Positions 1-64,000 of a DNA stretch of 64,000 nucleotides are shown here, one piece after another. Location: the NCBI RefSeq assembly GCF_900113715.1, contig NZ_FOQK01000019.1, positions 1-64,000 on the forward strand, written 5' to 3'. Under the pieces are notes generated by a model, which was not told the origin of the DNA, did no database searches, and was given only the letters and a program-made list of their open reading frames with translations. Made by a program: the position numbers and the translations under genes. This DNA is from Pseudoselenomonas ruminantium. GTDB lineage: Bacteria > Bacillota > Negativicutes > Selenomonadales > Selenomonadaceae. Within the stretch, counting starts at the first letter, position 1. Each line of letters starts with the position of its first letter.

Positions 1-217
1 ATGAGCAGGTTTGTACGAACCGTTTCTCTCGTAACAAGCACATCGCTGTAATTCGTAGCCTAATGCCGGAACAAAGCAGGCTTATCCAAACGTAGCAGAG
101 GGCGGGAGCGGAGAAAAAGTGCACCCGCCCCCACCCAAGCTGAGCTGTAACGAGTTTATTTTAACCACGCACGAACAGACAAACTGCAATTTGTCATGGG
201 AATCTGCGAACTTTTCC
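1..217. other. Gene-free start of window
   Basis: I see no convincing gene here. The stretch holds a 7-bp inverted repeat (GGGCGGG at 100-106 against CCCGCCC at 124-130, 17-base loop) with no T-run, so it is not a clear terminator. It also holds the 47-bp dispersed repeat at 146-192. The end of an upstream gene could lie just outside the window. Confidence 0.6.
146..192 (+). repeat. 47-bp dispersed repeat, copy A
   Basis: Aligns without gaps to the reverse complement of 63528-63574, with 42 of 47 positions identical by eye. Its 3' part contains the near-palindrome ACAAACTGCAATTTGT (179-194). It ends 26 bp before the -35 box of the rpsF promoter, a position suited to a regulatory site. Confidence 0.75.
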
Positions 218-246
218 TTGCTTTCCGCATTCTTGCATGGTATAAT
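218..246 (+). promoter_or_regulatory. Sigma70-type promoter of the rpsF operon
   Basis: TTGCTT at 218-223 and a consensus TATAAT at 241-246 with a 17-bp spacer. Transcription should start near 252, giving a leader of about 95 nt before rpsF. Confidence 0.85.
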
Positions 247-276
247 TTTCTAGTCGTGAGACAAATATAGTTTTGA

Positions 277-321
277 GTTGAAATGATTCGTTTCAACCTC
301 TGCTCCTGTTCGAGCAGGAGC
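277..321 (+). promoter_or_regulatory. Two-hairpin leader of rpsF mRNA
   Basis: Two adjacent perfect 7-bp stems: GTTGAAA (277-283) with TTTCAAC (291-297), and GCTCCTG (302-308) with CAGGAGC (315-321). They lie between the promoter and the ribosome-binding site. Leaders of rpsF operons in many bacteria bind the S6:S18 complex for autoregulation. I do not see the CCG-containing loop of the described motif, so the role is inferred only. Confidence 0.45.
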
Positions 322-347
322 CAAAGACCAAAGAGGGAGGTGATTTC

Positions 348-638
348 GTGAGAAAGTACGAAGTCATATTTATCGTTAAGCCGATGGAAGAGGAAGCTAC
401 GAACGCTGTCATCGACAAGTTCACCAAGATCATCACTGAGAATGGTGGTACGATCGATAAAGAAGATCGTTGGGGCAAGAAGCGTCTTGCTTATGAGATC
501 AAAGACTGCGCTGAGGGTTTCTATGAACTGCTCTACGTTACGGCTGAGCCGGCATGCGTTGCTGAGTGCGAGCGCGTAATGAAGATTACGGACGACATCC
601 TGAAGCACATGATCGTTAGATCCGACGAAGAGGCATAA
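348..638 (+). CDS. rpsF: Ribosomal protein bS6
   Basis: Small-subunit protein S6, which pairs with S18 on the central domain of 16S rRNA. The 96-residue product opens with MRKYEVIFIVKP and contains the family's GKKRLAYEI segment (about residues 44-52), full length for bS6. The start is GTG, fixed by a strong GGGAGGTGAT Shine-Dalgarno just upstream. It is the first gene of an rpsF-ssb-rpsR operon, a nearly universal Firmicute arrangement, with ssb starting 41 bp downstream. Confidence 0.97.
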   Translation: MRKYEVIFIVKPMEEEATNAVIDKFTKIITENGGTIDKEDRWGKKRLAYEIKDCAEGFYELLYVTAEPACVAECERVMKITDDILKHMIVRSDEEA

Positions 639-679
639 GACGTATAAAGTGCACCGCAAGGTGACAGGGAGGATTTACC

Positions 680-1117
680 ATGAATAAGGCAATTTTGATT
701 GGACGTCTGACGCGCGATCCTGAGGTTCGTTATACGCAGTCTGGTGTGGCTGTCTGCACATTCACCCTGGCTGTTGACCGCCGTTTTGCCCGCAGGGAGG
801 AGAACAACGGTCAGCCGACAGCGGATTTCATTCCTATCGTGTGCTGGCGCAAGCTTGCTGAGGTTTGTGGCAATAATCTGGTCAAAGGCCGCCGTATTTC
901 GGTGGAAGGCCGCATTCAGGTCAGAAGCTATGATGCACAGGATGGCTCGAAGCGTTATGTGACGGAAATCATAGCTGACGAAGTTGAGTTCCTGGATTCT
1001 AGAAGCTCGGCTCCGCAGGCAGGCGGCTTCGGCGCCCCTGCTCCGGCAGCTCCGCAGCAGCCGGCTGATGCAGGTTCCTTTGGCCCGTCCATCCCTGAAG
1101 AAGAAATTCCATTTTAA
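680..1117 (+). CDS. ssb: Single-stranded DNA-binding protein
   Basis: Binds and protects single-stranded DNA during replication, recombination and repair. The 145-residue protein has an N-terminal OB fold ([19 protein letters not shown], residues 1-19; [14 protein letters not shown] in the middle). A flexible Gly/Ala/Pro/Gln-rich linker follows from about residue 112, then the acidic partner-binding tip EEEIPF at the C-terminus, equivalent to the classic DDDIPF. The ATG follows an AGGGAGG ribosome-binding site. It sits between the two ribosomal genes and is presumably co-transcribed with them. Confidence 0.97.
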
Positions 1118-1137
1118 GACAGGAGGGAATTACTTTG

Positions 1138-1368
1138 ATGAGACGTGACAGAGGCAGAAGACCTCGTAGAAAGGTCTGCTCGTTCTGCGTAGACAAGGTC
1201 GAGCATATCGACTATAAAGACGTTGCTAAACTGCGTCGCTTCATTACGGAGCGTGGCAAGATTTTACCGCGTCGTATCTCTGGCAACTGCGCTAAACATC
1301 AGCGTCAGGTTACCGTTGCAATCAAACGCGCACGCAACATCGCGCTGCTGCCGTTCACTGCAGAGTAA
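1138..1368 (+). CDS. rpsR: Ribosomal protein bS18
   Basis: S18 binds S6 and helps assemble the 30S platform. The 76-residue product is basic ([12 protein letters not shown] at the N-terminus) and ends with the expected ALLPFTAE. It keeps CSFC near the N-terminus and GNCAKHQR in the middle, the zinc-binding (C+) form of the family. I chose ATG at 1138. A TTG at 1135 is in frame and also sits at good distance from the AGGAGGG at 1121-1127, so the protein may carry one extra Met. It is last in the operon and is followed by a terminator. Confidence 0.96.
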
Positions 1369-1380
1369 GAGACATTTCAG

Positions 1381-1410
1381 GGTGTTGTACTTCGGTACAG
1401 CACCTTTTTT
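1381..1410 (+). terminator. Terminator of rpsF-ssb-rpsR
   Basis: GGTGTTGTAC pairs with GTACAGCACC around a TTCG loop and is followed by six T. Confidence 0.93.
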
Positions 1411-1442
1411 CTATTTTGCTTCAGCCGCAGGGAGGTGGCTCT

Positions 1443-3005
1443 ATGACCAACAAGATTGAGACGGCGATGCGCATCTTCACAGAGCCGCGTCATTTCAAGC
1501 TTCGTTTGTTTTTGGAAGGAAATATCATCGGCATCTTCACAGGTCTGACGATTGCGCTGTTCCGTTATTTGCTGGAGCTGTCGGAAGACTACACGCCGCT
1601 TATCTATGGCTGGCTGCGGAATGATCCTGCCTGGCTGCCGGTCTGGATCTTCGCATTGCTGGTGGTGGGCTGGCTGCTTTACCGCATCGTGCAGAAGGAT
1701 GGCATGACGTCAGGGTCAGGTATCCCTCAGCTCAAGGGGATGCTGCTGGGCCGTATGGATATGGACTGGGCACGCGTATTGGTGCTCAAGTTTACGGGGG
1801 CGGTGCTGGGCATTGGCGCTGGCCTGTCGCTGGGGCGCGAGGGACCCAGCGTGCAGCTCGGGGCCTGCATCGGACAGGGCGTGGGCCGGGTGACGAAGCG
1901 TTCGTTTGCGGAAAACCATTACTTGCTTACGGCTGGTGCGGGGGCTGGTCTGGCCGCGGCGTTCAATGCGCCGCTGGCTGGGGTGATTTTCTGCCTGGAG
2001 GAACTTACGAAGAATTTTTCGCCCTTTGTGCTCATGGGATCGATTGCGGCAGCTGTGACGGCGACAACGGTTACGCAGTATTTCTTCGGCATGGAGCCGG
2101 TCTTCCACATGGGTGAGATTCCCGTCGTGGCGACGGGCAGCATCTATGCCTTGCTGATTGCACTCGGGGCCTTCGTCGGTCTGCTGGGGTTGGCGTTCAA
2201 CCGGATGCTGACGCGCTCGCTGGATGGCTACGACAAGGCAAGGCTTCCGCATTGGGCCAAGCCGATGGTGCCGCTCCTGCTGGCCTGCGTGCTGGGCTTT
2301 GCTTTGCCCCAGGTGCTCGGCGGCGGCAGCCGGCTGGTCGATGCGCTCGTCGTGACCGATTACTCGCTGCTGTTCCTGGTGATACTGCTGCTGGGGAAAT
2401 TCTTTTTCACGATGGTCTGCTTTGGCTCCGGTGTGCCTGGCGGCATCTTCCTGCCGATGCTCGTGCTCGGCAGTGTCGGTGGTGCGATCTTTGCGAAGCT
2501 GGCTGTAGCGGCTGGGGTCATGGAGCCGGTCTGGACAGTCAATTGCATCATTTTCGGCATGGCTGCTTATTTTGCCGCGGTCGTCAAGTCGCCAGTCACT
2601 GGTGCGGTGCTTATCATGGAGATGACGGGGTCCTTTGATCATATGCTCGCATTGATACTTGTTTCGATGACGGCTTATCTGGTGGCAGATCTCACGAACA
2701 GTGAGCCGGTCTACGATATGCTGCTCAATCGCAGCCTGGCGCTGCGGACACGGATCGAGACAGCGGTGCGCCGTCATCGCATCATGAGCGAGCTTATCGT
2801 CGGCATGGGCAGCCAGCTGGATGGCGCGCTGGTCCGTGAGATCTGCTGGCCGGCTGGCAGCCTGCTGGTCAATGTGCGCCGTGGCGGTGAGGAGCTCGCC
2901 CCCAATGGCAGCCTGCAGCTGCGGGAAGGCGATTATCTCTATGTCTTGAGCGACGATGTGCACAGGGCCGCATTGGAATCGCTGGCCTTGGAAAAGTCCT
3001 CTTGA
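1443..3005 (+). CDS. ClC-family chloride/proton antiporter with TrkA-C domain
   Basis: Integral membrane ClC protein of 520 residues. The chloride-path signatures are present: GSGIP (91-95), GREGP (131-135, with the gating glutamate E133) and GSGVPGGIF near residue 340. The internal proton glutamate found in exchangers is kept (E187 in FCLEEL), so an H+/Cl- antiporter is more likely than a channel (inferred from ClcA). The C-terminal 70 residues resemble a TrkA-C (RCK-C) regulatory domain. ATG 1443 is set by AGGGAGGTGG just upstream. I see no separate promoter after the rpsR terminator, so expression may depend on read-through or a weak promoter. Confidence 0.92.
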   Translation: MTNKIETAMRIFTEPRHFKLRLFLEGNIIGIFTGLTIALFRYLLELSEDYTPLIYGWLRNDPAWLPVWIFALLVVGWLLYRIVQKDGMTSGSGIPQLKGMLLGRMDMDWARVLVLKFTGAVLGIGAGLSLGREGPSVQLGACIGQGVGRVTKRSFAENHYLLTAGAGAGLAAAFNAPLAGVIFCLEELTKNFSPFVLMGSIAAAVTATTVTQYFFGMEPVFHMGEIPVVATGSIYALLIALGAFVGLLGLAFNRMLTRSLDGYDKARLPHWAKPMVPLLLACVLGFALPQVLGGGSRLVDALVVTDYSLLFLVILLLGKFFFTMVCFGSGVPGGIFLPMLVLGSVGGAIFAKLAVAAGVMEPVWTVNCIIFGMAAYFAAVVKSPVTGAVLIMEMTGSFDHMLALILVSMTAYLVADLTNSEPVYDMLLNRSLALRTRIETAVRRHRIMSELIVGMGSQLDGALVREICWPAGSLLVNVRRGGEELAPNGSLQLREGDYLYVLSDDVHRAALESLALEKSS

Positions 3006-3030
3006 TAATTTCTCGCAGATTTAGTACAAT
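3002..3030 (+). promoter_or_regulatory. Promoter of the deoR-like operon
   Basis: TTGATA (3002-3007, overlapping the clc stop codon), 17-bp spacer, TACAAT (3025-3030). Confidence 0.75.
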
Positions 3031-3089
3031 AGTCGTACAACAAGAGCAAACAATAACCTAGGTTTTCTTTTATAGGAGTGAATGAAAAG

Positions 3090-3857
3090 ATGTTTTTGGA
3101 AGAACGTCAGGAAATTATTCTCAACATGCTTGCACGGGATGGCAAGGTTCGTGTCCGCGAGCTCAGTGAGAAGTTCAAGGTAACGGAAGACTGCATTCGT
3201 AAGGATCTTGGCGCCCTCGAAAAGAAAGGCAAGCTCAAACGTACCTATGGTGGTGCTGTACGCATCCGTGAGAACAGCCATATGGTCGAGGTCAGCAAAC
3301 ATCGCAATACCGATGTGGAGGCCAAGCAGCGTATCGCGCAGGCAGCTGTGAAGCTCATCCATGAGAAGGACATGGTATTCCTGGATATCTCGACGAGCAA
3401 TCTGGCTATTGCCGAGCTGCTGGTCAAGATGGATCAGGATATCACGGTTGTCACGAATATGATCGATATCCTCGTCGTCCTTGCACGCAACCCGAAGATC
3501 CGCGTGGTCTTCGCTGGCGGCAAGATCAACAAGAGCCGCGATGGTTTCTGGGGCGGCATGACGCTGGATTTCATCTCGCGCCTCAAACCGGACATTGCAT
3601 TCGTTGGTGCAGTAGGCGTTGATGTCAAGGAAAACAGCGTTTCGACCTATGACATTGACGATGGTATCAACAAAGCAGCCATCATCCGTCATAGCAAGAA
3701 GGCTTATGTTGTTGCTGAGGCCCGCAAGCTCAGCACGGATGGCAACTACAACTACACGACGCTTGATACGCTTTCCGGCCTGATCACGGATACGCTGCCG
3801 GCTCGTGACATCCAGGATGCGGCTGATTCTTATGGAGTTGAGATCATCCTGCCATGA
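3090..3857 (+). CDS. DeoR/GlpR-family transcriptional regulator
   Basis: Sugar-phosphate-responsive repressor family. The 255-residue protein has an N-terminal winged helix-turn-helix (VRVRELSEKFKVTEDCIRKD, about residues 20-39) and the typical LKRTYGGAV wing. A DeoR C-terminal sensor follows (DISTSNLAIAEL; VVTNMIDILVVL; VVFAGGKIN). The start at 3090 follows TAGGAGTG; an in-frame GTG at 3078 lies inside that ribosome-binding site and is less likely. Its stop overlaps the next start (ATGA at 3854-3857), so it is translationally coupled to the phosphotransferase-like gene and may control it. The effector is unknown. Confidence 0.9.
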   Translation: MFLEERQEIILNMLARDGKVRVRELSEKFKVTEDCIRKDLGALEKKGKLKRTYGGAVRIRENSHMVEVSKHRNTDVEAKQRIAQAAVKLIHEKDMVFLDISTSNLAIAELLVKMDQDITVVTNMIDILVVLARNPKIRVVFAGGKINKSRDGFWGGMTLDFISRLKPDIAFVGAVGVDVKENSVSTYDIDDGINKAAIIRHSKKAYVVAEARKLSTDGNYNYTTLDTLSGLITDTLPARDIQDAADSYGVEIILP

Positions 3858-5872
3858 AAATCACCTTTCCTGCTAGACTGAGCTGGGAAAATTTTCATAC
3901 GGTAATGCTGAAAGGACTGAAGGTATATGCGTTTTACCTGGCAGTCCTTTCCCTTTTCCGGCTCTTTTTCATTGTGTATCTGCATGACTATCTGGGGCCA
4001 GCCAGTGGCACAAGTGATATCCTGCTGGCTCTCTGGCGTGGCAGCAGGCTGTCGATGCAGACGGCTGGCTGCCTGGCGCTGCTGAGCTTCCTGCCGTCGC
4101 TGTGCCTGCATTATCTGTGGCCGCGCGCCGAGCGATGGAGCTGGCGTGTCATGAACTTCATCGTGCTGGCGGTGCTGGCGGTGCTCTATGCCGCCAGCTT
4201 CCCGTTCTACCGGCAGTTCCGCATGAACTTCAACCAGATGCTCTTCACGGGGGCCAATGACGATATCTATGCGTTGTTCATCACGATGATCCAGCAGTAC
4301 TGGCTGCCTGTGCGGCTGGCCGGTGCTTTGCTGCTGGCGTATGGCCTGTGGCGGCTGCTCTTGGCCTGGCTGCGCTGGACGCCTGTGGAGACGCGGCTGC
4401 GGACTGTCTGTCTGGCCACGCCTGTACGCTGGCTGGGGCGTCTGGCCTTCCTCGGGGGCATATATCTGGCCGTACTGTTGGGCATCTTTGGCGGCAGCCT
4501 TGGCTGGCAGACAGCCGTCGACTGGGAAAATGCTGGTGTCACGAAGGATGAGTTCCTCAATGAGGCCATCTTGGATAATCCGCAGGCCATTTATCGTGCC
4601 TGGGTGCTCAACAGCCGTATGCTGGCCTGCAATGGCCTGGATTTTACGGTGGAGGATATCCGCAGCCTGGCGGCAGTGCTGGCGGGGCGCCAACCCGACA
4701 GTGATAATCTCGATGTCTATCTGCAGAAGCAGGCACAGGGCGCACGTATCGATAAGCCGCGTCATGTTTTTGTCATCCTGTCTGAGAGCTTTGCCAATTG
4801 GCCGCTGCTCGATAAGTACAAGGATATCCCGATTGCGGCAGGGATGCGTGCCCTGCTGGCTGAGCCGGATACGGATTATTGCCCGACATTCCTGCCCAAT
4901 GGTGCGAGTACGGTTTCGGCTGTTACCGGGGTGGTCACGGGCTTTGCCGATGCCAACCTCTATCTGACGACGATGCCCGAATCGTTCCGCGAGCCATATG
5001 TCACGGCCAGTGCGCCGCAGATGGAGAAGCTCGGCTATACGACGGATTTCTGGTATGCGGGGCCGGCGACCTGGGAGCGTATCGGTGCGTTCACGCAGGC
5101 ACAGGGCTTCGATCGTTTCTACAGCCGCGGCGATTTCGGCGATGTGCCGGGAAGTGTCTGGGGCTGCGAAGATGAGTGCCTTTATGCGCAGATCCTGGCG
5201 GGGCTTTCGGATACGCCGGGCTTCCATGTCATCCTCAACGCCTCGAATCATTCGCCCTATGATGTCGATGTTGAGGCTAAGGGCTTTGACAAGGAGGCCG
5301 TGCGGGCGGCGCTGCCGCCAGAGGCACAAGCCGATGAGGAGCTTTTGCGTGAGCTTGGCCATTATTGGTATGCAGACCGCGAATTGGCGAAATTCGTCCG
5401 GGAGGTCAAAGACAGATATCCGGACAGCTTGTTTGTCATTGTTGGCGATCATGCAGACCGCTATAACATCGATAAGATGCCGTCGACTTATGAGCGTTAT
5501 GGCATCCCCTTCATCATCAGCGGGCGCGGCATCCATAAGGGAACGCTATTGGCTGACTCGGCGGGAAGCCAGATCGATATCGTGCCGACAATCATCGAAC
5601 TCATTGCACCTAAAGGGTTTGCTTATATGGCCATTGGCTCAAGCTTGACGACGGTGAACAAACGCGGCGTCAACTATGGTTTCTGGATCACGCGGCAGGC
5701 CATTGGCAAGGCCGATACGGTGCCATTGGTGCCGGAGGCAGTCGGCGGCGGTGCTCCGCCGGCCATTGATGACCAGGCCATGCAGGACTATATCAACGCG
5801 GTGCGCAGCCTGTCCTGGTGGAGGCCCAAGTACGGGCCGCTGCTCGATGCGGCATTGCTCAAAGACCGCTGA
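3854..5872 (+). CDS. LtaS/MdoB-like membrane sulfatase-fold phosphotransferase
   Basis: 672-residue membrane enzyme. The N-terminal third has about five hydrophobic helices, followed by an extracytoplasmic alkaline-phosphatase/sulfatase-fold domain. Visible landmarks are FLPNGASTVSAVTG (candidate Ser/Thr nucleophile), ILNASNHSPYD and VIVGDHADRYN (metal ligands). The family moves phosphoglycerol or phosphoethanolamine onto lipids or glycans (LtaS, OpgB/MdoB). In a diderm Firmicute the acceptor is probably an outer-surface glycan, not classical lipoteichoic acid; this is inference. It is coupled to the upstream DeoR gene by a 4-base overlap and lies before a sugar-modification cassette. Confidence 0.85.
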   Translation: MKITFPARLSWENFHTVMLKGLKVYAFYLAVLSLFRLFFIVYLHDYLGPASGTSDILLALWRGSRLSMQTAGCLALLSFLPSLCLHYLWPRAERWSWRVMNFIVLAVLAVLYAASFPFYRQFRMNFNQMLFTGANDDIYALFITMIQQYWLPVRLAGALLLAYGLWRLLLAWLRWTPVETRLRTVCLATPVRWLGRLAFLGGIYLAVLLGIFGGSLGWQTAVDWENAGVTKDEFLNEAILDNPQAIYRAWVLNSRMLACNGLDFTVEDIRSLAAVLAGRQPDSDNLDVYLQKQAQGARIDKPRHVFVILSESFANWPLLDKYKDIPIAAGMRALLAEPDTDYCPTFLPNGASTVSAVTGVVTGFADANLYLTTMPESFREPYVTASAPQMEKLGYTTDFWYAGPATWERIGAFTQAQGFDRFYSRGDFGDVPGSVWGCEDECLYAQILAGLSDTPGFHVILNASNHSPYDVDVEAKGFDKEAVRAALPPEAQADEELLRELGHYWYADRELAKFVREVKDRYPDSLFVIVGDHADRYNIDKMPSTYERYGIPFIISGRGIHKGTLLADSAGSQIDIVPTIIELIAPKGFAYMAIGSSLTTVNKRGVNYGFWITRQAIGKADTVPLVPEAVGGGAPPAIDDQAMQDYINAVRSLSWWRPKYGPLLDAALLKDR

Positions 5873-5900
5873 TTGGCTTTAGCGGAAAATCTGTTATAAT
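5873..5900 (+). promoter_or_regulatory. Promoter of the deacetylase/glycosyltransferase cassette
   Basis: TTGGCT (5873-5878), 16-bp spacer, consensus TATAAT (5895-5900). Confidence 0.75.
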
Positions 5901-5938
5901 GTATTAGGTAACAGAATAATAGCGAGAATGGATGGAGA

Positions 5939-6793
5939 ATGGTGAAACGATTAATTGTCAATGCCGACGATTTCGGGCGGCATGAACTTATCAATGCGGC
6001 CGTCGAACGCGGCGTGACCGCGGGCTGCCTGCGGTCGGCAACGTTGATGCCAGGCGGCAAGGCCTTTGATTCGGCTGTGGCCGTAGCCAAGCGCCATACC
6101 GAGCTCGGCGTGGGCATACACTTCACACTGGTCAATGGCTATCCTGTCCTGCCGCCAGCAGAGATCCCGTCGCTGGTGACGGAACAGGGCGTGTTCTATG
6201 ATGACCACACGGCGTTCGTCAAGCGGTATATCATGGGCAAGGTGAATCTTGAAGAGGTGCGCGCCGAGCTGGCGGCCCAGTTGCAGAAGCTTGAGCAGGC
6301 GGGGCTGTCGCTCACGCATGCGGATAGCCATCAGCATATGCATACGCTGCCGGGCATCATCGATATCGTGCTGGAGCTGGCCCAGGCTGCGGGCATCAAG
6401 GCTGTGCGCACGCCGCGCACGCCGTTGTTCTGCGGGGCGTTCGGAGGCGTGGGCCAGCTGATCGGCCGGCTGGGGCTCGGGACACTGGCGCAGCTGGCGG
6501 CGGGCAAGGCCAGACGGCGCGGGCTGGCGACGCCGGAGCATTTTGCCGGCATCGTGGCAGGCGAGGCTGTGTCGGAGACGTATCTCATGGAAATCATCCG
6601 GCAGCTGCAGCCAGGCACTACTGAGGTCATGATGCATCCGGGTACGGATAACGCCGTGCTCATCCCTGCATGCGGCTGGGACCATGACTTTGAGGCTGAG
6701 CTTGCAGCCATCGTTTCGCCAGCCGTGCGGGAACTGGCAGCGGCTGGTGCGGTCGAGATCACAGATTTCCGTGCGCTCTATGCGGCGGAATAA
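5939..6793 (+). CDS. YdjC/ChbG/HpnK-type carbohydrate deacetylase
   Basis: Metal-dependent N-deacetylase family acting on acetylated sugars. The 284-residue protein starts with the metal-binding VNADDFG (residues 8-14) and carries GVGIHFTL and HADSHQHMH, the other ligand motifs. It is followed by a GT2 transferase 8 bp downstream and a large membrane protein, so the substrate is probably a polyprenyl-linked or LPS sugar, by analogy with the ArnD step. The start is uncertain: ATG 5939 lies too close to GGAG (5934-5937), and GTG 5942 is an alternative. Confidence 0.87.
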   Translation: MVKRLIVNADDFGRHELINAAVERGVTAGCLRSATLMPGGKAFDSAVAVAKRHTELGVGIHFTLVNGYPVLPPAEIPSLVTEQGVFYDDHTAFVKRYIMGKVNLEEVRAELAAQLQKLEQAGLSLTHADSHQHMHTLPGIIDIVLELAQAAGIKAVRTPRTPLFCGAFGGVGQLIGRLGLGTLAQLAAGKARRRGLATPEHFAGIVAGEAVSETYLMEIIRQLQPGTTEVMMHPGTDNAVLIPACGWDHDFEAELAAIVSPAVRELAAAGAVEITDFRALYAAE

Positions 6794-6801
6794 GGAGCAA
6801 G

Positions 6802-7788
6802 ATGGATAAGATAACGATAATTGTCCCCTGCTACAACGAGCAGGAGGTCATAGAGAAGTTTCATAATGAGGTAACACGTGTCTTGCAGGACGTGGCAGAT
6901 TGCAGTTTCACGTATCTGTTTGTCAACGATGGCAGCACGGATGCGACGCTTTCCCAGCTGCAGCAGCTGGCTGCCCGCGAGGAGAACGCGAGCTACATCA
7001 GCCTGTCGCGGAATTTTGGCAAGGAAGCAGCCATGCTGGCTGGCCTCGACTATGCAGATGGCGATGCGGTCATCATCATGGACGCGGATCTGCAGCATCC
7101 GCCGGAGCTTATTCCGGTGATGATCGACTGGTGGCGCCAAGGCTATGATGATGTCTGTGCCAAGCGTACGGATCGTGCTGATGAAACCTGGTTCAAACGT
7201 CATATGGCCAATCTGTTCTACCGTTGCCTGCAGGCCGTATCGAAATTCCGGGTACAGCGCGATGTCGGCGATTTCCGCCTGCTCGATAAACGCTGCGTGG
7301 CGGCGCTGCGTCTCATGCGTGAGAATCAGCGCTTTACCAAGGGGATGTTCACCTGGGTCGGCTATCGCAAGAAGGAGATTCCGTTCCATGTGCGGCCGCG
7401 GGCGGCCGGCGCAACGACCTGGAGCTATCTGGCGCTCTGCAATCTGGCCGTTGAGGGACTGACTTCTTTCACGACGGCACCGCTGCGTCTGACTACCTTG
7501 CTGGGGCTGGGCGTATCGCTGCTGGCGATGTTCTATATGTGCTGGGTGTTGTTCAACGCCCTTTGTTATGGCGATCCCGTGGCGGGCTATCCGACCTTGA
7601 TCACGGTCATGCTTTTTTTGGGCGGCGTGCAGCTGTTATCGCTGGGCATCATCGGTGAGTATCTTGGCCGCGTGTTCACGGAGAGCAAGCAGCGGCCAAT
7701 CTACCTGGTCGATGAATACGATGGCCAGAAGATGATTTATGGCAGCCCTGCTGGCCGGCTGCCGCAGGTGCAAGAGAATAAGAGATAG
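6802..7788 (+). CDS. GtrB/ArnC-like polyprenyl-phosphate glycosyltransferase
   Basis: GT2-family enzyme predicted to load a sugar onto undecaprenyl phosphate at the cytoplasmic face. The 328-residue protein has a GT-A domain with IIVPCYNEQEV (residues 5-15), VNDGSTD and the metal-binding MDADLQHP. Two C-terminal membrane helices follow (about residues 230-255 and 263-285), as in GtrB and ArnC. The start follows AAGGAGC, 8 bp after the deacetylase stop. The order deacetylase, GT2, polytopic protein resembles the logic of ArnD-ArnC-ArnT or the Gtr cassettes; the sugar is unknown. Confidence 0.9.
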   Translation: MDKITIIVPCYNEQEVIEKFHNEVTRVLQDVADCSFTYLFVNDGSTDATLSQLQQLAAREENASYISLSRNFGKEAAMLAGLDYADGDAVIIMDADLQHPPELIPVMIDWWRQGYDDVCAKRTDRADETWFKRHMANLFYRCLQAVSKFRVQRDVGDFRLLDKRCVAALRLMRENQRFTKGMFTWVGYRKKEIPFHVRPRAAGATTWSYLALCNLAVEGLTSFTTAPLRLTTLLGLGVSLLAMFYMCWVLFNALCYGDPVAGYPTLITVMLFLGGVQLLSLGIIGEYLGRVFTESKQRPIYLVDEYDGQKMIYGSPAGRLPQVQENKR

Positions 7789-7800
7789 GGGCGTGGCATT

Positions 7801-9477
7801 TTGTCGCAGAGTAATAATGAATTAGGGCGGAACCTGCTGGTTCTGCTGGGGATTTTCTTGGTGATGTTCATCCTGAATCAATGGATGCCGATCCATCGTG
7901 ACGATTATGATTATTCGCTGATCTGGATGACTGCGGAGCACGTCAGTTCTTTCCAGGATGTCGTGCATTCGGCATACCGCCACTACTTTTTGCATGGCGG
8001 GCGCATGGTTACGGTATTCTGCCTTGATCTCTTCCTCTGGCTGGGCAAGCTGTGGTTTGACATTGTCAATGCGCTGATGTTTGTTGCGCTGGTGGTGCTC
8101 ATGTACTTCCATGCCCGCCGCTCCGTCGAGTGGCGGCAGGAGCCGGTGCTCTTGGCGGCCACGGGGCTGCTGGCCTGGCTGGCCTTTCCGCATTTCGGCG
8201 AGGTAGCTGTCTGGAAGAGCGGTTCGACGGTCTATCTCTGGTCGGCTGTGCCGGTGGCACTCTTCTTGCTGCCGTATAATCTGTCACTGGCCAAGGGCCG
8301 TCCGGTGCTTGGCAGCTGGTGGCTGCTGCCGATGTTCCTGCTGGGCCTTATCGCTGGCTGGTCGGTGGAGAATCTGGCTGTCACTGTAGTTGCCTTGACC
8401 GCTGGCATCAGCTGGTATCTGCGCCGCCAGGGCGCTATGGCGGGCTGGATGCCTGCCGGCTGTATCGGTTCGCTGCTCGGGCTTATCGGCCTTGTGGCGG
8501 CGCCAGGCAACTTCGTCCGCTATGATGACCAGGGCAGCGGCAAGGGGATCCTTGACCATATCGGCAACCAGATTGCGGGTAATGCGGAAATGGTGCTCTA
8601 CATCCTGCCGCTCATCCTGCTCCTGCTTTGCGCTTGGCGTGTCTTCAAGATGGTGCTGGCCGAGCGTCAGGGCGTCCAGATCGCACGCGGCGGGGCAGAG
8701 CTCAGCTATCGTCAGTGGGCACTGCTGGGCTTCATCCTGCTTTTGGTCGTGTCGTATTTCAATGGCAGCTTCGTGGCCTGGACCGTGCGTGATATCCTCT
8801 ATGCCATCGTGATGGTGCCGCTGGGTCTTACCAAGCCGAAGACCATCGACCACTTTGATAATCTGTTCAAGGGCTTTGATGAGATGGCCATCTACTGGCT
8901 GACGATTTTCTTTGTCTACGCGCTGGTCAAGAAACGGCTGGGGCTGTCGGCGCCTGTCATCCGCCAGCTGGCGGAAATGGTCAAGGCGCACGAGGTTTGG
9001 CAGGCGTTCCCAGCTGTCCGTTATGCGGGGGGGCTGCTGGCCTTGGCACTGCTCAATAACCTGGTCATGCTGGCGGCGCCGACTTTCCCAGCGCGTGCGA
9101 CCTTCAGCTCGGTGGCGATGATCATCACGGCGACGATTGCCATCCTGCGCGATCCCGTGATCCGTGAGTATTTTTCCGGTCATGCACGCGTTGTGCTTGG
9201 AGCTGGCGCTGTAGGGCTGGCCTTGTTTACGCTGTCGGCAGCTATGCTTGTCACGTACACGCTGCGGCAGGAAAACGATGTGCGGCTGGCCATCGTCCAA
9301 GCGGCGGCTGCCAAGGGTGAGCCCATCGCTTATATGGACCCGATCCCGCTGAAGAATCGCGCCTTGCGTCATGTATTCTTTGCCGATTTTGACAACGGCG
9401 TGACCAAAGACGGTCTGTGCAAGTATTATGGTATCAAGGACATCAAGGTAAACATGGAGAAAGATAGCCGGCGCTGA
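7801..9477 (+). CDS. DUF6056-like polytopic membrane protein (probable surface glycosyltransferase)
   Basis: 558 residues with about 12 hydrophobic segments. A large first outer loop after the first helix carries the acidic patch HRDDYDYS (residues 33-40), typical of GtrC/GT-C-type transferases that use polyprenyl-linked sugars. The DUF6056 assignment rests on overall appearance and is moderate. It starts with TTG at 7801 after a weak AGGGGCG site, 12 bp after the GtrB-like gene, as expected for the third member of a flippase/transferase cassette. It probably adds the sugar to LPS or another surface glycan outside the membrane (inferred). Confidence 0.7.
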   Translation: MSQSNNELGRNLLVLLGIFLVMFILNQWMPIHRDDYDYSLIWMTAEHVSSFQDVVHSAYRHYFLHGGRMVTVFCLDLFLWLGKLWFDIVNALMFVALVVLMYFHARRSVEWRQEPVLLAATGLLAWLAFPHFGEVAVWKSGSTVYLWSAVPVALFLLPYNLSLAKGRPVLGSWWLLPMFLLGLIAGWSVENLAVTVVALTAGISWYLRRQGAMAGWMPAGCIGSLLGLIGLVAAPGNFVRYDDQGSGKGILDHIGNQIAGNAEMVLYILPLILLLLCAWRVFKMVLAERQGVQIARGGAELSYRQWALLGFILLLVVSYFNGSFVAWTVRDILYAIVMVPLGLTKPKTIDHFDNLFKGFDEMAIYWLTIFFVYALVKKRLGLSAPVIRQLAEMVKAHEVWQAFPAVRYAGGLLALALLNNLVMLAAPTFPARATFSSVAMIITATIAILRDPVIREYFSGHARVVLGAGAVGLALFTLSAAMLVTYTLRQENDVRLAIVQAAAAKGEPIAYMDPIPLKNRALRHVFFADFDNGVTKDGLCKYYGIKDIKVNMEKDSRR

Positions 9478-9495
9478 TGGCCGGCCAGAGGATAG

Positions 9496-10410
9496 ATGCA
9501 GATGATTTCGCTGGAAAAATGTGAGCTATGCCCGCGGCGCTGCGGCGTGAACCGGCGGGAACGCGTGGGTTTCTGCGGGGCCGGGGCCAGGGCGCGCATC
9601 GCACTGGTCTCGCTGCATCCGTGGGAGGAGCCTTGCCTTACCGGTGCCAATGGCGCGGGGACAGTATTCTTTTCCTACTGCAATCTGCGCTGCTGCTTCT
9701 GCCAGAATCATGAGATCAGTCATGAGGGCAAGGGGGAGGAAGTAACCGACGAGCGTCTCGCGGAGATATTCCTCGAACAGCAGCAGCGTGGGGCAGCGAC
9801 CCTCGATCTTGTGACGCCGACGCACTATGTGCCGCAGATCATCCATGCGCTTGAAATGGCGCGGGGGCAGGGCTTCTCGCTGCCTGTCGTCTACAATTCG
9901 GGCGCATATGATACGGTGGAGACCATTGCGAGCCTGCAAGGCTATGTCGATATCTTCCTGCCGGACCTCAAGTATGTCGGGCGCGAAGCCGCTGCCGAAT
10001 ATTCGCAGGCTCCGGATTACTTTGAGCACGCGGCGGCGGCTATCCGCAAGATGGTGGAGATCGCTGGCCCAGTACAGTTCAGCGCTGATGGCCGGATGAC
10101 GCGCGGCGTATTGATCCGTCATCTTGTCTTGCCAGGACATCGTCACGAGAGCATGAAGGCTCTCGACTGGCTCTGGCAGGAGTTTGGCGATACGGTGCAG
10201 CTGAGCCTGATGAACCAGTATACGCCGATGTATCGGGCGGCTGAGCACAAGGGGATGAATCGGCGGCTCACTACCTTTGAATACGAATCGGTGGTCGATC
10301 ATGCACTGGCGTTGGGGATTACCCGTTGTTACGTGCAGGAAGGGCAGACTGCTTCAGAGGAATTCGTGCCGGCTTTTGATGGCCGCGGGGTCAAAGAAAG
10401 CGGACGGTAA
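9496..10410 (+). CDS. PflX-like radical SAM protein (COG1313)
   Basis: 304-residue radical SAM protein. The cluster-binding CNLRCCFC (CxxxCxxC) sits near residue 58, downstream of a cysteine-rich N-terminus (CELCPRRCGVNR) that may bind a further metal. Length and motifs fit the PflX/COG1313 group related to pyruvate formate-lyase activase, whose target is not known. It lies 18 bp after the membrane glycosyltransferase and is followed by a weak terminator. The start is ATG 9496 or ATG 9502; the latter has the better distance to AGAGGA. Confidence 0.83.
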   Translation: MQMISLEKCELCPRRCGVNRRERVGFCGAGARARIALVSLHPWEEPCLTGANGAGTVFFSYCNLRCCFCQNHEISHEGKGEEVTDERLAEIFLEQQQRGAATLDLVTPTHYVPQIIHALEMARGQGFSLPVVYNSGAYDTVETIASLQGYVDIFLPDLKYVGREAAAEYSQAPDYFEHAAAAIRKMVEIAGPVQFSADGRMTRGVLIRHLVLPGHRHESMKALDWLWQEFGDTVQLSLMNQYTPMYRAAEHKGMNRRLTTFEYESVVDHALALGITRCYVQEGQTASEEFVPAFDGRGVKESGR

Positions 10411-10436
10411 AGGAATATATAGACAGGACAGACAGG

Positions 10437-10480
10437 ACCGGCAGGTTGACAGGAGGTATTCTGATTAGCCTGCCGGTTTG
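10437..10480 (+). terminator. Possible terminator after the radical SAM gene
   Basis: Perfect 9-bp stem ACCGGCAGG/CCTGCCGGT with a long loop (about 23 bases) and only a short T-tract. Confidence 0.4.
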
Positions 10481-10524
10481 TTATGCAGGCCGCAGGCTGA
10501 TCGCAAGGAGGATTGGTTATAGAT

Positions 10525-10553
10525 TTGCAGGAAATCGGGGTTAGATGTAGAAT
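10525..10553 (+). promoter_or_regulatory. Promoter of the small membrane protein gene
   Basis: TTGCAG (10525-10530), 17-bp spacer, TAGAAT (10548-10553). Confidence 0.65.
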
Positions 10554-10598
10554 GAATATATAGGAGCTTAGAAATGGATTAGAATGTGATGGTTTACT

Positions 10599-11030
10599 AT
10601 GGGGGGCATTCGTATAAATAAAGCAGAAGGAAAACGGCAAAGGGGAATGCCGGAAGGGCTGCTGTTTATTTCGATGGCGTTGCTCGTTATCGCAACGACG
10701 CTTGCGATTTTCGTATCACAGGTTCCCTGTGGGGGCAATGTCATTCCTTCCTCGCGGGGCTATGCAGCTACTGACGCTGACGGGCCGCGCGTCGTAGGGG
10801 GCTTTGTGCCGGAAACACCGCGCGGGGCACCGCCTGCCGAGCTGCGAGATGATCCGGCAGCGTCGCAGGAACCGGTTTTCCTGCGCTGGGATTTCATCAA
10901 CGGTCTGTTCCTGGGGATTCTCGTGCTGGAATTCGTGATCTTTCCCATCCTGTTCTGGATGTGGTTCGGTCCAGGCAGCCAGCGTGTTGATGCCGTGGAA
11001 AAAGAAACGTCAGAGAACGAAAAAAGATGA
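10599..11030 (+). CDS. Small two-helix membrane protein, unknown function
   Basis: I do not recognise a family. The 143-residue product has a first membrane helix (about residues 20-40) and a Pro/Ala/Asp-rich extracytoplasmic loop (about 45-90). A second helix (about 98-122) and a charged cytoplasmic tail rich in Glu/Lys follow. ATG 10599 lacks a clear ribosome-binding site. ATG 10647, giving MPEGLLFISMALL, is a plausible shorter start next to AGGGG. The stop codon lies inside the terminator hairpin shared with the convergent eptA-like gene. Confidence 0.65.
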   Translation: MGGIRINKAEGKRQRGMPEGLLFISMALLVIATTLAIFVSQVPCGGNVIPSSRGYAATDADGPRVVGGFVPETPRGAPPAELRDDPAASQEPVFLRWDFINGLFLGILVLEFVIFPILFWMWFGPGSQRVDAVEKETSENEKR

Positions 11031-11058
11031 CCTTGCAGGATGCAAGGTCATCTTTTTT
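11020..11058. terminator. Bidirectional terminator
   Basis: GATGACCTTGCA pairs with TGCAAGGTCATC, flanked by an A-run on the left and a T-run on the right. It serves both the small membrane protein gene (+) and the eptA-like gene (-). Confidence 0.93.
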
Positions 11059-12898
11059 ATGGCTGCTCTTCCGGCAGGCCGTTGGGATCTTCGGTCAAGG
11101 GATGCTGGCCGAGCATGGTCGTGAGTGTCTCGCGGCGGAAGCCGTAAGTGGAGCTGGCAAAATCCTGCTCAGGATTGTAGCGGCTCGATGGCGCGTTGAG
11201 CAGGCCGCAGATGGTATCGTAGAGCATATCGTTGGTGAAATAGCGGCTCTGATGGCTGCGGAGTGCCTGTGTGTGCCCTGGCAGTGCCTGCTGGTAGGCT
11301 GGCGACAGGTACATCCACATGGGGATGCGTACCATATCAAAGCTGAACACGTCCGGATTATGGGAGATTTCGAGGTTCTCGCCGTGGTCGGAGAAGTAGA
11401 CCATCGCCTGCAGGTTCAGGTTTTTCTGTGCGTAATCGAAGACCTGCGACAGGATGTAGTCGGTATAGAGGATGCTGTTGGCATACGATGGCAGCGAGGT
11501 CACTGTGGATTCACCCTCGGCGGTCTCGAATTTGGAAAACTCGCTCGGGTAGCGGTTGTTGTAGTAGATATGGCTGCCCATGATATGTAGGACGACGAAA
11601 TTATTCTTGGTCGGGTCGAGCTGCGAGAGATATTGCAGCAAGGATTCGTCGTATTTGTCGGAGAAGTTGTAGGAGTCATCGGTCCATTCCGCATGGTCGG
11701 CGGTCTTGGCGACAAGGGTAATGGCACTGTCATATTGGCCGTAGCGGCCCTGGTTGCTGAACCACCAGGTTTCATAGCCGGATTTCTTGGCTACGTCGAT
11801 GATGGAAGCTGATTCGAAGAATTCCTTGCCGTTGTATTGGCTCTGCTCCGTCAGGGCACGCTGCAGCACCGGTACGGTCTGGGACCAGGAAGAGTAGGCA
11901 TTGTCGAAGCGGAGGAAGCCCGGATCGCCCTGGGCGAGCTTCTCGCTGAGCCAAGGCGTGTCCTCGAAGGGGAAATCCGGCGTGTAGGCTTTCATATAGT
12001 TGCGCGAGGCAGACTCACCGATGACGAGGATGACGGTTCCTGGGGCCTTGGCGGCCAGCGTCATCTTGCTGTCGATCATGAGGCTGTTCAGGCGCTCGTC
12101 ATGGCCGATGCTGTATTCCTGGGTCTGGTTGACATAGGAGATGACATCGTTCCAGAGATCGGCAATCGAGGTCTGGGGCAGATACCAGGATTGAGCATAC
12201 ACTGTAGCCAGCGTGAGCAACGCGAGGGCGCCCATGCGCCCAGCTGTCGGATCATCGGCGAGGGTGCGGCGTGCAAAGTCCAGATGGCAGCGATAGCAGG
12301 CATAGAGGAAGAGGCCAAAGCCTGCGAACACGAGCAGCGTCGGCACGAGGCCGAGATTCGACTGGATGAAGTCGACGCTTTCGTGGTAATTCGTCAGATA
12401 GAGTGCCATAAGGGAGGCTGGCGAGAGACAGTGCCAGAAGAGGCAATAGTAGGTCGCCTGGATGAAGGGAATCGCCAGGCCGAGAAAGTTCAGGACGGCC
12501 ATGATGGCGGCGATGACCTTCCGGCAGCCGAGCCGGAAGAGGGCGCTTTCCAAGGCCATCAGCAGGATAAAGGCTGACGTGCCGACGATGAAATCAAAAC
12601 AGATCTTGGACTGGTACCAAGTAGAAGAATAGGTCCAGGCGTAGAGCAGCGGGAAAGTAACACACCAGCCAATGCCAGTCAAAAGATTGGGCAGTGCTGC
12701 TTTACTGAAGATTGGCACGCGCGTGCCGTAGGGGATAAGCATGAGCCCTGCGAGGATTGGCAGCAGGATGGGCATGAAATATTGAGCGCCCATATCTTGG
12801 CCGATGTCGATGTAGAAGGCAATCAGGCAGATGAAATATACTGCTGCGGCCACAAACCAGCGGATGATATTGTCCTGGTCGATTGTTGAAAGTTTCAT
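11057..12898 (-). CDS. EptA/CptA-like phosphoethanolamine transferase
   Basis: Membrane enzyme predicted to move phosphoethanolamine from phosphatidylethanolamine to lipid A or LPS core. The 613-residue product has about five helices in the first 240 residues, then a periplasmic sulfatase-fold domain. VIGESASRNYM (residues 292-302, metal ligand E296), SWSQTVPVL (candidate nucleophile T341) and FSDHGEN (502-508) match the EptA active site. The family's usual TTV/TAT context is altered around T341. It is divergent from ohrR and ends in the bidirectional hairpin. Such genes support an LPS-bearing envelope. Confidence 0.87.
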   Translation of the reverse strand: MKLSTIDQDNIIRWFVAAAVYFICLIAFYIDIGQDMGAQYFMPILLPILAGLMLIPYGTRVPIFSKAALPNLLTGIGWCVTFPLLYAWTYSSTWYQSKICFDFIVGTSAFILLMALESALFRLGCRKVIAAIMAVLNFLGLAIPFIQATYYCLFWHCLSPASLMALYLTNYHESVDFIQSNLGLVPTLLVFAGFGLFLYACYRCHLDFARRTLADDPTAGRMGALALLTLATVYAQSWYLPQTSIADLWNDVISYVNQTQEYSIGHDERLNSLMIDSKMTLAAKAPGTVILVIGESASRNYMKAYTPDFPFEDTPWLSEKLAQGDPGFLRFDNAYSSWSQTVPVLQRALTEQSQYNGKEFFESASIIDVAKKSGYETWWFSNQGRYGQYDSAITLVAKTADHAEWTDDSYNFSDKYDESLLQYLSQLDPTKNNFVVLHIMGSHIYYNNRYPSEFSKFETAEGESTVTSLPSYANSILYTDYILSQVFDYAQKNLNLQAMVYFSDHGENLEISHNPDVFSFDMVRIPMWMYLSPAYQQALPGHTQALRSHQSRYFTNDMLYDTICGLLNAPSSRYNPEQDFASSTYGFRRETLTTMLGQHPLTEDPNGLPEEQP

Positions 12899-13039
12899 GT
12901 ATAATCTTCTTTCCTTCTATAATACAATTGAACGGAAAAACCACTGACAATTCTACACGAAATCGCTATTTCCGTCAATTTCTGCGCGCATACGGATTGG
13001 ATATATTGCGGAAACAATGCCGATATTCAAGGGCGTTCC

Positions 13040-13068
13040 TTGACTTTTGCCAGGGGAGTCATTAGAAT
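13040..13068 (+). promoter_or_regulatory. ohrR promoter
   Basis: TTGACT (13040-13045), 17-bp spacer, TAGAAT (13063-13068). The -10 region runs into an AT-rich imperfect palindrome (TAGAATTGACTATATTA), a possible autoregulatory site (inferred). Confidence 0.75.
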
Positions 13069-13101
13069 TGACTATATTAAAGAAAGAAGCGAGGAGTTAT
13101 T

Positions 13102-13563
13102 ATGGAAAAAACGGATCCGTTACGCCTGGAGAATCAGTTGTGCTTTCCGCTATACGCTTGTGCGCGGGAGATCGTCAAGGCATACCGGCCGTATTTGGAT
13201 GAGTTGGGGCTTACGTATACGCAGTACATCACGATGATGGTGCTGTGGGAAGAGGAAAAGATCAGCGTGAAAGAGCTCGGACAGAAGCTGCACCTTGATT
13301 CCGGTACGCTCACCCCATTGCTCAAGAAACTGGAAGGGAAGGGATATCTGACCCGTGAGCGTTCGCGCGAAGATGAGCGTGTGGTCATGGCCTGCATCAC
13401 GGCTGAGGGCCGGGCACTCAAGCAGGAGGCAGCCTTTGTGCCTGCGGCCATGCGCAGCAAGGTGACGTCCTTTGACCGCAACGATGCCAAAGTCCTTTAT
13501 GACTTGTTGTACCAGTTGATGGAGATTCTTGGCGAAGCCAATTGCGAAGAAAATAAAAAATAA
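13102..13563 (+). CDS. ohrR: OhrR-type MarR regulator
   Basis: 153-residue winged-helix repressor sensing organic peroxides. The N-terminal NQLCFPLYA places the peroxide-sensing cysteine at C14 (C15 in Bacillus OhrR). The DNA-binding part (LGQKLHLDSGTLTPLLKKLE, then the RSREDERVV wing) closely matches the OhrR pattern. A second cysteine is at C20. GAGGAG precedes the ATG. No ohr gene is adjacent: the neighbours are an EptA-like gene and an anaerobic nucleotide reductase. Its targets are therefore not visible here, beyond possible autoregulation. Confidence 0.85.
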   Translation: MEKTDPLRLENQLCFPLYACAREIVKAYRPYLDELGLTYTQYITMMVLWEEEKISVKELGQKLHLDSGTLTPLLKKLEGKGYLTRERSREDERVVMACITAEGRALKQEAAFVPAAMRSKVTSFDRNDAKVLYDLLYQLMEILGEANCEENKK

Positions 13564-13577
13564 TTTTCTTGGCGTGC

Positions 13578-13612
13578 AAGGGCAGGAGCGGAAAGGCTTC
13601 CTGCCCTTTTTG
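13578..13612 (+). terminator. Terminator of ohrR
   Basis: AAGGGCAGGA pairs with TCCTGCCCTT and is followed by a T-run. Confidence 0.88.
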
Positions 13613-13647
13613 TGTCCGTTTGTGCCCCTGGCAGTGACTTTTTGCCA

Positions 13648-13676
13648 TTGCCAGGAAAGGGGTTCTTTGGTACAAT
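13648..13676 (+). promoter_or_regulatory. nrdD promoter
   Basis: TTGCCA (13648-13653), 17-bp spacer, TACAAT (13671-13676). The -35 box lies inside a CCTGGCA/TGCCAGG inverted repeat and the -10 box inside NrdR box 1. Confidence 0.75.
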
Positions 13677-13716
13677 ATATACCGTTACGACAATAAACAA
13701 CCACAATATATAGGGG
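13670..13716 (+). promoter_or_regulatory. Tandem NrdR boxes
   Basis: Two near-identical sites, CAATATATAC (within 13670-13685) and CAATATATAG (within 13701-13716), fit the NrdR consensus core CwATATATwG. The second is a perfect match and the first differs at the last base. They are 31 bp apart, three helical turns, as is usual for NrdR pairs, and the first covers the -10 element. This predicts repression of nrdD by NrdR when dATP is high. Confidence 0.82.
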
Positions 13717-13761
13717 GAGGCGGAATCGGATACCGCAGATATGGGGATATCCGGATAGTCT

Positions 13762-16023
13762 ATGGACTTAAAGACAGTTACGAAACGTTCGGGCCATACC
13801 GTGGCCTATAATCGTGAGAAGATTTTCAATGCTATTGCCGGCGCTAACGTGGACGGCGGCAAGATGATGACTGACAAGGACATCGATGAGGTGACGAGCC
13901 AGGTCGAATGGGATATCCAGGATCGTACGAACATCAGCGTGGAGGAAATCCAGGATATCGTTGAGCAGGAGCTCATGAAATACAATTTCTATGATGTGGC
14001 GAAGAAGTACATCACCTATCGGCAGAAGCATGCCGAGCGCCGCGCGGCGCAGAAGCACCTGATGTCTTCCTACCGCGACATTTTCTTTGCTGATGCTGTG
14101 GATGTCGATCTCAAGCGCGACAATGCAAACATCAACACCGATGCGTCGATGGGCATCATGCTCAAGCTCGGTGCGGAGGGTGCCAAGCACTTTGTCGATA
14201 ACTATGTGCTGACGGATGAGTTCCGCGAGGCGGACAAGGAGAACTGGATCCATATCCATGACAAGGATTTCTCGTTGATCACGTTCAACTGCTGCCAGAT
14301 CGATCTGCTGAAGCTGTTCCACGGCGGGTTCTCGACGGGGCATGGTTTCCTGCGCGAGCCGAACAGCATCCGTGCCTATGCATCGCTGGCCTGCATTGCC
14401 ATCCAGAGCAATCAGAATGATATGTTTGGCGGCCAGTCCATCAATGCCTTCGACTACGCGATGGCGGAGGGCGTGCGCAAGTCGTTCCACAAGGCCGTGA
14501 TCGATGAGGCCTACAAGGCACTTCTGTATCAGTTCGCCTGTCGGGATTTCGGCACAGAAGAGGAGTTCAAGCTGGAATTCAAGAAGGTCATGGCTTTCGA
14601 TGCGTGCCATTATACAGAAAGCTCGGAGGATGCGGATGCCGGCCGCTCGATTGCAGCTATTGAACAGGCGGTCGGGACGCTGTTGGCGGAGGTCTACCAT
14701 AAGGACACCGACGGCGTGGAGAAAATGGCCAAGGTCATCTATCATCTGGCTTGTGCCGATGTCGTCGAGGAGACGCATCAGGCCATGGAGGCATTGATCC
14801 ATAACTTCAATACACTGCATAGCCGCGCAGGTGCGCAGGTACCGTTCAGCTCCATCAACTACGGCATGGATACGTCGCCGGAGGGCCGCCTGGCCGTCCG
14901 TGAGGTGCTCAATGCCATCTGGTCGGGACTGGGCAATGGCGAGACGCCGATTTTCCCGATTTCGGTCTTCCAGCTCAAGGCCGGCGTCAACTATAATCCG
15001 GGCGATCCGAACTACGATTTGTTCCTGCAGGCCTGCAAGACGAGTGCGAAGCGTCTGTTCCCGAACTTCGTGAACATCGATGCGCCGTACAACCTGCAGT
15101 ATTACAAGCCGGGCGACTATAACAGCGTCGTGGCGACGATGGGCTGCCGCACGCGTGTCATGAGTAATATCAACGGCCCGGAGGAGTCCGGCAGCCGCGG
15201 CAACTTCGCCTTCACGACCATCAACCTGCCGAAGCTGGCACTTGAGTCCAAGGGCGATATGGATAAATTCTGGCAGCTGTTCGACAAGTACATCAAGATC
15301 AGCCACGACTATCTGCTGGCCCGCCTGCATGTCATCGAGCAGAAGCACGTCTACAACTATCCGTTCCTGATGGGGCAGGGCGTCTGGATGGACAGCGACA
15401 AGCTGACGAATGAGGATGGCATCAAGGATGTCCTCAAGCATGCATCCTTCTCCATCGGTTTCTGCGGTCTGGCCGAGTGCCTCAAGGCGCTCATCGGCAA
15501 GCATCATGGCGAGAGCGCCGAGGCCCAGGAGCTGGGTCTCAAGATTGTCGGCCATCTGCGGGCGGCAACCGATAAATATACGGAAGACGAGCATATGAAC
15601 TGGTCGACCTTCGGCACACCGGCCGAATCCACGGCAGGCCAGTTCCAGCGCAGCAACCGCAAGAACTATGGCGTGATCGAGGGGGTCACGGACCGTGCGT
15701 ACATGACGAACTCCTCGCATGTGCCGGTCTACTATCCAATCAAAGCTATCGATAAGATCCGCATCGAGGCGCCGTACCATGCGCTTGAGAATGCCGGTCA
15801 TATCGCCTATATCGAGATGGACGGTGACCCGACGAAGAACGTCAAGGCCTTCGAGAGCGTCGTCCGTGCCATGCATGATGCCGATATGGGCTACTTCTCC
15901 ATCAACCATCCGGTCGACCGCGATCCGGTCTGCGGCTATACGGGACTCATCGAGAACGAGTGCCCGCACTGTCACCGCAAAGAGGTCGAGAAGGGCCGTT
16001 TCACGGTGAAACGAATGAAATAA
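13762..16023 (+). CDS. nrdD: Anaerobic ribonucleoside-triphosphate reductase (class III), C-terminus unusual
   Basis: Makes deoxynucleotides anaerobically by glycyl-radical chemistry. The 753-residue protein has an N-terminal ATP-cone (about 4-93) and the large catalytic barrel, with MGCRTRV and the NINGPEESGSRGNFAFTTIN segment. The C-terminus runs through DPVCGYTG and ECPHC (C724, C734, C737) and stops at ...FTVKRMK. In relatives I know, an RxxGYL glycyl-radical segment follows such a zinc-like region, and I see none before the stop or in the next bases of any frame. No nrdG is adjacent. The start has no strong ribosome-binding site; an in-frame TAG at 13756 excludes longer versions. Confidence 0.85.
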   Translation: MDLKTVTKRSGHTVAYNREKIFNAIAGANVDGGKMMTDKDIDEVTSQVEWDIQDRTNISVEEIQDIVEQELMKYNFYDVAKKYITYRQKHAERRAAQKHLMSSYRDIFFADAVDVDLKRDNANINTDASMGIMLKLGAEGAKHFVDNYVLTDEFREADKENWIHIHDKDFSLITFNCCQIDLLKLFHGGFSTGHGFLREPNSIRAYASLACIAIQSNQNDMFGGQSINAFDYAMAEGVRKSFHKAVIDEAYKALLYQFACRDFGTEEEFKLEFKKVMAFDACHYTESSEDADAGRSIAAIEQAVGTLLAEVYHKDTDGVEKMAKVIYHLACADVVEETHQAMEALIHNFNTLHSRAGAQVPFSSINYGMDTSPEGRLAVREVLNAIWSGLGNGETPIFPISVFQLKAGVNYNPGDPNYDLFLQACKTSAKRLFPNFVNIDAPYNLQYYKPGDYNSVVATMGCRTRVMSNINGPEESGSRGNFAFTTINLPKLALESKGDMDKFWQLFDKYIKISHDYLLARLHVIEQKHVYNYPFLMGQGVWMDSDKLTNEDGIKDVLKHASFSIGFCGLAECLKALIGKHHGESAEAQELGLKIVGHLRAATDKYTEDEHMNWSTFGTPAESTAGQFQRSNRKNYGVIEGVTDRAYMTNSSHVPVYYPIKAIDKIRIEAPYHALENAGHIAYIEMDGDPTKNVKAFESVVRAMHDADMGYFSINHPVDRDPVCGYTGLIENECPHCHRKEVEKGRFTVKRMK

Positions 16024-16045
16024 GCGTCAGCTTTGGCTGATGAAA

Positions 16046-16079
16046 AAAGACCTGCGAGGCAATGGCCTCGCAGGTCTTT
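16046..16079. terminator. Bidirectional terminator between nrdD and the PilZ gene
   Basis: GACCTGCGAGG pairs with CCTCGCAGGTC, preceded by AAAAAA and followed by TTTC. It is stronger for the minus strand. Confidence 0.85.
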
Positions 16080-16798
16080 CAATTATCGTTGGCGGGATGC
16101 GTATGGTCAAGATTGGGCATGCGCAGTCCTTTGCGCAGATAGTCGCGTTGGAGAAAGAAAACGCTTTGGACGAGCTTGTCCTGTTCTCGCGGGGTCAGGC
16201 GTCCCTCCAGTGAGACGCCGACATGATAGATGGTGCCAGAGGGCACCTCGATGGGAGTGCAGCGCTCGACGAGCGCGTCAGTCTTGAGGGTGCCATAAAG
16301 CGGTACGCCCGGGATGGCGATGGCGACGCGTGACTGCAGCGGAACTTCCTCGTTGCACGCAAAGCAGAGACCGCCGCCACTCAGATCGACCAGCGTGGTG
16401 ATGGTGGCGTTGCGCAGATTGCCATAGCGTCCGGGCAGCTTGACCAGCATGGGCAGGGCAATGGGGACGCGGACAAAGTGGCGCATCTGGACACGATTGA
16501 CGTCCGCAGGCTTTTCCAGGCACCAGGTCATATCCTCGAGCACGGAGCTGCTGCGGAAGCTGGTGGTAAAGCGATAGACGCAGCCGTTCCCCGTGACTGC
16601 ACAGTCAAGGGGAATATCCGCTGCGGGCACGTCGAGAAAGACGTCTGGGGCACAGTCGATGTGGATGGCCAGATAGCGCAGGGAAATCTCTGTGATGACT
16701 CCGTGCAGGTCAAGCCGATAGTCCTCATTATTCGTGGTGATGTGAATGAATTGTTCCTCGTGCAGCACGTCGCTTGCGGGCATGGTTTCCGTCGTCAT
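16079..16798 (-). CDS. YcgR-like PilZ-domain protein
   Basis: 239-residue c-di-GMP effector. The N-terminal half (about 15-95) looks like the YcgR-N/PilZN beta domain. The PilZ domain follows with both ligand motifs, RHFVR (106-110, RxxxR) and DLSGGG (138-143, DxSxxG). Proteins of this kind brake or modulate flagellar motility. ATG 16798 is preceded by GGAG; a TTG at 16816 would add six residues. It has its own promoter and lies next to a FliD-like gene on the same strand, which supports a motility or surface role. Confidence 0.85.
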   Translation of the reverse strand: MTTETMPASDVLHEEQFIHITTNNEDYRLDLHGVITEISLRYLAIHIDCAPDVFLDVPAADIPLDCAVTGNGCVYRFTTSFRSSSVLEDMTWCLEKPADVNRVQMRHFVRVPIALPMLVKLPGRYGNLRNATITTLVDLSGGGLCFACNEEVPLQSRVAIAIPGVPLYGTLKTDALVERCTPIEVPSGTIYHVGVSLEGRLTPREQDKLVQSVFFLQRDYLRKGLRMPNLDHTHPANDN

Positions 16799-16834
16799 AG
16801 GCGGTTTACACTCCAATCCTTAAACCTTTATATC

Positions 16835-16863
16835 ATAGTACCAAAGTCCTAGTATACTGTCAA
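16835..16863 (-). promoter_or_regulatory. Promoter of the PilZ gene
   Basis: On the minus strand: consensus TTGACA (16858-16863), 17-bp spacer, TACTAT (16835-16840). Confidence 0.82.
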
Positions 16864-16864
16864 T

Positions 16865-16894
16865 AAAAGCCTGCCTCTTTTGAGGCAGGCTTTT
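16865..16894 (-). terminator. Terminator of the FliD-like gene
   Basis: AAAAGCCTGCCTC pairs with GAGGCAGGCTTTT around a TTTT loop. It separates this gene from the PilZ promoter. Confidence 0.9.
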
Positions 16895-16912
16895 AAGAAA
16901 GGATTGGATATG

Positions 16913-17875
16913 TCACAGTGACATACTCAGAAGGTTGCCAATCATGCCATATTGCACGCTGGCCGTGAGAAGCTTGGGATTCGTGTAGGCCGATGCCAGC
17001 GTCAGCTGGTTGCCGAGCATTTTCTGCATCGACGGGAAAGCCTTGTCCTGCTGCGCGGCGGCAAAGTCGGCGTGGCTTTCAGCCTTGCCGGCAAGGCCGT
17101 TCTGGCCCAGGGCATTCTGGACGCGGCTGCCATTCTCGACGAGGGCGGCTGCAAGCTTGTCCTCATCGACAGACAATTCCCCGGTCGCACTGTCGACACT
17201 GATCCCGATCTGCTTATAGCTGTCGGCACGATATGTCGTGTCGGCAAACGTATTGGCCAAGGACTTCATGCGGTTGCTGACGCTGCTGTAGTCGCTGGTC
17301 AGGTTCAGCGCATCGTTGTAGTCGGAGACGAGCTGCTTGACGTTCTTGATGGCGCTCTTGAGCGGATCGCTATACGTCTTTGTGCCGTCTTCGGCCGTGG
17401 TGATGTCGCTCTGGCTGAAGCTGTAATCCATCTTGGCGACTGCTTTGGCCGAGCCCTTGAGATCGCTCATGGCAGAGCCAAACTGGGTCGTGAAGACCTT
17501 CTTGGCTTCGTCATAGGAGCTTACGAGCTCCGAAGCACTTGTGCTGATGCCCGAGATGGAGCTGAGGCTCGCCAGACTGCCCGATGAGCTGGCCGAAGAC
17601 GTGTAGCTGGACCAGAGATCCGTCAGCGAATCCTGAGCGGCGGTCGTCTTCTTCGTCGTATGTGACGAGGAAAAAGCGTTCACGAGATTGCTCAGCGAGG
17701 ATACGTTGGCCGCTGCAGTCGCAAATGCCGAACTCGTACCACCAGCACTGCTGCTGGTTTCCGTTTGGGCGCTGGACGAGCTGCTGGCGCTGCCAGACGA
17801 TGTGCTGGGCGTATTGCCCGCAGCCATCTTGTACAGGGTATACGTGTTATTGGCCATGGATGAGATGGTGGACAT
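16913..17875 (-). CDS. FliD-like (hook-associated protein 2 C-terminal type) protein
   Basis: 320 residues with no signal peptide. The N-terminal third is extremely Ser/Thr/Ala-rich. The C-terminal half resembles FliD_C: helical segments around VKQLVSDYNDALN, then IGISVDSATGELSVDEDKLAAAL and SRVQNALGQNG, matching the cap protein's 'siGI..dgkLs.de..l..Al..n' pattern. It lacks the length of a complete cap protein (usually over 450 residues). Export through the flagellar apparatus is plausible but inferred. AAAGGAGGG sets the ATG at 17875. A sigma28-like promoter lies upstream. Confidence 0.65.
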   Translation of the reverse strand: MSTISSMANNTYTLYKMAAGNTPSTSSGSASSSSSAQTETSSSAGGTSSAFATAAANVSSLSNLVNAFSSSHTTKKTTAAQDSLTDLWSSYTSSASSSGSLASLSSISGISTSASELVSSYDEAKKVFTTQFGSAMSDLKGSAKAVAKMDYSFSQSDITTAEDGTKTYSDPLKSAIKNVKQLVSDYNDALNLTSDYSSVSNRMKSLANTFADTTYRADSYKQIGISVDSATGELSVDEDKLAAALVENGSRVQNALGQNGLAGKAESHADFAAAQQDKAFPSMQKMLGNQLTLASAYTNPKLLTASVQYGMIGNLLSMSL

Positions 17876-17927
17876 GATGATCCCTCCTTTCTTGTGTAGT
17901 GGAGCGCACAAAACCTCCCTACTTGGT

Positions 17928-17954
17928 ATATCGTCAAATCGAATTGAAAAATTA
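17928..17954 (-). promoter_or_regulatory. Sigma28 (SigD/FliA)-like promoter
   Basis: On the minus strand TAAT (17951-17954), exactly 15 bp, then GACGATAT (17928-17935). The flagellar consensus is TAAA-N15-GCCGATAT, so the match is 3/4 and 7/8. The 5' leader would be about 45 nt. Confidence 0.65.
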
Positions 17955-18092
17955 AGGAGATTTTCGCGTTACGATTCATTCGTGAATTATACGAATAAGC
18001 ATAGTTTATTTGGGCGAATAAAACCAATAAATTTCAAACAAGGCGTGTGTTTTCAGAAAATATTTATTTTGGCAGAATATGGCGGAAATTGT

Positions 18093-18205
18093 TTTACTTA
18101 TAGGGGCAAAACGTGTAGAATAGGAACTGTCAGAGGGATTGTTCCCTCAAATGTTCAGGCCGTGAGCAGAACCTGCCACAGCGACGCCGGGCAACCGGAG
18201 GCAGG
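18093..18205 (+). promoter_or_regulatory. Candidate pyk promoter and structured leader
   Basis: TTTACT (18093-18098), 17 bp, TAGAAT (18116-18121) would start a leader of about 125 nt. It contains GAGGGA-TTGT-TCCCTC (18133-18148). It also contains a stem CCTGCC (18172-18177) with GGCAGG (18200-18205) that encloses CCGG-GCAA-CCGG with a GNRA tetraloop. It matches no riboswitch class I can name. A second start could use the extended -10 TGTGATAAT at 18211-18219, which would exclude this structure from the mRNA. Confidence 0.45.
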
Positions 18206-18252
18206 CTGCTTGTGATAATATGGAGTAAAAAGAATAGGTGGGGATTTACAAC

Positions 18253-19680
18253 ATGTTAAAGAAGACGAAAATCATCTGCACGCAGGGACCATCCACGGAG
18301 AAACCGGGCGTTATCGATGCGCTGATTGCAAACGGTATGAATCTGGCCCGTTTCAATTTCTCCCATGGTGACCATGAGGAGCATCTGAACCGTATCAACA
18401 TGGTACGCGAGGCGGCTAAGAAGGCTGGCAAGGTCATCTCCCTGGTTCTGGACACGAAAGGTCCGGAGATGCGTCTGGGCGAGTTCAAAGACGGTAAAGT
18501 CATGCTCGAGAAGGGCAACAAGTTCACGCTGACGTATGATGATGTACCGGGCGATGAGACGCATGTTTCCGTCAACCACAAAGGTCTCTATACGGAAGTA
18601 AAACCGGGTGATACGCTGCTTCTGTCCGATGGTCTCGTAGCACTCAAGGTTGATGAAATCAAGGGCAAAGACATTGTCACGACGATTCAGAACAGCGGTA
18701 AAATGAGCACGCGCAAACGCGTTGCTGCACCGGGTGTATCGCTGGGCCTGCCGCCGATTTCCGAGCAGGATGAGAAAGACATCATCTTCGGCTGCGAGCA
18801 GGACATGGATTTTGTCGCTGCTTCCTTCATCCAGCGTCCGGCTGATGTCCTGGCTATCCGTAAGCTCATCGAGGAGCACAATGGTCATATGGAGATCATC
18901 CCGAAAATCGAGAATCTCGAAGGCGTCAAGAACTTCGATGCTATCCTTGAAGTTTCTGATGGTATCATGGTTGCTCGTGGTGACCTCGGCGTTGAGGTTC
19001 CGGCTGAGGATGTGCCGCTGATCCAGAAAGAAATCATCCGCAAGTGCAACAAGGCTGGCAAACCGGTCATCGTTGCTACGCAGATGCTCGATTCCATGGA
19101 GCGCAACCCGCGTCCGACCCGTGCAGAGGTTTCCGACGTTGGTAATGCTATCCTCGATGGTACGGATGCTATCATGCTCTCTGGCGAGACGGCTTCCGGT
19201 GACTACCCGGTTGAGGCAGTTGCTACGATGAACCGCATCGCCTGCCGCATCGAGTCCGCTCTGGAGTACAAAGATCTCTTCATCGAGCGCGGCTTCGAGC
19301 ATCTCCAGTCCCGTACGCGTGCAGTCGCTCATGCTACGGTACAGATGGCTTATGAGCTCGATACGCCGGCTATCATCACGCCGACTGAGAGCGGTTACAC
19401 GACGAAAGTCGTTTCGAAGTATCGCCCGAAAGCAGCTATCGTTGCTTACACGCCGAGCGAGAAAGTTGTCCGTCAGCTGAACCTGCGCTGGGGCGTATAT
19501 CCAATCCTCGGCACGGAGTGGAACGATGTTGACGAGATGCTCAGCAATGCAACGGCTGCCGCTGTCAAGAACGAGTACGTAAAACGCGGCGACACGACGA
19601 TTGTTACGTCGGGTATCAAAGTTGACAACTCGGCTGCTGTCGGCAAGAACACGAACTCCATCCGTGTTTACGCTATCTGA
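18253..19680 (+). CDS. pyk: Pyruvate kinase
   Basis: Converts phosphoenolpyruvate and ADP to pyruvate and ATP, the last glycolytic step. The 475-residue cytoplasmic enzyme has the usual N-terminal KTKIICTQGPST, the substrate and metal loops LDTKGPEMRLG and PKIENLEG, and MVARGDLGVEVP. The C-terminal allosteric domain is of standard length, with no extra PEP-utiliser domain. ATG 18253 follows AGGTGGGGA; a GTG at 18238 is in frame but lies in that site. Codon usage is typical of a highly expressed gene. It is monocistronic with its own terminator. Confidence 0.97.
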   Translation: MLKKTKIICTQGPSTEKPGVIDALIANGMNLARFNFSHGDHEEHLNRINMVREAAKKAGKVISLVLDTKGPEMRLGEFKDGKVMLEKGNKFTLTYDDVPGDETHVSVNHKGLYTEVKPGDTLLLSDGLVALKVDEIKGKDIVTTIQNSGKMSTRKRVAAPGVSLGLPPISEQDEKDIIFGCEQDMDFVAASFIQRPADVLAIRKLIEEHNGHMEIIPKIENLEGVKNFDAILEVSDGIMVARGDLGVEVPAEDVPLIQKEIIRKCNKAGKPVIVATQMLDSMERNPRPTRAEVSDVGNAILDGTDAIMLSGETASGDYPVEAVATMNRIACRIESALEYKDLFIERGFEHLQSRTRAVAHATVQMAYELDTPAIITPTESGYTTKVVSKYRPKAAIVAYTPSEKVVRQLNLRWGVYPILGTEWNDVDEMLSNATAAAVKNEYVKRGDTTIVTSGIKVDNSAAVGKNTNSIRVYAI

Positions 19681-19700
19681 TAAGAATATCGGACTATTGG

Positions 19701-19735
19701 AAGAAGCTTCCCTGGGGGAGGCTTCTTTTGTTTTT
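19701..19735 (+). terminator. Terminator of pyk
   Basis: AAGAAGCTTCCC pairs imperfectly with GGGAGGCTTCTT and is followed by TTTGTTTTT. Confidence 0.9.
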
Positions 19736-19747
19736 CGACGCTTTTTC

Positions 19748-19777
19748 TTGCAGAGAAATGCTACTCTATGGTAGAAT
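19748..19777 (+). promoter_or_regulatory. Promoter of the secG operon
   Basis: TTGCAG (19748-19753), 18-bp spacer, TAGAAT (19772-19777). Confidence 0.65.
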
Positions 19778-19813
19778 AATATGGAAACTGTAATTAAAGG
19801 GAGGCTTACATAC

Positions 19814-20044
19814 ATGTTGCTTACCGTTTTGATGATATTAGATGCATTGGTAGCAATCATCCTCATCGCGTCGGTGCTCGGTCAGGAGGCGAAATCTTCT
19901 GGCATGGGCGGTATGGGCGGCGGTGCGGATACCGTATTTTCGAGCAAAGCTCGGGGTATGGATGCGCTGCTGGCACGCGTTACCGTGGTTTTTGCGACTT
20001 TATTTGCGGTTATTACGATCGTGATTGCCCGCATGACCAACTAA
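19814..20044 (+). CDS. secG: Preprotein translocase subunit SecG
   Basis: Small accessory subunit of the SecYEG channel. The 76-residue protein has two membrane helices (about 3-22 and 52-72), separated by a Gly/Met-rich loop (SSGMGGMGGGADTVF) typical of SecG. ATG 19814 is set by AAGGGAGG; an upstream ATG at 19781 lacks a site. It begins the secG-esterase-rnr-smpB order common in Firmicutes. Confidence 0.93.
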   Translation: MLLTVLMILDALVAIILIASVLGQEAKSSGMGGMGGGADTVFSSKARGMDALLARVTVVFATLFAVITIVIARMTN

Positions 20045-20050
20045 TACGAG

Positions 20051-20092
20051 AGAGCGTTCCCTGTTCTGCAGTATCAGAGCAGGGGCGTTTTG
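20051..20092 (+). terminator. Possible attenuating hairpin after secG
   Basis: CG-TTCCCTG-TTCTG pairs imperfectly with CAGAG-CAGGGG-CG, followed by TTTTG. It may lower transcription into the esterase and rnr genes. Confidence 0.45.
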
Positions 20093-20117
20093 TATTACGG
20101 CGAGGGGAGGCAAGAGG

Positions 20118-20864
20118 ATGATTTTACCTGGTGCAGAGCCGTTTTTCCTGCCAGGCGGCAGGGAAGGGGTGCTGCTCATTCATGGGTTCACGGGACTGCC
20201 GGCGGAGCTGCTGCTCATGGGGCAGTACCTGCATGCGCGTGGTTTTTCGGTGCTTGGGGTCCGGCTGGCCGGGCACGGGACAACGGTTGAGGATATGAGC
20301 CACATGACCTGGGAGGACTGGATGGACTCTGTCCGCGATGGCTATGCGTTGCTGTCGGGCTTCTGCGATACCGTCGATGTCATAGGCCATTCGATGGGCG
20401 GGCTGTTTGCGCTGCTGCTGTCGTCGGAGGAAAAGATCGGCAAGGTGGTCACGCTGGCAGCGCCTATCCAGATCGCGGAGGAACGCGGCATCAAGTTCCT
20501 GCCGCCGCGCGAGGTCTGCAATAACCAGTTCGTCCCGAAGGCCCGCCGCCGTCTCAAGGGAGTGCCGGAGGCGGTCAACAACACGTACCGCAAGATGCCG
20601 CTTATCGGCGTCCATGAGCTCGTCGATGTCATCGAGAAGACGAAGGGCTGCATCGACAAGGTCACGGTACCGGTACTCATCATGCACAGCCGGGATGACC
20701 ATACGGCGGCGCCTGTCAGTGCCGAGTATATCTATGATCATGTGCAAAGCCATATCCGCCGGATATGCTGGCTGGAGGAGTCCGGCCATCTGCTGCCTGT
20801 GGCAGCGGAACGCGAGAAAGTATTTGCTGAGGCTGCGGCCTTCCTGCAGGCGCCTGACGCGTAA
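20118..20864 (+). CDS. Carboxylesterase (Est30/YvaK-type alpha/beta hydrolase)
   Basis: 248-residue cytoplasmic esterase or monoacylglycerol-lipase-like enzyme. The visible triad is Ser in GHSMGG, Asp in HSRDDHTA and His in ESGHLL; LLIHGFTG forms the oxyanion region. Length and motifs fit the Bacillus Est30/YvaK group, which is also found between secG and rnr. AGGGGAGG upstream of ATG 20118 supports the start. The physiological substrate is not known. Confidence 0.88.
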   Translation: MILPGAEPFFLPGGREGVLLIHGFTGLPAELLLMGQYLHARGFSVLGVRLAGHGTTVEDMSHMTWEDWMDSVRDGYALLSGFCDTVDVIGHSMGGLFALLLSSEEKIGKVVTLAAPIQIAEERGIKFLPPREVCNNQFVPKARRRLKGVPEAVNNTYRKMPLIGVHELVDVIEKTKGCIDKVTVPVLIMHSRDDHTAAPVSAEYIYDHVQSHIRRICWLEESGHLLPVAAEREKVFAEAAAFLQAPDA

Positions 20865-20936
20865 GTGGCGCTGGCAGGAGAAACGAGTGGAAAGGGCAGG
20901 TGTGCTCTTTCAGGAAAAGGGAGAAAAAGAAACTTT

Positions 20937-23651
20937 ATGGATTTGAAAGAACGAATTGTCGCGTATATGCGTGAAGCGGCCTACAAGCCACTGTTGGCAG
21001 AGGATCTGGCCGAGGAAATGGGACTGACGCTGGACGAGCAGGTGGAATTCCCGCAGGCCCTCGAGGAGCTCGAACAGGAGGGGGCGATCATCCGGAACCG
21101 CAGCGACCTCTACGGTGTGCCGAGCCGCATGCATCTGGTGGTAGGCCGCATTTCGATGACGGCCAAGGGCTTTGGCTTCATCATCCCTGATGTGCGTGAG
21201 TCGGAGGAGGAGACGGATGTATTCGTGCCGGGCCCGGGTATCGGCTCGGCTATGCACGGTGACCGCGTCGTGGCGCGTGTCACGCCGTCGGAGGAGCCGG
21301 GACGTTCGCGCGAGGGCGAGATCATCCGCATCCTGGAGCGGGCCAATGAGAAGATTGTCGGTACCTTTGAGAGCAGCAAGACCTTTGGTTTTGTGACGCC
21401 GGATAATACGAAGCTCACCCAGGATATTTTCGTGCCGAAGAAATTCTTTCATGGCGCGAAGACCGGCAGCAAGGTTGTCGTCAAGATCACGAAGTGGCCG
21501 GATGGCCGCCGCAACGCCGAGGGCGATGTCATTGAGGTACTCGGCAAGGTCGGCGATCCTGGTGTCGATGTGCTGGCGGTCATGCGCCAGTATGAGCTGT
21601 CGGAGACATTCCCCGAGGATGTGCAGGCAGCTGCCGATGCGGTGGAGCAGGAGCCGTCGCCAGAGGAATACCGTGGCCGCGCTGACCGCCGCAATCTGCC
21701 CATCGTGACGGTGGATGGCGAGGACTCCAAGGATCTTGATGACGGTGTCTTTGCACGCAAGAATGAGGATGGCTCGTTCTTCCTCGGCGTCTATATCGCC
21801 GATGTCAGCTGGTATGTCCGGGAGAACCAGCCGCTGGACCGCGAGGCCTATGCGCGCGGTACGAGCGTCTATCTGGTCGACCGTGTCATCCCGATGCTGC
21901 CGAAGGAACTCTCGAACGGCATCTGCAGCCTCAATGCGGGCGTCGACCGCCTGTCGATGGCTTGCGAGATGCAGATCTCTCCAGAAGGCGAGATCACGAG
22001 CTATGAGATCCTGCCGGCGGTCATCCATGTATACCGCCGTTTGACGTACAATATCGTCAACAAGGTGCTGGTCGACAAGGAGGAGCCGTTCCTGTCGGAC
22101 AACCATGATATCGGCACGATGCTGGAGACGCTGGCGGAGCTGCGCGGTGTGCTCAAGGCGAAGCGCCATCGCCGCGGGTCGATCGACTTCGACCTGCCGG
22201 AGGTCAAGGTCAAGCTCGACGAGAAGGGGCATCCGATCGCGCTGATCAAGCGCGAGGGCTCGCTGGCCGAATCCATCATCGAGGAGTGCATGCTGGCGGC
22301 CAACGAGACGGTGGCCCGTCATATGGATACGAAACATCTGCCCTTCATGTACCGCGTGCATGAGCAGCCGACGACGGAGAAGATCGAGCGCCTCAACAAT
22401 CTGCTTGGTGCCTTCGGCTTGTTTGTCCGTCAGGACGAGGCGGGACAGATCCAGCCCATGGATGTCCAGAAGGTACTCGAGAAGGTCGAAGGCCGTCCCG
22501 AGGAGCGCATCATCAGCACCGTGGCGCTGCGCTCGATGCAGCAGGCCCGTTATTCCGAGCTCAGCCTTGGGCATTTTGGCTTGGCGGCCCGTTACTACAC
22601 GCATTTCACGTCGCCGATCCGCCGCTATCCGGACCTCATCGTCCATCGCCTGCTGCGCGAGACGTTTGCGACGGGGACGCTGCCTGCTGAGCGGCAGGCC
22701 AAGCTCAAGACGATGCTGCCAGAGACGGCTGACCATGCATCGCAGCGCGAGCGCATCGCCATCGAGGCCGAGCGCGAGACGACCGATATGAAGAAGATCG
22801 AGTACATGGCGCAGTTCGTCGGTGAGGAATTCTCCGGCGTCATCAGCGGCGTCACGGCTTTCGGCATCTTCGTCGAGCTTGACAATGGCGTCGAGGGTCT
22901 TGTCCATGTCTCGACGATGGTCAATGACTACTACGAGTATGTCGAGGAGCAGTTCGCGATGGTCGGCGAGCGCACGCAGGCCAAATACCGCCTGGGCGAC
23001 GAGGTCGAGGTATTGCTGGTGCGCGCGAGCGTCGAGGAGCGTAATCTCGACTTCGTGCTCAAGGACAATGGTGCCTATGATCCGGAGGCCATGAAGAACG
23101 CCGTCCGTGGCGGCCGCAGTGGCGGCAAGGGCAAGTCCGGAAAAGCGGGCAAAGGCGAGAAGAAAGGCGGCAAGGACAAGAAGGAAAAAGGCCGCGGAGA
23201 GCGCAAGCCGAAAAAGGCTGCCATGAGCCCTGACGAGATCGTCGTCGAGCAGCTCTATGCGGTGGACGGCGAGGAGAAGCCCAAGAAGAAACGCTCGCGC
23301 GGCGGCCGTGGCAAGAAGCGCGGTGCTTCGGGCGAGAAGCTGCCGAAGCAGGAGCAGGCACAGCCGCAGAAGGGCAGCCGCAAGCGTGCGGATAAGGAGG
23401 CCAAGCCCCAGGAAAAGGGCGGCAGCGACCGTTCCCGCAACCGTGAGGAGCGCCGTGGCGGCAAAGAGGGCGACTATCATCGCGTCTATGTGACGGGGCT
23501 CAACAGTGCTGTCTGGCCGGATCCGCCGGGGTATCATGAGCGCAAGCTGCGCGAGGAGGCCCGCCAGGAGAAGGAAAAGGCGAAGAAGGCTCCGAAGCGG
23601 CGTCCGCGACCGCATCGCAAGACGGAAGGCGGCACGGCCAACAGTAAATGA
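20937..23651 (+). CDS. rnr: Ribonuclease R with long basic tail
   Basis: 3'-5' exoribonuclease that degrades structured RNA and acts with SmpB/tmRNA. The 904-residue protein has an N-terminal winged helix (1-75), cold-shock domains (about 80-235) and an RNB catalytic core with DSKDLDDGVF supplying the metal aspartates. An S1 domain follows (about 640-720). The last ~185 residues are a Lys/Arg/Gly-rich, probably disordered tail, longer than the ~80-residue tail of E. coli RNase R. A conserved-looking aromatic patch (HRVYVTGLNSAVWPDPPGYH) is embedded near its end. I chose ATG 20937 (MDLKERIVAYM); a GTG at 20865 is in frame. Confidence 0.95.
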   Translation: MDLKERIVAYMREAAYKPLLAEDLAEEMGLTLDEQVEFPQALEELEQEGAIIRNRSDLYGVPSRMHLVVGRISMTAKGFGFIIPDVRESEEETDVFVPGPGIGSAMHGDRVVARVTPSEEPGRSREGEIIRILERANEKIVGTFESSKTFGFVTPDNTKLTQDIFVPKKFFHGAKTGSKVVVKITKWPDGRRNAEGDVIEVLGKVGDPGVDVLAVMRQYELSETFPEDVQAAADAVEQEPSPEEYRGRADRRNLPIVTVDGEDSKDLDDGVFARKNEDGSFFLGVYIADVSWYVRENQPLDREAYARGTSVYLVDRVIPMLPKELSNGICSLNAGVDRLSMACEMQISPEGEITSYEILPAVIHVYRRLTYNIVNKVLVDKEEPFLSDNHDIGTMLETLAELRGVLKAKRHRRGSIDFDLPEVKVKLDEKGHPIALIKREGSLAESIIEECMLAANETVARHMDTKHLPFMYRVHEQPTTEKIERLNNLLGAFGLFVRQDEAGQIQPMDVQKVLEKVEGRPEERIISTVALRSMQQARYSELSLGHFGLAARYYTHFTSPIRRYPDLIVHRLLRETFATGTLPAERQAKLKTMLPETADHASQRERIAIEAERETTDMKKIEYMAQFVGEEFSGVISGVTAFGIFVELDNGVEGLVHVSTMVNDYYEYVEEQFAMVGERTQAKYRLGDEVEVLLVRASVEERNLDFVLKDNGAYDPEAMKNAVRGGRSGGKGKSGKAGKGEKKGGKDKKEKGRGERKPKKAAMSPDEIVVEQLYAVDGEEKPKKKRSRGGRGKKRGASGEKLPKQEQAQPQKGSRKRADKEAKPQEKGGSDRSRNREERRGGKEGDYHRVYVTGLNSAVWPDPPGYHERKLREEARQEKEKAKKAPKRRPRPHRKTEGGTANSK

Positions 23652-23684
23652 TTATTCCCACTGAAAGCAGTGAGGTGAATATTA

Positions 23685-24158
23685 TTGGGGAAGAAAAACA
23701 TTGCCATCAAGATTGCCTGCGAGAACCGCAAGGCACGTCATGATTTTTTCATCCATGAGACCTTTGAGGCAGGGCTGGCTCTGCAGGGGACAGAGGTCAA
23801 ATCCCTGCGGGCCGGCAAGGCCAATCTCAAGGACAGCTATGCTGTCATCAAGAATGGCGAGGTTTTCGTCGAGCATATGCATATCAGCCCGTATGAGCAG
23901 GGGAATATCTTCAATCACGATCCGCTGCGCACGCGCAAGCTCTTGATGCACAAGGCGGAGATCATCAAGCTGTTCAGCAAGACACGCGAGAAGGGCTTCA
24001 CGCTGGTGCCGCTCAAGGTCTACTTTAAGCATGGCCGCGCGAAGCTGGAGCTCGCGTTGGCCAGCGGCAAGCATAACTATGATAAGCGCCAGGATCTGCA
24101 GGCAAAAGCGGCCAAGCGTGACGTAGAACGTGCGCTTAAAGATCGGCAGCGTTATTAA
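23685..24158 (+). CDS. smpB: SsrA-binding protein SmpB
   Basis: Delivers tmRNA to stalled ribosomes. The 157-residue protein has the family's [21 protein letters not shown] (split here: FIHETFEAG and [10 protein letters not shown]) and the basic C-terminal tail [14 protein letters not shown]. It starts with TTG at 23685, set by GAGGTGA six bases upstream. It is the last gene of the secG-esterase-rnr-smpB block. No ssrA gene follows directly. Confidence 0.96.
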
Positions 24159-24181
24159 AAGGATATTTCGCAGCAGGAAAG

Positions 24182-24221
24182 ACGCCATATCTTTATCGGT
24201 AGAGATAGATATGGCGTTTTA
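24182..24221 (+). terminator. Terminator of smpB
   Basis: ACGCCATATCT pairs with AGATATGGCGT and is followed by TTTATATTTT. Confidence 0.9.
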
Positions 24222-24240
24222 TATTTTCAAGAGTGTAATG

Positions 24241-24270
24241 TTGTAGCATGATGGTGCGAGGTGGTATAAT
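24241..24270 (+). promoter_or_regulatory. Promoter of the amino-acid permease
   Basis: TTGTAG (24241-24246), 18-bp spacer, TATAAT (24265-24270). Confidence 0.75.
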
Positions 24271-24302
24271 AGGCAGGTATTCTTTGGATTGGAGATGAAT
24301 CT

Positions 24303-25652
24303 ATGGGTAAACCGACGAAAATGAAACGCGGGCTGAAGAACCGGCATCTGCAGATGATAGCGCTCGGCGGCGCTATCGGCACGGGATTGTTCTATGGCTC
24401 GACGTCTACGATAGCACTGGCTGGCCCGGCGGTCATGCTGGCGTATCTTCTGGGCGGCATCGTGATATTCTTCATCATGCGCATGCTCGGCGAGATGGCA
24501 GTGGATGAGCCGGTATCGGGGTCGTTCAGCTACTATGCGACAAAGTATTGGGGCAAGTTTCCAGGGTTCCTGTCCGGCTGGAATTACTGGTTCAACTATG
24601 TGCTGGTATCGATGGCTGAGCTTACGGCGGTCGGCATCTACATGCAGTTCTGGTATCCGGACCTGCCGCAGTGGATTGCGGCACTTATCTGCCTGGTTGT
24701 CATCACGGCCATCAATCTCATCAATGTCACCATCTACGGCGAGTTCGAGTTCTGGATGGCGCTCATCAAGATCGCAGCTATTGTCTTGATGATCGTGCTT
24801 GGATTGTACCTGCTCCTGAGCGGGCCGCAGAGTTTCCCCGATAACTTCAGCAACATCTGGGTCAATGGCGGGTTCCTGCCGAATGGCTGGTGGGGGCTGG
24901 CGCTGGCGACGGCGGTTGTCATGTTCTCTTTTGGCGGCATCGAGCTTATCGGCATCACAGCTGGCGAGGCTGAGGAGCCGGAGAAGTCCATCCCGCGCGC
25001 CATCAATCAGGTGATCTGGCGTATCCTGCTGTTCTATGTCGGCACGATGGCCGTGCTCATGGCGCTCTGGCCCTGGAACAAGGTCGGGGCCGAGGCGAGC
25101 CCCTTTGTGCAGATCTTCTCCCATGTCGGCGTGCCCGCTGCGGCGCACATCCTGAACTTCGTCGTGCTCACGGCAGCGGTGTCGGTCTACAACTCGGCTA
25201 TCTACAGTAACAGCCGCATGCTCTATGGCCTGGCGAGCAAGGATGAGGCACCGGAGTTCCTCGCACAGTTGTCGGGGCGCGGCGTGCCGGTCAAAGGCAT
25301 CTTCGTCTCGTCGGGCATCACGCTGATCTGCGTGGCCCTCAATTACTTCTTTCCGGGCAAGGTCTTCATGTATCTGATGTCGATCGCGACAATCGCGGCG
25401 ACCATCAGCTGGATGACGATCACGATCACGCATCTGAAGTTCCGCCGCCATTGCCAGGCGCAGGGGAAAGCGACGAAATTCCGCTCGCCGTTCTATCCGG
25501 CCATCAACTATGTCTGCATCGCCTTCCTGGTGGGGGTCTGGTATTTCATGCTGCAGATCCCTGATATGGCACTGGCTGTCTACCTGCTGCCCGTGTGGCT
25601 GCTGGCCCTTTGGCTGGGGTATCTCTACCGCGAAAAGAAACATATTGCATAA
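24303..25652 (+). CDS. Amino-acid permease (APC superfamily, AAT family)
   Basis: 449-residue secondary transporter with about 12 helices. The first helix carries the family signature HLQMIALGGAIGTGLF (residues 15-30), which forms the substrate site. Later GEFEFWMALIKI and SFGGIELIGITAGEAEEPEKS match the AroP/GabP/AnsP group. The substrate cannot be assigned from sequence. A promoter and a terminator flank it, so it is probably a single-gene unit. GGAGATG lies at good distance from the ATG. Confidence 0.92.
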   Translation: MGKPTKMKRGLKNRHLQMIALGGAIGTGLFYGSTSTIALAGPAVMLAYLLGGIVIFFIMRMLGEMAVDEPVSGSFSYYATKYWGKFPGFLSGWNYWFNYVLVSMAELTAVGIYMQFWYPDLPQWIAALICLVVITAINLINVTIYGEFEFWMALIKIAAIVLMIVLGLYLLLSGPQSFPDNFSNIWVNGGFLPNGWWGLALATAVVMFSFGGIELIGITAGEAEEPEKSIPRAINQVIWRILLFYVGTMAVLMALWPWNKVGAEASPFVQIFSHVGVPAAAHILNFVVLTAAVSVYNSAIYSNSRMLYGLASKDEAPEFLAQLSGRGVPVKGIFVSSGITLICVALNYFFPGKVFMYLMSIATIAATISWMTITITHLKFRRHCQAQGKATKFRSPFYPAINYVCIAFLVGVWYFMLQIPDMALAVYLLPVWLLALWLGYLYREKKHIA

Positions 25653-25690
25653 AAAAGACTGTCACTTCTTGGCGAAGTGGCAGTTTTTTT
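25651..25690 (+). terminator. Terminator of the permease gene
   Basis: ACTGTCACTTC pairs with GAAGTGGCAGT, preceded by an A-run and followed by seven T. Confidence 0.93.
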
Positions 25691-25770
25691 GCAGGAATCT
25701 GCTGGGAAATGGCGAATAAATTAATTGATGTAGTGTGATGTTTTTGGGAAAAAAGGAAAGAGGTATCATC

Positions 25771-27741
25771 ATGGGATTGAAACAGAAATTCCTGGCATTG
25801 GCGGGCGTGGTGGGCCTGTTGATGGCGGTCATGTCAATCATCGGCTATTACATGGCCAGTTCGAATCTGCAGGAGAGTGTCGAGACAGAGCTGCGGGCAA
25901 CGGTAGCCCGTGATGCCGCCAACCTGGATGGCTGGCTGCGCGAGAAGAAGGCGGTGGATGTCAGTACCGCCAACACGGCCTCCGAGATGAAGGGCGACAT
26001 GAGCCGCATCAAGACGAAGGCAACGATGGGCACGATCGTTTCGGACAAGGAGATCCTGGAGATGTCCATCGGCCTGGAGGATGGCTATTTCGGCGTGTTC
26101 TATTCGCCGGATGAGACGGGCAAGAAAGATCCGACGCAGCGCCCTTGGTATAAAGAGGCCAAGGCCGCCGGCAAGACGGTGTTCACGGAGGCGTATGTAG
26201 CTGCCAGCACGGGCAAGCTCGTCGTATCGGTGGCGACGCCGATCAAGAATGAAGGACAGTTCATCGGTGCGACCTGCACGGATATCGCACTGGACGTGCT
26301 CGATAAACAGGCTGAGGAGATGAAATACCACGGTCAGGGCATCGGCCTCATCATGGAGCGCTCGGGCAACATCCTGGCTACGACCGGCATCGGCGAGGCG
26401 ATGAAGAACGTCAAGGAAGTCGATGGTGTCGGCAAGCATTTCGAGGAAATGATCCAGAATGACAAGGGGTATTTCGAGTTGGAGTGGAACGGTGAGACGC
26501 AGCTCTTTGCCTACCGGACGGTACCGACGACTGGCTGGGTCATGGCGATTGCCGTGCCGAAGTCCTTTGTATTCGCGTCACTCAACCATATGAAGATCAT
26601 CTACGGCGTGCTGACCGTGGTGGGCCTGCTGCTCACGATGTTCGTGTTCCTGACCTTTGCAAACCGCATCACGACGCCGATCTCCGGCCTCGAGGAACAC
26701 GCTACCCAGCTGGCGAATGGCAATCTGCACATGGATGACCTGCCTGTGGAATCGGCGGATGAGATCGGTGCCTTGACGCAGGCCTTCAATACGATGAGCG
26801 GCAATCTGCGCAAGCTGATCTCGCAGATGGCGTCGACGTCGGAGCAGGTAGCGGCTTCGTCCGAGGAGCTCACGGCCAATGCGCAGCAGTCGGCTGAAGC
26901 GTCCGTGCATGTGGCGGAGACGGTCGGCGATGTGTCGCAAGGCATGGAGGAGCAGCTCAAGGATATCGATGCAGCCAAGAAGAATGTCGATACAGTGTTC
27001 ACGGATATCACGGCCATGGCCGACAAGGCCCGCGTGGTCTCGAATACGTCGACGCAGACGGCGGATGCGGCCCAGAAGGGCTCGACGCTCATGGAGCAGG
27101 CTGTCTCGCGCATGGGCCATATCGAGACGAGTGTCATGTCTTCGGCGGAGGTCGTCAAGAAACTCGGTGAGAACAGCCAGAAGATTGGCCAGATTGTCGA
27201 GGCGATCTCGTCGATTGCTGAGCAGACGAACCTGCTGGCGCTCAATGCGGCCATTGAGGCAGCACGTGCCGGCGAGCACGGCCGCGGTTTTGCCGTGGTA
27301 GCTGAGGAAGTCCGCAAGCTTGCCGCTGAGTCGCAGGAGTCGGCCGAGCAGATCAAGGAGCGCATCGCATCGATCCAAAAGGATACGGCTGAGGCCGTCG
27401 AGTCGATGGAGGCGGGGACGGATGAGGTCAAGTCCGGCACAGCGGCTATCCGTGAGGTCGGCGCGCAGTTCGCTGATATCCTATCGATGGTCAATGGCAT
27501 CAACACGCAGATGGAGGAGATCAATGCCTCGGTGCGCACGGTGACCGAGGGGGCCGGCCATATCGTCGAGGCGGTGGATTCGATCGATATCATCAGCCGC
27601 AAGACGGCAGACAGCACATCGAGCATCTCGGCAGCCACCGAGGAGCAGTCGGCGTCCAATGAGGAGATCGCAGCAGCTTCGCAGGCTCTGGCCAAGATGG
27701 CGGCCGATATGCAGACGGCTATCGGCAAATTCAAGATCTGA
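25771..27741 (+). CDS. Methyl-accepting chemotaxis protein with dCache sensor
   Basis: 656-residue transmembrane chemoreceptor. It has helix 1 (about 7-28), a periplasmic dCache-like domain (about 35-270, with RPWYKEAK and GWVMAIAVP), helix 2 (about 282-305) and HAMP (about 306-360). The signalling domain contains the canonical hairpin tip [18 protein letters not shown], followed by [15 protein letters not shown]. It binds a small ligand outside and controls CheA/CheW. ATG 25771 is set by AGAGGT; upstream in-frame starts lack a site. It is convergent with cheB, with a terminator between. Confidence 0.95.
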
Positions 27742-27762
27742 TCTGTGGCAGCTGATAGAACG

Positions 27763-27802
27763 AAAACCGGGGTTGTGAGAAATCACAACCCCGGTTATTT
27801 GT
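27763..27802. terminator. Terminator between the MCP gene and cheB
   Basis: AACCGGGGTTGTGA pairs with TCACAACCCCGGTT around GAAA. The T-rich flank is on the right and a short A-run on the left, so it may act on both strands. Confidence 0.9.
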
Positions 27803-27809
27803 TTCTTAT

Positions 27810-29045
27810 TCAAGTACGTGCTATCTGGGTGATGGCCGCTGGCATACTGGCAAGCGGCAGCTGCCGCTCGACGGCACCGCAGTCGTAGGCAGCCTTGGGC
27901 ATGCCGTAGACGATGCTGCTGGCTTCGTCCTGGCCGAGGGTAGGTGAACCCTGCTTGCGCATGCGCAGGAGCCCTGCGGCACCGTCCTTGCCCATGCCTG
28001 TCAGGATGACCCCTAGTGCGTGGCTGCCGACCTCGCTGGCGACTGAGTCGAACAATACGTCGACGGATGGGCAGCAGCTATGTACGGGCTCGCCAGGACG
28101 GCAGTCGAGAACCAGCAGGGAACCCTGCCGGTGGACGGTCATATGCTTGTTGCCCGGTGCGATGTAGACGTGGCCGGGACGGACAATATCGCCGGTCGCT
28201 CCCTCCTTGATGGCCAGCACGCATTCGGTGTTGAGCCGTTCGGCCAGCAGCCGGGAGAACATCGGCGGGATATGCTGGACGATGACGATGCCCGGCAGCG
28301 GCGGCCGCAGCTGCGTGAGGATGGCCGACAGGGCCTCGGTTCCCCCTGTGGAGGAGCCGATGGCAATCAGCTGGATCTGTCCGTGGGGAAGGGCGGCCGC
28401 CGAAGGCGGCACTGGTGCCGCCTTCGGCGGTGGCTCTGCAGCCGCAGGCTCCGTGGGAGCTGGCTGTGCAGGCGGGGCTGGTGGCAGTGGCGCGGGAGGC
28501 GGCGTGGGCTCTGCCTTGGCGTGCATCGCCTGCTGGGCAGCTGGCGATAGGGGCAGCCAGCCCTTGCTGGGCATGGTGGCCGTCCAGATTTCCCGCGTGA
28601 CCACAGCACCGGGGCCGACCCCGCTGCTATCCGCTTTGCTGTCATCGGCAGCGCTTGGCGCATGGGCGAGCACGAGCTGTGCCAACTCATCAAAAAAGCC
28701 AGCCATGGCCGCTGCGGGGCCGGGCTTCTGGACGTGCGCACGGGCGCCGCAGCCCAAGGCAGTGCGGCGGCTGGTGCTCAGGAGTCCATAGGTGATGATG
28801 GGGAGCTCTGGGTGCTGGCTGGAAAGAAGCGGCAGGAATTGGTTGCCGTCGACAGTGATGACACCCATGGCAAAATTCAGGAGGATGACAGACGGGCGGA
28901 ACAGCGACAGCTTGTTCTGGGCTTCGATGGGATCTCCTGCCCGTTCGATGAGGCTGCTTTTGGGCAGGCGTTGCAGCAGGGCCTCGACGCAGGTGTCCCG
29001 GAAGAATATGGAATTTTCGATAAGGAGCAGCCGTATGTCCCGCAT
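27810..29045 (-). CDS. cheB: CheB-type methylesterase with degenerate receiver domain
   Basis: Removes methyl groups from chemoreceptors. The 411-residue protein has an N-terminal receiver-like domain (1-125), a Pro/Ala-rich linker (about 178-220) and a CheB catalytic domain. That domain has an intact triad: S232 (GSSTGG), H258 (VQHIPP) and D354 (GMGKDGAAG). In the receiver, the phospho-acceptor position is N57 (ILLNFAM) and the acidic pair is E10-N11, so phosphorylation is not expected; K107 is kept. GAAGGAGG sets ATG 29045. It faces the MCP gene, and no cheR is adjacent. Regulation is probably phosphate-independent (inferred). Confidence 0.9.
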   Translation of the reverse strand: MRDIRLLLIENSIFFRDTCVEALLQRLPKSSLIERAGDPIEAQNKLSLFRPSVILLNFAMGVITVDGNQFLPLLSSQHPELPIITYGLLSTSRRTALGCGARAHVQKPGPAAAMAGFFDELAQLVLAHAPSAADDSKADSSGVGPGAVVTREIWTATMPSKGWLPLSPAAQQAMHAKAEPTPPPAPLPPAPPAQPAPTEPAAAEPPPKAAPVPPSAAALPHGQIQLIAIGSSTGGTEALSAILTQLRPPLPGIVIVQHIPPMFSRLLAERLNTECVLAIKEGATGDIVRPGHVYIAPGNKHMTVHRQGSLLVLDCRPGEPVHSCCPSVDVLFDSVASEVGSHALGVILTGMGKDGAAGLLRMRKQGSPTLGQDEASSIVYGMPKAAYDCGAVERQLPLASMPAAITQIART

Positions 29046-29142
29046 GTGTGCCTCCTTCTGCCTGTCGGAGCAGTCCGCTATATCTGGCTTCATTGTAGCA
29101 TATCATACTTATCGCTGGAAAGAAGGAATATACGGATAAATG

Positions 29143-29170
29143 TTGAATTATTAGTTTTGGATGGTAGAAT
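29143..29170 (+). promoter_or_regulatory. Promoter of the secreted-protein gene
   Basis: TTGAAT (29143-29148), 16-bp spacer, TAGAAT (29165-29170). Confidence 0.65.
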
Positions 29171-29212
29171 AGTTTCCAGAGGAATGGAAACAAAGATAGG
29201 AGTGTATGCATC

Positions 29213-29785
29213 ATGAATCGAATCAGTAAATTGTTGGCAGCTGTTGGTTTTGCATCGGCTATGGTATTTGCGCAGGGGCAGGCCGATGCGATGGTCGTCA
29301 CGGGAATCAGTCAGAGCATGACGATTGCCGACAAGACGGTGACGGCGACGGACCAGGATGGCGTGAAGATCAAATTTGTCGCTGACGGCAAGGTCATGCG
29401 CCTGATGAGTGCCGATGGCACGAAGGATTACATGTCCTTCAACAGCTTTGACGGCCTGTATACGGGAGTGGAGTTCAGCGTGCGGGCAATCGAGACGGCA
29501 GATCCGGGCAAGCGCCTGTTTGAAATCATAGCTACGCGTGGTGCGCATGGCAAGAACTGCGGCTATTGGCTCATCGGCAAGCATATGGGCCAGTGGACGA
29601 CCTATGTATCCTGGAACAGCTTCGCCAATATCGGTTTCCGCGTTGACCGCTGGCATCAGCTGTCCTCGCGCATCGTCGACCAGCAGCTCGTCGTGACGAG
29701 CACGGACGGCTATGGCCATGTCGATTTCCAGACCCAGGTCTTCTGGGATGGCTCGTGTGGCTGGTTCGGTCTCAGAAGGATGTAA
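29213..29785 (+). CDS. Exported protein of unknown function
   Basis: I recognise no family. The 190-residue product has a clear signal peptide: MNRISK, a hydrophobic core, and a probable cut after GQADA at about residue 26. The mature part is about 164 residues, rich in Trp/Tyr/Gly and beta-prone, with two cysteines (NCGYW and GSCGWFG). These could form a disulfide outside the cytoplasm. AGGAGTG lies nine bases before the ATG. It is divergent from cheB and precedes the tRNA genes. Confidence 0.7.
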   Translation: MNRISKLLAAVGFASAMVFAQGQADAMVVTGISQSMTIADKTVTATDQDGVKIKFVADGKVMRLMSADGTKDYMSFNSFDGLYTGVEFSVRAIETADPGKRLFEIIATRGAHGKNCGYWLIGKHMGQWTTYVSWNSFANIGFRVDRWHQLSSRIVDQQLVVTSTDGYGHVDFQTQVFWDGSCGWFGLRRM

Positions 29786-29803
29786 GGAAATAAAAAATAA
29801 GTG

Positions 29804-29832
29804 TTGACAGGAATGCTGTCATCGCTTATAAT
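29804..29832 (+). promoter_or_regulatory. tRNA promoter, full consensus
   Basis: TTGACA (29804-29809), 17-bp spacer, TATAAT (29827-29832): both hexamers perfect. Confidence 0.92.
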
Positions 29833-29866
29833 AAATCCTGTCAGTTACGAGAGTGATTGACAAATT

Positions 29867-29942
29867 GCTGATTTAGCTCAGTTGGTAGAGCAGCTCATTC
29901 GTAATGAGCAGGTCGTAGGTTCAAGTCCTATAATCAGCTCCA
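29867..29942 (+). tRNA. tRNA-Thr (anticodon CGT), copy 1
   Basis: 76 bases fold into a complete cloverleaf: acceptor GCTGATT/AATCAGC, D-arm GCTC/GAGC, anticodon stem GCTCA/TGAGC with loop TTCGTAA, and T-arm GTAGG/CCTAT with TTCAAGT. The 3' CCA is encoded. The CGT anticodon reads ACG threonine codons. Confidence 0.95.
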
Positions 29943-29951
29943 TTTTTCTTT

Positions 29952-30027
29952 GCTGATTTAGCTCAGTTGGTAGAGCAGCTCATTCGTAATGAGCAGGTCG
30001 TAGGTTCAAGTCCTATAATCAGCTCCA
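29952..30027 (+). tRNA. tRNA-Thr (anticodon CGT), copy 2
   Basis: Identical in all 76 bases to copy 1, nine bases downstream, with encoded CCA. Both are served by the consensus promoter at 29804-29832 and the terminator at 30038-30067. Confidence 0.95.
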
Positions 30028-30037
30028 TTGAGAGCAT

Positions 30038-30067
30038 GAGGCTTCCGAGGAATCGGAGGCCTTTTTT
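30038..30067 (+). terminator. Terminator of the tRNA pair
   Basis: AGGCTTCCGA pairs with TCGGAGGCCT (one G-T pair) and is followed by TTTTT. Confidence 0.9.
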
Positions 30068-30220
30068 GTGTAGGCAGGACTTTGGCGGAACGTGGAGAAA
30101 TATTCCTAGAGCGATTTAATCGAAATATAAATTGCGATTAATGACATTGTCAACTAAATTCCTTATCATGAGGATAAACAAGTACGCATTTCTGGGGAAT
30201 GAGAAGCAAAGGTGGTACAT

Positions 30221-31279
30221 ATGGGGAGATTGTTTACTGGTTTGCTGGCTGCGGTCATGCTCTTGGCAGGTGTGGCTGCTTGCGAGGCGGCCCCGCAGGT
30301 CATCACGGCGTCAGGCGTCTATACGATGGGGGAGAATGACTCGCCCAAGATCGCCAAGGATGCTGCACGGCAGGAGGCCATGCGCGTCGCTACGGAAAAG
30401 GCGGGAGTCTATGTGGAGAGCTATTCCAAGACGCAGAACATGCAGCTCAGCGAGGACGATGTGAAGGTCATATCGGGAGCAATACTCAAGGTCACGGATG
30501 AGAAGGCTGAGCCAGATCTCACGAATGGCGTCTGGCGCTATACGGTGACGATCACGGCCGAGGTGGATACGGACAAGATCGACCTCAAGGCGATGATGGA
30601 CAACCGTTCGAAGCTGGAAAAGCTGCAGAAAGAGCGGGATGAACTGAAGAAGCAGAATGAAGAGCTGCTGGAAAAGTACAAGAAGGCCCGGGGCGCGGAA
30701 AAGGACCGGCTGGGGACGAAACTGGAGACGCAGTACGATCTCGGACAGGTTTTCGACCGTTGCGTCGCGATGATCCAGCGCGGTGAGCAGACGCGGGCTG
30801 TCAGCGAGCTTACCAAGGTCATCGCCGACAAGTCCGTGACGGACAGCCCGCTGGCGTATGCTTACTATCTGCGCGGGCGTGCATACTATGAGCTCAACGC
30901 GCATAACAAGGCCCTCGAGGACTTCAATGAAGCCCAGCGGGTCCCCCATAACGACAATATCTATCCGGTCTGGCGCGCGCACTACTACCGGGGGCTGATA
31001 TTCTATGACCGCCGACGCTGGCAGGAGGCCTATGAGGAGCTCAAGCTGGCCTGGGATGCGTCGGACCATACGGACCGTGAGATGTATCAGGCTCTGCAGC
31101 GGGCGGATGACAAGGCCCATCCGCAGGCGGCTCAGCCGCAGCGCCGGACGCCGGCCCGCAATCCGCAGCGGCAGACGGGGAACGGTATCGACTGGGGCCA
31201 TATCATTGGCGAGATCATCACCGGCGCGATCAATGAGAGCGGCCTGGCCAAGGATGTCCATATCACCGTGGGCGATTGA
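30221..31279 (+). CDS. Exported FlgT/LPP20-like and TPR-repeat protein
   Basis: 352 residues. The N-terminus is a signal sequence ending in VAAC, a permissive lipobox, so it may be a lipoprotein. A segment with DAARQEAMRVATEKAGVYVE, VKVISGAILKVTDE and WRYTVTITAEVD resembles the FlgT/LPP20 N-terminal fold (moderate). A coiled coil (about 125-160) and TPR-like helices (about 165-275) follow, then a Pro/Arg/Gln-rich segment. AAAGGTGG sets ATG 30221. Its last base overlaps the MoxR-type gene start, and the VWA gene follows 8 bp after that, suggesting one functional unit. Confidence 0.7.
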   Translation: MGRLFTGLLAAVMLLAGVAACEAAPQVITASGVYTMGENDSPKIAKDAARQEAMRVATEKAGVYVESYSKTQNMQLSEDDVKVISGAILKVTDEKAEPDLTNGVWRYTVTITAEVDTDKIDLKAMMDNRSKLEKLQKERDELKKQNEELLEKYKKARGAEKDRLGTKLETQYDLGQVFDRCVAMIQRGEQTRAVSELTKVIADKSVTDSPLAYAYYLRGRAYYELNAHNKALEDFNEAQRVPHNDNIYPVWRAHYYRGLIFYDRRRWQEAYEELKLAWDASDHTDREMYQALQRADDKAHPQAAQPQRRTPARNPQRQTGNGIDWGHIIGEIITGAINESGLAKDVHITVGD

Positions 31280-32208
31280 TGGGAACGGAGACGATGATCG
31301 TCATGAGAGAATTTTTGCAGCGGCAGGGATTGGATGGACGGCTGCTGGCAGCGGTAGACCGCTATCGCCAGCAATATCCATGGCAGGGGCAGCGTCCGCT
31401 GGTTGTCCCGCGCTATCATTACTATGGGCGGGAGATCCTCACGGCCGCGATCACGGCCGTGCTGGCAGGAGAGAACCTGCTGCTGGTGGGGCCGAAAGCC
31501 ACTGGCAAGAATGTTCTGGCGGAAAATCTCGCCGCCATTTTTGGCCGCCCCGATTGGAATGTATCGTTCCACATCAACATGGACGCGGCGTATCTGCTCG
31601 GGACAGATACCTTCCGCCAAGGGGCGGTGGAGTTCCGGCCAGGCCCAGTATACGAATGCGCTGAGGCTGGTGGCTTCGGCGTCCTCGATGAGATCAATAT
31701 GGCGCGCAATGAAGCGCTGGCAGTCCTGCATTCGCTGCTGGATTTCCGGCGCATCCTTGACGTTCCCGGTTACGGCCGCCTGCACATCCATCCGGCGACC
31801 CGTTTCCTGGCGACGATGAACCATGGCTATGCAGGGACGCGGGAACTGAATGAGGCGTTGGCTTCCCGGTTTGTCGTCCTGCAGCTGCCGCTCTTGGATG
31901 GCGATGGGCTGGAGCAGCTCATCGGGACGGAGTTTGCCCGGCTGAAGGCAGCTGGCCGCCGGCTGATGGCCCAGCTGTTCCTCGACCTGCAGCAGAAGTG
32001 CGCGCAGGCGGAAATCAGCAGCAAGGCGGTGGACCTGCGCGGGCTGCTCGATGCCCTGCATCTTGTGGAGCTGGGACTGCCCGTGCGGCAGGCACTGGAT
32101 ATGGGACTGGTGAACAAATGCTTTGATGCCGAGGAGCGTGCACTCGTGGCAGATGTCATCGCGCTGCGCATCGCAGCTGGCATGACATCCGCGGAACTTT
32201 TTGACTGA
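31279..32208 (+). CDS. MoxR/CbbQ-type AAA+ ATPase
   Basis: 309-residue AAA+ protein of the group that pairs with VWA proteins to remodel or activate other complexes. The P-loop reads GPKATGKN, ending in Asn where Ser/Thr is usual. Walker B is GVLDEINMA; the sensor-1 region is FLATMNHGYAG and the arginine-finger area is NEALASRF. It overlaps the preceding stop by one base (ATG 31279), and the VWA gene begins 8 bp after its end. ATG 31294 and 31303 are alternative starts. The remodelled target is unknown. Confidence 0.85.
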   Translation: MGTETMIVMREFLQRQGLDGRLLAAVDRYRQQYPWQGQRPLVVPRYHYYGREILTAAITAVLAGENLLLVGPKATGKNVLAENLAAIFGRPDWNVSFHINMDAAYLLGTDTFRQGAVEFRPGPVYECAEAGGFGVLDEINMARNEALAVLHSLLDFRRILDVPGYGRLHIHPATRFLATMNHGYAGTRELNEALASRFVVLQLPLLDGDGLEQLIGTEFARLKAAGRRLMAQLFLDLQQKCAQAEISSKAVDLRGLLDALHLVELGLPVRQALDMGLVNKCFDAEERALVADVIALRIAAGMTSAELFD

Positions 32209-32216
32209 AAGCGGGG

Positions 32217-33902
32217 ATGGCTATGCGGACAGGCAGCAGGGAAAGCCGCCAGCGGCGGGCACTCAATATCGTCTGGACGGCTGCCGGGGAGTATGGCTTC
32301 CAGCCTGATTTCCTGGCGTTCCACCGCGATGGGACGCCAGATATCTATCTCAATTCGATCGTTGGCTTTGCCCATCGGTACTACGATGCGGAGAAGCTGG
32401 CGGCCTATGTGCGGACCCTTGATTCCTCGCTGCTGCATGAGACATTTGCAGATATCCTCTGGCTCGGCATCGAGCAGGCGGTCTTCCGGCGGGAGCTGCC
32501 AGTCCGGCCGGTGCTGGCAGAGCTGCGCCGCGAGCATGCGCGGCAGTTCCTCCAGGATGATATCGATGTCTCGCTGCAGAGCCTCATGCTGCGCCGCGAA
32601 GTCATCCACACGCTCAGAGCGGGACGCTGCCATGAGATCCTGGGGGAGCCGGCAGGGATCCGCAACCCTTGGGACAAGCGCCTGTATGCGGCCCTTGACT
32701 ATCCGGCTGGACTTACAACTGAGGAAATCATTACGCGCACAGAGGATATCCTGCGGCGCTTTTTCGTGTTCCATTGGTCGGCGGGATACAGAGCCAGCTG
32801 GCATATCTCGCTGGGGAGCCGCCTGAATGCCTGGCTGCGGAGGCTGCTGCCACATGAGCCGGCACCACCTGTGTGGCAGCGTCTCATCAGCTCCGGTGCT
32901 ATGGGCAGTGATGGCACGGAAAGCTATGACCTGCTGCCGGGGCGGAATGCAGCTATGGCCGCGATCCGGCAGGTGTTCGGGGCACCGCTGCTGACGGAGG
33001 CGCAGCGGCAGCTCATCGAAGCTGAGCTGTGCCAGGGCAGCCATGCCCGGGCACAGCTCTATTATGCTGCGGGCGGCGATGACAAGGCGCGGGTGGCCAA
33101 CCGGTCCTTCTGGCGGGAAAAGCAGGCGCGGTACCGGCTGGCCATGCGCCAGCTGCAGGCGCGGCTAAAGGACTGCATGTCGGTATACCGGCAGCCGCTG
33201 GCGGTGCCCGCCCATAAGGGCAGGCTGGCGGCCGGCCGCGTGTGGCGTGCGTCGTATCTGCAGGACAGCCGGGTGTTCACCGCCTGGCAGGACAGCCTGC
33301 AGGCTGACTTCGCAGTGACTTTGCTGCTGGATGCTTCGGAGTCGCGGCGGAGCCAGCAGGGCATCATCGCTGCGCAGGCCTATGTGATCGCCCAGAGCCT
33401 GCTGGCCTGCGGGATCCCTGTCCAAGTGCTGTCCTTTTGCAGCCTGCGTGGTGTCACGGTGCTATGCCAGCTCAAGTCCTTTGCCGAGCCAGAGGCGGCG
33501 GGGGTGTTCGGCTATGCGGCGCGTGGCTGGAACCGGGATGGTCTGGCCTTGCTGGCCGCGGCGCGTCTCCTGCGTCCCGCAGGCGGGCACAAGCAGCTGC
33601 TGCTGGTGCTGACCGATGCGAATCCGAGTGATGAGCTGGGGCTTCCGGGGGGCGGCATGCGCATGGGCAGGCGGTATATGGCGGAGGCGGCCATCCAGGA
33701 TACGGCGGCTGCTGCCCGTCAGCTGCGCCAGCAGGGCGTACGGCTCATCGGTCTGGTGAACAGCATCCTGCCCGGGGAAGTGACGGGGGCGGCGGTGCAG
33801 GCGATATATGGGCAGGATGCTGCCCGCAGCGAGGATATCGGGCAGCTGGCCAGGACCGTCAGTGGCCTCATCGAGCGGCAGATCCGGCAAAGCTTTGCTT
33901 GA
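32217..33902 (+). CDS. VWA-domain protein, partner of the MoxR-type ATPase
   Basis: 561-residue soluble protein. The C-terminal VWA domain (from about residue 365) has a MIDAS motif DASES in TLLLDASESRRSQ and a later LVLTDANPSD. The N-terminal 350 residues are helical and not recognised. Its place after a MoxR-type ATPase is the standard arrangement of these metal-ion-binding adaptor/chaperone pairs (CbbO/NorD-like in layout). ATG 32223 has better spacing to GGGG than ATG 32217. The 129-bp gap to the next gene marks the unit's end. Confidence 0.82.
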   Translation: MAMRTGSRESRQRRALNIVWTAAGEYGFQPDFLAFHRDGTPDIYLNSIVGFAHRYYDAEKLAAYVRTLDSSLLHETFADILWLGIEQAVFRRELPVRPVLAELRREHARQFLQDDIDVSLQSLMLRREVIHTLRAGRCHEILGEPAGIRNPWDKRLYAALDYPAGLTTEEIITRTEDILRRFFVFHWSAGYRASWHISLGSRLNAWLRRLLPHEPAPPVWQRLISSGAMGSDGTESYDLLPGRNAAMAAIRQVFGAPLLTEAQRQLIEAELCQGSHARAQLYYAAGGDDKARVANRSFWREKQARYRLAMRQLQARLKDCMSVYRQPLAVPAHKGRLAAGRVWRASYLQDSRVFTAWQDSLQADFAVTLLLDASESRRSQQGIIAAQAYVIAQSLLACGIPVQVLSFCSLRGVTVLCQLKSFAEPEAAGVFGYAARGWNRDGLALLAAARLLRPAGGHKQLLLVLTDANPSDELGLPGGGMRMGRRYMAEAAIQDTAAAARQLRQQGVRLIGLVNSILPGEVTGAAVQAIYGQDAARSEDIGQLARTVSGLIERQIRQSFA

Positions 33903-34031
33903 AAGATCGCCTGCAGGACGTAATACTTGCATTTTTCAAGGAAACAAGGCAAAATAGAATAAGGAAAGTTTCGATAATTGTAAGGAATGGGTTTGTTTCA
34001 GAAAAATTTTGCTTATAGGTGATACGAGTTT

Positions 34032-35072
34032 ATGCAAATGGATTTGATGCGGCAAGCCTCGGTGCTGGTAGTAGATGGCAGCGAGAACGATCGCAAACAA
34101 TTGAAGAATATCCTGGCACTGCGCGTGAAGCTTTGGGGCGTGAATGCGGGCTGTGAGGCCTTGGCCTATATGGGAAACACCAGCCCGGACCTCGTGCTGT
34201 TGTCGGCAGACCTGCCGGATATGGATGGCTTCGAGCTCTTGCGCCGCATGCGTGAGGATGTGCAGCTGCGGGAAATCCCGGTCATCATGATGACGCCGGA
34301 TCAGAGCCAGAAGGCTGAGGCTGCAATCACGATGGCTGGCGCCTTTGATATCGTGCGCAAGCCCTTCGTGCCCATCATCGTCGTCAAGAAGGTGGAGCAG
34401 GTACTGGAGCTTGAGTACCTCCATCGTCATCTGCGCAGCGAGGTCAGGCGCCAGACGCGACTCGCTGAGGAGCGTCTGGCATCGAGCCAGCGGCTGTTCG
34501 AGGAGACGGTCATGGCGCTCGCGAAGACCATCGATGCCAAGGATGCCTATACGCGCGGCCATTCGCAGCGCGTAGGCCGCTATGCGCGTTTCATCGCGTA
34601 CAAGCTGGGCTGGCATGAAGAGGAGCAGCAGAAGATCTACTTCATGGGGCTGCTGCATGATATCGGCAAGATCGGCGTGCCGGAAGCCATCATCAACAAG
34701 CCCGACAAGCTGACAGATGAGGAGTACGACAAGATCAAGGAGCATACGGTCATCGGTTCGGAGATACTGGAGCTTGTCGCAGAGTTCCCGGAGCTGACGA
34801 TCGGTGCGCGTTCGCATCATGAACGCTTCGATGGCAAGGGCTATCCCGATGGCAAGAAGGGCGATGAGATTCCCATCTATGCGCGCATCATCGCTGTGGC
34901 TGATGCCTATGATGCGATGACTTCCAAGCGCAGTTATCGCGATGTGCTGCCGCAGAATGTCGTGCGCGATCAGATCGCCAAGGGCCGGGGCAGCCAGTTC
35001 GATCCGGAATTTGCTGATGTGATGCTGCAGATAATCGACGAGGATGTCGATTACATCCTGCATGAGCGCTGA
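34032..35072 (+). CDS. HD-GYP c-di-GMP phosphodiesterase with degenerate receiver
   Basis: 346 residues: a receiver-like domain (8-125), a short helical linker (about 128-160) and a complete HD-GYP domain. Catalytic motifs are HD (209-210, LLHDIGKIGVPE), HHERFDGKGYPDG (262-274) and the DEIP that follows, so c-di-GMP hydrolysis is expected. In the receiver, the phospho-acceptor site is S58 (LVLLSADLPDMDG) and the acidic pair is D15-G16; K110 is kept. Canonical phosphorylation should not occur. AGGTGAT precedes ATG 34032. It is monocistronic with its own terminator. Confidence 0.92.
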   Translation: MQMDLMRQASVLVVDGSENDRKQLKNILALRVKLWGVNAGCEALAYMGNTSPDLVLLSADLPDMDGFELLRRMREDVQLREIPVIMMTPDQSQKAEAAITMAGAFDIVRKPFVPIIVVKKVEQVLELEYLHRHLRSEVRRQTRLAEERLASSQRLFEETVMALAKTIDAKDAYTRGHSQRVGRYARFIAYKLGWHEEEQQKIYFMGLLHDIGKIGVPEAIINKPDKLTDEEYDKIKEHTVIGSEILELVAEFPELTIGARSHHERFDGKGYPDGKKGDEIPIYARIIAVADAYDAMTSKRSYRDVLPQNVVRDQIAKGRGSQFDPEFADVMLQIIDEDVDYILHER

Positions 35073-35090
35073 AACTGGATATCGGAGACT

Positions 35091-35127
35091 ACCGCATGAA
35101 CGCTGCTGACGTTCTGCGGTTTTTTTA
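35091..35127 (+). terminator. Terminator of the HD-GYP gene
   Basis: ACCGCA-TGAACG pairs with CGTTC-TGCGGT and is followed by seven T. Confidence 0.88.
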
Positions 35128-35183
35128 TAGCCCGTAGTTATCGAAATAATACAAAAACTTTATCGCATATAGTTCGGAATATA

Positions 35184-35212
35184 TAGACAATTCACTATAC
35201 TTATGCTAAGAT
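35184..35212 (+). promoter_or_regulatory. cstA promoter
   Basis: TAGACA (35184-35189), 17-bp spacer, TAAGAT (35207-35212). Confidence 0.6.
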
Positions 35213-35272
35213 AATTTACAGGCAATCAATCGTTTCAGTTGTATTTTCAATCTTAGAATGGGGGGACACTCA

Positions 35273-36712
35273 ATGGTTACATTCCTGATTGCTTTACTGG
35301 CACTTATCGGTGGTTATTTCATCTATGGCAAGATAGTCGACAACTTGTTCGGCCCGACCGACAAGCCGACACCGGCCCTCGTCCATAACGACGGCGTTGA
35401 CTACATCCCCTTGCCGACCTGGCGTGTTTTCATGATCCAGCTGCTCAACATCGCTGGCCTGGGCCCGATCTTCGGTGCTTTGGGCGGTGCGCTTTGGGGG
35501 CCCTCGGTATACCTTTGGATTGTCCTCGGTACGATTTTTGCCGGTGGCGTCCACGACTACCTTTCGGGAATGATTTCCTTGCGTGAGGATGGCAAGAGTA
35601 TTTCCGAGGTCGTCGGCCATCACATGGGCAGCACGATGCTGTTCATCATGCGCGTGTTCTCCGTAGTGTTGCTGGTACTCGTCGGTACTGTCTTCATGAC
35701 GGGGCCGGCAGGCTTGTTGGCGAAACTCACGGGTGTGGCCGTCACGGTTGTCCTGCCCTGCGTCCTGCTCTACTACTTCCTGGCAACCTTGCTGCCAATC
35801 GATGCGCTGATCGCCCGCTTCTATCCGCTGTTCGGCGCCTGCCTCATCATCATGGCGCTGGGCATCATGGGCGGCATGCTCTTCGGTGTCGGCGGGCATA
35901 CGATGCCGGAGCTCCAGCTGGCCAATCTGCATCCCAAAGGGGATGCGATGCCGATCTGGCCGCTGATGTTCATCACGGTTGCCTGTGGTGCTGTCTCGGG
36001 CTTCCATTCCACGCAGTCGCCGATCATGGCCCGCTGCCTCCGCGATGAGCGCCTGGGCCGTCCGGTATTCTACGGGGCGATGGTCTCCGAGGGTATCATC
36101 GCTTTGATCTGGGCCGCTGCTGGTGTCACGTTCTACGATGGCACGGGCGGGCTTGCCAAGGCCATGGCTGCTGGCGGCGCTGGCTCGGTGGTCTATGATA
36201 TCTGCGTCGGCTTCATGGGTGGCTCGGGCAGCATGACCGGCTATATCGGTGCGACGCTGGCAATGCTCGGTGTCATCGCCTGCCCCATCACTTCGGGTGA
36301 TACGGCGTTCCGCAGTGCGCGCCTGACGCTGGCTGACTGGTTCGGCGTCGAGCAGACCAAGGCGCTCAAGCGCTTGTTGTTTGCCGTGCCGCTGCTGGCT
36401 ATCGGCGGTATCCTCTCACAGATGGATTTCAACATCATTTGGCGTTATTTCTCGTGGACGAATCAGACGCTGGCCATGATTGTCCTCTGGACGGGTGCGA
36501 CTTATCTCTACCGCGTCCACAAGGGCAGCAAGGCGTGGATGATCCCCGCCGTACCAGCAACGTTCATGTCGGCGGTCACTTTCACGTATATCCTGCAAGC
36601 GCCAGAGGGCTTCCAGCTGGCAACGAGCATCACGTATCCGTGCGGTATCATCTTTGCTGTCTGCTGCGTGGCGCTGTTCGCGAAGAAGATCCTCATGAGC
36701 AAACAGGACTGA
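35273..36712 (+). CDS. cstA: CstA-family peptide/pyruvate transporter
   Basis: 479-residue polytopic membrane protein of the carbon-starvation (CstA/BtsT) family, here the short form common in Firmicutes. Signatures are NIAGLGPIFGALGGALWGP, GGVHDYLSGMISLREDG, and later GSGSMTGYIG and CPITSGDTAFRSARL. Known members import peptides or pyruvate; which applies here is not decidable. ATG 35273 is set by GGGGGGAC; an in-frame ATG at 35258 has none. It has its own promoter and terminator. Confidence 0.92.
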   Translation: MVTFLIALLALIGGYFIYGKIVDNLFGPTDKPTPALVHNDGVDYIPLPTWRVFMIQLLNIAGLGPIFGALGGALWGPSVYLWIVLGTIFAGGVHDYLSGMISLREDGKSISEVVGHHMGSTMLFIMRVFSVVLLVLVGTVFMTGPAGLLAKLTGVAVTVVLPCVLLYYFLATLLPIDALIARFYPLFGACLIIMALGIMGGMLFGVGGHTMPELQLANLHPKGDAMPIWPLMFITVACGAVSGFHSTQSPIMARCLRDERLGRPVFYGAMVSEGIIALIWAAAGVTFYDGTGGLAKAMAAGGAGSVVYDICVGFMGGSGSMTGYIGATLAMLGVIACPITSGDTAFRSARLTLADWFGVEQTKALKRLLFAVPLLAIGGILSQMDFNIIWRYFSWTNQTLAMIVLWTGATYLYRVHKGSKAWMIPAVPATFMSAVTFTYILQAPEGFQLATSITYPCGIIFAVCCVALFAKKILMSKQD

Positions 36713-36724
36713 GATTGATGGCTG

Positions 36725-36753
36725 AGGCCTTCCCTGCGGGGAGGGCCTTTTTT
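36725..36753 (+). terminator. Terminator of cstA
   Basis: AGGCCTTCCC pairs with GGGAGGGCCT (one bulge) and is followed by TTTTTT. Confidence 0.9.
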
Positions 36754-36758
36754 CTGCC

Positions 36759-36787
36759 TTGACATCGGAGCCTTTCACGTATAAAAT
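36759..36787 (+). promoter_or_regulatory. copA promoter
   Basis: Consensus TTGACA (36759-36764), 17-bp spacer, TAAAAT (36782-36787). AT-rich, partly palindromic sequence follows to 36830 and may bind a metal regulator; I cannot assign it. Confidence 0.72.
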
Positions 36788-36837
36788 ACATTTATAGTCA
36801 TGCGAATGATTATTGATTTTATTGTGGAGGTGAACTC

Positions 36838-39390
36838 TTGAAAAAAGAAAAATTTACGGTTACAGGTATGACCTGCTCGGCTTGCTCGGCCAGAGTGCAG
36901 CGGGCCGTCGAGAAAATAGCAGGCACGCAGGCCGTCAATGTCAATCTGCTGACCAACAGCATGCAGCTTGAGTACGATGAGCAGCTCACAGATCCGGCGG
37001 CCATCGTGGCAGCGGTCGAAGGGGCTGGCTACGGAGCCAGCTGCCAGGGGGATGGGACGGCGGCGGTCCCCCAGGAGAAGATGGCCGATACGCAGGCCGT
37101 GTCATTACGCCGTCGGCTGGTCTGGTCGGTGGTGTTCCTGCTGCCAGTCATGGCCGTGTCGATGCATGCAATGCTTTTCATGGCGCTGGGGATGCCCGTG
37201 CCAGCTGGCATAGCGGCCCTGCTTGACGGGCCGGAGAATGCGGTCACCTTTTCCTTCCTGCAGATGCTGCTCGTGTTGCCAGTCATGTATCTGAACCGCC
37301 GCTTCTATATCGTGGGGGCGCGGACGCTGCTTCAAGGTTCGCCGAATATGGATACGCTGGTCGGCATGGGCTCGCTGGCAGCTGCGCTGTTTGGCGTCTT
37401 TGCGATCTTCCGCATCGGCTGGGGGCTGGGCCATGGTGATATGGCCCTCGTGCTGGAGTACAGCCAGAACCTCTATTTCGAGTCAGCGGGCATGATTGTC
37501 ACGCTGATCACTGTCGGCAAGTATCTTGAGGCGCGGGCCAAGGGACAGACGAGCCGGGCGCTCGAAAAGCTCATGGATCTGGCCCCGAAGCAGGCGGTGG
37601 TCCTGCGGGCGGGGACGGAACAGCTAGTTCCTGTGGAGAAACTGGCCGTGGGCGATATCGTTGTTGTCCGTCCGGGCGAGCGGATCCCGGTGGACGGTGT
37701 GATAGTGGAAGGCACGACGAGCGTGGACGAGTCGGCCATATCGGGCGAGAGCATTCCCGTGGAGAAGGGGGCTGGCGATTCGGTGGTCTCAGCGACCATC
37801 AACAAGACAGGCTTCATCCATTTCCGGGCTGAGCGTATCGGCGAGGATACAACCATCAGCCAGATCATCCGGCTGGTCGATGAGGCCAGTGCCAGCAAGG
37901 CACCGATCGCGCGGCTTGCCGATAAGATCGCAGGCGTCTTTGTCCCTGCGGTCATTGCCATCGCTCTGGCTGCGGGCGGCATCTGGCTCCTGCTGGGCGC
38001 CAGCGTGGAGTTCGCGTTCTCGATTGCCATATCGATCCTGGTCATCTCGTGCCCCTGTGCGCTGGGGCTGGCGACGCCGGTGGCCATCATGGTAGGCACG
38101 GGCAAGGGGGCTGAGCACGGCATCTTGATAAAATCCGGCGAGGCCCTGGAACTGGCTCAGGCTATCGATACCGTCGTCCTGGATAAGACCGGTACGATTA
38201 CCGAGGGCAAGCCGCGGGTAGTGGAGATCCAGCCGCTGGGGATCAGTGCGCCGGAGCTCCTGGCGGCAGCTGCGGGCCTGGAACAGGGCAGCGAACATCC
38301 GCTGGCCGAGGCCGTAGTGGCTTATGCCCGTGAGCAAGGCGTGCATCCCGTGGCGATGACGGAGTTTGCGGCTGTCTTTGGCCGCGGCGTCCAAGCCAAG
38401 CAGGGGAAAGAGACCTGGCTGGCGGGCAATGCCCAGTTCCTGATGGAACAGGGCGTCGTGCTCGAAGGCTGCCAGCAGCGCATCGATGCGCTGGCGGATG
38501 CGGGCCAGACGCCGCTACTGTTTGCGCGGGGCTCGCAGCTCGTCGGCATCATTGGCGTGGCCGATACGGAAAAGCCGACGAGTGCTGAGGCAATCCGCCG
38601 CTTCAAGGCCATGGGCATCGATGTGGTCATGCTGACTGGCGACAATGCGCGCACGGCTGAGGCCGTCCGCCGCCGCTTGGATATCCCCAGGGTCATTGCA
38701 GGCGTCCTGCCGGCGCATAAGGAAGAGCACATCGCGGCGCTGCAGGCTGCGGGCCATAAGGTCGCGATGATCGGCGATGGCATCAACGATGCACCGGCAT
38801 TGGCACGCGCGGATGTCGGCATCGCCATCGGTGCCGGCACCGATATCGCCATCGAAAGTGCCGATGCCGTGCTCGTGAAGAACGATCTGCTCGCTGCGGT
38901 CGATGCGGTGCGGTTGTCGAAGGCGGTCATCCGGAACATCCGCGAGAATCTGTTCTGGGCATTTTTCTACAATGTCATCTGCATCCCGCTGGCGGCGGGG
39001 GTATTCTATACGGCAGCGGGCATCAAGCTCTCGCCGGTCGTGGGCGCGGCGGCCATGAGCCTGTCGAGTGTCTGCGTCTGCCTGAACGCTTTGCGGCTGC
39101 GCTGGTTCCAGCCTGTCGTGGCAGGAACGGGGCTCGGGGCCGCTGCGGAGCATAGGGGTATAGAGGAACATAAGGAGGAAAAAGAGATGGAAACGACTTT
39201 GAAGATTGAGGGCATGATGTGCCAGCATTGCCAGAAACACGTCAACGATGCGCTGGCCAAGATGGATGGCGTCACCAGCGTCACGGTTGACCTTGAGGGC
39301 GGCAAGGCTGAGGTGACGGCCAGCCGCGAGATTCCCCGCGAGGAATTCAAGACGGTCATCGAGGCGGCCGGCTACGAGCTCGTGGATTGA
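36838..39390 (+). CDS. copA: Copper-exporting P1B-type ATPase with fused C-terminal CopZ-like domain
   Basis: 850-residue membrane ATPase that pumps Cu(I) out of the cytoplasm. It has an N-terminal heavy-metal-associated domain with MTCSAC (C13, C16), eight membrane helices with the transport motif CPC (405-407), ISGES actuator loop, DKTGT phosphorylation site (449-453) and MLTGDN/GDGIND hinge. Unusually, a second HMA domain (MMCQHC, C795/C798) is attached at the C-terminus (784-850). TTG 36838 is the start, after a GGAGGTGA site. A strong internal ribosome-binding site precedes codon 784, so the last domain may also be made separately. Confidence 0.95.
39172..39390 (+). other. Internal translation start giving a CopZ-like 67-residue copper chaperone
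   Basis: Inside copA, AAGGAGG (39172-39178) lies eight bases before an in-frame ATG (39187). Translation from there gives a complete CopZ-like protein, [15 protein letters not shown]... to VD at 39390, the usual length of a copper chaperone. The arrangement looks like a former copA-copZ operon in which the copA stop was lost. Separate expression is inferred, not shown. Confidence 0.6.
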
Positions 39391-39401
39391 TCGCATGACA
39401 G

Positions 39402-39440
39402 GAAAAGAGCTGTTGCAGCTGGCAACAGCTCTTTTTGTTT
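39402..39440 (+). terminator. Terminator of copA
   Basis: AAAAGAGCTGTTGC pairs with GCAACAGCTCTTTT, followed by TGTTTT. Confidence 0.93.
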
Positions 39441-39663
39441 TCGCGCGGGCCTGCGCTTCCCGGCCGGCTGGTTGATTTCGGCGGCTTTGCGCTTGCTGAT
39501 GGCCAGGCCGTTCCGAGGGCCGGTGATGACGGCGATCAGAGGGGCGATTCCTTCGCGGGGATGTGGCTGGTTTTTTATATTTCAGGCAGGTGTTTTTTTT
39601 TCTTTTCGCGAATAGTATTACTGACGAAAGATTTGATGGATCCGCGAGGAGGCAGGGAATCTT

Positions 39664-40914
39664 ATGTACTATTATTGCTTGATTGATTTCTTGGCTTTGC
39701 TGGTGCTGCTCATCATCAACCATGATGTCCTGCTGAAAAAGGCAGATGCAGCGGACTCGCCGGTGCAAAAGCGTTACCGCTATTTCCTGTATGCGGTCAT
39801 CGCTTATTATTTCACCGATATGATTTGGTACTGGCTCTATGTCGAGTCTTGGCTCAGCTGGCTGTACATAGATACCGAAGTGTATTTGGTCGTGATGGCG
39901 GCAGGCATCCTGCTCTGGGCAAGGTTTGCGGTGGAGTATCTGGGCAGCCGGACAGGCTTCAGCAAGCTGCTGATCTATGCCGGGCGCATCTTGTTTGTCT
40001 ATGTGCTCATCGTCACGCCGCTCAACCGCTGGTATCCGATCATGTTCTGGTTTGATGGCGAGGGTGTCTATCAGACTGGCATAGCCCGGGAGCTGATGTT
40101 CATCGCACAGGTGGCATTATTGCTGCTGACTGCGGTATATACCCTTTCCGTATCGCTGCACAGCGTGGATAGGAAGCGGCAGCGCCATCGGACGATTGGC
40201 CTTTCCGGCCTGATCATGATGGTCTTCGTGGCGGTGCAGATCTTCTTCCCCACCTATCCCCTCTATGCCATCAGTTATATGCTGGGGTGCTGCCTGTTGC
40301 GCACTTTTGTCATCGAGAACGAGCGGGAGGAGTACCGCTCCAGCCTGGAGATCGCGCTGGAGCGGGAGAAAGAGCATTTTCAGGAGCTCAAGAACGCTTG
40401 GAAGCTCGCGTATACGGATGCGCTGACGGGGGTCAAGACCAAGCTGGCCTATGTGGAAAAAGGAGAACAGATCGACAGGCAGATCGCCGATGGCACAATC
40501 AGGAATCTGGCGATTGCGGTCTTTGATGTCAATGACCTGAAGCAAGTCAATGACAGCTTAGGGCATGATATCGGCGATGCGTTCATCAAGAAGGCCTGCC
40601 GGCTGATATGCGGGGTCTTCAAGAAGAGTCCCGTGTACCGTGTGGGCGGCGATGAATTCGTAGCTGTCCTCGAACAGGAAGACTATGAAGACAGGCACCG
40701 GCTGCTGCAGGCCTTCAACCAGCAGATAGAGGCCAACAGGCAGAATGGCTCTGTGGTCATCGCGGTGGGCATGGTGGAATACAAGCCCGGCGAGGACAAG
40801 AGCTATAAGCGTATCTTTGAACGGGCGGACATGCAGATGTACCAGCGGAAGCGGGAGCTCAAAGCACTGGCTGACGAGCCTGCTGTCTTCGTGGGAAAAC
40901 CTGAAAACACATAG
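39664..40914 (+). CDS. Membrane-bound GGDEF diguanylate cyclase
   Basis: 416 residues. The first ~220 form about seven hydrophobic helices, then a short coiled linker (about 222-255) and a GGDEF domain with the intact active motif RVGGDEF. The family makes c-di-GMP. No RxxD inhibitory site is visible at the usual place upstream of GGDEF (sequence KKSPVYRV), so product inhibition may be absent. AGGAGG stands ten bases before ATG 39664. The 223 bases between the copA terminator and this gene hold no other gene. The input signal is unknown. Confidence 0.9.
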   Translation: MYYYCLIDFLALLVLLIINHDVLLKKADAADSPVQKRYRYFLYAVIAYYFTDMIWYWLYVESWLSWLYIDTEVYLVVMAAGILLWARFAVEYLGSRTGFSKLLIYAGRILFVYVLIVTPLNRWYPIMFWFDGEGVYQTGIARELMFIAQVALLLLTAVYTLSVSLHSVDRKRQRHRTIGLSGLIMMVFVAVQIFFPTYPLYAISYMLGCCLLRTFVIENEREEYRSSLEIALEREKEHFQELKNAWKLAYTDALTGVKTKLAYVEKGEQIDRQIADGTIRNLAIAVFDVNDLKQVNDSLGHDIGDAFIKKACRLICGVFKKSPVYRVGGDEFVAVLEQEDYEDRHRLLQAFNQQIEANRQNGSVVIAVGMVEYKPGEDKSYKRIFERADMQMYQRKRELKALADEPAVFVGKPENT

Positions 40915-41018
40915 ATGAAAACGCGGCTGTCAGCAGCCCCTGGGCAGGACAGAAGGGGGGGACGGCCTACTGCCCAGACAGATTTTAATGTTTTTCTTGG
41001 GATTTCGCGCAGGATCTG

Positions 41019-41027
41019 TGATACAAT
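41019..41027 (+). promoter_or_regulatory. Extended -10 promoter
   Basis: TGATACAAT (TGn-TACAAT), 42 bp before the next gene. A TTGGGA lies 19 bp upstream of the -10 box. Confidence 0.55.
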
Positions 41028-41069
41028 AGACATAATATCAGAGTATCGATACAGAGGGGGATTTTTGAG

Positions 41070-41507
41070 ATGAAGAAATATATTGCAGCGTTATGCATGG
41101 CTTGCTTGCTGGCTTTTTCAGCTAATGCATTGGCGGCGACGCCGGATGCTGCGGCATTGTCGGGGGAGCAGGAGATTGCTGTTAAATGGATGGATGCCAT
41201 GCTTGTCAAGCAGGATTCGGCAGCGGTTATCAAATTGCTGGACCCAGAGAGACAGAAGAAGATCTCGCAAGATGATCTGGCAAAGAATTTGTCGCAGCTC
41301 AGCCAGAAATACGGGAAATATCAGGAATCCCGCTTTATCAGCTGGACGCGCTTCGATCAAGCGGATCAGATGATTTATCTCATGCACTTTGAGAAAGAAC
41401 AGCTGGTACGCTGTGAGCTGCTGTTCAATAAGAAAGGACAGCTTGAGGGTTTCTCGCTGGCAGCGCTCAAAGAGAATGCAAAAGACCAGCAAACGGAAAA
41501 GAAATAA
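41070..41507 (+). CDS. Exported protein with DUF3887-like fold
   Basis: 145 residues with a cleavable signal peptide (MKKYIAALCMACLLAFSANA, cut probably after ALA, about residue 23). The mature part of about 122 residues has the pattern of small periplasmic NTF2/DUF3887-like proteins: a helical start with VKWMDAMLVKQDSAAVIKLL, then alternating strands. The family match is tentative. It has a promoter and a strong hairpin terminator of its own. No role can be stated. Confidence 0.65.
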   Translation: MKKYIAALCMACLLAFSANALAATPDAAALSGEQEIAVKWMDAMLVKQDSAAVIKLLDPERQKKISQDDLAKNLSQLSQKYGKYQESRFISWTRFDQADQMIYLMHFEKEQLVRCELLFNKKGQLEGFSLAALKENAKDQQTEKK

Positions 41508-41522
41508 GCAGCAAGAGCTTTT

Positions 41523-41560
41523 CGGCCGGCAGTCGTCACTGCCGGCCGTTGCTATTTTTT
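41523..41560 (+). terminator. Terminator before the levR-like gene
   Basis: CGGCCGGCAG pairs with CTGCCGGCCG. The T-run (41555-41560) begins six bases after the stem, so efficiency may be moderate. Confidence 0.75.
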
Positions 41561-41592
41561 GATACACTGTTATAATGGAAGATAGAGTATCA
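41549..41592 (+). promoter_or_regulatory. Promoter and putative operator of the levR-like gene
   Basis: TTGCTA (41549-41554), 16 bp, TATAAT (41571-41576). An inverted pair TGATACACT (41560-41568) and AGAGTATCA (41584-41592) brackets the -10 box. The same GTATCA half-site is repeated in front of the PTS operon, suggesting that the activator represses its own gene (inferred). Confidence 0.65.
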
Positions 41593-41608
41593 GAATGGAG
41601 GAATACGG

Positions 41609-44407
41609 ATGAAACGCAGTGAGCGCATCTATCATTACATCCAGGAAAAGTCAGCGGCTTATACAAAAGAACGGCTGACGGGACAGGTTGGATTTGATGC
41701 GCAGGAGATTGCAGCCGCGCTCGATATCCTGCGCAATAATGTATCCAAGGAACTCAATGAACTGCATCGGCAGGACCGCATTGTCAAGTTTGCGGGCCGG
41801 CCGGTGCGTTATTTTGACAAGGAGACGCTGGAAACTTTGCTGGATACGGATTTTGGGGTGGGGCCCTGTCAGTTCCAGGATATTGGCCAGTGCCGGGAGT
41901 CCAGCGGCGAAAGTGCGGCGGATATGAATCCCTTCGAGCACCTTATCGGTGCGGACAAGAGTCTCAAGCGGCAGGTCGAGCAGGCTAAGGCGGCCATCCT
42001 TTATCCGCCGGATGGCTTGCATACATTGATTGTTGGCCAGACCGGTGTCGGCAAGACTTTGTTTGCGCATATGATGTTTGCCTATGGCAAGTCGATGCAT
42101 CGTTTTGGCAATGAGGCGCCGTTCATTACGTTCAATTGTGCGGACTATTATAACAATCCGCAGCTTTTGATTTCGCATGTGTTTGGACATATCAAAGGGG
42201 CATTCACCGGCGCAGATACAGCGAAGGCTGGTCTTGTGGAGGAGGCCGATGGCGGTGTGCTGTTCCTTGATGAGATTCATCGCTTGCCGCCGGAAGGCCA
42301 GGAGATGATTTTCTATTTCATGGATACGGGTACCTTCAACCGCCTGGGCGAGACGACGCGCAGCCGCAGGGCCAAGGTCCTGATCATCGGCGCGACGACG
42401 GAGGACCCGAACTCGGCGCTCACGCGCACCTTCGTACGCCGCATCCCGAATATCATCACGATACGGCCGCTGGCTGAGCGCACGCTGGAAGAACAGCTCG
42501 ACATACTCAAGCTGCTCTTCATGGATGAGGCCCAGCGGGTCAAGAAGCCGGTGCGCATCAGCGTGGAGTCGGTCAAAGCCTTGATCGGCAGCATCGGCAG
42601 CGGCAATGTCGGCCAGCTCAAGTCCAACATCAAGCTCTTGTGTGCCCAGGCCTTCCTCAATGGCATCGACAATCCCAATTATATCGAGGTCGATTTCAAG
42701 ATGCTGCCGGGCAACGTCAAGGACGGCCTGCTGACGCTGTCGGCCAATCGCCAGGCGCTGACGGAGCTGACGAAGTACGTGAGCGAACCGCTGGTGGTAT
42801 CGCCGCCGGGGCGGAAACTGCAGCTTGAGGATGAGAGCGGCGGCGAAGGCGGCTTCAATCTGTATCAGGTGGTCGAGGACAAGGTGGCCCTGCTGAAGGG
42901 CGAGGGCATCAGCGATGATCTCATCAAGCAGATCGTGGCGACCGATGTCAATGTCTATGTCAAAGACCTCTATAATAAGAAGCATTCGGTCAATATGACG
43001 ACGCGCGAACGCCTGCTGAAGATTGTGGACGAAGCGCTCGTGGATTTTTCGGAGCAGGTTTCGCTGTTCGTGCAGAAACGCATGAATCGCAGCTACCGCG
43101 ACCGCTTCCTCTATGCCTTCAGCCTGCATCTGTCGGCGTTCCTCAAGCGCGTCAAATCGAAAGAGTCGATCCCGTATACGGAAATCGAGGGCGCGGTGCC
43201 GCAGGATTCGCAGTGCTTGCAGGTGGCGGTCGAAATCGGCGAGATGGTCGAGAAGCACTACCATCTGAAGGTGCCGCGCAATGAGATCGAGTATATCGCC
43301 CTGCTGCTGGAGTCCTCCGATGATGATGACCTTGATGAGAAGGTAACGATTCTTGTGGCAACACATGGCAAGAGTACGGCAAGTTCGATGGTCGATGTTG
43401 CGCAGAAACTTTTCAGTTCGGCGGATATGAATATCATTGCCGTCGATATGCCGTTGGAGGTCAAGCCGCAGGCAATTTTTGACAAGACAGCGGCAATGCT
43501 GCAGGCGATGAAGTGTACCAAGGGTGTATTGATCCTGGCGGATATGGGGTCACTTTGCAATATCGGTTCGATGCTGGCAGAGAAACTCAAGATTCCAATC
43601 CGCACGCTCGATATGGTATCGACGCCACTGATTCTTGAGGCTATGCGCAAGGTGGATATTGCCGGGATGGACCTTGATAGCATCTATGAGTCCTTGCGTA
43701 ACTTTAAAGGCTATGAAGCGGTGGATTCAACGGATACCATTGCCGAAGGGGAAAATGGGCCGGAGGCTATCGTGACAATCTGTTCGACAGGACAGGGGGC
43801 AGCGCTCAAGCTCAAGTCTTTGGTGGAGGAAATCCTGCGCAATGCTGGCCGCTCTGTGGAAGTTATCCCCATCGGGCTGGTGCATATGGATGAACGCATC
43901 GAGGAAATTGCGAAAAGCTATCATATCGTAGCCGCTGTCGGGATGAAAAAGCCGCAGGTACAGGTGCCGTTCATTTCGCTCGAACAACTTATTGATGGCT
44001 CAGGTGAGCAGCTGCTGGCTGAGCTCATGCTGGATCGGAACATAAGTATGGTACCTAAAGCAAAAAGCAATCTGGTCGTGCAGAAGCTTTGCGAAGAATC
44101 TTTGCAGAAATTCCTGACCTACCTGAATCCGGCTAAGGTCATGGGGGGGTTGCTGGAGTTTGACCGGCAGCTTGAGACGGAGCTGGGAATCAAGCTTTCC
44201 AATCCGCTGCGCATCCGCATCATCGTTCATTGCGGTTGTGCGCTCGAGCGTATCGTCACGCGCAGTCCGCTGGTCTACAAGGGCGATAAATCTGCAGTTG
44301 ATACACAAAAACTCGCAGCGGTCAAAAAAGCGGCCAGAGTATTCGATAAGACACTAAAGCTCCGCTTTGATGAAGATGAGTTCTATTTTATGGCCGATAT
44401 GATATAA
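41609..44407 (+). CDS. levR: LevR/ManR-like sigma54-dependent activator with PTS regulation domains
   Basis: 932-residue activator of mannose-family PTS operons. It has an N-terminal winged helix (1-75) and an AAA+ sigma54-activating domain: Walker A GQTGVGKT (143-150), GAFTGA (197-202), Walker B LFLDEIHR (218-225). PRD1 follows (about 465-570, H507 kept, the second usual histidine replaced in IALLLES), then EIIA-Man-like (H586 in VATHGKST), EIIB-like (C725 in TICSTGQG) and PRD2 (H874 in IVHCGCA). These domains read PTS phosphorylation. It lies directly upstream of a sigma54 promoter and PTS genes, and rpoN is also in this window. Confidence 0.93.
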   Translation: MKRSERIYHYIQEKSAAYTKERLTGQVGFDAQEIAAALDILRNNVSKELNELHRQDRIVKFAGRPVRYFDKETLETLLDTDFGVGPCQFQDIGQCRESSGESAADMNPFEHLIGADKSLKRQVEQAKAAILYPPDGLHTLIVGQTGVGKTLFAHMMFAYGKSMHRFGNEAPFITFNCADYYNNPQLLISHVFGHIKGAFTGADTAKAGLVEEADGGVLFLDEIHRLPPEGQEMIFYFMDTGTFNRLGETTRSRRAKVLIIGATTEDPNSALTRTFVRRIPNIITIRPLAERTLEEQLDILKLLFMDEAQRVKKPVRISVESVKALIGSIGSGNVGQLKSNIKLLCAQAFLNGIDNPNYIEVDFKMLPGNVKDGLLTLSANRQALTELTKYVSEPLVVSPPGRKLQLEDESGGEGGFNLYQVVEDKVALLKGEGISDDLIKQIVATDVNVYVKDLYNKKHSVNMTTRERLLKIVDEALVDFSEQVSLFVQKRMNRSYRDRFLYAFSLHLSAFLKRVKSKESIPYTEIEGAVPQDSQCLQVAVEIGEMVEKHYHLKVPRNEIEYIALLLESSDDDDLDEKVTILVATHGKSTASSMVDVAQKLFSSADMNIIAVDMPLEVKPQAIFDKTAAMLQAMKCTKGVLILADMGSLCNIGSMLAEKLKIPIRTLDMVSTPLILEAMRKVDIAGMDLDSIYESLRNFKGYEAVDSTDTIAEGENGPEAIVTICSTGQGAALKLKSLVEEILRNAGRSVEVIPIGLVHMDERIEEIAKSYHIVAAVGMKKPQVQVPFISLEQLIDGSGEQLLAELMLDRNISMVPKAKSNLVVQKLCEESLQKFLTYLNPAKVMGGLLEFDRQLETELGIKLSNPLRIRIIVHCGCALERIVTRSPLVYKGDKSAVDTQKLAAVKKAARVFDKTLKLRFDEDEFYFMADMI

Positions 44408-44433
44408 AACAATAAGAAAAATATGCAATATGA

Positions 44434-44470
44434 TACACTATGGTGCGAAAATGCGCCATAGTGTATTTTG
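44434..44470 (+). terminator. Terminator of the levR-like gene
   Basis: TACACTATGGTGC pairs with GCGCCATAGTGTA (one G-T pair) and is followed by TTTTGTTT. Confidence 0.85.
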
Positions 44471-44495
44471 TTTGGGTATATTTTATTTTCTGACA

Positions 44496-44553
44496 GTATC
44501 AAAGCGTATCAAAAAGCATATGGAAGTGTATTAAATGTGTATCAATAGTATCG
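44496..44553 (+). promoter_or_regulatory. Probable upstream activator sites for the LevR-like protein
   Basis: Six GTATCA-like hexamers start at 44496, 44506, 44516 (GCATAT), 44528 (GTATTA), 44539 and 44548 (GTATCG). Spacing is 9-12 bp, so they lie on one helix face. The array lies about 75-130 bp upstream of the -24 box, where enhancer-binding proteins usually bind. Confidence 0.68.
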
Positions 44554-44627
44554 GAGAGAAAAAAACTTATCTGAAAAAACCCTGTAAAATCAAGCGAAAG
44601 AAGAATTTTTCATTTTGATACACAAAG

Positions 44628-44644
44628 TTGGCACGCGTCTTGCA
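44628..44644 (+). promoter_or_regulatory. Sigma54 (-24/-12) promoter of the PTS operon
   Basis: TTGGCACGCGTCTTGCA matches the consensus TGGCACG-N4-TTGCA fully, with GG at 44630-44631 and GC at 44642-44643. It predicts dependence on RpoN and the LevR-like activator, with a start near 44655. Confidence 0.93.
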
Positions 44645-44739
44645 ATATATAAGGGCGTAAGGCAAAAAGCCAAAAACATTCAGATTCGACCAAAAACGAA
44701 AGTGGTTATAGGTAGTTGATTCTTAAGGAGGTACTTTGA

Positions 44740-45171
44740 ATGTTTGGTATTATCGTTGGTACGCACGGAATCTTTGCACAGGAACTCGTAAAATCCTGTG
44801 AAATGATTTGCGGTGAGCAGAAAAATGTTCGTGCTGTGACGCTGGTCCCGGGTGAGGGACCGGATGATGTCGTCAAGAAATACGAGGCAGCAATTGCTGA
44901 GCTCGACTGTGAGGGCGGCGTCCTGTTCCTGAATGATCTGTTCGGTGGCAGTCCGTACAACGCTGCATGCCGTCTGGTTATCAGCAATGAGAACTACGGC
45001 ATCGTGACGGGTGTGAATCTCCCGATGCTTATCGAGATGTGCAGCGCTCAGCTGATCGATGATGGTTCGGATATCCAGGCACTGATGGAAAAAGCTGTCG
45101 AAGCCGGTAAGAACGGCACGCAGACGTTCCATGCCAGCCAGATTTCCGATGATGAGGAGGAGGACTTATAA
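44740..45171 (+). CDS. PTS mannose-family EIIA
   Basis: 143-residue cytoplasmic phosphocarrier. FGIIVGTHG places the phosphorylated histidine at H9, and FLNDLFGGSPYNAA is characteristic of the Man/Fru/Sor EIIA fold. It accepts phosphate from HPr and passes it to EIIB. AAGGAGGTAC precedes the ATG. First gene of the four-gene A-B-C-D operon; its stop overlaps the EIIB start by one base. The sugar (mannose, fructose, glucose or similar) cannot be fixed from sequence. Confidence 0.94.
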   Translation: MFGIIVGTHGIFAQELVKSCEMICGEQKNVRAVTLVPGEGPDDVVKKYEAAIAELDCEGGVLFLNDLFGGSPYNAACRLVISNENYGIVTGVNLPMLIEMCSAQLIDDGSDIQALMEKAVEAGKNGTQTFHASQISDDEEEDL

Positions 45172-45647
45172 TGAATATCGTATTAGCAAGAATTGATGAT
45201 CGTCTGATTCATGGCCAGGTTGCCACGGTCTGGTCGAAGGTAACGGGCTGCTCGCGCATCATCGTTTGCGATGATGATGTAGCCAAGGATACGATTCGTG
45301 CTACGCTTTTGAAACAGGTTGCACCGGCGGGAATCAAATCCCATGTCGTTGACCTTGACAAGGCTATCCGCGTTTATGAGAATCCGAAATATGAGAATGA
45401 GAAATGCCTGCTGCTGTTCACGAATCCGACCAGCGTTCTCTACCTGGTCGAGCATGGCGTTGACATCAAGAGCGTCAACATCGGCGGCATGAGCTTCAAA
45501 GAAGGCAAGCATCAGATTACGGGTGCTGTTTCCGTTGATGACAAGGACATCGAGGCCTTCAAGAAACTCAACGAGAAAGGCATCGAGCTTGAAATCCGTA
45601 AAGTTGATACGGACAAGAAAGTTATGCTGATGGATGTCCTTAAATAA
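45171..45647 (+). CDS. PTS mannose-family EIIB
   Basis: 158-residue phosphotransfer protein with the invariant ARIDDRLIHGQV (residues 6-17) and active-site H14. It receives phosphate from EIIA and phosphorylates the sugar carried by EIIC/EIID. LLLFTNPTSVLYLVEHG and NIGGMSFKEGKHQ fit the family. An 87-bp gap with no separate gene follows before EIIC. EIIA and EIIB are separate proteins here, as in levD/levE, not fused as in ManX. Confidence 0.95.
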   Translation: MNIVLARIDDRLIHGQVATVWSKVTGCSRIIVCDDDVAKDTIRATLLKQVAPAGIKSHVVDLDKAIRVYENPKYENEKCLLLFTNPTSVLYLVEHGVDIKSVNIGGMSFKEGKHQITGAVSVDDKDIEAFKKLNEKGIELEIRKVDTDKKVMLMDVLK

Positions 45648-45734
45648 GGATATTCTTCATATGACTGGCAGGGAGCAATTTGGGAAGGCTTCTTGTCAGG
45701 GAAAATTCATATTACATAATGGAGGGAATACACA

Positions 45735-46535
45735 ATGAGCTCTATTCAAATCCTGCTTATCTTTATCTTTGCGACAATCGCAGGCATGGGGTCCTGTCTG
45801 GACGAGATGCAGACGCATCGCCCGCTTATCGCCTGCACAGTCACTGGTCTTATTTTGGGGGATATGACGACTGGTATCATCATCGGTGGTACGCTTGAAA
45901 TGATGGCACTGGGCTGGATGAACATCGGTGCTGCAATTGCACCGGATGCTGCACTGGCTTCCGTTATTTCGACGATTCTCGTTATCGCCAGCCATCAGGA
46001 TGTGGCAACGGGTATCGCTATCGCTATGCCACTTGCTGCTGCCGGTCAGGTCCTGGCAATCATTTGTAAGACGGTTTCCGTTGTATTCCAGCATAAAGCA
46101 GACGATTACGCAGAAGAGGGGAATCTTTTTGGTATCGATCTGTGCAACTACGGCGCTCTGATCCTGCAGGGTCTGCGTGTCGGTATCCCGGCTTTGCTCG
46201 TCGCTATGACGGTCGGTACGGGTGCTGTTGAGAACATGCTCAACGCTATTCCGCCGGTCATCTCTGGTGGTCTTCAGGTTGCTGGTGGCTTCATCGTTGT
46301 TGTAGGTTATGCAATGGTCATCAACATGATGGGTGCTCAGTACCTCATGCCGTTCTTCTTCCTCGGTTTCGTTGTGGCAGCGTTCACGAACTTCAACCTC
46401 GTTGCTCTCGGTGTCATCGGTCTTGTAGCCGCTATCGTCTACATCCAGCTGAACCCGAAATATCAGGCAGTAGCCGCAGCTCCGGCAGCAGCAGCTTCCA
46501 GCTCTGACGACGATCTTGATGACGAACTTGACTAA
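45735..46535 (+). CDS. PTS mannose-family EIIC
   Basis: 266-residue integral membrane subunit forming the sugar channel together with EIID. About seven hydrophobic segments are visible. ATIAGMGSCLDEMQTHRPLI and TGLILGDMTTGIIIGGTLEM are typical of the N-terminal region of EIIC-Man/Sor. The C-terminus ends in an acidic tail (SDDDLDDELD). TGGAGGG precedes ATG 45735. Third gene of the sigma54-controlled operon. Confidence 0.95.
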   Translation: MSSIQILLIFIFATIAGMGSCLDEMQTHRPLIACTVTGLILGDMTTGIIIGGTLEMMALGWMNIGAAIAPDAALASVISTILVIASHQDVATGIAIAMPLAAAGQVLAIICKTVSVVFQHKADDYAEEGNLFGIDLCNYGALILQGLRVGIPALLVAMTVGTGAVENMLNAIPPVISGGLQVAGGFIVVVGYAMVINMMGAQYLMPFFFLGFVVAAFTNFNLVALGVIGLVAAIVYIQLNPKYQAVAAAPAAAASSSDDDLDDELD

Positions 46536-46560
46536 GCGCGAATAGAGGAGGATATACATA

Positions 46561-47385
46561 ATGGAAAAGAAAATTACTTCCAGCGATTTTTTCTGGACTT
46601 TCGTCCGTTCTAACTTCCTGCAGGCATCCTGGAACATGGAGCGTATGCAGGGCCTGGGCTACTGCTTCGGCATGGTACCAATCCTTCGCCGTCTCTATGA
46701 GGGTGAGGAACTCAAGAAAGCAATCAAACGTCACCTCGAGTTCTATAACACGCAGCCATTCGTAACGGCACCGATCATCGGTATCACGGCAGCTCTTGAG
46801 GAGAAGAAAGCCAACGGCGCACCGATCGAAGATGGTGTCATCAACGGTATCAAAGTCGGTATGATGGGCCCTCTGGCCGGTGTCGGTGACCCGATTTTCT
46901 GGGGCACGCTCCGTCCGATCACGGCAGCTCTTGGTGCATCCTTTGCACTGACGGGCAGCATCGTCGGTCCGATCCTGTTCTTCGTCCTGTTCAATGCAAT
47001 CCGTCTGGCAGTCCGCTGGTACGGCATCAAATACGGCTATGCCAAAGGTACGGACATCGTCAAAGACATCGCTGGCAACAAGCTCCAGAAGATCACGGAA
47101 GGTGCTTCCATTCTCGGTCTGTTCGTCATGGGTGCTCTCGTAAACAAATGGACGTCGGTCAATATCCCGGTTGTCGTTTCGGAAATCACGAACGCTAAAG
47201 GCGAGCATGTCGTCACGACGGTCCAGGGTATCCTTGACCAGCTCATGCCGGGTCTTGTACCGCTGCTCATGACGTTTGCCTGCATGGCACTCCTCAAGCG
47301 CAAAGTCAGCGCTATCACGATTATTTTCGGTCTGTTCGCAGTTGGTATTATCTGCTATGCCCTCGGCATCATGAACGTAAAATAA
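46561..47385 (+). CDS. PTS mannose-family EIID
   Basis: 274-residue membrane subunit unique to the mannose PTS family. SFLQASWNMERMQGLG-type sequence (here NFLQASWNMERMQGLGY), then LEFYNTQPFV and GPLAGVGDPIFWGTLRPI, are EIID hallmarks. One or two C-terminal membrane segments anchor it. GAGGAGG precedes the ATG, 25 bp after the EIIC stop. The operon ends at the terminator downstream. Confidence 0.96.
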   Translation: MEKKITSSDFFWTFVRSNFLQASWNMERMQGLGYCFGMVPILRRLYEGEELKKAIKRHLEFYNTQPFVTAPIIGITAALEEKKANGAPIEDGVINGIKVGMMGPLAGVGDPIFWGTLRPITAALGASFALTGSIVGPILFFVLFNAIRLAVRWYGIKYGYAKGTDIVKDIAGNKLQKITEGASILGLFVMGALVNKWTSVNIPVVVSEITNAKGEHVVTTVQGILDQLMPGLVPLLMTFACMALLKRKVSAITIIFGLFAVGIICYALGIMNVK

Positions 47386-47403
47386 AACAACGTTACAAAT
47401 TTG

Positions 47404-47432
47404 GGAAAGGAGCTGATTTTCGGCTCCTTTTT
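47404..47432 (+). terminator. Terminator of the PTS operon
   Basis: AAAGGAGC pairs with GGCTCCTTT (loop TGATTTTC) and is followed by a T-run. Confidence 0.85.
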
Positions 47433-47444
47433 CGGTTGAAATAC

Positions 47445-47473
47445 TTTACTTTTATGGCTGAGTTTCGTACAAT
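47445..47473 (+). promoter_or_regulatory. pfkA promoter
   Basis: TTTACT (47445-47450), 17-bp spacer, TACAAT (47468-47473). Confidence 0.65.
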
Positions 47474-47545
47474 AAAGAAGTATGGTTTGATAACAGTGAT
47501 TTATTTATTCTTAGTTTTTTTAGGTTTGGTAGGAGAGATGTTTCC

Positions 47546-48511
47546 ATGATTAAAAAAGCGATTGCGGTAATGACATCTGGCGGCGACAGCCCGGGAATGA
47601 ATGCGGCTGCCCGTGCAGTAGTCCGCACGGCATTGTATGAGGGTGTAGAGGTTTATGGCATCAATAACGGCTATCAGGGTATGGTCGACGATGATATCGT
47701 CAAGCTCACGAGCCGCAGCGTCAGCGATCTCATCCAGCGCGGTGGTACGTTCCTCGGCACGGCCCGCTGCATGGAGTTCAAGACGCCGGAAGGCCGCAAG
47801 AAGGGCTTTGACAACTTGATGAAACACGGCATCGAAGGTCTCGTAATCATCGGTGTCGACGGCAGCCTTACGGGCGGCAGCCTGCTCTCCAAAGAAACGG
47901 GTATGCCGATTGTTGGCCTGCCGGGAACGATTGATAATGATGTTTGGGGCATGGATTATACGATTGGCTGCGATACGGCTGCCAACACGATTGTCGATGC
48001 TATCAACAAGCTGCGCGATACGGCTTCGGCTCATCGCCGTATCATGCTCGTCGAGGTCATGGGCCGCAACTCTGGCTGGCTGGCTATGATGGCTGGCATC
48101 GCTGGCGGTGCGGAGTATGTCCTCGTTCCGGAGGTAAAATACGATCTCGATGAGATGTGTCATGAACTCAAGGCTATGTATGATGCTGGCAAACGCTACA
48201 GCATCATCGTCGTTGCCGAGGGCGCTGGCTCGGCTGTGGGCCTTGGCCAGGTCGTCGAGGAGAAGACGGGCATCGATACGCGCGTATCGGTACTTGGCCA
48301 TATCCAGCGTGGGGGATCGCCGACGGTCGAGGACCGCATGAAGGCTTCGATGCTGGGTGAGAAGGCTGCACTGGCTATCATTTCGGGTGCGACGAATGTT
48401 GTCTTCGGTTTCAATGAGGGCAAGGTGGTAAGCGTCAACCTGTTTGATGCCGTCAATAATCAGAAAACGTTGGATCCAGAGCTTGTACGCCTGGCTCGTG
48501 TGCTCGCATAA
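47546..48511 (+). CDS. pfkA: ATP-dependent 6-phosphofructokinase
   Basis: Phosphorylates fructose 6-phosphate to the 1,6-bisphosphate. The 321-residue enzyme has the ATP-binding TSGGDSPGMNAA (residues 9-20), the catalytic PGTIDNDVWGMDYTIG and VMGRNSGWLA. In the nucleotide-binding loop the sequence is GVDGSLTGG where most ATP-PFKs have GGDGS. Gly at the selectivity position still points to ATP rather than pyrophosphate. AGGAGAG precedes ATG 47546. It is next to the PTS operon but has its own promoter and terminator. Confidence 0.96.
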   Translation: MIKKAIAVMTSGGDSPGMNAAARAVVRTALYEGVEVYGINNGYQGMVDDDIVKLTSRSVSDLIQRGGTFLGTARCMEFKTPEGRKKGFDNLMKHGIEGLVIIGVDGSLTGGSLLSKETGMPIVGLPGTIDNDVWGMDYTIGCDTAANTIVDAINKLRDTASAHRRIMLVEVMGRNSGWLAMMAGIAGGAEYVLVPEVKYDLDEMCHELKAMYDAGKRYSIIVVAEGAGSAVGLGQVVEEKTGIDTRVSVLGHIQRGGSPTVEDRMKASMLGEKAALAIISGATNVVFGFNEGKVVSVNLFDAVNNQKTLDPELVRLARVLA

Positions 48512-48523
48512 GATGAATCTGGG

Positions 48524-48553
48524 AGTCCCACTGGTAACACAGTGGGACTTTTC
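48524..48553 (+). terminator. Terminator of pfkA
   Basis: AGTCCCACTG pairs with CAGTGGGACT around GTAACA, followed by TTTT. Confidence 0.88.
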
Positions 48554-48576
48554 GCGAAAAAGGGTGTATTAGAGAG

Positions 48577-50334
48577 TTGGGGAAACACAGAAAGGCTACC
48601 TTGTGGAAGGGGCTGCGGCGGGCAATCCTGCTCGCTGCCAGCCTGCTCCTGCTGCTGATGCCCAGAGGGCTGGCAGCAGATTTGGACGGGCCGTGGTACT
48701 GGCAGGAAGATCCTGTGAGCAGGGACGGCGTGTCTAGTGTGGAAGTGGTGCAGGCTGCGCTTGCCGGTATGGGGAACTGGCAGCCGTATGCGGCACCAGC
48801 ACAGCCGCCATTCCAGCGTGACGACCAGTATATCTGGCTCATGACCGTGCTGCCGCAGGCCGATGAAATGCGGGATGCATCGCTGCTTATGATGGTGATA
48901 GATCAGAGCTTTGAAATCTGGCTGGATGACCGGCAGATATATACGTATGGCAATCTGGAGCCGCAGCTGATGTCCTATGGGCAGAAATGGCATCTGATTC
49001 CACTGCCGGCAGATTATGCTGGCCGCCACCTGTATATCCGTACGTTTTCAGCAAATCCGCTTTACTTGGGGGATTTTGGTACGATAAAGCTTGACGCGAG
49101 TGTGGTGCAGATGTCAACGCTTATGCGGCAGGATATCCCGTACATCGCCAATATTCCGCTGGCCGTATTCATGATACTGATTATGCTGATGTATTACATG
49201 AGTCCTACGGCACCGAAGACGCTGTATGCACAGATTATCCTGTTCATGCTGGCTTTTGTCGTATGGATGATTTGCGCATCGAATACGAAGCAGCTCTTTA
49301 TCGATGCACCGGTTTTCTGGTGGCTGCTTTGGCGTGTCGATGTTTATTTCCTGCCCATCCTGGCAACATTGATTGTCTATCGGGTAGTGGACAAGCGCTA
49401 TCGGCGTTCTACCTGGATGGCGATGCTTTCTTTTGTCGTATTGCTGTTCATTGCCGTTTTGTCGGAACTCTTAGGTCTTAACGGGTTGGATGGTTGTGCT
49501 TCAGCATTCTATATCATGCTGCCGGCTATCGAGGGGCTGGTATCGTATTGGACAATCCGTTCGGCTATCCGCGGGAATAAATATTGCCGGGCTTTGTTGG
49601 TGCCATTGGTGGGAATGGTCAGTATCGGTTCGATCGATGGGTTCTCGCGTCATTTTCATTGGCTGCCTGAAGTTTGGTATCTGTTGCCGTATGGTACGGT
49701 AACTATCGGTATTTTTATCCTGTATATTATCCAGCAGCAGATCCGCCGGGAGCGCATGTTATCGGCAAAGGCTGCAGGCCTTGAGGAAGCTGTAGCAGAG
49801 GCAGTGGCGCGCTCAGAGATTGATGCGCTGACGCATTGTTATAACCGCAATCGGATGGAGGCGGTATTGGCGGCGGAAATCCGTCAGCATGGGCCGGAGA
49901 AGGAACCGTTTTCACTAATCATGCTCGATATTGATTACTTCAAGGTAATCAATGATACTTATGGGCATGATGCTGGCGATGAGGTACTGGCAGCTTTTGC
50001 CGGTGTCATCCGCAAGAATATCAAGAAATCGGATATTTTCATCCGCTGGGGTGGAGAGGAGTTCATCCTCATCTGCCGTGGTTGCTCAAGTGATGAGGCA
50101 TATTTTGTGGCAGAGCGCTTGCGGCGGCAGGTGGAATGGTCGTGTATCTTTGCGCGCCAGCGTATTACCTGCAGCGTCGGGGTCGCTTCCTGGCAGGGGG
50201 CAGATGACAGTGCTGCCCAGCTTATCAAACGTGTCGATACGGCACTTTATACAGCAAAACGCAGCGGCCGCAACATGGTTTGCCGGGAATCACTGCCGCC
50301 AGAGAAAATGGATTTAGCATTAAATGGAAATTGA
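48577..50334 (+). CDS. 7TM-type GGDEF diguanylate cyclase
   Basis: 585 residues: a signal-peptide-like helix, an extracytoplasmic beta-rich domain (about 35-185) that resembles the sensor part of 7TMR-DISM proteins, seven membrane helices (about 190-395), a short coil and a GGDEF domain. The active motif reads RWGGEEF and is competent. At the inhibitory site the sequence is KKSD, with Lys in place of Arg. TTG 48577 is directly behind AGAGAG; TTG 48601 behind AAAGG gives a neater signal peptide and may be the true start. The DISM assignment is moderate. Confidence 0.87.
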   Translation: MGKHRKATLWKGLRRAILLAASLLLLLMPRGLAADLDGPWYWQEDPVSRDGVSSVEVVQAALAGMGNWQPYAAPAQPPFQRDDQYIWLMTVLPQADEMRDASLLMMVIDQSFEIWLDDRQIYTYGNLEPQLMSYGQKWHLIPLPADYAGRHLYIRTFSANPLYLGDFGTIKLDASVVQMSTLMRQDIPYIANIPLAVFMILIMLMYYMSPTAPKTLYAQIILFMLAFVVWMICASNTKQLFIDAPVFWWLLWRVDVYFLPILATLIVYRVVDKRYRRSTWMAMLSFVVLLFIAVLSELLGLNGLDGCASAFYIMLPAIEGLVSYWTIRSAIRGNKYCRALLVPLVGMVSIGSIDGFSRHFHWLPEVWYLLPYGTVTIGIFILYIIQQQIRRERMLSAKAAGLEEAVAEAVARSEIDALTHCYNRNRMEAVLAAEIRQHGPEKEPFSLIMLDIDYFKVINDTYGHDAGDEVLAAFAGVIRKNIKKSDIFIRWGGEEFILICRGCSSDEAYFVAERLRRQVEWSCIFARQRITCSVGVASWQGADDSAAQLIKRVDTALYTAKRSGRNMVCRESLPPEKMDLALNGN

Positions 50335-50344
50335 AGATTCAAGG

Positions 50345-50389
50345 CAAGCAAAAAGCTCTCATTCCCTGAGGATGAGAGCTTTTTGCTTG
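50345..50389. terminator. Bidirectional terminator
   Basis: Long perfect stem CAAGCAAAAAGCTCTCAT with its complement at 50372-50389. It contains A- and T-runs on the proper sides for both convergent genes. Confidence 0.93.
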
Positions 50390-50404
50390 CCTGTTTTGCC
50401 TGGA

Positions 50405-51664
50405 TTATTTTACGAGTGAACCTGGATATTTGAGGGTAGCGAAGTAGTCATCAATGGTCTGGGCGCGGCGGATGAGTTCGATGCTGCCATCTGCGCGCAG
50501 CAGGAGCTCGGCGCACCAGAGCTTGCCGTTGTAGTTGAAGCCCATCGCACTGCCGTGGGCGCCTGTATCGTGGATGATCACGAGGTCACCGATATCGATT
50601 TTAGGCAGCTTGCGGTCGATGGCGAACTTGTCGTTGTTTTCGCAGAGGGAACCCGTGATGTCGTAGAGATGGTCGCAGGGTTCGTTCTCTTTGCCGGCAA
50701 TCGTGATGTGGTGGTAGGCACCGTAGAGCGCCGGGCGCATGAGGTTGGCCATGCAGGAGTCGAGGCCGATGTAGTCTTTGTAGGTTTTCTTCTCGTGCAG
50801 TACCGTCGATACGAGCCAGCCAGCCGGGCCGGTCATAGCGCGGCCGCTTTCGGTCATGAGGCCGACGTCGCCGAGACCGTTGGGAACCATCATCTCGTCG
50901 TAGAGCTGATGGATGCCTTCGCCGATCTCCATGAGGTTCAGGGGCTCCTGGCTGGGCTCGTAGGGGATGCCGAAACCGCCGCCGAGGTTGACGAACTCGA
51001 CATGGATGCCGAGCTTCTGTTTGAGTTCGACGGCCAGTGTGAACATCAGCTTGGCTGTGAACAGGAAGGCTTCGGTGCGGCGCTCGTTCGAGGCGACCAT
51101 CGTATGGAGGCCGAAGCGGCGGACGCCTTTGTCCTGCGCTATTCTGTAGGCTTCAAACAGCTGGTCGCGGGTCAGGCCGTATTTGGCTTCAGTCGGCTTG
51201 CCAATGATATCGTTGCCTTCGATGAGGTCGCCAGGGTTGTAGCGGAAGCAGAGAATCTTGGGCAGGCCAGCATGTTTCTCGAGGTATTCGATATGGCTGA
51301 TGTCGTCGAGGTTGATGATGGCACCGAGTTCGATGGCTTTCTGGAATTCATCTGCAGGAGTATCGTTGGAGGTCAAAAGGATTTCCTCGCCCTTTACGCC
51401 AGCGATATCGGAGAGCAGCAGCTCGGCAAGGCTGCTGCAGTCGGTGCCGGCACCTTCCTCATGCAGGATCTGCACGATGCGCGGGTTGGGCAGTGCTTTG
51501 ACGGCGAACTGCTCGCGGAAGGAGGGAGCCCAGGCAAAGGCCTTCTGCAAGGCGCGGATATTTTCGCGGATTGCTTGTTCGTCATAGATGTGGAATGGCG
51601 TCGGATATTGGGCGATGATTTCCTGCAGACGGTCTTTGTTCAGTGGGAATACTTTTTTTGCCAT
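50405..51664 (-). CDS. lysA: Diaminopimelate decarboxylase family enzyme
   Basis: 419-residue PLP-dependent alanine-racemase-fold decarboxylase. It would make lysine from meso-diaminopimelate. EQFAVKALPNPRIVQIL contains the PLP lysine, VNLGGGFGIPY binds the cofactor phosphate and TESGRAMTGPAGWL is a substrate-side motif. HDTGAHGSAMGFNYNGK matches the conserved tyrosine region. It is distinct from the eukaryote-like lysine/ornithine decarboxylase known in Selenomonas; carboxynorspermidine decarboxylase is a less likely alternative. CAGGAGG sets ATG 51664. Single gene, with a promoter upstream. Confidence 0.82.
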   Translation of the reverse strand: MAKKVFPLNKDRLQEIIAQYPTPFHIYDEQAIRENIRALQKAFAWAPSFREQFAVKALPNPRIVQILHEEGAGTDCSSLAELLLSDIAGVKGEEILLTSNDTPADEFQKAIELGAIINLDDISHIEYLEKHAGLPKILCFRYNPGDLIEGNDIIGKPTEAKYGLTRDQLFEAYRIAQDKGVRRFGLHTMVASNERRTEAFLFTAKLMFTLAVELKQKLGIHVEFVNLGGGFGIPYEPSQEPLNLMEIGEGIHQLYDEMMVPNGLGDVGLMTESGRAMTGPAGWLVSTVLHEKKTYKDYIGLDSCMANLMRPALYGAYHHITIAGKENEPCDHLYDITGSLCENNDKFAIDRKLPKIDIGDLVIIHDTGAHGSAMGFNYNGKLWCAELLLRADGSIELIRRAQTIDDYFATLKYPGSLVK

Positions 51665-51721
51665 GGCGACTACCTCCTGATAACCATAGAGAATTATTCT
51701 TGATTGTAAATTTGTAAATAA

Positions 51722-51750
51722 ATTATAACAAGATGGCATAATAAAGTCAA
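51722..51750 (-). promoter_or_regulatory. lysA promoter
   Basis: On the minus strand: TTGACT (51745-51750), 17-bp spacer, consensus TATAAT (51722-51727). Confidence 0.85.
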
Positions 51751-51824
51751 TATTTATAATAAAATCGTATATTCATCTTACTGTCTTAGTAAAAATTTAT
51801 CAGTGAATTTTTATTGAGATTTAA

Positions 51825-51852
51825 TTGCCGTGTAAATCTTAATCACTATAAT
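51825..51852 (+). promoter_or_regulatory. Promoter of the lipoprotein gene
   Basis: TTGCCG (51825-51830), 16-bp spacer, TATAAT (51847-51852), divergent from the lysA promoter. Confidence 0.72.
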
Positions 51853-51902
51853 GTTAGTGTTTTGTGGAAGTCAGGGGGCAAGATGGGAAGGAAGGGTAAT
51901 GC

Positions 51903-52892
51903 GTGAGAAAGAAAACAAGTATATTTTTATTGGTCATGTTATGTTTGGCCTTTGTGTTGTCGGGATGTACAAGGATGTCTTCCCTGACGCAGACTGCATG
52001 GAAGGATACGGCATTGACAGGTCAGTATTCAATGCTGAATATCCGGATACCAGAGGTCAAGGAGGAAACACCGAAGCTGTTTCACGATAGTGATATGCAG
52101 ATCAAAGCCTGGACGGCGCGCGATGATTCGCGGGATGTTACGTTTACCGTGGAAAATGCAGCATACGACCCTGCTTTGCATTATTGGATCAATTTGCAGG
52201 GGGAGGCGGAAAATGTAAAAGCTATCCTCACAGGTACGCATATGGATGTGCAGAATGTGACGATGGAGACAGCAACTCTTGCTGGCCGGGAGGCCCGGAA
52301 AATCGAGTTTGACTATGCAGGGGGACATTTTTTAGCCTATGTAACTGTGGTGGATAACAAGGATATCTGGGCGGTTGTGCTGGATACCAGCAGAGTAAAA
52401 GAGCAGGAGCAGGTTCAGCAATTGATACAGGAGATGCTGGATAATCTGAGCGTAGAGATACAGCCGCTGGATCCGGCCAAAGCAGCTGAACAGCAGCAGA
52501 AGATAGCGGCCAATGCCCCGCAGGTAGCATTGGGGAATTTGCGGCTGGCAGAAGATTCATTCCTGCATTGGACGTACTTGTGCTTGGATTTACAGAATAC
52601 AAACTCGCAGCGGACTATTGACCGCTATCGCATACGGGTGTACAGCTACGACAAGAATGGCCAGATCATACCCAAATCAGAAAAACACAGCGGTAAGGTT
52701 TATGAGCTGTATGAATACGATAAAAAAATACCGCCAGGACAGTATGCGGATGAAAACTCCGGCTGGCAGGTAAATCCGCAAGCTAAGGGGATCGGCAGAT
52801 ATGAGATAGTGCTTGATTCGATCATCTACACCGATGGTTCGGAATGGAGGGCGTTGGAGGGCCAGGAAATCAAAACTGCAATCGATTTATAA
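51903..52892 (+). CDS. Lipoprotein of unknown function
   Basis: 329 residues with a classic lipoprotein signal: MRKKTS, a hydrophobic core and the lipobox VLSGC (cysteine at about residue 22). The first mature half (about 40-195) is beta-rich and ends in a helix (RVKEQEQVQQLIQEML). The second (about 215-329) resembles a small immunoglobulin-like domain (WTYLCLDLQNTNSQRTIDRY). No family is recognised with confidence. GTG 51903 is the start, behind AGGAAGGG; an ATG four bases earlier is out of frame. Base composition is lower in GC than its neighbours. Confidence 0.7.
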   Translation: MRKKTSIFLLVMLCLAFVLSGCTRMSSLTQTAWKDTALTGQYSMLNIRIPEVKEETPKLFHDSDMQIKAWTARDDSRDVTFTVENAAYDPALHYWINLQGEAENVKAILTGTHMDVQNVTMETATLAGREARKIEFDYAGGHFLAYVTVVDNKDIWAVVLDTSRVKEQEQVQQLIQEMLDNLSVEIQPLDPAKAAEQQQKIAANAPQVALGNLRLAEDSFLHWTYLCLDLQNTNSQRTIDRYRIRVYSYDKNGQIIPKSEKHSGKVYELYEYDKKIPPGQYADENSGWQVNPQAKGIGRYEIVLDSIIYTDGSEWRALEGQEIKTAIDL

Positions 52893-53185
52893 CCCGGAAG
52901 TAGATGTCGCCCACCTCTATAGGTGACAAGTTCCTTATTTATAAGAGGCGGTGAACATATATCTCCCGCCTCGTTGAAAAGCCAAGAGGAAGTTTTTGCC
53001 TGCGGCAAAACTGGAAAAACGGCGTTATAATGGAAAAAGGCAGATGCCGCCAAGAAGCTCCTGCAGAGGGCTTTTGGGCGGCGTTTTGTGTATACGAGGC
53101 ATAGGTTCTTTTCATCAGCAGATAGAAATGATACAATGGTTCTGTATTATATATAGTAGAAAAAGCCGTTGCAAGGAGGATGGAA
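52893..53185 (+). other. Intergenic region with several hairpins
   Basis: 293 bases with no gene. CACCT-CTAT-AGGTG (near 52914) and GAGGCGG/CCGCCTC (52946-52976) are stems without T-runs. Further on are TATAAT (53024-53029), a GC-rich hairpin with GCCGCC/GGCGGC and a TTTTG tail (about 53046-53096), and a second promoter (TTTTCA 53109-53114, 17 bp, TACAAT 53132-53137). Confidence 0.55.
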
Positions 53186-53557
53186 ATGCGCAGATTGCTG
53201 AGTTTCTTGAAGGTGTTCCGCTATGATCTGATTGTATTGCTGATGGCCATACGCCATCGCGATACGCCAGGCCGGATCAAGGGGATACTGGCCGCTGCCA
53301 TCCTGTATCTCGTGAGCCCTGTGGACATCATCCCCGATGCGGTGCCTTTGGCGGGGGTTGTCGATGATGCGGTCATCGTGCCGGCGGTCATCTATGGTTT
53401 GACGAATATGCTGCCTTCGCATGTGCGGCGCTATGCGGAGACCCGCGCTGACCAGGCCACGCGCTATATGCCGGTGGTGCTCATTGCGGCGTCGTTGTTT
53501 GTGCTCGTATGGCTCGGGCTTATCGTCTATGGATTGTGGCGGCTGTTGTTTGCTTGA
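53186..53557 (+). CDS. YkvA-like DUF1232 membrane protein
   Basis: 123 residues with the family core GILAAAILYLVSPVDIIPDA and VDDAVIVPAVIY, two amphipathic or membrane segments, plus an additional C-terminal helix (about 98-120). The function of DUF1232 proteins is not established. AAGGAGG sits six bases before ATG 53186. It lies 38 bp upstream of topB and may be co-transcribed with it. Confidence 0.85.
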   Translation: MRRLLSFLKVFRYDLIVLLMAIRHRDTPGRIKGILAAAILYLVSPVDIIPDAVPLAGVVDDAVIVPAVIYGLTNMLPSHVRRYAETRADQATRYMPVVLIAASLFVLVWLGLIVYGLWRLLFA

Positions 53558-53595
53558 GGCCGCTGGGCAACAGATAAAGGAAGAGGAGTTTTATT

Positions 53596-56112
53596 TTGCG
53601 TTTATATATTGCCGAGAAACCGAGTGTCGGACGGGAGCTGGCTAAGTGCCTGACTGGCCCGGTGGTGCGTCACGATGGCTATCTGGAGACGCGCGATGGC
53701 ATCGTGACCTGGCTGTTCGGTCATATCCTGCGCCAGGCTGAGCCGGATGAATACAATCCGCAGTACAAGCGCTGGCGGGCCGAGGATCTGCCGATCATCC
53801 CTGACCAGTGGAAATTGTTTGTGGACAAGAACTGCGAGAAACAGTTCGCCATCGTCAAATCGCTGATCGAGAAGGCCGATGAAATCGTCCATGGCGGTGA
53901 CCCGGACCGTGAGGGGCAGCTGCTCGTCGATGAGGTGCTCGACTATATCGGCACGACAAAGCCGGTCAAGCGCATCCTGCTCAACGCTCTCGATGAGACG
54001 AGCATCAAGAAGGCCAACAGCAGCCTGCGCGAGAACAAGGAGTTCTTCAATCTCAAGCAGTCGGCTCTGGCGCGTGCGCGCGCTGACTGGCTGATCGGCA
54101 TGAACCTGTCGCGCGCCTATACGCTGGCGGCACGCCGGGCCGGGCATGATAAGCTCGTGCTGCCGATCGGCCGCGTCAAGACGCCGACGCTGGCGCTGGT
54201 CGTGCGCCGCGAGCGCGAGATCGAGAATTTCAAGCCTGTCGATTACTATACCATCAAGGGAACCTTTGCCCATGCCAATGGTTCATTTCAGGCCCAGTGG
54301 AAGCCCAAGGATACGATGGCGGGCCTCGACAGTGAGAACCGTCTGATCGACAGGCAGATGGCTGAAGACAAGCTGGCGTTCTTCCAGGACATGCCACATG
54401 GTGGCGTGATCACGGCGTACCAGAAGACGAAGAAGCAGGAGCCGCAGCCGCTCCCCTTCTCGCTGTCCACGCTGCAGGTGCTGGCAGGAAAGATGTATGG
54501 CTATGCGCCGCAGCTCGTGCTCGATACGGCCCAGAAGCTTTACGAGAAGAAGCTCACGACGTATCCGCGTTCGGATTGCGAGTATCTGCCGACGAACCAG
54601 TTCGGCGATGCGGGTAAGATCCTGCAGAATCTTGCTGCTGCTGGTGATGCTGAGGTGGCAGCCTGGGCACCGAAAGCGGATAGGAAGATCAAGAGCCGGG
54701 CGTGGAACGACAAGAAGATATCGGCCCACCATGCAATCATCCCGACAACGGTCCAGGCCAATGTGCTGACGATGACGGCGGAGGAGCGCAATCTGTATCA
54801 TCTGATCGCGCGCGGCTATATCGCCCAGTTCTATCCCGTCCATACCTATGACCAGACGAAGGTCGAGGTCACTTATAAGGAGGAGCTGTTCACGGCCAGC
54901 GGCCGCACGGAGCGCGACCTTGGCTGGAAGGAAATGTACCAGTCCAAGCGCAAGAAGGCCGAGGACGAGGATGAGAACAAGGAAGAAGACGAGAGCGATA
55001 AGACGCTGCCGGCCATGAAGAAAAAGGATGGTGTCAACTGGACAGGCGGCGATATCACGCAGCGCGCGACCAAGCCGCCGGTGCGGTTCACGCCGTCGAC
55101 ACTGCTGGCCGGCATGAAGGAGATCCATAAGTACGTCAAGAATCCTGAGGCCAAGAAGCAGCTCAAGGATGTCTATGGCATCGGCACCGAGGCGACGCGG
55201 GCGACGATCATCGATGATCTCATCAAGCGCAAGTTCATGACGGCCAAGGGCAAGAAGAAGTATCTGAGTCCGACGCCGGCGGCGTTCCTGCTCGTCGACG
55301 CGCTGCCCGATGAGATGACTTATCCGGATTCGACAGCCATCTGGGAGGACAAGCTCCATTCGATGTCCGAGGGCGATGGTTCGCTCGAGGAATTCCTCAA
55401 GGGGCAGATCGAGTTCACGCGGCGTCTCTGCGGCAAGGCTGGCAATGCGCGCATGGAGGTCACGGGCGAGAACGTCTGCCCGCGCTGCCATCAGGGCGTG
55501 CTCTTGCAGCGCAAGGGCAAGAACGGTATCTTCTGGGGCTGCTCGAACTATCCGAAGTGCCGCATGACCTGCAACGACAAGGATGGCAAGCCGGATATGG
55601 ATGATGCGCGGTCGCGCCTGGCCCGCAGCCCGCAGGCCATGGCTCCTGCCGCTGTCTCGGCTTCGGCCATGGCTCGCCAGGGTGGCGCAGCTGCAAGCCG
55701 GAGGCCGGCCGCCAGCTATGCCGCGCCGCCTGCGCCTGTGTATTCGGCCCAGTCGTACGCAGCGCCGTCGGCACAGGATATGGCAGAGCTCGATTCGCTG
55801 TTTTCCGCAGCGGATTATGAGGCTAGCCTGGCGGATGCGATGCAGAATTATGTGTCGCCGCAGCCGCAGAAGAAGGGCTGGCAGAACTGGGGCGACAAGC
55901 CTAAGTATTCAGCCAGCCCCATGGAGCACATGGAGGAAAATGCAACGGCCAAGGCGAAAGATAGTAAGGATAGGGATAAATACCTCTGTCCGCGCTGCCG
56001 TGAAGGCCATCTGCGGCAGATACGTGGCAAGAACGGCATGTTCTGGGGCTGCACGAATTATCCGCGCTGTACAGCGACATTTGATGACGAGAAGGGCAAG
56101 CCTGTATTGTGA
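53596..56112 (+). CDS. topB: DNA topoisomerase III
   Basis: 838-residue type IA topoisomerase that decatenates DNA. An N-terminal Toprim domain opens with LYIAEKPSVGREL (residues 2-14), with GGDPDREGQLL as the metal site. The catalytic tyrosine is in LTTYPRSDCEYLP. An acidic/Lys-rich insertion (EDEDENKEEDESDK) lies in the core. The C-terminus has two zinc-finger units (CPRCHQG...CSNYPKC and CPRCREG...CTNYPRC), separated by an Ala/Ser/Pro-rich linker. Start is TTG 53596 behind AAGAGGAG. A helicase gene follows 21 bp after the stop. Confidence 0.95.
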   Translation: MRLYIAEKPSVGRELAKCLTGPVVRHDGYLETRDGIVTWLFGHILRQAEPDEYNPQYKRWRAEDLPIIPDQWKLFVDKNCEKQFAIVKSLIEKADEIVHGGDPDREGQLLVDEVLDYIGTTKPVKRILLNALDETSIKKANSSLRENKEFFNLKQSALARARADWLIGMNLSRAYTLAARRAGHDKLVLPIGRVKTPTLALVVRREREIENFKPVDYYTIKGTFAHANGSFQAQWKPKDTMAGLDSENRLIDRQMAEDKLAFFQDMPHGGVITAYQKTKKQEPQPLPFSLSTLQVLAGKMYGYAPQLVLDTAQKLYEKKLTTYPRSDCEYLPTNQFGDAGKILQNLAAAGDAEVAAWAPKADRKIKSRAWNDKKISAHHAIIPTTVQANVLTMTAEERNLYHLIARGYIAQFYPVHTYDQTKVEVTYKEELFTASGRTERDLGWKEMYQSKRKKAEDEDENKEEDESDKTLPAMKKKDGVNWTGGDITQRATKPPVRFTPSTLLAGMKEIHKYVKNPEAKKQLKDVYGIGTEATRATIIDDLIKRKFMTAKGKKKYLSPTPAAFLLVDALPDEMTYPDSTAIWEDKLHSMSEGDGSLEEFLKGQIEFTRRLCGKAGNARMEVTGENVCPRCHQGVLLQRKGKNGIFWGCSNYPKCRMTCNDKDGKPDMDDARSRLARSPQAMAPAAVSASAMARQGGAAASRRPAASYAAPPAPVYSAQSYAAPSAQDMAELDSLFSAADYEASLADAMQNYVSPQPQKKGWQNWGDKPKYSASPMEHMEENATAKAKDSKDRDKYLCPRCREGHLRQIRGKNGMFWGCTNYPRCTATFDDEKGKPVL

Positions 56113-56133
56113 GGGGCTTGAGAAGGAGAATAA

Positions 56134-57348
56134 ATGACAACGTTCAAAGATCTAGGCATAGAGACGGCCTTGGCTGATGCCCTGGCCAAACAGGGGATAG
56201 CTGCGCCGCTGGCGATACAGGAAAAGACCATCGCCAGGGTACTGGCTGGCAGCAACATCATCGGCCAGGCACCGACAGGGACAGGCAAGACGCTGGCATA
56301 TCTTTTGCCAGCATTGCAGCAGATCGACCCTGCGCTGCGTCAGGCGCAGGTGCTGATCCTTGCGCCGACTTATGAGCTGGCGATGCAGATCGCCAATGTG
56401 GCGCGGGAGCTCAGCCAGGCGGCAGATCTCGGCATCAAGGTGCAGGGACTCATCGGCGGCGCGAATATCGCCCGCCAGATGGATAAGCTCAAGGAGAAGC
56501 CGCAGCTTATCGTCGGATCAGCCGGCCGCATCATCGAGCTGGCGCGCAAGGGCAAGCTCAAGCTCCAACAGGTCAAGCTGCTCGTGCTCGACGAATTCGA
56601 TCGCTTGCTCGATGACCAGAACCTGCAGAACACGGTCGATGCTGTCCGTCTGCTGCCCAAGGAGCGGCAGGTCATCCTGTTCTCGGCGACGGCGCCGAAG
56701 AAGGCACTGGAGCGGGCAGATTTCCTCGACCAGCCTGAGCATATCGTCGTCGAGGCTGATCCTGAGACGCTGGCGAATCGGGAGGATTATTATCTCATGA
56801 CGCCGTTCCGCGACAAGATCGAGAATGTCCGTAAGCTCACGCGTAATCTAGGGGTCAAGCGCGGGATGGTATTCATCAACCGCGTCTATGATGCGGAGAA
56901 GACGCTGGCACATCTGCGGTATGACGGCATCCGGGCAGATTCGCTGCTGGGGCACAGCAACAAGCAGGCGCGGCAGAAGGCTATCGCTGATTTCAAGAAG
57001 GGGCGCATCCAGCTGCTCCTGTCGACAGATCTGGCGGCCCGGGGACTTGATGTGGAAGGGGTAGACTACGTGTTCAATCTCGATCTGCCCGAGGATGCGC
57101 AGGTCTATCAGCACCGCGCAGGCCGTACGGCCCGGGCTGGAGCCAAGGGCACGGTCATCACGCTGGCTGACATCAAGGAGGCCTACAAGCTCGAACAGCT
57201 GGAGAAGCGTTTAGGCATCGCGTTCAAGCCGCTCAAGAAGGCGAAGAAGAGCAATGCGCCGGAAAAGAGAAAGAAAGAGCGCCCGTATAAGGCATATCAT
57301 AAGAAGGCTTCGCCGCAGCCTGCGGTCAAGAAGCCAATCAAACAGTAA
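56134..57348 (+). CDS. DEAD-box RNA helicase family protein (DEFD variant)
   Basis: 404 residues with two RecA-like lobes. Motif I is APTGTGKT, motif Ia APTYELAMQ, motif III SAT, motif V DLAARGLD and motif VI HRAGRTARAG. Motif II reads LDEFD where DEAD is usual; the two catalytic acids D-E are kept, so ATPase activity is expected. A basic Lys-rich tail (from about 365) probably binds RNA. GAAGGAG precedes the ATG. It lies between topB and a CNNM gene, probably in one operon. Substrate RNA unknown. Confidence 0.9.
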   Translation: MTTFKDLGIETALADALAKQGIAAPLAIQEKTIARVLAGSNIIGQAPTGTGKTLAYLLPALQQIDPALRQAQVLILAPTYELAMQIANVARELSQAADLGIKVQGLIGGANIARQMDKLKEKPQLIVGSAGRIIELARKGKLKLQQVKLLVLDEFDRLLDDQNLQNTVDAVRLLPKERQVILFSATAPKKALERADFLDQPEHIVVEADPETLANREDYYLMTPFRDKIENVRKLTRNLGVKRGMVFINRVYDAEKTLAHLRYDGIRADSLLGHSNKQARQKAIADFKKGRIQLLLSTDLAARGLDVEGVDYVFNLDLPEDAQVYQHRAGRTARAGAKGTVITLADIKEAYKLEQLEKRLGIAFKPLKKAKKSNAPEKRKKERPYKAYHKKASPQPAVKKPIKQ

Positions 57349-57366
57349 GCAGGAGGGAATTTTATC

Positions 57367-58695
57367 TTGGATATCGTGCCGATACTATTGCAGTTAGTAC
57401 TGGTTGTATTCCTTATTTTCATGAATGGCTTTTTTGTCGCGGCGGAGTTCGCCTGCGTTAAGATACGGCCGTCGCGGCTGGAGACGTTGATCCAGGAGGG
57501 CAGCAAGCGGGCGGCCTACGCCAAGCGGCTCACGGATCATCTCGATGCGTCGCTGTCGGTCACGCAGCTGGGCATCACGCTGGCCTCGCTGGGACTGGGC
57601 TGGGTCGGCGAGCCGGCTGTGGCCACGCTGATCCTGCCGGTCACGCAGGCAATGGGCATCGATGCGACGATCGGGCATACGATCTCGCTGGTGCTGGCGT
57701 TCTCCATCATCACGGCTGGCCACATCATCCTGGGTGAGCTCACCCCGAAGACCATGGCCATCCAGAGTGTCGAGAAGATCATGCTGGCCGTGGCCTTGCC
57801 GATGCTGATCTTCCACAAGGTCATGTACCCGTTTGTCTGGCTGCTCAACCATGTAGCCAACTGGGTCACTCGGCGCATGGGCTTTGAGGCGGCCACCGAG
57901 GGGGAGAATGCCCACACGGAAGAGGAGATCCGCCTGCTTATGGAGGAGAGCCACCGTCAGGGGCTCATCGATGATACCGAGGCGAATTTTGTCGATAATG
58001 TCTTTGATTTCACGGAGCTTAACGTCCGGGAAATCATGACCCCGCGCACCGATATGGTCGTGCTGTATCTGGAGGATAGTTTCGAGGACAACCTTGCAAT
58101 CATCATGGAGGAACAGCTGACGCGCTATCCAATCTGCCGCGAGGATAAGGATCACATCATCGGCTTCCTGCATGTCAAGGACCTCATGAAGCTGATGGTA
58201 GAGGGGAAAAAGCCGAACCTGCGCAAGCTCGCGCGCAAGGCGCTGGTCGTGCCGGAGAGCATGGATGTCAATGTGCTCTTGAAGACGATGCAAGGCAGCC
58301 ACTCCCAGCTGGCCATCGTTGTCGACGAGTTCGGCGGTACGGCGGGCATGGTGACCATCGAGGATATTGTCGAGGAGATCGTCGGCGACATCCAGGACGA
58401 GTTCGATGAGGAACGTCCGACGGCGGAAGCCCGCGGCAACCACGTCTACTCCGTCGATGCCAAGATGCTCTTGGAGGAGCTGGAGGATATCCTTGAGATC
58501 AAGATCGAGGATGAGGATGTGGACAGCGTGGGCGGCTGGCTCTACGATCAGATCGGCGGCGAGCCCCAGGTCGGCCAGATGGCTGCTGCGGCTGGCAATC
58601 TGCTGTTCGTCGAGGAGGTCGATGGCGCGCGGATCACGCGGGTACTAGTGAAGCTTGAGAATCCCTTGACCGAGGAGCATGAGGAAATCGTGTAA
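57367..58695 (+). CDS. CNNM/CBS-domain protein (HlyC/CorC family)
   Basis: 442-residue membrane protein. A DUF21/CNNM transmembrane domain (1-190, NGFFVAAEFACVKI and LGELTPKTMAIQ) is followed by two CBS domains (about 215-340; REIMTPRTDMV, IVVDEFGGTAGMVT) and a C-terminal CorC_HlyC domain (about 350-435). Family members take part in magnesium efflux or homeostasis. Older 'hemolysin' labels are not supported by function. TTG 57367 follows AGGAGGG, 18 bp after the helicase stop. Confidence 0.92.
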   Translation: MDIVPILLQLVLVVFLIFMNGFFVAAEFACVKIRPSRLETLIQEGSKRAAYAKRLTDHLDASLSVTQLGITLASLGLGWVGEPAVATLILPVTQAMGIDATIGHTISLVLAFSIITAGHIILGELTPKTMAIQSVEKIMLAVALPMLIFHKVMYPFVWLLNHVANWVTRRMGFEAATEGENAHTEEEIRLLMEESHRQGLIDDTEANFVDNVFDFTELNVREIMTPRTDMVVLYLEDSFEDNLAIIMEEQLTRYPICREDKDHIIGFLHVKDLMKLMVEGKKPNLRKLARKALVVPESMDVNVLLKTMQGSHSQLAIVVDEFGGTAGMVTIEDIVEEIVGDIQDEFDEERPTAEARGNHVYSVDAKMLLEELEDILEIKIEDEDVDSVGGWLYDQIGGEPQVGQMAAAAGNLLFVEEVDGARITRVLVKLENPLTEEHEEIV

Positions 58696-58792
58696 GTTGG
58701 CGTGGTGTAACAAGTTACGGTCTTTGTACTAGGTTTTTAACGTCAAAACAATTATAATGAAAGAGCATGTTGTAAGTTAGGAAGATCATTGC

Positions 58793-60697
58793 ATGATAAT
58801 CACAATCGAGAATTTTGCCAAGAGCTATGGGGAAAAGCAGCTGTTCCAGGGTGTTGGCTTCAGCATGGACGAGGGCGACAAGGTCGGCATCGTCGGCATC
58901 AACGGCACTGGCAAGTCGACGTTCCTCAAGGCGATTGCTGGGCTCACGCCGGTGGATGAGGGCTCAATGGTCACGATGAAGGGGCTGCGCATCGAGTATC
59001 TGGCCCAGGATAAGGTCTTTGAGCCGGAAAACACCGTCCTGATGGAGGTGTTCCGGGGCATGACGCCTCTGATGCAGGCACTGCGCGGCTATGAGCTGGC
59101 ATTGGCGGAATCGGCGAAGCATCCCGAGGACAAGGGGGTCCAGCAGGCGATCATGACCTATACGGCCAAGATCGATGAGCTGGATGGCTGGCAGATCGAA
59201 AGTGCCGCCAAGACGGTGCTCACGAAGCTAGGCATCGGCGACTACACGGCGAAAGCCGGCACGCTCTCGGGCGGCCAGCAGAAGCGGCTGGCCCTGGCGA
59301 CCGCCCTCATCCAGCCCTGCGATCTGCTGCTGCTGGATGAGCCGACGAACCATCTTGACAGCGAGACGATCGTCTGGCTGGAGGAGTATCTAAAGGGACA
59401 GAAATGTGCGGTGCTGATGGTCACGCATGACCGGTACTTCCTCGATCATACGGCGACGAAGATTCTCGAGCTCGACAAGGGGAAGGCCTATACTTACAGC
59501 GGCAATTATTCGGAATTCCTCGAGCAGAAGGCTGCGCGCATCGAGCGTGAACAGGCCAGTGAGCAGAAGCGGCAGAATTTCCTGCGCAATGAGCTCAAGT
59601 GGCTGCGCCGTGGTGCGCAGGCGCGCTCGACCAAGCAGAAGGCCCGCATCGAGCGCTATGAGGAAGTGAAGAACCAAAGTGTCGATCTTGACCGGGGCAC
59701 GGTCGAGATCGGTCTGGCCGGCAGCCGTCTGGGCCGCACGGTCATTGAGCTTGATCATGTCCACTACGAGGTGGACGGGCGAACCATCATCAAGGATTTT
59801 TCCTATACCTTGCTTCGCAATGACCGTGTGGGCATACTCGGTCCTAATGGCACGGGCAAGTCTACCCTGCTCAACATCTTGGCAGGGCGGCTGCAGCCGA
59901 CAAGTGGTACGGTTACCATTGGACAGACGGTCAAGATCGGTTATTTCACGCAGCGCAGCGTGGAGATGGACGAACGCCTGCGGGCTATCGAGTACATTCA
60001 GGAGGCGGCCCATCACATCACACTGGCGGATGGCACGCGGATTTCGGCTTCGCAGCTCATGGAGCGCTTCCTGTTCCCTGGCAATCTCCAATGGACGCCA
60101 ATCGCCCGGCTCTCAGGTGGTGAGAAGCGGCGATTGTATCTTTTGCGCGTGCTTATGGAGGAGCCGAATGTGCTGCTGCTTGACGAGCCGACCAATGATC
60201 TTGATCTTGAGACCATGGCGGTGCTCGAAGCCTTCATCGATGATTTCCGCGGGGCTATCGTATTTGTTTCCCATGACCGCTTTTTCGTCGACCGGCTTGC
60301 TGACAAGGTGTTTGCCTATGAAGCGGACGGCAGCCTGACGATGTATGCGGGCGGCTATTCCTACTATCAGGAAAAGCTGGCGGCAAGGGCCGCTGCGGGT
60401 CCGGAAGCGCCGGTCCATGTGACGCAGGCGGTGAAGGACCCGGTCAAGAGTGCGCCGCGCACGGAGACAAAGCCAAAGCTGACCTTCAAGGAGCAGAAAG
60501 AGTATGCAGAAATCGAGGGCATCATTGCGAGCAAGGAAGGCGAGCTCAAGGTGGTGCAGCTGCAGATGGAGCAGCATGCAGCCGACTATGGCCGCTTGAA
60601 CGAACTGAGCAAGGAGGAGGGCCGGCTGCAGGCGGAGCTTGAGCATTTGATGGAGCGCTGGGCATATCTGGAGGAAATTGCTGAAAATCAGCAATGA
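58793..60697 (+). CDS. uup: ABC-F ATPase, Uup type
   Basis: 634-residue soluble protein with two ATPase domains: GINGTGKST with LSGGQQKRLALA, and GPNGTGKST with LSGGEKRRLYLL. Between them lies the ABC-F linker (RNELKWLRRGAQARSTKQK). The C-terminal ~80 residues form a charged coiled coil (FKEQKEYAEIEGIIASKEGE and on), the mark of the Uup branch, which acts on ribosomes and has been linked to DNA structure. TAGGAAG precedes ATG 58793. TATAAT at 58753-58758 may be its promoter, but I see no good -35 box. Confidence 0.92.
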   Translation: MIITIENFAKSYGEKQLFQGVGFSMDEGDKVGIVGINGTGKSTFLKAIAGLTPVDEGSMVTMKGLRIEYLAQDKVFEPENTVLMEVFRGMTPLMQALRGYELALAESAKHPEDKGVQQAIMTYTAKIDELDGWQIESAAKTVLTKLGIGDYTAKAGTLSGGQQKRLALATALIQPCDLLLLDEPTNHLDSETIVWLEEYLKGQKCAVLMVTHDRYFLDHTATKILELDKGKAYTYSGNYSEFLEQKAARIEREQASEQKRQNFLRNELKWLRRGAQARSTKQKARIERYEEVKNQSVDLDRGTVEIGLAGSRLGRTVIELDHVHYEVDGRTIIKDFSYTLLRNDRVGILGPNGTGKSTLLNILAGRLQPTSGTVTIGQTVKIGYFTQRSVEMDERLRAIEYIQEAAHHITLADGTRISASQLMERFLFPGNLQWTPIARLSGGEKRRLYLLRVLMEEPNVLLLDEPTNDLDLETMAVLEAFIDDFRGAIVFVSHDRFFVDRLADKVFAYEADGSLTMYAGGYSYYQEKLAARAAAGPEAPVHVTQAVKDPVKSAPRTETKPKLTFKEQKEYAEIEGIIASKEGELKVVQLQMEQHAADYGRLNELSKEEGRLQAELEHLMERWAYLEEIAENQQ

Positions 60698-60732
60698 CTT
60701 ATAAATTCAAGAGGTAAAAGGAGATAGTAACC

Positions 60733-62022
60733 ATGGCATTCGACAAGAATCTATTTGAGGACATCATCCGGGAATTCACGGTAAATGGCGACCAGCTGCA
60801 GGAAATCGCGGCTGACTTCCGCTATGACCTGGTCAAGGGGCTGGAAAACCCTGACGAGTCGTCGCTGCGCATGCTCAAATCGTATGTAGGCTTGCCAACC
60901 GGCAAGGAGACGGGCGAGTACCTCGCGCTGGATTTCGGTGGCACGAACGTGCGTGTATTGCGTATCCGCCTTGAGGGCGCAGGCAAGTTTGAGGTAGTCA
61001 AGAAGGTTGCCAAGCCGTTGCGCGTGGAAGGCGTCTATGATTTTGTCGGTGCTGGTTCGACGGCTGAGCAGATGTTTGACTTCATTGCGGAGCTCGTGGA
61101 TGAGGCTGTGGAAGGCGACCATGAGACGAAGTATCTGCTGGGCCATACGTTCTCGTTCCCCTCGGAGCAGACGGATCTCTACAATGCCAAGCTCATCATC
61201 TGGACGAAGGAATTCGCGACGGCTGGTGTCGAGGGCGAGGTCGTCAACGACCTGCTCAAGGCAGCTTTGCATCGCCAGGGCATCGACAATGTCGAGCCGA
61301 CGGCGGTCATCAACGATACGGTAGCTGTACTGCTGGCCGCAGCCTACAAGCAGCCGGACATCTACATCGGCTCGATCTATGCGACGGGGCATAATACCTG
61401 CTATCTTGAGCCCTATGCTGACAGTGCCGCTGAGCCGATGATCCTGAACCTTGAGTCGGGCGGTTTCATGAAGCTGGCAACGAACCGCTTTGATGTCGAG
61501 TACGACAAGAATTCGGAGAAGCCGGGTGAGCAGCGTCTCGAGAAGATGGTTTCGGGCCGCTACATGGGCGAGCTCTTCGGCATGGCCATGGCAGAGCTGC
61601 TGGGCGAGAAAGGCAAGTCGTATGGCTTCACCAGCATCGATATGAGCAATATCATTGTCGATGAGAGTGCCAAGCGCGCGCAGGTCGCGGAGATCGTAGC
61701 CGCGAAAACGGGCAAGACCTTGGGCGCTGAGGATTGTGAGCTTGTCCAGCAGCTGGCATCGGCACTGGTTGTCCGTTCGGCACGCCTGGTAACGGCTTCC
61801 TTTGTTGGCATCATCTGGCAGCAGGCTGGCAAGGGCAAACCGCAGAAACAGCATATTGCCATTGACGGCTCAGTCTATGAGAAGATGCCGCTGGCTAAGG
61901 AGAATATCATGCGTGCCTTGTCGGAGCTTTTGGGCGAGGATGCAGCTGAAATCGATACAGTACTGGAAAATGGCGGCTCGGGGCTTGGTGCAGCTATTGC
62001 AGCCGCAATGTCTCAGAAATAA
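60733..62022 (+). CDS. Eukaryote-type hexokinase
   Basis: Phosphorylates glucose or related hexoses. The 429-residue protein shows the hexokinase_1/2 order of motifs: YLALDFGGTNVRVLRI (63-78), HTFSFPSEQ (138-146), LIIWTKEF (154-161), INDTVAVLLAAAY with catalytic D195, and YATGHNTCYLE (216-226) where eukaryotes have GTGTNACY. The usual bacterial ROK or Glk signatures are absent. The family is typical of eukaryotes and rare in bacteria, so transfer is possible; codon usage looks native. AAAGGAG precedes the ATG. It sits between uup and rpoN. Confidence 0.9.
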   Translation: MAFDKNLFEDIIREFTVNGDQLQEIAADFRYDLVKGLENPDESSLRMLKSYVGLPTGKETGEYLALDFGGTNVRVLRIRLEGAGKFEVVKKVAKPLRVEGVYDFVGAGSTAEQMFDFIAELVDEAVEGDHETKYLLGHTFSFPSEQTDLYNAKLIIWTKEFATAGVEGEVVNDLLKAALHRQGIDNVEPTAVINDTVAVLLAAAYKQPDIYIGSIYATGHNTCYLEPYADSAAEPMILNLESGGFMKLATNRFDVEYDKNSEKPGEQRLEKMVSGRYMGELFGMAMAELLGEKGKSYGFTSIDMSNIIVDESAKRAQVAEIVAAKTGKTLGAEDCELVQQLASALVVRSARLVTASFVGIIWQQAGKGKPQKQHIAIDGSVYEKMPLAKENIMRALSELLGEDAAEIDTVLENGGSGLGAAIAAAMSQK

Positions 62023-62078
62023 GGGCGTAGTCCGCAGGCGCTGCAGCCGCGTCCATTTCCCGCGAAGGAGTTCCTTTT

Positions 62079-63440
62079 ATGCAAGCAGAACAATCACTGA
62101 ATATGAATCTCTCGCAGCATCTGGCAATGACGATGAAGATGCAGCAAGCCATCCAGATCTTGCAGCTTTCTGCGCAGGATCTGCGGGCGGAGATCGAAAA
62201 AGAATATCTGGAGAATCCTGCGCTGGAAATGGACTATGGCGATGGGGCGCCGGCTGACGGCGAACTGCTGCAAGCGGACAATCTGTCGCGGCTCCGTGAC
62301 TATCTCGGGGAGGAAAATGGCTCAGCGGGGTATTTCACCGATGAGCAGGAACATGGCGCTGAGGCGGCTGAGGCCGAAGTGCTGACGCTGGAGGACGAGC
62401 TCCTTGAGCAGGTGAAGTTCACCTTCCACAAGGTGGAGGAGCGCGCGATAGCTACGTTCATCGTCGGCTCGATCGATGAGCGGGGCTATCTGGTGGTGCC
62501 GCTGGCAGAAATCGCCCGGGCGATGCAGGCCACGCTGGCAGAAGTCGAAGCTGTCCTGCAGCAGGTTCAGTTGTTCGAACCTGCTGGCGTGGGGGCTCGC
62601 GACCTTGCAGAATGCTTGCGTCTGCAAGCGCAGCGTCAGGGCATCTATGAGGGGCTGGTGGCAGCAGTCATCGATCATCACCTCGACGATGTGGCGGAAG
62701 CGCGCATCAAGGAGATTGCCGCGGCTGAGCATTGCCGTCCGCAGGAGGTGCAGCTGGCTGTCGACATCGTCCGCCGGCTGGATCCGAAGCCGGGCGCTGC
62801 TTACGGCGGCGAAGCAGCGGCGTTCATCACGCCTGATGTGCTCGTGCAGGAAATCGACGGGGATTATCGTGTGAGCTTCAATGATAACTATGTGCCTCAG
62901 CTGCGGATCTCGGCGGCTTATCAGCATGCCGAAGGCTTCGATGCTGAGACGCGCAAGTATATCACGCAGCGCTTGAATGCGGCTGCGTGGCTCATCAACA
63001 GCATCGAGCAGCGGCGGACGACGATCCGTCATGTGGTCGAGGAGATCCTGCGGCGGCAGCCGGAATTCATGGCACAGGGCAAGAACGCCCTGCGTCCGAT
63101 GACGATGAAGGATGTGGCTGATGCCATTGGTGTCCATGAGTCGACGGTCAGCCGGGCCGTAGCCAACAAATATGTGCAGCTGCCCAATGGCATCATGGCG
63201 CTGCGGCGGTTCTTCTCGGCGAACCTGGCTAAGAGTGGCAGTGGCGAAGATTTTGCAGCTGTGCAGGCCAAGACGGCCATTGAGGAACTGATAAAGGGCG
63301 AAGACCCGCATCGGCCGCTTAGCGACCAGAAACTCTGCGAGCTGCTCAAAGAACGTCAAATGGATATTTCACGCCGGACGGTTATGAAATACCGCGAGCA
63401 GTTAGGGTATCCATCATCGGTCAAGCGTAAACGCTATTGA
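62079..63440 (+). CDS. rpoN: RNA polymerase sigma-54 factor
   Basis: 453-residue alternative sigma factor that requires AAA+ activators. The Gln-rich N-terminal region I (LAMTMKMQQAIQILQLS, residues 15-31) contacts activators. The core-binding region follows, then the helix-turn-helix VADAIGVHESTVSRAVANKY and the RpoN box SRRTVMKYREQLGYPSS near the C-terminus, which reads the -24 element. The window contains a matching promoter (44628-44644) and activator. A GAAGGAG site precedes ATG 62079. Followed by a strong terminator. Confidence 0.96.
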   Translation: MQAEQSLNMNLSQHLAMTMKMQQAIQILQLSAQDLRAEIEKEYLENPALEMDYGDGAPADGELLQADNLSRLRDYLGEENGSAGYFTDEQEHGAEAAEAEVLTLEDELLEQVKFTFHKVEERAIATFIVGSIDERGYLVVPLAEIARAMQATLAEVEAVLQQVQLFEPAGVGARDLAECLRLQAQRQGIYEGLVAAVIDHHLDDVAEARIKEIAAAEHCRPQEVQLAVDIVRRLDPKPGAAYGGEAAAFITPDVLVQEIDGDYRVSFNDNYVPQLRISAAYQHAEGFDAETRKYITQRLNAAAWLINSIEQRRTTIRHVVEEILRRQPEFMAQGKNALRPMTMKDVADAIGVHESTVSRAVANKYVQLPNGIMALRRFFSANLAKSGSGEDFAAVQAKTAIEELIKGEDPHRPLSDQKLCELLKERQMDISRRTVMKYREQLGYPSSVKRKRY

Positions 63441-63468
63441 TATAGAGTTTCCATAAAGTCAAACTTTA

Positions 63469-63501
63469 ACGGTAGTAGCAAATTTGCTGCTACCGTTTTT
63501 T
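63469..63501 (+). terminator. Terminator of rpoN
   Basis: ACGGTAGTAGCAAA pairs with TTTGCTGCTACCGT (one G-T pair) and is followed by six T. Confidence 0.95.
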
Positions 63502-63527
63502 ATGTAATAAGCGCGTAGAAAAGTCAT

Positions 63528-63574
63528 AAATTGCAGTTTATCTGTCCGTACGTGGTTAAAACAAACTCGGTACA
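63528..63574 (-). repeat. 47-bp dispersed repeat, copy B
   Basis: Reverse complement matches 146-192 at 42 of 47 positions without gaps. The palindromic part reads ATAAACTGCAATTTAT, where copy A has ACAAACTGCAATTTGT; the second and fifteenth bases change together and keep the symmetry. Confidence 0.75.
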
Positions 63575-63674
63575 AAATATTTTTGCCTACACATTCCGTT
63601 GAAAAATTCACACCGTTCAAGCGTAGCGCGTTTGGGAACTTTTTCAATGCTTAGTTAAAGGCAAAAAATATTTT
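63574..63674. repeat. Long imperfect hairpin, about 100 bases
   Basis: Outer arms AAAATATTTTTGCCT (63574-63588) and AGGCAAAAAATATTTT (63659-63674) pair with one bulge. Inner arms GTTGAAAAATTC (63598-63609) and GAACTTTTTCAAT (63636-63648) pair likewise. The apex includes CAAGCG/CGCGTTTG. It may be a structured RNA or the remnant of a small inverted-repeat element. Confidence 0.6.
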
Positions 63675-63752
63675 TAGCAAAGCATCTAAGTGAAGCGTTG
63701 GTACTCCCCTGTCCGGCGGCGCGGCTTTCCTCGAATAAAAACACGGTAATTT

Positions 63753-63768
63753 ACAAACTGCAAGTTGT
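63753..63768 (+). repeat. Partial third copy of the repeat palindrome
   Basis: ACAAACTGCAAGTTGT agrees with 179-194 at 15 of 16 positions, in the orientation of copy A. Confidence 0.45.
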
Positions 63769-63884
63769 ACCCAAACTTGTTATTCTTTTCACGTTCAAAG
63801 AAAATGAATGAGGACAGAATCCATGGAGGATTTACAGAAGAATGGGATGCAATAATAAATTTACAGAAAAATGTAAAAATCCTA

Positions 63885-63912
63885 TTGCATTTGTGTGAGA
63901 ACGTGTTATGAT
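63885..63912 (+). promoter_or_regulatory. Promoter of the next operon
   Basis: TTGCAT (63885-63890), 16-bp spacer, TATGAT (63907-63912). An 11-bp inverted repeat (GAGAACGTGTT 63897-63907; AACACGTTCTC 63967-63977) overlaps its -10 side. Confidence 0.7.
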
Positions 63913-63929
63913 AGTACCCGTAGACAATC

Positions 63930-63947
63930 GAACGATGGTTGAACGAT
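63930..63947 (+). promoter_or_regulatory. Putative operator, direct repeat GAACGAT
   Basis: GAACGAT at 63930-63936 and 63941-63947, one helical turn apart, just downstream of the expected transcription start. That is a typical place for a repressor. SorC/CggR-type repressors use direct repeats in such positions, but the binding protein is not known here. Confidence 0.45.
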
Positions 63948-64000
63948 AAGCAAGTAAGTTCAAAAAAACACGTTCTCTAAGAATTGTCTTTTATTTTTAG

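Follow-up and report, generated by a model that had tools for sequence, protein, structure and literature searches.

The window, the whole stretch of DNA analyzed here (64,000 nucleotides of contig NZ_FOQK01000019.1 of Pseudoselenomonas ruminantium), carries at 60733..62022 of the forward strand an intact open reading frame (ORF) of 429 amino acids, with its ATG at 60733 and its stop at 62022, which we identify below as a hexokinase gene. A Shine–Dalgarno-like AAGGAG (60718..60723, +), read by eye, lies 9 nt before the ATG. The ORF is preceded, at a distance of 35 bp, by a gene for an ABC-F family ATPase of 634 amino acids (58793..60697, +; Pfam and NCBIfam matches), for which “ribosomal protection-like ABC-F” is the only one of the 25 NCBIfam models listed whose cut-off is exceeded. 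Downstream, after 56 bp, it adjoins rpoN, the gene for sigma-54 (62079..63440, +; TIGR02395, 8.9e-131), as the original prediction had it. The terminator scan placed a terminator-like hairpin of 13 pairs, followed by TTTTATG, behind rpoN (63468..63497, +), and the contig ends at 65950, downstream of rpoN.

The ORF, its Pfam matches, the alignments, and the predicted structure all assign the protein to the eukaryote-type hexokinase family, in agreement with the original prediction. Both Pfam halves of the family occur in order, together span residues 9–426, and score far above their cut-offs: Hexokinase_1 (PF00349) covers residues 9–205 (E = 1.6e-53; 181.9 bits against a cut-off of 24.3), and Hexokinase_2 (PF03727) covers residues 212–426 (E = 6.1e-47; 160.5 bits against a cut-off of 24). 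The predicted lack of bacterial glucokinase signatures was borne out as well, neither the ROK family (PF00480) nor Glk (PF02685) being among the Pfam matches at E ≤ 0.001. ROK glucokinases and Glk catalyze the same reaction as hexokinase, and all 3 share the same broad actin-like ATPase fold. No NCBIfam model matched the protein at E ≤ 0.001, and for this reason public annotation may name bacterial hexokinases of this kind poorly. The 46 distinct PDB sequences matching the protein, with human hexokinase 2 at the top, are all labeled hexokinase, glucokinase, or “phosphotransferase.” An AlphaFold model, for which an alignment of 42 bacterial sequences served as input, has a mean pLDDT of 94.9 and superposes on hexokinases and glucokinases of animals, plants, yeast, and Apicomplexa with Z scores of 41.4 to 45.6 over 410 to 426 residues among the 50 structural matches listed, every one of which is a hexokinase or a glucokinase.

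Residue-level comparisons were based on 2 alignments (A1 and A2) of 45 and 42 hand-picked sequences. Residues S141, T158, K159, N194, D195, N221, E241, Q267, and E270, which we take to be those serving in catalysis and sugar contact, are the same as in the human HK2 and rat HK1 domains, and 6 of them, listed as the catalytic residues of the window protein (Asp195, Lys159, Asn194, Asn221, Glu241, and Glu270), are invariant across the 45 bacterial sequences. The window protein therefore has its catalytic and sugar-contact residues, as well as its Pfam halves and fold, in common with the eukaryotic hexokinases (human HK1/HK2, glucokinase/HK4, yeast Hxk1/Hxk2, and plant HXK1/HXK6). It differs from them, however, in several respects: at 429 amino acids, it is about 29–32% identical to the human and rat domains, is 5 residues shorter after the NxE(W/S)GxF motif, has ESGGF and ATGHN where the eukaryotic enzymes have EWGAF and GTG[ST]N, and has no second domain or membrane anchor that we could see.

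Eukaryote-type hexokinases are not confined to the Negativicutes among bacteria. A protein of Parabacteroides distasonis named “hexokinase” matches both Pfam halves, as the window protein does, but is only 29% identical to it in the alignment; in a tree of 55 proteins, its branch is long and separate from the Negativicutes group. From this protein and the general background on the family, we infer that the Bacteroides hexokinases belong to the same Pfam family. Active enzymes under the name hexokinase have been published from bacteria before: the Bacteroidales hexokinase is likewise a bacterial enzyme of that name with activity on glucose and mannose, the purified Bacteroides caccae protein (INE72_RS21610) preferring glucose, mannose, and glucosamine according to PMC11300592, which also cites deletion-mutant work on B. 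fragilis HexA (Brigham & Malamy 2005). What is new here is one more member only, the family itself being already known. Among the papers searched on bacterial eukaryote-type hexokinases, Negativicutes hexokinase, and Selenomonas sugar uptake, we found no characterized Negativicutes hexokinase; one paper on Negativicutes reports a Megasphaera phylotype without hexokinase.

Judging from their spacing and common strand, the ABC-F, hexokinase, and rpoN genes probably share one transcript, and the hairpin behind rpoN suggests that they can do so. Taken alone, the hairpin is weak, since shuffling predicts 4.7 terminator-like sites and the scan gave 5; in the promoter and terminator scans alike, the number of sites was close to that for shuffled sequence. 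The idea that the hexokinase gene begins a glycolytic operon, with cggR-gap expected behind rpoN, was considered and rejected, the next gene being, by eye, an NADH-dehydrogenase-like ORF. Among 80 Selenomonadaceae loci, rpoN lies directly downstream of the hexokinase gene in 37 and is absent in 40, the other 3 being too short, and an ABC-F gene lies upstream in 24. Since rpoN adjoins the hexokinase gene in only 37 of the 77 assessable loci, this neighbor says little about function. Neither the ABC-F gene nor rpoN was seen at hexokinase loci from other families within about 1.5 kb on each side, which makes the arrangement a local habit.

Farther upstream in the window, the region 41609–48511 (+) is likely a sigma-54-driven sugar operon. 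It opens with a LevR-like sigma-54 activator (41609..44407, +), recognized by its Sigma54_activat, two PRD, and EIIA-man domain matches. A perfect sigma-54 −24/−12 promoter-like site, TGGCACGCGTCTTGCA (44629..44644, +; pattern scan), stands ahead of a mannose-type phosphotransferase system (PTS) cluster of 4 ORFs (44740..47385, +; IIB and IIC domain matches), which comprises a first ORF at 44740–45171 (+), IIB at 45171–45647 (+; PF03830), IIC at 45735–46535 (+; PF03609), and a last ORF at 46561–47385 (+); a phosphofructokinase gene follows at 47546–48511 (+; PF00365). The window contains 2 such promoter-like sites against 0.07 expected. Genome-wide there are only 5, and the reversed control pattern gives 3. 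The second perfect match, at 8255–8270 (+), falls inside an ORF (7801–9474) and is therefore perhaps due to chance. Cotranscription of rpoN with the hexokinase gene, while sigma-54 drives the mannose PTS, would be suggestive, no more.

To what extent the family is rare in bacteria, as the original prediction held, depends on where one looks. Rarity was confirmed in the control genomes, none of the 14 carrying the family, but not in the class Negativicutes, in which PF03727 exceeds its cut-off in 261 of 380 genomes and 70 of 102 genera. Hand counts of the listing put the hexokinase family in 29 families of the class and in 178 of 189 Selenomonadaceae genomes. In the phylum sample of 398 genomes, 38 have a match at E ≤ 0.001 and 35 have one above the cut-off, 21 of these 35 lying outside the class; other phyla are represented by 3 plasmid-borne sequences only. 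The hexokinase family is patchy across bacteria and the rule in the class Negativicutes.

If the window protein works as other members of its family, its 2 lobes would close on the sugar, Asp195 would deprotonate the 6-hydroxyl of the sugar, and transfer of the gamma phosphate from Mg-ATP would yield hexose 6-phosphate. Its likely substrates would be glucose and mannose, and perhaps glucosamine and fructose, present unphosphorylated inside the cell, for example, following the breakdown of oligosaccharides or glycogen or uptake independent of the PTS. The genome encodes one PF00349 protein. A check for other glucokinases, proposed alongside the original prediction, yielded no PF02685 match anywhere in the genome and 3 ROK-family matches, 2 of which are kinase-sized ORFs. 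Neither ROK kinase reaches the cut-off of any NCBIfam model listed; for each, the 2 best models include ROK glucokinase (TIGR00744), whose scores of 154 and 158 bits fall short of its cut-off of 260, and the CxCGxxGCxE motif was not seen by eye in either translation. Given the lack of PF02685 and the low scores of the ROK kinases, the main ATP-dependent kinase for glucose and mannose in this genome is probably the window hexokinase, acting on non-PTS sugars. The job first proposed for it, ATP-dependent phosphorylation of hexoses not imported by the PTS, thus probably stands, with the proviso that the 2 ROK kinases could, by sequence, be glucose kinases too. The genome is also rich in PTS (13 EIIC matches of PF02378 and 2 of the mannose-type PF03609), so that much glucose may never need hexokinase.

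The last point could be taken further, with the window hexokinase serving chiefly for fructose, mannose, or glucosamine, and glucose being left to the PTS and a ROK enzyme. We regard this as rather unlikely because the glucose-contact residues are conserved in the alignment, and because known members of the family, broad as they are, as a rule accept glucose. The many PTS and the 2 ROK kinases in the genome nevertheless speak for such a division, as does the Bacteroides family member, which takes mannose and glucosamine besides glucose (PMC11300592).

A different route to altered substrate choice had been seen in the glucose-loop motif, whose departure from GTGTNACY was thought capable of shifting sugar specificity. 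The departure itself is real: the window hexokinase has ATGHNTCY at residues 217–224. The motif was counted in 145 distinct sequences, left from 153 matches once 8 that repeated others or duplicated the window protein had been removed. Every one of the 85 from Selenomonadaceae has ATGHN, ATGQN, or ATGYN; of the 60 others, 59 have GTGxN, and the remaining one is a 90-aa fragment without the motif. Within this sequence set, A for G is a fixed family-level trait of the Selenomonadaceae. Clean as this separation is (A in 85/85, G in 59/59 others having the motif), it is very unlikely to mark an altered sugar specificity. The sugar-contact residues, both near the motif and elsewhere, are conserved in the alignment and do not include the changed position, so that the change lends no support to a shift; the position before the motif Asn is variable across the whole family (H, Q, F, Y, T, I, M, or S). 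In solved structures, the T-G of the loop points toward the phosphates of ATP and its N toward the sugar, which would make an effect on ATP handling likelier than one on sugar choice.

The ancestry of the gene was assessed in 2 trees, one of 55 proteins, with animal hexokinases as the sole eukaryotic sequences, and one of 40 proteins, which combines 36 of those 55 rows with 4 further eukaryotic sequences, thereby covering animals, yeast, and plants, and leaves out the 2 longest bacterial rows (L146 from P. distasonis and L148 from Catenovulum adriaticum); the program flagged several rows for long branches or atypical composition. In both trees, the window hexokinase is nested within the Selenomonadaceae, together with S. 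ruminantium HD4 and Mitsuokella, and not with eukaryotes. The 7 eukaryotic sequences of the 40-protein tree form one clade (support 100/100), which sits with the Negativicutes/Bacillota group, and a branch with 100/100 support parts both from a second bacterial group. A clade uniting the window protein with the 7 eukaryotic sequences was rejected (delta lnL 85; p-AU = 2.8e-77), which places the window hexokinase outside the eukaryotic hexokinase clade by descent, whereas a clade of the whole Selenomonadaceae group with the eukaryotes was not rejected (p-AU = 0.198). In the 55-protein tree, with its animal sequences only, the type-I bacterial sequences stand apart from eukaryotes with 89/94 support; their monophyly was neither shown nor rejected by the topology test (p-AU = 0.454). 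Pairwise distances of hexokinase and rpoN are correlated (r = 0.88 over 38 loci; 0/2000 permutations), as expected for vertical inheritance, although rpoN is also a physical neighbor.

The horizontal transfer implied by the original prediction is refuted for any recent event by both trees and the rejected clade, as well as by the presence of the family in 261 of the 380 class genomes. That the gene reached Selenomonas from any eukaryote, for example, from rumen protozoa or fungi, is extremely improbable: the family is known above all from eukaryotes, it is missing from the 14 control genomes, and the p-AU of 0.198 would suit an older event, but the 7 eukaryotic sequences, from animals, yeast, and plants, keep to a clade of their own, the family extends through 29 families of the class and 21 further phylum genomes above the cut-off, and identity is 84% to other Selenomonadaceae, reaching 99% in the closest matches, which are Selenomonas ruminantium genomes, against about 29–32% to the human and rat domains. 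We therefore favor, with a probability of about 0.93, the reading that the window gene encodes a single-domain ATP-dependent hexokinase of approximately 47 kDa that is vertically inherited in the Selenomonadaceae and widespread in the class.

A vertically inherited hexokinase of this kind is an ordinary gene, its product probably being the usual glucose kinase in bacteria of the Selenomonas type, and the useful part of the analysis is the count, because the spread of the family in bacteria bears on the source of the hexokinases of animals, plants, and yeast. A 2025 review (PMC12696579) traces hexokinase back to ancestral eukaryotes, with which the wide spread of the “eukaryotic” enzyme in Bacillota fits awkwardly; the direction is not given by the present trees. 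If the root lies between the 2 bacterial groups of the 40-protein tree, eukaryotic hexokinase is nested in bacterial diversity. It is conceivable, albeit somewhat doubtful, that the “eukaryotic” hexokinase is an old bacterial family that eukaryotes took from a lineage near the Negativicutes/Bacillota group. A well-sampled tree that includes the bacterial hexokinases would make the origin of the eukaryotic enzyme testable.

The searches also brought up several unusual relatives. In the class-wide search, 2 hexokinase matches were found in many genomes of genus g4, and each of the 7 genomes of genus g282 (G655–G661) has 3; functions could be split between the copies in such genomes. At another locus of the same class (L155; G296:C28:9500-14000), a hexokinase relative is apparently broken into an ORF of 352 amino acids and an overlapping one of 90 amino acids, in a genome that carries another copy of the family. 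Two of the 3 plasmid-borne relatives are annotated as “hypothetical protein.” On the plasmid of Catenovulum adriaticum, the hexokinase-family gene is directly flanked by the gene for a trehalase-family glycosidase on one side and that for an AGE-family epimerase on the other, an arrangement that suggests glucose from trehalose as the substrate.
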